A stretch of DNA of 22,793 nt. Origin: a virus. Under the pieces are notes generated by a model that saw only the letters and a program-made list of their open reading frames with translations, was not told where the DNA came from and did not search any database. A program made the translations under genes and the position numbers. How positions within the stretch are numbered: the first letter of the stretch is position 1; the number at the start of each line of letters is the position of its first letter. Shown one piece after another: positions 1 through 22,793 of this stretch. The stretch spans positions 1-22,793 of IMG/VR virus record IMGVR_UViG_3300042526_001530. One strand, written 5' to 3'.

Positions 1-268
1 CCAGGGGCTGCGCGCGCGCATCAAGCCGCGTGGCGGTGGCGATAGCGCTTTGATCGCACTGCCCGAGGAAGCGGTGCAAACCGTTGAAGGCAAGGAAGTC
101 GTGTTCGTCAAAACCGCCAAGGGTTTTCAGTCGACGACCGTCGTTACTGGCAAACGTGGCGGTGGCCGTATCGAGATTGTCGATGGACTGAAACCAGGTG
201 CCGTCGTCGTCACCAAGGGCGCGTTCATGCTCAAAGCCGAACTCGGCAAGGGCGAGGCGGAGCATTGA
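1..268 (+). CDS. czcB: RND efflux periplasmic adaptor subunit, CzcB/CusB type (C-terminal fragment)
   Basis: The reading frame is open from base 2 and stops at 266-268, so the gene enters from the left and only about 88 C-terminal residues are present. The visible part has the usual end of a heavy-metal membrane-fusion protein: an 'ALPEEAVQTVEGKEVVFVK' strand pair followed by a beta-rich membrane-proximal domain and a terminal 'KAELGKGEAEH'. Such adaptors bridge the inner-membrane RND pump and the outer-membrane channel in the periplasm. The stop is one base before the pump start, so the two are translated from one mRNA. The N-terminal barrel-sandwich and hairpin domains lie outside the window. 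CzcB rather than CusB is inferred from the downstream pump. Confidence 0.85.
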   Translation, partial: QGLRARIKPRGGGDSALIALPEEAVQTVEGKEVVFVKTAKGFQSTTVVTGKRGGGRIEIVDGLKPGAVVVTKGAFMLKAELGKGEAEH

Positions 269-269
269 T

Positions 270-3200
270 ATGATCGATAAACTTTTAGACGCGTCGATCC
301 GCTTCCGCTGGGGCGTGGTCATCCTGACGCTTATAATATCGGCTTACGGCCTGTCGGAGCTTTTGAAGCTGCCGATTGATGCCGTGCCCGACATCACCAA
401 CAAGCAGGTGCAGATCAACACGGTTGAACCCAATCTGGGGCCGCTCGACATCGAACGGCTCGTAACCTTTCCGGTTGAAACCGCGATGGCGGGGATTCCA
501 GGGCTTGAAACCTCACGCTCGATTTCGCGTAACGGTTTCAGCCAGGTCACGGTGATTTTCGAGGATCATACCGACCTCTATTTCGCCCGCCAGCAGGTAG
601 CCGAGCGGCTCAATCAGGCCAAAGGCACATTGCCCGAAGGGGCCGAGCCGCAAATGGGACCGGTCTCGACCGGCCTTGGCGAAGTCCTGATGTATACCAT
701 CGATTATGCAAAGGCCGGGACAAAAGAAAACCCGAAAGTTGCAGGCAAGCCGGGCTTCCAGCCGGATGGCTCATATATAACGCCGACCGGCGAAATCCTG
801 ACCGATGATGTTGCCAAGCTTGGCTATCTGCGCACCGTGCAGGATTGGGTTATCCGCCCGCAATTGCGTTCGGTGTCTGGCGTTGCCGGGATCGATTCGA
901 TTGGCGGTTATGAAAAACAATTTGTTGTTCAACCCGACGCTTCCAAACTTGCCACTTACGGCATTTCGTTTTCGGAGCTGGCCGAGGCCTTGGAAAAGGC
1001 CAACATCTCGGTAGGCGCAAACTTTGTCGAACGGGGCGGTGAGGCATTTCTCGTGCGCGCCGATGGCCGCATTCGAACAGTCGATGAAATATCCCGCGCT
1101 ACGGTCGCAAGCCGTGGCGGCGTTCCTGTCATGGTTGGCGATGTAGCTACGGTTAAGGTGGGAGGCGAACTGCGCACCGGGTCGGCGTCGGAAAACGGCA
1201 AGGAACTTGTGGTCGGAACTGTCCTGATGCTTGCGGACGGCAACAGTCGGCTTGTGGCTTCGGCGGCGGCTGAACGGCTTGCGGAAGTAGCAAAGTCGAT
1301 GCCGCCGGGTATCGTCGTGAAACCAGTGCTCAACCGCTCCGAACTCGTTGATGCCACCATCGGCACCGTCGAGAAGAACTTGGCCGAAGGTGCCTTGCTC
1401 GTTGCGGCAGTGCTTTTTTGGCTTCTTGGCAACTTCCGCGCTGCGGTCATCGCCACATTGGTCATCCCGATTTCATTCCTGATGATGGCGATGGGCATGA
1501 ATGCTACCGGCACGCCGGGTAACCTGATGAGCCTTGGCGCGCTCGATTTCGGTCTGATTGTCGATGGGTCGATCATCATCATCGAAAACTGTTTGAGGCG
1601 TCTTGCCGAGCGACAACATCACGAAGGGCGAATGCTCACGCTCACCGAACGCCTGCACGAGGTGTTCGAAGCGTCTCGTGAAATGGTGAAGCCGACTATT
1701 TACGGGCAGGCAATCATCTTCCTCGTGTTTGTGCCGTTGCTCACCTTTACCGGCGTTGAAGGTAAAACCTTCTCGCCGATGGCGATCACGGTCATGCTGG
1801 CACTTGCTGGCGCGTTCATTGCTTCGCTGACGTTCGTGCCTGCAATGGTTGCTTTGCTCATTCGCGGCGAAGTTGCCGAAAAGGACGTGAAGGCAATTGC
1901 TTGGGTCAAAACGCGTTACGAACCGGTATTGCAACGCGTCATTGCGCGTCCGTGGCCCTGGATTGGCGCAGGCGGCGGGACATTTGCCGCCGCCGCTCTT
2001 GTCTTCACTATGCTTGGTAGCGAGTTCATACCGGTGTTGGGCGAAGGCAATCTGGCAATGCAGGCGCTCCGCATTCCCTCAACCTCATTGAACAAGTCAC
2101 AGGAGATGCAGCTACAGGTAGAAAAAGCGGTTTCTGCGTTGCCTGAAGTTGCGTTCATCTACTCCAAAACCGGCACCGCAGAAGTGGCCAGCGACCCGAT
2201 GCCGCCGAACGCATCAGATACCTTCATCATTCTGAAGCCGCGCGAGGCATGGCCTGACGGCGTTGATACCAAAGATGAGGTCATCGAGCGCGTCGAAAAG
2301 GCATTGGAACCGTTGGTTGGCAACGCTTTTGAGATCAGCCAACCAATCCAGTTGCGCTTTAACGAGCTGATCGCTGGTGTGCGCGGCGATGTCGCCATCA
2401 AGATATATGGCGACAATCTCGATGAAATGGGCCGGACGGCAAATCAGGTGGCAGCCATTATTGGAACCGTTCCGGGTGCTGCCGACGTCAAGGTTGAACA
2501 AACGGCTGGTTTCCCGGTCCTTGATGTCCAGTTCGACCGTAACGCTATCGCACGCTATGGTTTAACGCTTCAGGATGTCAGCGACACCGTGTCTGCCGCT
2601 CTTGGCGGGCGCGAAGCTGGCATTGTGTTTGAAGGGGACCGGCGCTTCGACATCGTTGTCCGGCTTGACGGGGCAACGCGTGACGATCTCGATGCAGTAG
2701 GAGCGCTTCCAGTGCTGTTGCCCGGCGAAGGCGGCGCACGGTCCTCGGTGCCATTAAGTGAACTGGCCAAGTTCGGCTTCTCCGAAGGCCTAAACCAGGT
2801 CAGCCGCGAAAACGGCCAGCGCCGCGTTGTGGTGCAGGCCAATGTGCGCGGCAACGATCTGGGATCGTTTGTCGCCGAGGCGCAGGAGAAGGTAGACGCG
2901 CAAGTGAAACTGCCAACGGGCAGCTTCATCGAATGGGGCGGTCAGTTTGAAAATCTGCAAGCTGCTTCGGCACGGTTGTCGATAGTCATCCCGATCATCT
3001 TTGCCGCAATCTTCGGTATCCTGTTCATGGCCCTTGGCGGCGTGCGTCAGGCGATTGCGGTTTATTCCGCAATACCCTTGGCGCTTGCAGGCGGCGTGTT
3101 CGCGCTGCTGCTGACCGGATTACCGTTCTCGGTATCGGCGGCGGTCGGCTTCATCGTGCTTTCGGGTGTGACGGTGCTGAACGGACTAGTCGTGATGTCC

Positions 3201-3551
3201 AGCATCAACCAGCGCATAGACGAAGGCAAACCGATCGATACGGCAATTAGCGAAGGGACGATGGAGCGCGTTCGCGCGGTCCTCATGACCGGTATCGTTC
3301 CTGCCATCGGTTTTGTGCCGATGGCGATTGCGACCGGCGTCGGTGCCGAAGTGCAAAAGCCATTGGCGATTGTCGTGATCGGCGGGTTGATTACGTCGAC
3401 CTTGCTGACGCTTTTCGTGTTGCCTGCGATCAGTCATCTGTTGCTGCGCGGTCGCCATAAACAGCATGTTGCGGGCGATTACAGCGATGTGACAGCTACA
3501 GGAGAGCGGATGTTCGTGAGCGATGACGACAAAGGAGCTGAACCAGCATAA
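270..3551 (+). CDS. czcA: Heavy-metal RND efflux pump inner-membrane subunit, CzcA type (1093 aa)
   Basis: The ATG at 270 follows the adaptor stop by one base; an upstream in-frame GTG at 198 would overlap the adaptor by 70 bases and is rejected. The 1093-residue length fits the HME-RND family. It has an N-terminal membrane segment, a first periplasmic porter loop starting 'LPIDAVPDITNKQVQ', a central membrane bundle, a second porter loop and a C-terminal membrane bundle. The proton-relay/selectivity helix has DFGLIVDGSIIIIEN at residues 426-440; the DFG..VDG..EN pattern is that of divalent-cation pumps (Zn/Co/Cd/Ni), unlike monovalent CusA. Residues around 150-205 form an insertion in the first loop (rich in K, G, P). 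The protein drives proton-coupled export of metal from periplasm or cytoplasm through the CzcCBA complex. The exact metal range cannot be read from sequence. Confidence 0.92.
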   Translation: MIDKLLDASIRFRWGVVILTLIISAYGLSELLKLPIDAVPDITNKQVQINTVEPNLGPLDIERLVTFPVETAMAGIPGLETSRSISRNGFSQVTVIFEDHTDLYFARQQVAERLNQAKGTLPEGAEPQMGPVSTGLGEVLMYTIDYAKAGTKENPKVAGKPGFQPDGSYITPTGEILTDDVAKLGYLRTVQDWVIRPQLRSVSGVAGIDSIGGYEKQFVVQPDASKLATYGISFSELAEALEKANISVGANFVERGGEAFLVRADGRIRTVDEISRATVASRGGVPVMVGDVATVKVGGELRTGSASENGKELVVGTVLMLADGNSRLVASAAAERLAEVAKSMPPGIVVKPVLNRSELVDATIGTVEKNLAEGALLVAAVLFWLLGNFRAAVIATLVIPISFLMMAMGMNATGTPGNLMSLGALDFGLIVDGSIIIIENCLRRLAERQHHEGRMLTLTERLHEVFEASREMVKPTIYGQAIIFLVFVPLLTFTGVEGKTFSPMAITVMLALAGAFIASLTFVPAMVALLIRGEVAEKDVKAIAWVKTRYEPVLQRVIARPWPWIGAGGGTFAAAALVFTMLGSEFIPVLGEGNLAMQALRIPSTSLNKSQEMQLQVEKAVSALPEVAFIYSKTGTAEVASDPMPPNASDTFIILKPREAWPDGVDTKDEVIERVEKALEPLVGNAFEISQPIQLRFNELIAGVRGDVAIKIYGDNLDEMGRTANQVAAIIGTVPGAADVKVEQTAGFPVLDVQFDRNAIARYGLTLQDVSDTVSAALGGREAGIVFEGDRRFDIVVRLDGATRDDLDAVGALPVLLPGEGGARSSVPLSELAKFGFSEGLNQVSRENGQRRVVVQANVRGNDLGSFVAEAQEKVDAQVKLPTGSFIEWGGQFENLQAASARLSIVIPIIFAAIFGILFMALGGVRQAIAVYSAIPLALAGGVFALLLTGLPFSVSAAVGFIVLSGVTVLNGLVVMSSINQRIDEGKPIDTAISEGTMERVRAVLMTGIVPAIGFVPMAIATGVGAEVQKPLAIVVIGGLITSTLLTLFVLPAISHLLLRGRHKQHVAGDYSDVTATGERMFVSDDDKGAEPA

Positions 3552-3574
3552 GCGCGGGAACAGTTCATACCCGC

Positions 3575-3610
3575 TGTGAGACCGGAACCCAAATATGGGC
3601 CGGTCTCACA
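3575..3610. repeat. Perfect 11-bp inverted repeat (hairpin) between czcA and the P-type ATPase
   Basis: Arms TGTGAGACCGG (3575-3585) and CCGGTCTCACA (3600-3610) are exact complements. A further CCC/GGG pairing inside the 14-base loop (3588-3590 with 3597-3599) extends the stem. No U-run follows on either strand, so this is not a textbook terminator. It may be an mRNA-processing or attenuation hairpin that sets the ratio of czcA to ATPase expression. Confidence 0.6.
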
Positions 3611-3629
3611 AAACAGTTCAGTCGTAAGT

Positions 3630-3641
3630 TCAGTGCACTGA
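3630..3641. promoter_or_regulatory. 12-bp perfect palindrome upstream of the ATPase gene
   Basis: TCAGTGCACTGA is self-complementary and lies 43 bases before the ATPase GTG. The word AGTTCAGT also occurs twice (3616-3623 and 3627-3634). Its position suits an operator for a metal-responsive regulator, but no regulator gene is in the window and no clear -35/-10 pair was found. The operator role is inference. Confidence 0.35.
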
Positions 3642-3683
3642 CAACGATTGATTTGCTGCCCGATACTTTTTGAAGGAATATAT

Positions 3684-5612
3684 GTGATCAAAGCTGAAGC
3701 GCCGATTGAGACCCACACAGATGGTGACGGGCATGAACATGGTTCGGAGAATGGACTTGGGATTTTCGTCCTTGCCTGTATTTGTGCCGGGCTTGCTTAT
3801 TTGATTGGCGTATTGGTTCCGGCTTGGGGCGATTGGGCTTATGCCATTGGCGCACTCATTGCTGTTTTGCCGTTTGCAAAATCGGCTTTGGAAAAGGCCT
3901 TAAAAGGCAGGCCTTTCAGCATCGAAACGCTGGTCACGATTGCGGTTGTCGGTGCGCTGCCGATTGATGCAGGTGCCGAGGCAGTTGTTGTGGTCGCGTT
4001 GTTCTCGCTCGGCGAATTACTTGAAGGGTTCGCTGCTGCGCGTGCCCGTTCCGGGCTAACCGCCTTGGCGCAATTATTGCCGTCTGAAGCAACTATAGAA
4101 GTAGATGGTGAGCGCAAGACGGTTCCCGTCACGTCCTTGACCGTCAACATGGTGATGTTTGTTGCGCCCGGTGATCGTCTCGCAGCGGACGGAACAATCG
4201 TAGATGGCCGGTCTGATCTGAACGAGGCCGCGATTACGGGAGAATCGTCAGCGGTTGACAAGGGCATTGGCGCGCCAGTTTTTGCAGGCAGCATAAATGG
4301 CGATGGTCAACTCAAAGTGACCGTCACCAAGGATGCCAGCAACAGCGTCGTTGCCCGCATCGGTGATTTGGTAGCACAGGCCCAAGCCAGCACTGCTCCC
4401 ACCGCGCGTTTCATCGACAGTTTTAGCGCATATTATACGCCGGCTGCAATACTGATCGCAGCGCTCATCGCCGTAGTGCCCCCAATGCTTATGGGCGGTG
4501 AATGGTCAACATGGATATACCGTGCGCTCACGGTGTTGCTGATTGCATGTCCATGTGCACTGGTACTTTCAACACCTGCCGCCATTGCAACCGGAATCGC
4601 CACGGCTGCGCGGCACGGGATTCTTATCAAAAGCGGCGCAGCGCTAGAAATGCTTGCCAAGATCAAGATTGCCGCGTTCGACAAGACCGGAACGCTCACC
4701 TTGGGTCATCCGGTCGTCACCGATGTTGAAGGAGATGCAACCGAGGTTCTGAGACTTGCCGCAGCGGTCGAAACGGGTCTGTCCCACCCTGTCGCACGCG
4801 GCATCGTTGCCGAAGCTGTGGCAAAGGGCATTGAAATTCCCGGCGCTATTGACGTGGTCATCCGTCAGGGCGAAGGCGTTGAAGGCATTGTTGATGGCGT
4901 GAAGATCGCGCTGCTCAGCCCGCGTGCGTCGAAATCACTCACACCTGAAGTTATGACCCGCATTGATGCGCTCGAACGCGAGGGCAAAACGATTGCTGTG
5001 TTGTTTGCCGACACCAAATTTATCGGCATCATCGCCAGCCGGGATGAGCCGCGGACAGATTCAAAATCTGCGATTGCTGCGCTCACCGCACTCGGCATCA
5101 AATCCCTTATGCTCAGCGGCGATAATCAGCGGACTGCGACGGCGGTGGCAGCACCTCTCGGCATGGAGGCGGAAGGCGAACTCATGCCTGCTGATAAGCT
5201 TGACCGGATCGCTGCGCTAAAAGCTGAAATGCCGATTTTGATGGTTGGCGACGGGGTCAATGATGCACCGGCTCTGGCGACAGCTTCGCTGGGCCTCGCA
5301 ATGGGTGGCGGAACCGATGTTGCAATCGAGACTGCCGATGTCGGCCTCTTAAGGGATAGACTGCTGGCTGTTCCAGACGCCATCCGCTTAGCCCGCAAAA
5401 CACGTAGCACGATCATCGTCAACATTGTGCTCGCGGTTGGATTGAAGCTGGTTTTTCTTGTTCTGGCAGTATTTGGCATCACCAATTTGTGGACAGCAAT
5501 CATCGCAGATACGGGAGCCACGATTCTTGTGACGATCAACGCACTTTTGCTGTTCTGGACCTTCAAGCCCGCAGAAGACGTTAGCACTTCTAATACGGCA
5601 AAGGATATCTGA
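3684..5612 (+). CDS. zntA: Heavy-metal P1B-type ATPase, Zn/Cd/Pb class (642 aa)
   Basis: The GTG at 3684 is chosen because AAGGA (3673-3677) sits six bases upstream; the overlapping ATG at 3682 is followed at once by a stop. Domains in order: a short His/Asp/Glu-rich N-terminus (H-T-D-G-D-G-H-E-H) with no CxxC metal-binding domain, membrane helices, actuator TGES, the CPC metal site (C289-P-C291), phosphorylation motif DKTGTLT (Asp333), the SHP nucleotide-binding motif, GDGVNDAP, and final helices with 'GLKLVFLV' and 'ADTGATILVTINALLL'. CPC plus the Lys of the penultimate helix and Asp of the last helix is the P1B-2 (ZntA/CadA) signature. It pumps Zn2+/Cd2+/Pb2+ from cytoplasm to periplasm, feeding the Czc pump. 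Loss of the usual N-terminal CxxC domain in favour of a His-rich tail is a known variant. Confidence 0.92.
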   Translation: MIKAEAPIETHTDGDGHEHGSENGLGIFVLACICAGLAYLIGVLVPAWGDWAYAIGALIAVLPFAKSALEKALKGRPFSIETLVTIAVVGALPIDAGAEAVVVVALFSLGELLEGFAAARARSGLTALAQLLPSEATIEVDGERKTVPVTSLTVNMVMFVAPGDRLAADGTIVDGRSDLNEAAITGESSAVDKGIGAPVFAGSINGDGQLKVTVTKDASNSVVARIGDLVAQAQASTAPTARFIDSFSAYYTPAAILIAALIAVVPPMLMGGEWSTWIYRALTVLLIACPCALVLSTPAAIATGIATAARHGILIKSGAALEMLAKIKIAAFDKTGTLTLGHPVVTDVEGDATEVLRLAAAVETGLSHPVARGIVAEAVAKGIEIPGAIDVVIRQGEGVEGIVDGVKIALLSPRASKSLTPEVMTRIDALEREGKTIAVLFADTKFIGIIASRDEPRTDSKSAIAALTALGIKSLMLSGDNQRTATAVAAPLGMEAEGELMPADKLDRIAALKAEMPILMVGDGVNDAPALATASLGLAMGGGTDVAIETADVGLLRDRLLAVPDAIRLARKTRSTIIVNIVLAVGLKLVFLVLAVFGITNLWTAIIADTGATILVTINALLLFWTFKPAEDVSTSNTAKDI

Positions 5613-5613
5613 C

Positions 5614-6540
5614 ATGGGCGCGGGACATAATCACGGCGATCAGGGACATGGTTCTCCAGGCCACAGTCATACCAATGGCGCCAACACGCGTAGTCTGGCG
5701 ATTGCGCTCAGTCTTACCGGCAGCTTTCTCATCGCAGAGCTTGTTGGCGCATATTGGTTCAACAGCCTCGCGCTGCTGTCCGATGCCGCTCACATGTTCA
5801 CTGATGCCGCCGCACTCGCCATTGCGCTCGTCGCTGTGCGAATTGGACAGCGGTCCGCAGATGCACAGCGAACCTATGGCTATCGCCGCTTCGAGATATT
5901 AGCCGCAGCGTTCAACGCAGTGCTGCTGTTCGTGGTCGCGGGTTATGTGCTGATTGAGGGCATCGGTCGTTTCTTCGACCCCAAGCCGGTTGAATCTGTC
6001 GGGATGCTGACGGTCGCGACCATCGGACTTGTTGTGAACCTCATTTCTATGCGGGTATTGGCGGGCGGAAAAGATGACAGCCTCAACGTCAAAGGAGCCT
6101 ATCTTGAAGTGTGGGCTGATATGCTCGGCTCGCTCGGCGTGATCGCAGCGGCAGTTGCCATCTATCTGACCGGCTATAACTGGATTGATCCAATTGTTGC
6201 TATCGGTATCGGCCTGTGGGTGTTGCCGCGTACTTGGGTCTTGCTTCGCGATACAACCCACATCCTCTTGCAAGGCGTCCCTCGCGGGTTCGACCTGAAA
6301 GCGATCCGCGCGGCAATAAATGAAGCCGCGGGCGTCGCGGGCGTGCATGATCTTCATTTGTGGTCGGTTGCCGGTGATGACGCCAGCCTGACCGCCCATG
6401 TCGCATTAGCCGACGGAGCCGATGCCGAAGCCACACGTCGCGCTCTTGCAGAAATGCTCGAAAGCAGGTTCGCCATCCACCATGCCACGATCCAGACCGA
6501 AACCGCTCCTTGTGGAGATGCAGGGTCAATGCATGGCTGA
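5614..6540 (+). CDS. czcD: Cation diffusion facilitator, CzcD/ZitB type (308 aa)
   Basis: The ATG at 5614 comes one base after the ATPase stop, so it is the last gene of the same operon. The N-terminus is His-rich (H5, H7, H12 and more), typical of Zn-type CDF proteins. Six hydrophobic segments follow, with the helix-2 metal site SDAAHMFTD near residue 58 and the helix-5 site 'YLEVWADMLGS' (E165, D169), and a cytoplasmic C-terminal domain 'VHDLHLWSVAGDDASLTAHV' characteristic of the family. It is an antiporter that exchanges cytoplasmic Zn2+/Co2+/Cd2+ for H+. In czc systems CzcD moderates induction by keeping cytosolic metal low. Confidence 0.92.
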   Translation: MGAGHNHGDQGHGSPGHSHTNGANTRSLAIALSLTGSFLIAELVGAYWFNSLALLSDAAHMFTDAAALAIALVAVRIGQRSADAQRTYGYRRFEILAAAFNAVLLFVVAGYVLIEGIGRFFDPKPVESVGMLTVATIGLVVNLISMRVLAGGKDDSLNVKGAYLEVWADMLGSLGVIAAAVAIYLTGYNWIDPIVAIGIGLWVLPRTWVLLRDTTHILLQGVPRGFDLKAIRAAINEAAGVAGVHDLHLWSVAGDDASLTAHVALADGADAEATRRALAEMLESRFAIHHATIQTETAPCGDAGSMHG

Positions 6541-7024
6541 TGCGTAAGGATATGTGGAAAATGTTGCGAAGTTGATCTGCTATCGAAATTTACATGCGGA
6601 TCAAAGCGACAGGAATTAGATGCGCAGTTGGCATTCCGGCCGGAGTTGAGCGAATGGGTGTTTATTGCGCCACTGGTCCTGAAAGCTGCCTGTCCCGATC
6701 ATCCAGCAAGTCAGCCATATCAATCTTGCCCATGCAATGTCCGCTTATGGGGGAGCCAGCTGGCGCTTTTGTTAACTGTAGTTGGGCGCTTTGCCGACCT
6801 TCTGCTTTCCTCTCGGGGATTGACCGCTTTCGATTAGATACGACGTTCAATGAAGCCAATCTGGGCGACCGGGTCTGGTCGGCAGCAGAAGTTCACGATG
6901 AGACGTCCGCATGTCTGCTACCACAGCTTCAAGTCCCCTAAGCTGCCTTTTCGGTCAGTCGAACATCACGGACATGGTGCTTGTCGCAACCTCCAAGCTG
7001 CTCAAGATTGCGGCGGTCTATACA
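6541..7024. other. Gene-poor stretch; probable location of the left prophage boundary
   Basis: About 480 bases with no reading frame that has a credible start signal and protein-like composition. Open frames exist on both strands (6594-6941 plus, 6662-6859 minus) but neither shows a recognisable motif. No tRNA-like sequence was seen. The boundary between host metal operon and prophage must lie here or just beyond, but an attachment core cannot be identified without the right end of the prophage. It may also hold a decayed gene remnant. Confidence 0.5.
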
Positions 7025-7045
7025 AGGGTTGAACCCTTCAACCCT
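7025..7045 (-). terminator. Hairpin just beyond the repressor stop (terminator or operator)
   Basis: Arms AGGGTTGAA (7025-7033) and TTCAACCCT (7037-7045) are exact complements around a 3-base loop, six bases past the repressor stop on the minus strand. The flanking minus-strand sequence continues TGTATAG, only weakly U-rich. The position fits termination of repressor transcription. However, the core GGGTTGAACCC (7026-7036) recurs at 7662-7672 and in shortened form at 8519-8528, so a protein-binding site is an equal possibility. Confidence 0.45.
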
Positions 7046-7051
7046 CTGGCC

Positions 7052-7720
7052 TCAAATCTCCCGCGCGAACCATCTAACCCTTCCAACGATGTTCACCTCA
7101 TCAGCCGTGCGCTCGTAAGCCGAGTAGGTCTTGTTGTCGGAGATGACATGCATAACCGGCGGATCGCTGTTCGGGATGTGCTCCAGCCGCTTGGCGACGA
7201 GGCCGATCCCATCATGCAGGACGAACACACCCGGCGGGGTAGGGACGGCGCGGCCCATGTCGACCAGGACGATGTCACCATCCCGCAGCGTCGGCTCCAT
7301 GCTGTCGCCTACGACATGCATAATCCGCAGATTGGCGGGATCAGCCCGAAGGCCGTGCGTGATCCAGCTCTTCTGGAAGTGATAGGGCTTGCCGTGGTCA
7401 GGCTCGATCTCGACGGTCGCCCCGCCGCCCATTGCTGGCTTCACCGTGGCGTAGGGGACAGCCACATAGACATCGTCAGGGTTGGTGAGGGCGGGTTCAT
7501 CACCTTCGACATCGCCCACGCCATCGCGCAACCAGTCCCGCCCAACCTTCAGCACTTCGGCAATCCGATCGAGCTTCTCGAGATTGGGGTTCTCCGATCG
7601 ACCGCGCAGGATGTCGTAGACGTATGAACGGTTCACCCCTGCCTGGGCTGCAAGCTGCGGAGGGTTCAACCCTAATTGCCGGGTCCTTGCCCTAAGGCGT
7701 TCGGCAATGGTGGCTTGCAT
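7052..7720 (-). CDS. Phage repressor: XRE helix-turn-helix plus S24 LexA-like peptidase domain (222 aa)
   Basis: The start at 7720 is chosen because AGGAG lies ten bases upstream on the minus strand. A frame extending to 7780 would cover the divergent control region. Residues 1-60 are an XRE helix-turn-helix (with 'LNPPQLAAQAGVNRSYVYDIL'). The C-terminal half is an S24 domain with catalytic Ser140 in GDSMEPTL and Lys177 in GLVAKRLEH. It would hold the prophage silent and be inactivated during the SOS response by RecA-stimulated self-cleavage. The usual Ala-Gly scissile pair before the peptidase domain is not obvious; the matching stretch reads P-A-M-G-G-G (95-100). The gene is divergent from the Cro-position gene. 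Confidence 0.88.
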   Translation of the reverse strand: MQATIAERLRARTRQLGLNPPQLAAQAGVNRSYVYDILRGRSENPNLEKLDRIAEVLKVGRDWLRDGVGDVEGDEPALTNPDDVYVAVPYATVKPAMGGGATVEIEPDHGKPYHFQKSWITHGLRADPANLRIMHVVGDSMEPTLRDGDIVLVDMGRAVPTPPGVFVLHDGIGLVAKRLEHIPNSDPPVMHVISDNKTYSAYERTADEVNIVGRVRWFAREI

Positions 7721-7826
7721 GGCTCGGTCGCTCCTACTGTGGATATTGTGGACAATGTAGGAAGATGTTGCATGGGTCAAATAAAAAGAACATATAGCGA
7801 ACAGAATCGCGGAATCGGGTGGCGCA
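7721..7826. promoter_or_regulatory. Divergent repressor/early control region with candidate operators
   Basis: This 106-base AT-richer gap separates the minus-strand repressor from the plus-strand early gene. It contains ATTGT-GG-ACAAT (7745-7756), a direct repeat of TGTGGA (7738-7743 and 7747-7752) and an outer inverted pair TCCTAC/GTAGGA (7732-7737 and 7757-7762). A minus-strand -35-like TTGACC lies about 50 bases before the repressor start, with a weak CATTGT -10 at 17-base spacing that overlaps these repeats. Plus-strand promoter elements are unclear. Repressor binding here is the expected arrangement, inferred from gene order. Confidence 0.55.
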
Positions 7827-8516
7827 ATGAGGCTTATCGAGAAGGACTACTACACTCTGGGGGAAGTCGTGGCCGCCTGGGAGATGCCGCGATATGACGT
7901 TGTCTACCTGGCAGAGACCGGGCGCATGCGCCTGTCGGTCCGTGTTTGCCGTACCCATATTGAGCGGGGCTACTGGGAGCTCGAAGAGGGCTCAGGCTGG
8001 TTCAAGGTCCCGGAAGAGCGCACCCGCTACACGGGATTGGTCGACCTGAAGGAGCAGGATGCCCACCTGATCTTTCGGGATGGCGGCGCGGAAATAGCGA
8101 CCTTTTACACCTCAGAAGGCAGCTATTGCCATATCGAGGAGCCCAGCACGCCGATCGCGATCTTCGAAACCGATCTGCTGCTGCGCGCTGATGAACGGCG
8201 CCGGTTGGAGCAGGGCAAGACCAAGCCGGACAAGGGACTGGTCAAGCCTCCCTTCACCCACGATGCGACCTACGAGCATGTCGAATACTGCGGTCGCCAT
8301 TTCCGGTTCGGCCGGATCCAGGCCAATATCGTCCGGCAGCTTCACGAGGCGAGCGAGACGGCCATGCCGTGGCGTCGAGGTGAAGAGTTGCTCGGGCTGG
8401 CGGAGTCCGGCTGCTACCGGCTGGTCGACGTGTTCAAGTCCAAGCCCCATTGGCGCGAGTTGATCCACTCTGATAATCGCGGCGCATACAGGCTTGCTAT
8501 CCCACCCCACCTTTGA
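7827..8516 (+). CDS. Hypothetical phage protein in the Cro position, possible DNA-binding regulator (229 aa)
   Basis: This is the first plus-strand gene opposite the repressor, ATG at 7827, with no strong Shine-Dalgarno. The N-terminal 'YYTLGEVVAAWEMPRYDVVYLAETGRM' (from residue 8) resembles a MerR/excisionase-like helix-turn-helix start. The middle is beta-rich and the C-terminal third ('RFGRIQANIVRQLHEASE', then 'LLGLAESGCYRLVDVF') looks like a winged-helix fold. I do not recognise a named family. An intrinsic terminator 22 bases downstream makes it a single-gene unit, which fits an early regulator. Its last codons contain the first copy of the ATCCCACC repeat found downstream. Confidence 0.7.
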   Translation: MRLIEKDYYTLGEVVAAWEMPRYDVVYLAETGRMRLSVRVCRTHIERGYWELEEGSGWFKVPEERTRYTGLVDLKEQDAHLIFRDGGAEIATFYTSEGSYCHIEEPSTPIAIFETDLLLRADERRRLEQGKTKPDKGLVKPPFTHDATYEHVEYCGRHFRFGRIQANIVRQLHEASETAMPWRRGEELLGLAESGCYRLVDVFKSKPHWRELIHSDNRGAYRLAIPPHL

Positions 8517-8676
8517 ACGGTTGAACCCACGAAATTGCGCCGCCGAGACCTAGTTTCGGCGGCTTTTTCGTGTCTGAGGCATCCCACCCTTAACCCCATG
8601 CCGAACTACGGTATCCCACTTCCATCCCACGGGGGTGGGATGATTGTCCCACTCGATTTTCTGATTTCATCCCACC
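8499..8676. repeat. Cluster of seven ATCCCAC(C) repeats, one pair as a perfect palindrome
   Basis: Copies at 8499-8506, 8581-8588, 8613-8619, 8624-8630, inverted at 8635-8641, variant GTCCCAC at 8646-8652, and 8669-8676. The fourth and fifth form the palindrome CATCCCAC-GGGG-GTGGGATG (8623-8642). All but the first lie in the non-coding gap before the recombination/replication genes. They could be operators for an early regulator or origin iterons. Function is inferred from placement only. Confidence 0.7.
8539..8568 (+). terminator. Intrinsic terminator after the Cro-position gene
   Basis: A perfect 8-bp GC-rich stem, GCCGCCGA (8539-8546) with TCGGCGGC (8556-8563), a 9-base loop, and TTTTT directly after it (8564-8568). 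The U-run is on the plus strand only. It would isolate the upstream gene from the replication genes unless antitermination occurs. Confidence 0.85.
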
Positions 8677-8746
8677 CTCAGGGTCACGCCGGATGCGCTG
8701 CCATGCGCCACTTCTTGTCCATCGACGACGCAGATGGAGAAATTAA

Positions 8747-8941
8747 GTGCAACCCGTCTTTCTTGCTCAACGTGACCTTGCCGTTCGCTGGCATATGTCA
8801 CCCCGAACCCTCGAACGCTGGCGTTGGTCCGGCAAGGGGCCAGCCTTTGTGAAACTCGGCGGCCGGGTGGTCTACCGCCTGGAAGTGATCGAGACCTTCG
8901 AAGCCGAAGGCAACCGCACCATCACCGGGCGGTTCCAATGA
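8747..8941 (+). CDS. Small helix-turn-helix protein, MerR/excisionase (HTH_17) type (64 aa)
   Basis: The GTG at 8747 has GGAGA (8736-8740) six bases upstream. The 64 residues fold as one DNA-binding domain: 'LAVRWHMSPRTLERWRWSGKGPAFVKLGGRVVYRLEVIETF' gives the helix-turn-helix (SPRTLERWR) and the wing with 'GGRVVYR', typical of AlpA/Xis-like regulators. Its stop overlaps the next start (ATGA at 8938-8941), so it is coupled to the nuclease gene. It could be an excisionase or an early regulator acting on the ATCCCACC cluster just upstream; neither is shown. An alternative frame from 8535 reads through the repeats and has no such motif. Confidence 0.8.
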   Translation: MQPVFLAQRDLAVRWHMSPRTLERWRWSGKGPAFVKLGGRVVYRLEVIETFEAEGNRTITGRFQ

Positions 8942-9726
8942 CAAACGCCTTCGAACGCCACGGGCTTGACCACCTCTCGGCCTCCTCCATCAACCTGTTC
9001 GTCGCCCAGCCGGCGATGTGGGCAATGCAGAAGCTCCTCGGGCACAAGTCCCGGGTTGGCGCGGCAGCCCACCGCGGCACGGCTGTCGAAGCGGGTGTCG
9101 AGATGGGGCTGTTTGACCCAAATCTTCCGCTCGAGGATTGCCAAGAAGCAGCAAGCGCCAGGTTCAACCAGCTGACCGCATTGTCGGCGGATCCCAATGT
9201 CGAGAAGGAACGCGCAGGCATTGCTTCGGCCGTTGCGATCGCGCTCGGCGAGCTGCGCCAATACGGCATTCCCGGCTCTGCGGACGGCACCCGCCAGCAT
9301 CGGATCGAGGTGGAACTGCCCGGTGTGCCGGTACCTTTCATCGGCTGGCTCGACTTTTGGTATCCGGACCACGGCATCATCATCGATCTGAAGACCCAAG
9401 GGCGCCTGTCCTCGAAGATCTCCGATCCCCATGCCCGGCAGGGCGCGATCTATCACGCTGCCCATGGCAACAACGAGATCCGCTTCGCCTACGTCACGCC
9501 CCAAAAGATCGGCGTCTACCGGCTGGAGGATCCGCGCACGCACATCGCCCGCGTGGTCAGTATCGCCCGGTCCATCGAGCGGTTCCTGAGCCTGTCGGAT
9601 GACGGCGCTGAACTGACTGCCGCGCTCTCACCTGATCTCGACAGCTTCTACTGGAACGATCCCGGCTCGCGCGCGGCGGCTGAAGAAATCTGGGGCCTCG
9701 CCCCCGAGGCTATGCCGCAGGCCTGA
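8938..9726 (+). CDS. PD-(D/E)XK nuclease, RecB-like phage exonuclease (262 aa)
   Basis: The ATG at 8938 overlaps the upstream stop (ATGA). The protein carries the RecB-family nuclease core in order: 'AAAHRGTAVEAG' (H45, E51), 'GWLDFW' (D139), 'IIIDLKTQG' (D150, K152) and the motif 'RQGAIYHAA' (Q168, Y172). These are the metal-binding and catalytic residues of PD-(D/E)XK exonucleases related to Cas4/RecB. In phages, such enzymes resect DNA ends for recombination or break down host DNA. The neighbouring gene at 9764 would be the natural place for a single-strand-binding or annealing partner. There are no signs of truncation. Confidence 0.85.
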   Translation: MTNAFERHGLDHLSASSINLFVAQPAMWAMQKLLGHKSRVGAAAHRGTAVEAGVEMGLFDPNLPLEDCQEAASARFNQLTALSADPNVEKERAGIASAVAIALGELRQYGIPGSADGTRQHRIEVELPGVPVPFIGWLDFWYPDHGIIIDLKTQGRLSSKISDPHARQGAIYHAAHGNNEIRFAYVTPQKIGVYRLEDPRTHIARVVSIARSIERFLSLSDDGAELTAALSPDLDSFYWNDPGSRAAAEEIWGLAPEAMPQA

Positions 9727-9763
9727 CACGCGGAAACTTCCAAGCAAACAAGGAAACAGGAAA

Positions 9764-10390
9764 ATGGGTTTTATGTCTGTCCCGTCGTCTGGCGGGGATT
9801 TCAAGGTGTTCGTCGCCTACAATGCGAAGGCCGGTCGCTGGTACACGAAGAATGACGGCAAGGATGAGCCGATGTTCGAGGTGACCGACATGACTGCGGT
9901 CTTCGATATGCCCAATCTCGAGACCGGCTGGTTCAAGTTCAGTTCTGGCGTCGCCCCGGAAAAGGTCATGGATCCCTCGCTGGCAGAAGCTGCTCCCAAT
10001 CCGGGGACGGACTTCAAGCGCGGGTTCCAAATCGATCTGTATTCCGAGAAGAACCTGATGGGACTGCGGGAGTTCAGCTCGACCGCAGCGATTGTCATCG
10101 AGGCGATGAACAACCTCTATGATCTCTGGATGGCTGCTCCCGAAAATGTGTCGGGCAAGCTGCCGGTGGTCCGATGTTCGGGTGTGCTACCGATCTCAAA
10201 CAAGCACGGCACCAACTACCAGCCGACTTTCGAGATCGTGGGCTGGACTGATCGGCCGGCCGCTCTCGCCGGGAGTGGGGCATCCCCTCCGCCAGCTGCC
10301 GCATCTGCACAGGCCGCGCCTCAGCCGCCGGCACAGCATATGCCGCCGCCCGCGGCTGGTAGCGCGAAGGTCGGCGCGCCGGTGTTCTGA
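9764..10390 (+). CDS. Phage early protein of unknown function; candidate ssDNA-binding protein (208 aa)
   Basis: The ATG at 9764 follows a purine-rich leader with AGGA nine bases upstream. Residues 1-165 are a compact mixed beta/alpha domain rich in aromatic residues ('FKVFVAYNAKAGRWY', 'ETGWFKFSSG'). Residues 166-208 are a low-complexity Ala/Pro/Gln tail ending G-A-P-V-F. A globular domain plus flexible tail with a terminal Phe, placed between a RecB-like nuclease and a primase/helicase, is what one expects of a single-strand-binding or annealing protein. The tail is not acidic as in true SSB, and no family signature is recognised, so this is only a positional guess. Confidence 0.7.
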   Translation: MGFMSVPSSGGDFKVFVAYNAKAGRWYTKNDGKDEPMFEVTDMTAVFDMPNLETGWFKFSSGVAPEKVMDPSLAEAAPNPGTDFKRGFQIDLYSEKNLMGLREFSSTAAIVIEAMNNLYDLWMAAPENVSGKLPVVRCSGVLPISNKHGTNYQPTFEIVGWTDRPAALAGSGASPPPAAASAQAAPQPPAQHMPPPAAGSAKVGAPVF

Positions 10391-10396
10391 TCGCCA

Positions 10397-10424
10397 ATGC
10401 CGGGCTGCTTAGGTGGTCCGGCAT
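10397..10424. repeat. Short hairpin between the 9764 gene and the primase gene
   Basis: Arms ATGCCGG (10397-10403) and CCGGCAT (10418-10424) are exact complements. No U-run follows. It lies in a 109-base gap that otherwise contains C-rich sequence and a small palindrome AGGGG-T-CCCCT (10441-10451). A weak attenuator is possible. Confidence 0.35.
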
Positions 10425-10499
10425 CCCCCACCCGTCCCCCAGGGGTCCCCTAGCCGGATCCCACTCCCATCTCCCGTTCAGAAAGTGGTCCTGGCCGCC

Positions 10500-12518
10500 A
10501 TGGCGCGTCGTATTGAAACCGGCAGCATCGACATTGACGCGATCAAGGACCAGTTCCCTCTGGCCGACGAGGTGCGCCGTCATCTCCCGCTGAAGCGCCG
10601 CGGCGCAACGCTGGTCGGCCTTTGCCCCTTCCATATGGAGCGGACGCCCTCTTTCGCGGTCTATCCCGATGAACAGCGCTTCCACTGTTTCGGTTGCGGC
10701 GCGCACGGTGACATCTTCGATTTCCTCGAGGCCCAGGAAGGGCTGGATATTCGCGCGGCCGCCGAGCGGCTGACGGGCGGCAACTTCCCGGTCATGTCGG
10801 AGGCGCGTGTCGCTGAGCTTCGGGCGCGGCAAGCGCGCTTCGAGGCCGAGCAGGCCGAGCGTCGCAAGCTCGCCGCTGACCAGATGCGTCTGCGCTGGGC
10901 TGGCGCTGATCCCACCTATTCATCCCACCCCTATCTCACGGCCAAGGGTATTGGGCCGGCGGGCACGCGGCTGGACCGCGAGCACATCCTCGTGCCGCTG
11001 TTCGATGCTGGCGGCGAGCTCACCTCGCTGCAGTCGATCGACCCGGCCGGCTACAAGCTGTTCGAGGCAGAGCTCCCGGTCGCAGGCTCTGCGTTTGTCA
11101 TGGGCACGCCGATTCCCATGACCAAAGCCCCGGTGCTCGTCTGCGAGGGTTTTGCCACCGGTGCATCGCTCCATGAATCGACTGGCCGTACCGTCGTGGT
11201 CACCTTCAATGCCGGGAACCTGACAAAGGTTGCCGAGCGGCTAGTCGCGGCGTTTCCCAGGACCCGCTGGATCGTTGCCGGCGACGATGATCGGCACAAG
11301 GCGCCCAATGTCGGCCGCGAGGCTGCGGGCAAAGCTGCTGAGCTCCTTCGCTGCGAGGCCGTGTTCCCAGTATTCCCCCAAGGCCACCTCGGCACCGACT
11401 TCAACGACATGGCCCAGCTTTCTGGGCACGAAGCAGTCGCGGCTCTGTTTGCCGCTAGCGCCGGTCCCGACGTGTTCGAGACCCTCAGTCTCGATGAGCT
11501 TGTCAACATGCCGGCGCCCACATGGCTGATCGACGGGCTCATCCCCCAGCATGGTCTGGTCCTGCTGTATGGCCGGCCGGGTGAGCACAAGACCTTCATC
11601 GCCGTCGATGGATCCTTGCGCGTTGCCTACGGCCTCGACTGGCACGGCCGTGCCGTCAAACGCGTCGGCGTTCTCTACATTGCCGGCGAAGGCCGGTTCG
11701 GGATCGGGCAGCGCATCAAGGGCTGGCGCAAGAAGCATGGCCTTGCCGGTGTCGATGCGCCATTCAAGCTGCTGCCGGTCGCGGTCCACATGCTGGATCC
11801 CGCCAATGTCGAGAAGCTGAAGCGCACGATCGATCAGGTGCGCGAAGAGGTCGATTTCGAGATCGGGATGGTCGTCATCGACACCGTCTCGCGCGCCATC
11901 CCTGGTCAGGACGAGAACAGCCAGGAAGCGATGTCGCTGTTCGTCGATGCGTGCGCTGAGATCCAGAACCACTGCGGCGGCGTCGTCATCGGCATCCACC
12001 ATTCGGGCAAGGACGCTGACCGCGGCATGCGCGGGTCCACCGTGCTGCTCGGCGGCTGCGATACGGCCATCCGGGTTGCCAAGGAGGAGAATCACACCGT
12101 CCTCTCGGTCGAGAAGCAGAAGGACGGCGAAGAGATCGAGGACGTCCATTTCACGATGGAGGTCGTCGACATCACCAGCGGTCTCGGCAAGGAACAGAGC
12201 ACGCTGGTCCCCTTGATCGGGGCAGGTGCAACGCCGGCTGCCGAGAAGCGCCTCAGCTGGCACCAGATCCGCGAGATCTTCAAATTGATCGACGATGCCT
12301 GGCGCGAGGGCGCACCCTGGTCGGTCTTCCCGCACGCCCGCCGCAAGGGACGTTTCGCGGTCGATCTCATCTCTGATCAATACGGCGTCACCAAGCGCGA
12401 GGCCGAGACCTCGATCACCAAGTGGCAGCAGAATGGCTACCTCGTCACCGAGGCTGGAAAGTTCCACGGCAAGGCCTCTGGTCTCAGGGTCGTCAAGTAC
12501 CTGGAGCCCGACCGATGA
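10500..12518 (+). CDS. Phage primase/helicase: CHC2 zinc finger, Toprim and RecA-like AAA_25 ATPase (672 aa)
   Basis: The ATG at 10500 is preferred to an upstream GTG at 10413, whose added residues are Pro/Ser-rich and encode part of a hairpin. Order of domains: CHC2 zinc ribbon with C42, H45, C63, C66 ('CPFHMERTPSF', 'FHCFGCGAHGD'); Toprim catalytic region with 'VCEGFATGASL' and 'VAGDDDR'; RecA-fold ATPase with Walker A GRPGEHKT (358-365), Walker B 'MVVIDT' and 'GIHHSGKDADRGMRGST'; then a C-terminal winged-helix-like region. It combines primer synthesis and DNA unwinding as in T7 gp4 or P4 alpha. The Walker A has His in place of the last Gly, a variation tolerated in RepA-like ATPases. An iteron-like array sits directly downstream. 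Confidence 0.88.
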   Translation: MARRIETGSIDIDAIKDQFPLADEVRRHLPLKRRGATLVGLCPFHMERTPSFAVYPDEQRFHCFGCGAHGDIFDFLEAQEGLDIRAAAERLTGGNFPVMSEARVAELRARQARFEAEQAERRKLAADQMRLRWAGADPTYSSHPYLTAKGIGPAGTRLDREHILVPLFDAGGELTSLQSIDPAGYKLFEAELPVAGSAFVMGTPIPMTKAPVLVCEGFATGASLHESTGRTVVVTFNAGNLTKVAERLVAAFPRTRWIVAGDDDRHKAPNVGREAAGKAAELLRCEAVFPVFPQGHLGTDFNDMAQLSGHEAVAALFAASAGPDVFETLSLDELVNMPAPTWLIDGLIPQHGLVLLYGRPGEHKTFIAVDGSLRVAYGLDWHGRAVKRVGVLYIAGEGRFGIGQRIKGWRKKHGLAGVDAPFKLLPVAVHMLDPANVEKLKRTIDQVREEVDFEIGMVVIDTVSRAIPGQDENSQEAMSLFVDACAEIQNHCGGVVIGIHHSGKDADRGMRGSTVLLGGCDTAIRVAKEENHTVLSVEKQKDGEEIEDVHFTMEVVDITSGLGKEQSTLVPLIGAGATPAAEKRLSWHQIREIFKLIDDAWREGAPWSVFPHARRKGRFAVDLISDQYGVTKREAETSITKWQQNGYLVTEAGKFHGKASGLRVVKYLEPDR

Positions 12519-12715
12519 GCCCAAAAATCGAGTTGTCGGAAGCAGTCGGAAGCACGGAAATGCGTCAGTCGGAAGCTTGTCGGAAGCCGTCGGAAGCACG
12601 GTCGCAAGCAGTCGGAACGCGCAGTCGCTTCCCCCCCACACCCCCTAAGGGCTTCCGACTGCGCTTCAGGCGCGTCGTCAGCCTCCACTTTAGCGAAGAA
12701 AGGAGGGGCGCATGA
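12515..12715 (+). CDS. Small ORF coupled at both ends to its neighbours (66 aa, uncertain)
   Basis: Its ATG overlaps the primase stop (ATGA at 12515-12518) and its own stop overlaps the next start (ATGA at 12712-12715), the pattern used throughout this early operon. The product is basic, with Ser-Glu-Ala repeated where the DNA carries GTCGGAAGC repeats, then a Pro-rich and Arg-rich end. No domain is recognised. The open frame may be a side effect of a DNA repeat array rather than a selected protein. A translated spacer keeping ribosomes moving to the next gene is another possibility. Confidence 0.4.
   Translation: MSPKIELSEAVGSTEMRQSEACRKPSEARSQAVGTRSRFPPTPPKGFRLRFRRVVSLHFSEERRGA
12535..12662. 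repeat. Iteron-like array of GTCGGAAGC
   Basis: Five exact copies of the 9-mer start at 12535, 12545, 12568, 12579 and 12589. Variants GTCGCAAGC (12601) and GTCGGAACG (12611) follow, and one exact inverted copy lies at 12651-12659. Most starts are 10-12 bases apart, i.e. about one helical turn. GCAGTCGGAA (12608-12617) and TTCCGACTGC (12653-12662) also form a 10-bp inverted repeat. Placement right after the primase/helicase gene suggests a replication origin or an operator; this is inference. Confidence 0.7.
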
Positions 12716-13254
12716 AAGGCGCGCCACCGACCCGCCATGCGCAGATCAGCGACATGCAGGTCATCATCAAATGTGTCGACCAGCGCGGTCGTGAAATGGA
12801 CGAGCGCTGGGGCATCGGGCGTTTGCCCATGCTGGTGCCGATCGAGTGGGCTGAACGCTTCCACGCACAGCACAAGCTGTTCAACGCTGCGGTCTGGGAG
12901 TTCCATCTTCCGTTGGTGCGCCAGCATGGCGAGGCGATGCTGCGGGCATACGACAAGCTCGATGAGCTCGCTCGCGGTGCCAAGGGCGAACCTCTGCCGG
13001 TCGACCAGTGGGAGTTCGAGACGCCTGATGGCCTGGTCATTCTGGTAAGGGATCTTCGCGATACCGGCAGGGCTCAGCGTCATGGCCGGGAGGCACAGGT
13101 CTGGGCGCTCGACGAGATCGCGAATGTGATCCGCTGCCACCCCATCCTGGCCGCAGCCAAGAACGCCTTCCCTGGCGCGCAGGTCGTGAGTGTCCGCCCC
13201 AGCAAGACAACCCTAGCCGAGCTCGATGACGAGCTTTCGGACATCCCGTTCTGA
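12712..13254 (+). CDS. Hypothetical phage early protein with an SSB-like C-terminal tip (180 aa)
   Basis: The ATG at 12712 has AGGAGG (12701-12706) five bases upstream, the strongest ribosome site in the region. The body is mixed alpha/beta with a long helical middle ('LPLVRQHGEAMLRAYDKLDELARG') and does not look like an OB fold. The last residues, E-L-D-D-E-L-S-D-I-P-F, closely copy the acidic, Pro-Phe-ended tip of bacterial SSB (D-D-D-I-P-F), the docking peptide for PriA, RecO, RecG, RecQ, ExoI and the clamp loader. It may recruit or compete for host SSB partners. The family is not recognised. Confidence 0.75.
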   Translation: MKGAPPTRHAQISDMQVIIKCVDQRGREMDERWGIGRLPMLVPIEWAERFHAQHKLFNAAVWEFHLPLVRQHGEAMLRAYDKLDELARGAKGEPLPVDQWEFETPDGLVILVRDLRDTGRAQRHGREAQVWALDEIANVIRCHPILAAAKNAFPGAQVVSVRPSKTTLAELDDELSDIPF

Positions 13255-13307
13255 TGCCGTTCGCTGTGATGGAGGCGCCGATGTCCTGAAACCCCGAACC
13301 CAAGACC

Positions 13308-13352
13308 GGACGACGGTGGTCCGTACCGCCAGGCACAAAACCACCGTCGTCC
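13308..13352. repeat. 13-bp perfect inverted repeat upstream of the resolvase gene
   Basis: Arms GGACGACGGTGGT (13308-13320) and ACCACCGTCGTCC (13340-13352) pair exactly around a 19-base loop. It lies in the 130-base gap before the RuvC-like gene, 32 bases before its ATG. No U-run follows, so termination is doubtful. Possible roles are an mRNA structure that controls resolvase translation or a cruciform-forming DNA site. Confidence 0.65.
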
Positions 13353-13384
13353 ACACCAGACAAAACCCCAATTGGAGAATCATC

Positions 13385-13921
13385 ATGGATGTTTCGACTT
13401 TGCCTGCGCCTCCGCGCAGCGCAACCCCGGCTGCGAGGCGCGTGACAGTGATGCGCGGATCCCTTCTGGCCCTTGATCTCGGCACCAGCACTGGCTGGGC
13501 GCTGAGGACCGCTGACGACTACACGTCCAGCGGCACCGTATTGCTAAAGAACACTCGCTTCGATGGTGGCGGCATGCGCTTCCTGCGTTTCCGGCGCTGG
13601 CTGGAAGATCTCGATCAGGACGCTGGGCCGATCGAGGCGATCTACTTCGAAGAGGTCCGGCGTCATGCCGGTACCGATGCCGCCCACATCTACGGCGGTC
13701 TGCTCGCAGTCCTATCGGCTTGGTGCGAAGAGCACCTCGTTGCCTACCAGGGCGTGCCGGTGGGAACCATCAAGCGATTTGCCACGGGAAAGGGTAATGC
13801 CGACAAGGCCGCAGTAATCGATGCGATCCGTTCCCGTGGCTTTGCGCCTCGGGATGACAACGAGGCTGACGCACTCGCCATCCTGCTTTGGGCCATTGAA
13901 ACCCGGGGAGGTGTGCGATGA
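13385..13921 (+). CDS. RuvC-like Holliday-junction endonuclease of phage type (178 aa)
   Basis: The ATG at 13385 has GGAG (13374-13377) seven bases upstream. The frame is open back to 13226, but that extension encodes the 13-bp inverted repeat and overlaps the previous gene. RNase-H-fold motifs: 'LLALDLGTSTGWAL' (first catalytic Asp), 'IYFEEVRRH' (Glu), and 'DDNEADALAILLWA' (terminal Asp pair). The helix 'DKAAVIDAIRSRG' and a segment with 'GTIKRFATGKGNADK' are typical of RuvC relatives. It would resolve branched recombination or replication intermediates before packaging. Its stop overlaps the next start. Confidence 0.82.
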   Translation: MDVSTLPAPPRSATPAARRVTVMRGSLLALDLGTSTGWALRTADDYTSSGTVLLKNTRFDGGGMRFLRFRRWLEDLDQDAGPIEAIYFEEVRRHAGTDAAHIYGGLLAVLSAWCEEHLVAYQGVPVGTIKRFATGKGNADKAAVIDAIRSRGFAPRDDNEADALAILLWAIETRGGVR

Positions 13922-14172
13922 CCACCTGGTCCATTCTCGGTCACACCGCCAAGGTGCTCGAAGAGCGCCGCGACGATTACGGTGATCCAGCTGAGCAGTT
14001 TCGCGCCATTGCCGACCGCTGGTCGATCACGCTCGGCACGCCCATCACACCGTCACAGGTTGCTCTGTGCATGATCGACCTGAAGCTTGCCCGGCTGGCT
14101 TACGATCCGGGGCACGTCGACAGCATAGTCGATGTCATCGGTTACGCGGCGCTGCTGCGGGAGGTGCGCTGA
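13918..14172 (+). CDS. DUF6378-like phage protein (84 aa)
   Basis: The ATG at 13918 overlaps the resolvase stop (ATGA). The sequence pattern 'RRDDYGDPAEQFRAIADRW', 'SQVALCMIDLKLARL' and 'HVDSIVDVIGYAALL' matches a small all-helical family common in phage early regions, in which the Asp/Glu-rich helices resemble MazG-type nucleotide pyrophosphohydrolases. A nucleotide-pool role is therefore possible, but is an inference from fold resemblance. Length is normal for the family and the gene is coupled to the next one (TGATG at 14170-14174). Confidence 0.75.
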   Translation: MTTWSILGHTAKVLEERRDDYGDPAEQFRAIADRWSITLGTPITPSQVALCMIDLKLARLAYDPGHVDSIVDVIGYAALLREVR

Positions 14173-14378
14173 TGGCTGCCATTTCCCCAATCTACAGTCA
14201 TGCGCGGCAGCGCGATGCTTTCGAGCTCGCCCGGGATGGGTGGCGGCAACGCGGGATCCTTGCGGTCTCGCCTTCCGACAGGCGCCTCAGCTTCAGTGAG
14301 CGGGAGTTCATCCGCGAGCTGGGTGAACGTCTCTACGGAAGTGAGGGCAGGGGAGGCGCCAATGGCTCGCGGTCGTAA
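14172..14378 (+). CDS. Small hypothetical phage protein (68 aa)
   Basis: The ATG at 14172 shares one base with the preceding stop, indicating coupled translation. The product is charged and mostly helical ('ARQRDAFELARDGWRQRG', 'SEREFIRELGERLYG'). No family or motif is recognised. It overlaps the start of the following gene by 17 bases. Its place in the tightly packed operon is the main evidence that it is real. Confidence 0.6.
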   Translation: MAAISPIYSHARQRDAFELARDGWRQRGILAVSPSDRRLSFSEREFIRELGERLYGSEGRGGANGSRS

Positions 14379-14943
14379 GCGCAAGGCCGGTAAGCGCCAC
14401 CCTTCCGGAAAGCTCGTCCAGCCGCGCCTCGAAGAGAACCAGCGCGAGGTGATGTCGACAGTGCTGGAGGCGCGCCAACGTCACTTTGGGGTTAGCGAGC
14501 GTCAGGCAAAGGACGAGCGGCTGGGAACGGCACTTGGCCGACTGGCCTTTGTCGGCGCTATCACGCTCAGCCAGTATGCGGCTGGTGAGCTCTACGGCGA
14601 GACCATGGCTCGGCACCGGGCAGTGGTCGGCTTGCCCATGGACCAGCCGCGTTCGGTCACGGGCCTCCTCATCAACGAGGGGATCTTCGGCGGGAGTGAA
14701 CCTGTCCATGACCCCGAGCTCATCGATCGGATTCGGAAGCAGGCTGCTGCCGCGACGATGGTGCTACGCGATGCTGACCGGGATATGCCGGCTGGCACAA
14801 GGCGCGGCCCCAGCCTGTTGGTTCATTCGCTCGTCTGCTACGATGTCGATGCGGCGCTTTGGTCGGCTGCGGACTTGAAGTGGCTGGGCTATGGTCTTGA
14901 TGCCCTGGCAAAACTTTATCGCATCCGCCACGACAGCTCCTGA
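14362..14943 (+). CDS. Hypothetical phage protein, basic N-terminus (193 aa)
   Basis: The ATG at 14362 follows GGGGAGG (14350-14356), a strong ribosome site, so this start is preferred to upstream in-frame starts. The N-terminus is highly basic ('ARGRKRKAGKRH'), followed by helices including 'RLGTALGRLAFVGAITLSQYAAGELYGE' and 'SAADLKWLGYGLDALAKLY'. Proteins with this layout are seen between replication genes and HNH/terminase genes in alphaproteobacterial prophages, without assigned function. The basic head suggests nucleic-acid binding. It is the last gene before the early/late boundary. Confidence 0.7.
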   Translation: MARGRKRKAGKRHPSGKLVQPRLEENQREVMSTVLEARQRHFGVSERQAKDERLGTALGRLAFVGAITLSQYAAGELYGETMARHRAVVGLPMDQPRSVTGLLINEGIFGGSEPVHDPELIDRIRKQAAAATMVLRDADRDMPAGTRRGPSLLVHSLVCYDVDAALWSAADLKWLGYGLDALAKLYRIRHDSS

Positions 14944-15010
14944 CGCAATGTGACGGGGTTAAGCGTAATGAATCTAGTCATAAGGCAATGATTCAAAAGG
15001 AAATAACTAT

Positions 15011-15039
15011 TTGACTGGCTGGGATTTACAGCCTAGGAG
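15011..15039 (+). promoter_or_regulatory. Possible promoter in the early/late gap
   Basis: The 173 bases between 14943 and 15117 are AT-richer than their surroundings. TTGACT (15011-15016) is followed after 17 bases by TAGGAG (15034-15039). The -35 is good and the -10 is weak. It could start transcription toward the HNH and packaging genes. Confidence 0.3.
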
Positions 15040-15067
15040 TATTTCCGAAATTGAGAATTCAGAAATG

Positions 15068-15104
15068 CGCCCGGAGCTCACCAGCTTCCGGGCGTTGTTC
15101 GTTT
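15068..15104 (+). terminator. Strong hairpin with a broken U-tract before the HNH gene
   Basis: CGCCCGGAGCT (15068-15078) pairs with AGCTTCCGGGCG (15083-15094), with a single bulged T and a 4-base loop, followed by TTGTTCGTTT. It reads as a terminator for the early operon. The HNH start is only 13 bases further on, so it could also shape HNH translation. Confidence 0.6.
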
Positions 15105-15116
15105 AGGGCGTTTGGA

Positions 15117-15383
15117 ATGGCCGAACGGCTCCGGGGGCGAGCGGCAGTTGTTCAGCGGTTGCGCCGCCTTCGCGCCGAACCCCTCTGCCGGGATTGTGCT
15201 CGCGCCGGGATAGTGCGCGAGGCGAAGGTGCCTGACCACATCGTCCCGCTTGCCCACGGCGGATCGGACGAGGACAGCAACATCCGCTGCCTTTGCTCCG
15301 AGTGCCACGCCAAGCGGACTGCCGAACAATTCGGCCAGCGCAGGACGGTCGCCGTAGGGCCCGACGGGTGGCCGATCGGGTAA
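15117..15383 (+). CDS. HNH endonuclease of HK97-type packaging module (88 aa)
   Basis: The ATG at 15117 has a weak AGGG upstream. The zinc ribbon C-x2-C ('LCRDCARAG') and 'CLCSECHAKRT' bracket the catalytic stretch 'DHIVPLAHGGSDEDSN', which contains the HNH His and Asn. Small HNH proteins placed next to the terminase genes are needed with TerL for cos cleavage in HK97-like phages. Here, unlike the usual layout, 2.7 kb of other genes separate it from the small terminase. The length is typical and all metal ligands are present. Confidence 0.87.
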   Translation: MAERLRGRAAVVQRLRRLRAEPLCRDCARAGIVREAKVPDHIVPLAHGGSDEDSNIRCLCSECHAKRTAEQFGQRRTVAVGPDGWPIG

Positions 15384-15482
15384 CCAGGCCGGGGGGCGGT
15401 GCGAAAGTCTGGGGCTTTGGTGGGGGAAACCGCGCATGGTCCAAAAAACGCGCAACCGCGAGTTAGCGACCGGGGGTCAAAT
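15384..15482. other. G-rich non-coding stretch, candidate cos region
   Basis: Directly after the HNH stop the sequence is strongly G-rich on the plus strand (GGGGGGCGG near 15391, then GAAAGTCTGGGG and GGTGGGGGAAACC up to about 15432). Similar G-runs with a GAAAGTC-like word lie between HNH and small terminase in HK97-type phages, where cos is expected. The resemblance is from memory and no cut site can be assigned. Confidence 0.35.
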
Positions 15483-15794
15483 CTAAACCAGCTGGAGTTC
15501 GACGCGCTTGCCGCAGGCTTTAGCATAGCGGCGGATCGTCTCGAATGTTGGCGAGTGTTTAGGATCGCGCATCGAGCTTTCCAGGCGCGAGACAGCACTC
15601 TTGGAGGTCCCCATCCGGACCGCAATTTCGTCCTGGGTCAGGCCCGATTGTTTGCGCGCCTCAAGTAAAGACCGCAGCGCGGCATATTCATCGGCGCCCG
15701 CTTCCCAGGCCTCTTTGAAGCCAGGACGTTGCATCGCCTTTTCCAGAGCCTTTTTCCCGTCGTGACGGACAGGCTTAAAACCTTGATCACTCAT
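15483..15794 (-). CDS. higA: XRE-family antitoxin, HigA-like (103 aa)
   Basis: This gene lies downstream of the toxin on the minus strand, and its ATG overlaps the toxin stop (ATGA at 15791-15794). The C-terminal half is an XRE helix-turn-helix ('LLEARKQSGLTQDEIAVRMGTSKSAVSRLES') that binds operator DNA. The N-terminal part, 'ALEKAMQRPGFKEAWEAGADEYAALRSL', is the helix typical of antitoxins paired with Gp49-like toxins. It would neutralise the toxin and autorepress the pair. Toxin-first order is the HigBA hallmark. No truncation. Confidence 0.85.
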   Translation of the reverse strand: MSDQGFKPVRHDGKKALEKAMQRPGFKEAWEAGADEYAALRSLLEARKQSGLTQDEIAVRMGTSKSAVSRLESSMRDPKHSPTFETIRRYAKACGKRVELQLV

Positions 15795-16111
15795 GACTGC
15801 ACCTCCTTCAACCGCTTGCGAGCCAGCTTGAGGTCCTTATCGGGCGTCGCCTGGCTCTTTTTCAGTATGCTATGCAAGATAACCAGCTCACGACCGACTT
15901 GCGTACAGTAGAACACGCGGCCGATCCCTTCTGGTCCCTTGCACCGTAGTTCGAACAATCCTCCGCTCATGGCCCGCGAATTTGGCATTCGAAGATCGAG
16001 GCCATCTTCCTCCAGCCATTCAACGAGGCGGAGGTAGTCGGCATAGATGCCGACAGGCCACTCCTCGATCTCCCGCCTCACGCGATCGTTGTAGTAGAGG
16101 ATTGTCCACAT
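15791..16111 (-). CDS. higB: RelE/HigB-type toxin, Gp49 family (106 aa)
   Basis: The ATG is at 16111 on the minus strand. The sequence has the Gp49/RelE fold pattern 'IEEWPVGIYADYLRLVEWLEE', 'LFELRCKGPEGIGRVFYC', 'ILHSILKKSQATPDKDLKLARKRLKE', with the Lys/Arg-rich final helix seen in ribosome-dependent mRNA interferases. It would cleave mRNA when the labile antitoxin is lost, stabilising the prophage or causing abortive infection. It is transcribed away from the methyltransferase, sharing a 61-base control gap with it. The role is from family knowledge. Confidence 0.85.
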   Translation of the reverse strand: MWTILYYNDRVRREIEEWPVGIYADYLRLVEWLEEDGLDLRMPNSRAMSGGLFELRCKGPEGIGRVFYCTQVGRELVILHSILKKSQATPDKDLKLARKRLKEVQS

Positions 16112-16172
16112 GTTGGCGTGTTAACATATTTGATAACTTTGTCTACCCATTCAATGCACCCCCGGAGACGGC
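16112..16172. promoter_or_regulatory. Divergent control gap between toxin 1 and the methyltransferase, with an imperfect palindrome
   Basis: GTTAACATATTTGATAAC (16120-16137) is an 18-bp imperfect palindrome (7 of 9 pairs) in an AT-rich gap. It lies 9 bases upstream of the toxin start, where a HigA-type antitoxin would bind. The methyltransferase on the other side has GGAGA (16164-16168) as its ribosome site, so the palindrome could couple control of both. Confidence 0.5.
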
Positions 16173-17462
16173 ATGACACAATGGCCAGCTGATCAGGTCG
16201 AGCGCAGAAGCGTATCGGCACTCGTGCCCTATGCCCGCAACGCCCGCACTCACAGCGAAGAGCAGGTGGCACAGATTGCCGCCTCGATCCGTGAATGGGG
16301 CTGGACGGTGCCGGTTCTAATGGATGAGGACGGCGGGCTGATCGCTGGCCACGGCAGGGTGCTGGCCGCCCGTAAACTGGGCCTTGCCGAGATTCCGGTG
16401 ATGTTAGCCAAAGGTTGGAGCGAGGCCCAGAAGAAGGCTTATGTGATAGCCGACAATAAGTTGGCATTGAACGCTGGTTGGGATCTTGAACTCTTGGCAG
16501 TTGAATTGGAGGATCTGCAAGGCCTCGACTTCGACCTAATGCTGACGGGTTTTTCCGACAATGAACTGCAAGGGTTACTAGCCCAAAGTAGTGAAGGTTT
16601 GACGGATCCCGACACCGTCCCTGATTTGCCGCAGACGCCTGTTTCAGTGCCGGGTGATGTTTGGATTATGGGCGATCATCGTCTTGTATGCGGCGATAGC
16701 ACTGTCCAGACTGATGTCGACAAGCTGATGCAGGGTGAGCTTGGTGATATGTTGTTCACCGATCCACCTTGGAATGTAAATTATGGCGCGGTCAAAGCAG
16801 GCAATGCGCAAGGATATAAACCCCGTAAAATCCTGAACGATCATATGGACGAAGCCAAGTGGTGCGAATTTGTAAGCGGGTTTTGTGCCTCATTCTATGT
16901 CGTTACGAAACCTGGCGCGCTGGCTTACGTTGTGATGAGCGCTCAGGAATGGCCCGCAATAGACAAGGGTTTGCGCGATGCGAAGTTTCATTGGTCGTCG
17001 ACGATCATCTGGGTGAAGGACGCACTCGTTCTCTCCCGCAAGGACTATCACACGCAGTACGAACCCTTGTGGTATGGATGGAACGAAGACGGACCGCGGA
17101 TCATGCATGTGCCAGACCGCAAGCAGTCTGATATCTGGAACATTCCTAGGCCGAGGGTCTCTGACCTGCATCCGACCACGAAACCGACGCAATTAATCGA
17201 ACGCGCGCTATTAAACTCTTCTGCTCGCGGCGCTTTGGTGGTCGATCTATTTGGAGGATCAGGCTCAACGTTGATCGCTTGTGAACAGCAGGGCAGGCGA
17301 TGCCGGTTGATGGAGTTGGACCCCAAATACGTCGATGTGATTGTTAAACGTTGGCAGGATTTTACGGGAAAGAAAGCGATCCATGAAGCTGATGGCCGAA
17401 CGTTTAATGAAATCGCCGGAAAAGAACCCGCGCCCGTTTCCAGTGAATGCGCAACGGCCTAA
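16173..17462 (+). CDS. Orphan DNA methyltransferase with N-terminal ParB-like domain, beta class (429 aa)
   Basis: The ATG at 16173 follows GGAGA by four bases. Residues 8-110 form a ParB/Srx-like domain ('VPYARNARTHSEEQVAQIA', 'GLIAGHGRVLAARKLGL'). A methylase follows with catalytic DPPW (197-200) and, later, the AdoMet motif FGGSGST (360-366); catalytic motif before AdoMet motif is the beta-class order. It methylates an amino group of adenine or cytosine in a specific site, unknown here. No restriction nuclease is next to it, so it is an orphan phage methylase, likely protecting phage DNA or altering gene control. Base composition appears more AT-rich than the early genes, consistent with separate acquisition. 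Confidence 0.9.
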   Translation: MTQWPADQVERRSVSALVPYARNARTHSEEQVAQIAASIREWGWTVPVLMDEDGGLIAGHGRVLAARKLGLAEIPVMLAKGWSEAQKKAYVIADNKLALNAGWDLELLAVELEDLQGLDFDLMLTGFSDNELQGLLAQSSEGLTDPDTVPDLPQTPVSVPGDVWIMGDHRLVCGDSTVQTDVDKLMQGELGDMLFTDPPWNVNYGAVKAGNAQGYKPRKILNDHMDEAKWCEFVSGFCASFYVVTKPGALAYVVMSAQEWPAIDKGLRDAKFHWSSTIIWVKDALVLSRKDYHTQYEPLWYGWNEDGPRIMHVPDRKQSDIWNIPRPRVSDLHPTTKPTQLIERALLNSSARGALVVDLFGGSGSTLIACEQQGRRCRLMELDPKYVDVIVKRWQDFTGKKAIHEADGRTFNEIAGKEPAPVSSECATA

Positions 17463-17473
17463 GATGCTTAGGC
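17457..17473. terminator. Symmetric hairpin holding the stop codons of two convergent genes
   Basis: GCCTAAG (17457-17463) and CTTAGGC (17467-17473) pair exactly around a 3-base loop. The methylase stop TAA (17460-17462) lies in one arm and the antitoxin stop (17468-17470, minus strand) in the other. It can form in both transcripts, so it may limit read-through both ways, although no U-run follows. Confidence 0.5.
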
Positions 17474-17770
17474 AGCAGCCAGAACCCTATCAACAATAAT
17501 GTCATCGGCATGGGCGCGGGCTTGAGCCAAGTCATACGATGTCTGCATGCGCATCAGCGTATCAGCTTTTATACCAAAAGCCTTCTCGAACCTGATCGCC
17601 ATTTCAGCGGAAAGGGCCGTGTGGCCGTTGAAAAGATTGCTGAGTGTCTGGCGCGTTACGTGAAAGCAGGTTGCGAGGTGATTGATGCTAACGCCGTGCG
17701 GAACGACTACTTCGGTTTTCAGCCAATCACCGGGGTGAACAGCTAGCGAGGGGTGCATGATTATAGCCAT
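17468..17770 (-). CDS. higA: HigA/VapI-type antitoxin (100 aa)
   Basis: This is the second gene of the second toxin-antitoxin pair on the minus strand; its start shares one base with the toxin stop (TGATG). An alternative start is the Met four residues later. The helix-turn-helix 'HPGDWLKTEVVVPHGVSINHLATCFHVTRQTLSNLFNG' and 'AEMAIRFEKAFGIKADTLMRMQ' match the HigA/VapI class, different from the antitoxin at 15483. It should bind both the toxin and the tandem palindromes at 18064-18101. Length is normal. Confidence 0.88.
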   Translation of the reverse strand: MAIIMHPSLAVHPGDWLKTEVVVPHGVSINHLATCFHVTRQTLSNLFNGHTALSAEMAIRFEKAFGIKADTLMRMQTSYDLAQARAHADDIIVDRVLAAA

Positions 17771-18054
17771 CAGTGGTAATCCTCCATATCAAGTTCAGCA
17801 ATTGTCGCTTCATCAATCTTGATGAAGGTCAGACGCCAGTTTTTTGTCACGGTCATTGCCCAGTGCCCGGCCTTGTCGCCAACCAGTTCGTGCAACCCAT
17901 AATTCGGAGGCACGGCCAGTTCGTTAAAACTTGCTGCTGCATCAATAAAAGCCAGCATCTTGCGGATCCGTGCTGTGTCACCCACCAAGCCTTTTGCGTT
18001 GCCGGTTTCGAAAAACCTTCGCAGCCCTTTGTGGGTTATACTTTCGATATCCAT
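17770..18054 (-). CDS. higB: HigB-type mRNA interferase toxin (94 aa)
   Basis: The start at 18054 is preferred over the ATG at 18069 because the latter lies inside the operator and the predicted promoter places transcription start at 18054. The sequence 'ITHKGLRRFFETGNAKGL', 'ARIRKMLAFIDAAASFNEL', 'GLHELVGDKAGHWAMTVTKNWRLTF' and 'DMEDYH' is the HigB (RelE superfamily) pattern with its usual C-terminal D-Y-H. It would cut mRNA on the ribosome. Together with the downstream antitoxin it is a complete type II module, of a different family from the pair at 15483-16111. No degradation is visible. Confidence 0.88.
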   Translation of the reverse strand: MDIESITHKGLRRFFETGNAKGLVGDTARIRKMLAFIDAAASFNELAVPPNYGLHELVGDKAGHWAMTVTKNWRLTFIKIDEATIAELDMEDYH

Positions 18055-18059
18055 AGAGC

Positions 18060-18101
18060 CATATGTCAAACATCATTTGACATGTCAAAGGGTATTTGAC
18101 G
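18060..18101 (-). promoter_or_regulatory. Tandem palindromic operator and promoter of the second HigBA pair
   Basis: Two adjacent 19-bp palindromes share the form TGTCAAA-N5-TTTGACA: 18064-18082 (exact) and 18083-18101 (last base differs). The central TTTGACATGTCAAA (18076-18089) is itself a perfect palindrome. On the minus strand TTGACA (18088-18083) is a consensus -35, followed after 17 bases by CATATG (18065-18060). Transcription would then begin at or next to the toxin ATG. Antitoxin binding would cover the whole promoter. Confidence 0.75.
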
Positions 18102-18135
18102 ATTCCGAAGCGCGATGCGGCACAGGAGCCTTCCT

Positions 18136-18618
18136 ATGAAGCCTGGAACAAAACCAAAGCCAACCCACCTCAAGCTAGTCACCGGCAATCCTGGTAAGCG
18201 CAAGCTGAACAGCAAGGAGGCTAAGCCCAAAGCATTGATACCTGCGCCGCCGGCCCACCTCACTGCAGATGCGGTAGAGGAATGGAACCGGGTTGCAACG
18301 GATCTCTTCAACCTCGGCGTTCTTTCCGAGATCGATAGGGCTGCACTTGCTGCCTATGCGCAGGCCTATGGCCGCTGGGTCCAGGCGGAACGGGCGATCG
18401 CTAAGATGGCGCAGAAGGATCATCTCACAGGCGGCCTGATGATCAAGACTACCAACGGCAACGCGATCCAGAACCCTCTGGTTGGCACCGCCAACAAGGC
18501 AGCCGCGGACATGATGCGCTACGCTGCAGAATTCGGGATGACGCCCAGTGCCAGGAGCAGGATCGCAGCAACGCCGCCAGAAGAAGGCTCAGATCCCGCC
18601 GACCGGTTCTTCGCCTGA
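18136..18618 (+). CDS. terS: Phage terminase small subunit, P27 family (160 aa)
   Basis: The ATG at 18136 has AGGAG (18124-18128) seven bases upstream; an in-frame start at 18115 lacks this. The N-terminus 'KPGTKPKPTHLKLVTGNPGKRKLN' is the P27 hallmark, followed by 'AVEEWNRVATDLFNLGVLSEIDRAALAAYAQAYGRW' and 'NPLVGTANKAAADMMRYAAEFGMTPSARSRI'. It recognises the packaging site and loads DNA on the large subunit. It lies directly beyond the toxin-antitoxin operator. Length is typical. Confidence 0.92.
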   Translation: MKPGTKPKPTHLKLVTGNPGKRKLNSKEAKPKALIPAPPAHLTADAVEEWNRVATDLFNLGVLSEIDRAALAAYAQAYGRWVQAERAIAKMAQKDHLTGGLMIKTTNGNAIQNPLVGTANKAAADMMRYAAEFGMTPSARSRIAATPPEEGSDPADRFFA

Positions 18619-20371
18619 TCGGACACTGGCTTATGCCAGGGCCGTCGTGTCAGGCGAGACTATCGCTGGGCCGCATGTTCGCAACTCTTGCCAAAGGCAC
18701 ATCGCGGACCTGAACCGCAGGGATGGCGTCTGGTTCGACCAGACGGCCGCCAATCATGCCTTTGCCTTTTTCGAGGAGGTACTGAAGCTTTCCGAAGGCC
18801 AGTTCGAGGGCCAGCCTTTCCAGCTGGAACCAAGCCAGGCCTTCATTATCGGCTCGCTATTTGGCTGGAAGCGCAAGGATGGCAGGCGCCGGTTTCGCCG
18901 GGCTTACATCGAACAAGGCAAAGGCAACGGCAAGTCGCCGATTGCTGGTGGCATTGGCGTTTATGGGATGACAGCCTGCAAGGAGGCGGGCGCTCAGATC
19001 TATGCGGCTGCCGCCAAAAAGGAGCAGGCCAACATCCTGTTCCGTGACGCGGTAAAGATGGTGCGGCAATCCCCAGCGCTGGCCCGTCGGTTGGAGTTCT
19101 CCGGCGGTCCGGGCCGCGAGTTCAACATAGCGCATTTGCCGTCGGGCAGTTTCTTCCGCCCGGTGTCGCGCGATACGGGCAAGACAGGGTCAGGCCCTCG
19201 ACCTTACTTTGTATTAGCGGACGAGGTCCACGAACTACCGGACCGCTCGATTATCGAAATGCTGGAGCGCGGTTTCAAGTTCCGCCGCGATCCGCTGCTG
19301 TTCATGATTACCAATTCGGGATCAAACCGAAATTCAGTCGCCTGGGAGGAACACGAACACGGGGTCCGTGTGGCTGCGGGTAATCCCGATGCGGTGCTGG
19401 ACCCGACTTACCTCGGCCAAGTCATCGACGACACGACGTTCAGCTATGTCTGCGCGCTCGATGAGGACGACGATCCGCTGACCGACCCTAGTTGCTGGAT
19501 CAAGGCTAACCCGCTCTTGGGCGTGACGATCACCGAGCAGTATCTCTCCGAAGTTGTGGCCCAGGCAAAAGCTATTCCGGGTCAGTTAAACGGCATACTT
19601 CGGCTGCACTTCTGCATCTGGACCGATGCCGAAACCGCCTGGATGGCGCGTTCGACGCTGGAACCATTGCTGGCCGAGTTCGATCCTAAAGTGGGACAAC
19701 CAGTCTGGCTTGGATTGGACCTCAGCCAGAACCGGGATTTGACTGCACTGGCCGGCGTCCAGCGCAATGGCGAAAAGGATGGCAAGCCGTGTTTTGATGC
19801 TTGGGTCGCGGTCTGGACGCCGGGCGATACGCTGTCGGCGCGGGTGCTGCGTGACAAGCAGCCCTATGACTTATGGGTCGCTGGCGGATTTCTGAATGCG
19901 CCCCAAGGCGAGAACATAAGCTTGCGCCAAGTGGCGCAGGCGCTGGCTGAACTGGACAGCGATTTTCGCGTCGAGACCGTGGCCTACGACCGTTATGCGT
20001 TTCGCCGATTTGAAGAGGAAGTCTGTGACCTTGGGCTATCGGTCAATTTTGTCGAACACCCACAAGGCGGCACCAAACGCGGCAAACCACAGGATGGGAT
20101 GAGCGAAGGTCTATGGATGCCAGGCTCACTGCGGCATCTAGAAGAACTGATCCTTGAAGGTCGGATCCGCCTCAAGCGCAATCCGGTGCTGATTTCAGCA
20201 ATGATGTCAGCGGTCACTGAGACCGATCGCTGGGATAATAAGTGGCTTTCCAAGCAGCGGGCCATCAACAAGATCGACGCAGCTGTGGCGCTGTGTATGG
20301 CAGTGGGGGCAGCAATGGCAGGCGACACCACCGGCTCGATCGATGACTGGCTAAAGAGCCTGCACGCATGA
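18548..20371 (+). CDS. terL: Phage terminase large subunit, HK97 type (607 aa)
   Basis: No in-frame ATG exists before residue 141, so the GTG at 18548 is the best start. This gives an unusually long 71-base overlap with the small subunit. The conserved family start 'DRTLAYARAVVSGETIAGPHVR' begins at residue 24. ATPase: Walker A GKGNGKS (124-130) and Walker B 'FVLADEVHEL' (D225, E226). The nuclease half has 'LGLDLSQNRDLTAL', 'VAYDRYAFRRFEEE' and 'INKIDAAVALCMAVGAA' with the catalytic aspartates. It translocates DNA into proheads and cuts the concatemer. Its stop overlaps the portal start (ATGA). Confidence 0.92.
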   Translation: MPGAGSQQRRQKKAQIPPTGSSPDRTLAYARAVVSGETIAGPHVRNSCQRHIADLNRRDGVWFDQTAANHAFAFFEEVLKLSEGQFEGQPFQLEPSQAFIIGSLFGWKRKDGRRRFRRAYIEQGKGNGKSPIAGGIGVYGMTACKEAGAQIYAAAAKKEQANILFRDAVKMVRQSPALARRLEFSGGPGREFNIAHLPSGSFFRPVSRDTGKTGSGPRPYFVLADEVHELPDRSIIEMLERGFKFRRDPLLFMITNSGSNRNSVAWEEHEHGVRVAAGNPDAVLDPTYLGQVIDDTTFSYVCALDEDDDPLTDPSCWIKANPLLGVTITEQYLSEVVAQAKAIPGQLNGILRLHFCIWTDAETAWMARSTLEPLLAEFDPKVGQPVWLGLDLSQNRDLTALAGVQRNGEKDGKPCFDAWVAVWTPGDTLSARVLRDKQPYDLWVAGGFLNAPQGENISLRQVAQALAELDSDFRVETVAYDRYAFRRFEEEVCDLGLSVNFVEHPQGGTKRGKPQDGMSEGLWMPGSLRHLEELILEGRIRLKRNPVLISAMMSAVTETDRWDNKWLSKQRAINKIDAAVALCMAVGAAMAGDTTGSIDDWLKSLHA

Positions 20372-21600
20372 ACCTATTTCAAAAGGCGCTCGGATACATC
20401 GCCCGCTCGATAGGGCTTACCGATCCGGGCCTTACCCAGGCAGTCGGTGGCCGCATGACTACTACTGGCGAAGTGGTATCCACCGCCTCGGTGTTGGGCC
20501 TCGCTTCAGCTTGGGCCTGCGTCAACCTGCTTGCCGGCACGATCGCTTCGCTACCGCTCATGGTCTACCGAACCCGGGGCGGCGCGAGGGTGGTTGCAAC
20601 CGATCATCCGCTGTACATGATTTTACATAACAGCCCGAACGCTGATCAGACCGCGGTCGACTTTTGGGAGTTCATCTGCGCTTGTATCGAACTTGGCGGT
20701 AACGCCTATGCCGAGATCATAAGGTCCAGCGATGGCCGAGTGATAGCGCTCAGTGTGCCCATCGCTCCAGAAATAATGACTGTTCGCCGCCTGCGTGACG
20801 GCAGTCTGCAGTATGAATGGTCTGACAACGGTATCCGTTTGGTCGCTGCCCAGGAAAATATGCTTCACATCCGCGGATTTGGCGGCAATCCGCTGGGCGG
20901 GCTCTCGACATTGTCGTTTGGCCGCCAAACCTTTGGGTTGGCCCAAGCCATTGAACGCGCCTCAGGCGATACGTTCCGAAACGGAGTCCGGCCTTCGGGC
21001 CTCCTGAAGACGGCAGACACGCTGACACTAGATCAGCGCAAACAAGCCGAGGAACTGCTGCAGGAGAAGTTTGCAGGCGCCATCAATGCCGGGCGGCCCA
21101 TGCTGCTCGACCGAGGCATGGACTGGGTTCAGCTTTCGATTAGCCCGGAAGATGCGCAGATGTTGCAGAGCCGAGCCTTTTCGGTCGAGGAGGTCTGCCG
21201 GTTTTTTGGCGTGCCGCCGTTCATGGTTGGCCACACTGAGAAAACCACCAGCTGGGGTACAGGCCTTGAACAGCAGACATTGGGGTTCCAGAAGTTCACG
21301 CTTCGCCGGCGCCTCAAACGCATCGAGCAGGCGCTTGCTAAACAGCTTCTATCGCCTGCAGACCGTCAGGCCGGGATCGTTATCGAGTTTAACCTAGAAG
21401 GCTTGCTGCGCGGAGACAGCGGCGCACGTGCCTCCTTCTACCAGCAGATGCTGAGCAACGGCGTGATGACCATCAACGAGGTTCGTGCGCTTGAAAACCT
21501 TGCACCCGTCGAAGGCGGCGAGGTGCCGCGGATGCAGATGCAAAATGTTCCCATCAACCAGATCAGCCCTGGATTGGGGCAATCTGGCACGTCTGCTTGA
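20368..21600 (+). CDS. Phage portal protein, HK97 family (410 aa)
   Basis: The ATG at 20368 overlaps the terminase stop. The family pattern is clear: 'SAWACVNLLAGTIASLPLMVY' (47-67), 'HNSPNADQTAVDFWEFICACIELGGNAYAEI', 'LHIRGFGGNPLGGLSTLSFGR', 'FFGVPPFMVGHTEKTTSWGTGLEQQTLGF' and 'LRRRLKRIEQALAKQLL'. It forms the dodecameric ring at the capsid vertex through which DNA passes. The length is standard for HK97-like phages. It is followed after 29 bases by the protease, keeping the canonical order. Confidence 0.93.
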   Translation: MNLFQKALGYIARSIGLTDPGLTQAVGGRMTTTGEVVSTASVLGLASAWACVNLLAGTIASLPLMVYRTRGGARVVATDHPLYMILHNSPNADQTAVDFWEFICACIELGGNAYAEIIRSSDGRVIALSVPIAPEIMTVRRLRDGSLQYEWSDNGIRLVAAQENMLHIRGFGGNPLGGLSTLSFGRQTFGLAQAIERASGDTFRNGVRPSGLLKTADTLTLDQRKQAEELLQEKFAGAINAGRPMLLDRGMDWVQLSISPEDAQMLQSRAFSVEEVCRFFGVPPFMVGHTEKTTSWGTGLEQQTLGFQKFTLRRRLKRIEQALAKQLLSPADRQAGIVIEFNLEGLLRGDSGARASFYQQMLSNGVMTINEVRALENLAPVEGGEVPRMQMQNVPINQISPGLGQSGTSA

Positions 21601-21629
21601 CTGCCTGTGACTGATAATGGAGTTACCCC

Positions 21630-22256
21630 ATGAACCATCTGGATTTCACTTTAGATACTAAGGCCCTTACTGACGGCGGCCTCATTGAGGGCATCGCTGC
21701 AGGTTACGGCAATATTGATGCTGGCGGCGATGTGATTGTGCCAGGCGCCCTTAACCGATCGCTTAAAGGGCGCAAATCTGTGCCCATGCTGATGTTCCAT
21801 GATCAAACCCGTCCTGCAGGGGTATGGACTGAATTTGTAGAGAGCCGCGAGGGACTGATCGTCAAAGGCCAGCTTTCGCTATCTTCCCAATCTGGCCAAG
21901 AGGCTCATGGGTTGGTCCGTGATGGCGCGATTGGCGGGCTATCAATTGGCTATAGGACTATCCGCGAGCAACTGGTGGGCAAGACCCGTCAACTGCTCGA
22001 ACTTTCACTTTATGAAGTGAGCCTGGTTACCATTCCAATGAACGAGCGGGCGGTCATAACCAGTGTAAAATCAATCCTCGAAGATGGGCGCCTGCCAACG
22101 CTTCGTGAATTTGAGCATTTCCTGCGTGAGGCAGGGTTCTCAAAAAGTCAGGCCACCGCAATCGCGGGCAAAGGCCTGACGCCGCTGTTCCAGAGTGAGT
22201 CTGGCAGCACTACTTCCGACTTTCTGTCGGCCCTTATGGCGCAAATGCGCGCCTGA
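21630..22256 (+). CDS. HK97-family prohead protease (208 aa)
   Basis: The ATG at 21630 has GGAG upstream. The catalytic residues of the U35 serine protease are visible: His57 in 'MLMFHDQTRPAGVW', Ser105 in 'GAIGGLSIGYRTI' and an acidic residue in 'LYEVSLVTIPMNE' (E129). It cleaves the N-terminal delta domain of capsid subunits during prohead maturation. The C-terminal 60 residues ('FEHFLREAGFSKSQATAIAGKG') are the usual capsid-binding tail. It lies 28 bases before the capsid gene, which has the predicted substrate domain. Confidence 0.92.
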   Translation: MNHLDFTLDTKALTDGGLIEGIAAGYGNIDAGGDVIVPGALNRSLKGRKSVPMLMFHDQTRPAGVWTEFVESREGLIVKGQLSLSSQSGQEAHGLVRDGAIGGLSIGYRTIREQLVGKTRQLLELSLYEVSLVTIPMNERAVITSVKSILEDGRLPTLREFEHFLREAGFSKSQATAIAGKGLTPLFQSESGSTTSDFLSALMAQMRA

Positions 22257-22284
22257 ATATTAGCCTGCAAATAAGGACTATTAC

Positions 22285-22793
22285 ATGAGCGATCAAAAAA
22301 CCGCCGAGCAGCTTGCCGGCGAAGTCAAAGGCGTGCTCGATGCCCGCTACAGTGAAGTGCAAGCCAGCCTTGATACCAAGCAGGCAGAATTGCGGTCCAT
22401 GCTGGAAACAAGACACGACGAGATCAAATCTGACCTTGATAGCAAACATGACAAGGTAAAGGCCTTGGCCGAAGAAGCGCTGGGCAAAGCACAGCGCGGC
22501 GAAGATTTATCCGTGGCTACAAAGCAGCTGGCCGATGAAGCACTGACCGCGCTTAACAATGCCAAAGCCCGCCTTGACGAGGTCGAGCAAAAGCTTGCCC
22601 GCAGGGTAGCCGAAGATACCGCCCCTCAATTCAAGACCATCGGCGAACAGGTTGTAGCAGATGACGCGATTAAGGCATTTTTGGGCAATAGCACAGTGCG
22701 GGGCCGCGCCAGTGTAGAGGTAAAGGCTATCATCTCGGCGCTTACCACTGACGCTAATGGCTCGGCGGGCGACCTTATCGTGGCCGACCGTCT
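22285..22793 (+). CDS. Phage major capsid protein, HK97 family (N-terminal 169 aa, runs off the window)
   Basis: The ATG at 22285 has AAGGA (22273-22277) seven bases upstream and the frame is open to the right edge. Residues 1-110 are charged, heptad-like helices ('VLDARYSEVQASLDTKQAEL', 'ALTALNNAKARLDEVEQKLA'), the scaffold-like delta domain removed by the protease. Residues 115-169 resemble the N-arm and the start of the HK97 fold, with 'ADDAIKAFLGNS' and 'TTDANGSAGDLIVADR', a segment strongly conserved in this capsid family. It builds the icosahedral head. The remainder is outside the window. Confidence 0.88.
   Translation, partial: MSDQKTAEQLAGEVKGVLDARYSEVQASLDTKQAELRSMLETRHDEIKSDLDSKHDKVKALAEEALGKAQRGEDLSVATKQLADEALTALNNAKARLDEVEQKLARRVAEDTAPQFKTIGEQVVADDAIKAFLGNSTVRGRASVEVKAIISALTTDANGSAGDLIVADR

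Follow-up and report, generated by a model that had tools for sequence, protein, structure and literature searches.

We describe P0001, a 180-amino-acid phage protein whose C-terminal end combines two host-like peptides, one resembling the C-terminus of the clamp-loader subunit tau (DnaX) and one resembling the tip of bacterial single-stranded-DNA-binding protein (SSB). The protein is encoded on the plus strand at positions 12712–13254 of the window, by which we mean the whole 22,793-nucleotide stretch at positions 1 to 22,793 of IMG/VR virus record IMGVR_UViG_3300042526_001530. We propose that P0001 typifies an undescribed family of phage proteins that may act as a replisome adaptor. We judge this role plausible but just short of probable; all of the binding that it involves, and the recruitment itself, are inferred. 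The original prediction, made from the sequence alone, read the protein as an SSB mimic; that reading is incomplete, leaving out the tau-like segment, an adjacent iteron array, the phage's own gp32-like SSB, and relatives whose tails are extended or do not end in Pro-Phe (PF).

Sequence, predicted fold and relatives of P0001

The gene is preceded by a Shine–Dalgarno sequence, AAGGAGG (12700–12706, plus strand), five bases 5′ of the ATG, and its translation ends in ...TLAELDDELSDIPF, the last residues being LDDELSDIPF. AlphaFold2 modelling with a 56-sequence input gave a mean pLDDT of 86.7, with helices at residues 8–33, 44–62, 66–91, 133–142 and 144–151 and strands at 99–104, 107–112 and 128–132. 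An N-terminal three-helix bundle with a WGxxRLxxLV motif (residues 8–91; 12733–12984, plus strand; pLDDT mostly above 90) includes W33, G34, R37, V42 and A87, which are invariant across 56 aligned family rows, and may be a site of contact with phage replication proteins. It is followed by a small alpha/beta part (residues 99–142; 13006–13137, plus strand). Model confidence is low for residues 150–180, which are likely to be flexible.

The model agrees with the original prediction that the body does not look like an OB fold. It consists of a helical bundle and an alpha/beta part with no beta barrel, and no Pfam SSB or OB domain matches the sequence; we therefore reject the idea that P0001 is a divergent SSB. 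Comparison of the model with the PDB by Foldseek and VIA-align returned generic helical bundles only, with no specific relative and no convincing match to a DNA-binding fold, and a sequence search of the PDB returned no match. Weak Pfam matches to Endostatin, ArAE_1_C and PhyH were discarded as noise.

The family is widespread among environmental phages, and our searches of Pfam, PHROGs and NCBIfam found no description of it. An initial scan of IMG/VR recovered 36 close and middle relatives; further ones were reached through profiles, and a scan with a distant-clade profile yielded 202 confirmed relatives. Genome contigs held another eight, with copies in Sphingomonadales genomes, and in Caenibius one relative lies on a 38-kb phage-like plasmid. 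Searching genomes across the order Sphingomonadales placed P0001 in 2 of 396, both known before, along with one weak partial match, a distribution that points to a sparse prophage gene rather than a host gene. Searches of the INPHARED phage records by tblastn, in which the window protein and four of its relatives served as queries, detected no relative. PHROGs gave no match for P0001 itself and only single-member weak matches for its relatives, and NCBIfam gave no credible match. A Foldseek search of BFVD returned 13 good matches, including A0A6J7XNJ8 and A0A6J5MLA2 (best E value 2.5e-12; 12–31% identity). These phage proteins share the predicted fold of P0001, and the BFVD entries carry no assigned function: 12 are uncharacterised or unnamed, and the thirteenth, A0A6J5NZ37, is named a terminase small subunit, which is probably an error.

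Two host-like peptides at the C-terminus

P0001 ends in the acidic tip DDELSDIPF (residues 172–180; 13225–13251, plus strand), which the original prediction had likened to the SSB tip. The likeness is borne out by the hosts themselves, whose SSBs end in LDDDIPF or LDDDVPF: four Sphingomonadales genomes that carry the protein encode SSB tips DDLDDDIPF, VDLDDDVPF, NDLDDDVPF and DDLDDDIPF, so that the final DIPF of P0001 is identical to two of the four. As in the bacterial SSB C-terminus (DDDIPF), acidic residues and then a hydrophobic residue, Pro and Phe stand at the extreme end of the chain, after a variable linker. The proteins differ in what carries this tip, an OB body in SSB and a helical body in the small phage protein.

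To count tips, we took the distinct open reading frames (ORFs) from all fetched loci and scored an [ILMV]P[FW] end with at least three D/E in the preceding nine residues. Such an end was present in 63 of 108 P0001-family ORFs versus 0 of 12,774 non-family ORFs, placing the tip far beyond chance. We followed its evolution on a tree of 56 diverse rows built from the protein minus its last 18 residues. Of these rows, 27 end in PF or PW, and they fall on both deep branches. In seven rows, at seven separate places in the tree, one to three extra residues come after PF, and 22 have no PF end. The members of a 17-row clade (support 99/97) end mostly in GF, DVG, DLG or similar. In lineages whose tails have been rewritten (L093, L146, L109 and L159), the new C-terminus is again GDDIPF, GDEIPF or NDEIPF. 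These comparisons indicate that selection acts on the tip in the greater part of the family. The original reading of an SSB-like tip on a non-OB body is correct, but strict mimicry of the SSB tip is not universal, one clade having mostly lost the tip and seven lineages running a few residues past the Phe. The pattern that the original prediction named as refuting it, a kept body with a freely varying tail, is seen in only part of the family, mainly the 17-row clade and the seven rows with short extensions. Known SSB-tip pockets bind the terminal carboxylate (PMC10164576); with residues added past the Phe in some lineages and a clade mostly without PF, a strict free-terminal-carboxylate motif does not hold family-wide. 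Bacterial SSB tips differ from the P0001 family in this respect.

Upstream of the tip, residues 144–162 (PILAAAKNAFPGAQVVSVR; 13141–13197, plus strand) resemble the C-terminus of tau in Pfam and hhalign comparisons. Pfam DUF3646 (PF12362), the C-terminal domain of alphaproteobacterial tau, matches P0001 weakly (E=0.013, 16.2 bits against a curated cut-off of 30.2), and the match covers positions 79–114 of 114, short of a whole-domain match. In a profile–profile comparison by hhalign with 38 collected alphaproteobacterial tau C-termini, the P0001 family scored 44.7 (P 1.1e-6), compared with 26.3 for the best of 78 real unrelated phage families from the same loci and a maximum of 22.5 over 150 column shuffles. 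Multiplying this P value by roughly 25,000 Pfam families gives about 0.03 matches expected by chance. The window clade (P 1.9e-7), the distant clade (P 2.7e-6) and the clade that has mostly lost the tip (P 3.8e-6) each align to tau at the same place. The segment shared with tau reads P-x-[VI]...F-P-G-A-x-[VI]..V-R, and its core pattern occurs in 78 of 112 family ORFs and 34 of 38 tau proteins, as against 0 of 13,069 other ORFs. The resemblance is short, about 20–45 residues, and could reflect a short linear motif that converged on tau without binding the polymerase III subunit alpha.

In E. coli tau, the last 22–25 residues bind alpha, and their deletion leaves negligible binding (PMC4703070, PMC11470591). 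The shared segment lies at the flexible end in tau, as it does in P0001, and this is the alpha-binding place of E. coli tau (PMC4703070). P0001 matches only the last third of that domain, and the AAA+ clamp-loader part of DnaX is absent from it. We considered whether the acidic tip is simply part of a tau-like tail and rejected this, because none of the tau tails in the 38 genomes has a PF end. Many of these tails are acidic all the same, and one host alphaproteobacterial tau (L189) carries EDDMDDIHPF near, not at, its C-terminus.

P0001 could instead be an SSB mimic through its tip alone, recruiting or sequestering host SSB-interacting proteins, with the resemblance to tau a coincidence. The conservation of the tip, its match to host SSB and the rebuilding of tails in extended lineages all speak for this, and since a PF end is absent from all 39 listed phage SSB-like neighbours, the missing docking peptide could come from P0001. 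We nevertheless regard it as unlikely: the 144–162 segment is commoner than the tip across the family and is retained even where the tip has gone, and the 17-row clade, mostly without PF, keeps both the P0001 gene and its module.

A candidate link between phage primase-helicase and host replicase

The original prediction placed P0001 in a replication operon, and we found a conserved replication module around the gene. It comprises a PD-(D/E)XK nuclease (8824–9726), a phage SSB-like protein with a gp32-like OB body and a P/A-rich tail (9764–10390), a primase-helicase with CHC2 zinc finger, Toprim and AAA_25 domains (10413–12518), which is the usual upstream gene, then iterons and P0001. The downstream gene encodes a RuvC-like resolvase (13386–13921; its ORF is listed from 13226, with the likely start at 13386), and all of these genes lie on the plus strand. 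The SSB assignment comes from the AlphaFold2 model of the 9764–10390 product (pLDDT 84.5), whose best VIA-align matches were a phiC31 integrase–RDF fusion, RB69 and T4 gp32, and other ssDNA-binding proteins. The Z scores are modest (6.9 down to 3.0), and we make the call because the matches agree in kind. We searched 32 long records of relatives, some of which may be fragments, for DNA polymerases of families A, B and C and found none.

T7 gp2.5 and T4 gp32 are phage replication proteins with acidic C-terminal tails, a feature shared with P0001, and the 9764–10390 product is of their kind. P0001 differs from them in having no OB body and a tip nearer that of bacterial SSB. Relatives of the gp32-like protein have a P/A-rich tail and an acidic tip, DDEDFG or DDVEF, which the window's clade has lost (GAPVF), whereas the P0001 tip is strictly kept. 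The acidic tips that this adjoining SSB has in relatives speak for an internal contact, in which the acidic–aromatic tail of P0001 would be of the general phage kind and would bind the phage primase-helicase, or compete for the DNA groove of the phage SSB, rather than bind host proteins. An acidic–aromatic patch would also accommodate the seven lineages that tolerate residues past PF better than a carboxylate-anchored tip would. The tip, however, matches the host SSB and not the phage SSB tail (DIPF versus DDEDFG), and the new ends of the extended lineages are again D-[DE]-I-P-F. We accordingly give this reading little credence.

The gap that separates the primase-helicase from P0001 contains an iteron array (12535–12659), which is probably the phage origin. 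A repeat search identified five direct copies of GTCGGAAGC, at 12535, 12545, 12568, 12579 and 12589, and one inverted copy at 12651–12659. In 29 of 38 relatives, against 2.8 expected, no repeat cluster anywhere in the locus is stronger than the one in this gap. The iteron cores drift from relative to relative (GTCGGAAGC, GGCGGAAGC, TGCGGAAGT and GCGGAGGT). GC skew does not shift sharply at the iterons, which neither supports nor refutes the origin reading, and Rfam and tRNA searches of the whole window returned nothing. In most loci the array directly follows the primase-helicase stop, starting within about 100 bases of it, and it stays near the primase-helicase in L093, L141 and L159 although P0001 is 0.5–2.9 kb distant; this makes the primase-helicase a likelier iteron binder than P0001. 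That P0001 is itself a lambda O-like initiator, binding the iterons upstream of its own gene to start replication, is improbable: the array adjoins its gene, occupies the upstream gap in those 29 loci and is nearer P0001 than the primase-helicase in L112, L104 and L135, but its usual attachment to the primase-helicase stop and the failure of structure comparison to find a known DNA-binding fold in the P0001 model argue against it.

We return to the adaptor reading. Without a polymerase, a phage that brings its own helicase, primase, SSB and origin has to capture the Pol III of its host. In phages that seem to be polymerase-less, P0001 would be made beside the putative iteron origin, together with the phage primase-helicase and phage SSB. 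Anchorage to the primase-helicase, the phage SSB or the origin would come from its folded helical body, host Pol III alpha would be held through the C-terminal domain of alpha by residues 144–162, and the tip would dock host proteins that bind SSB tips, for example chi, primase or PriA. In this way, phage forks driven by a non-DnaB helicase would come to be loaded with the host polymerase. Recruitment of this sort fits the context better than stripping of host forks, for which we found no specific support. A sharper version, which we hold more tentatively, is that a polymerase-less phage family encodes a free-standing minimal stand-in for tau, whose alpha-binding peptide and SSB-type tip would link the host replicase to the primase-helicase working at an iteron origin.

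Replicase capture by phages with a helicase-primase but no polymerase is known for few cases. In SPP1, the G40P helicase recruits host DnaX (PMC5615212), so that a phage's own helicase works with the host replicase at a phage origin, as proposed here. The arrangement differs in that the SPP1 helicase binds host DnaX, whereas P0001, a separate protein, would itself carry the DnaX-like polymerase-binding peptide. A non-exhaustive literature search turned up no phage tau C-terminus mimic or SSB-tip mimic of the P0001 kind. If our proposal is correct, copying the end of tau and the tip of SSB into one small protein would be a simple, general answer to replicase capture, and P0001 would offer a compact probe of two kinds of contact that are of interest as antibacterial targets, alpha–tau and SSB-tip.

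Remainder of the window

The left part of the window (198–6540) encodes an AcrB/CzcA-type RND pump, a metal P-type ATPase and a cation-diffusion transporter. In close phage relatives the match to the window begins only at about position 7023, and so this part looks like host chromosome, with the prophage edge near 7,020; the exception is L037, which matches from 5725. The same relative, 97% identical to the window, has about 216 extra bases at 15107–15126, a clean small indel in a stretch without an assigned gene. Further to the right, about 650 bases of lower GC content (about 0.52) with no convincing gene (17463–18114) precede the terminase small subunit, directly after a DNA methyltransferase with a ParB-like N-terminal domain (16173–17462).
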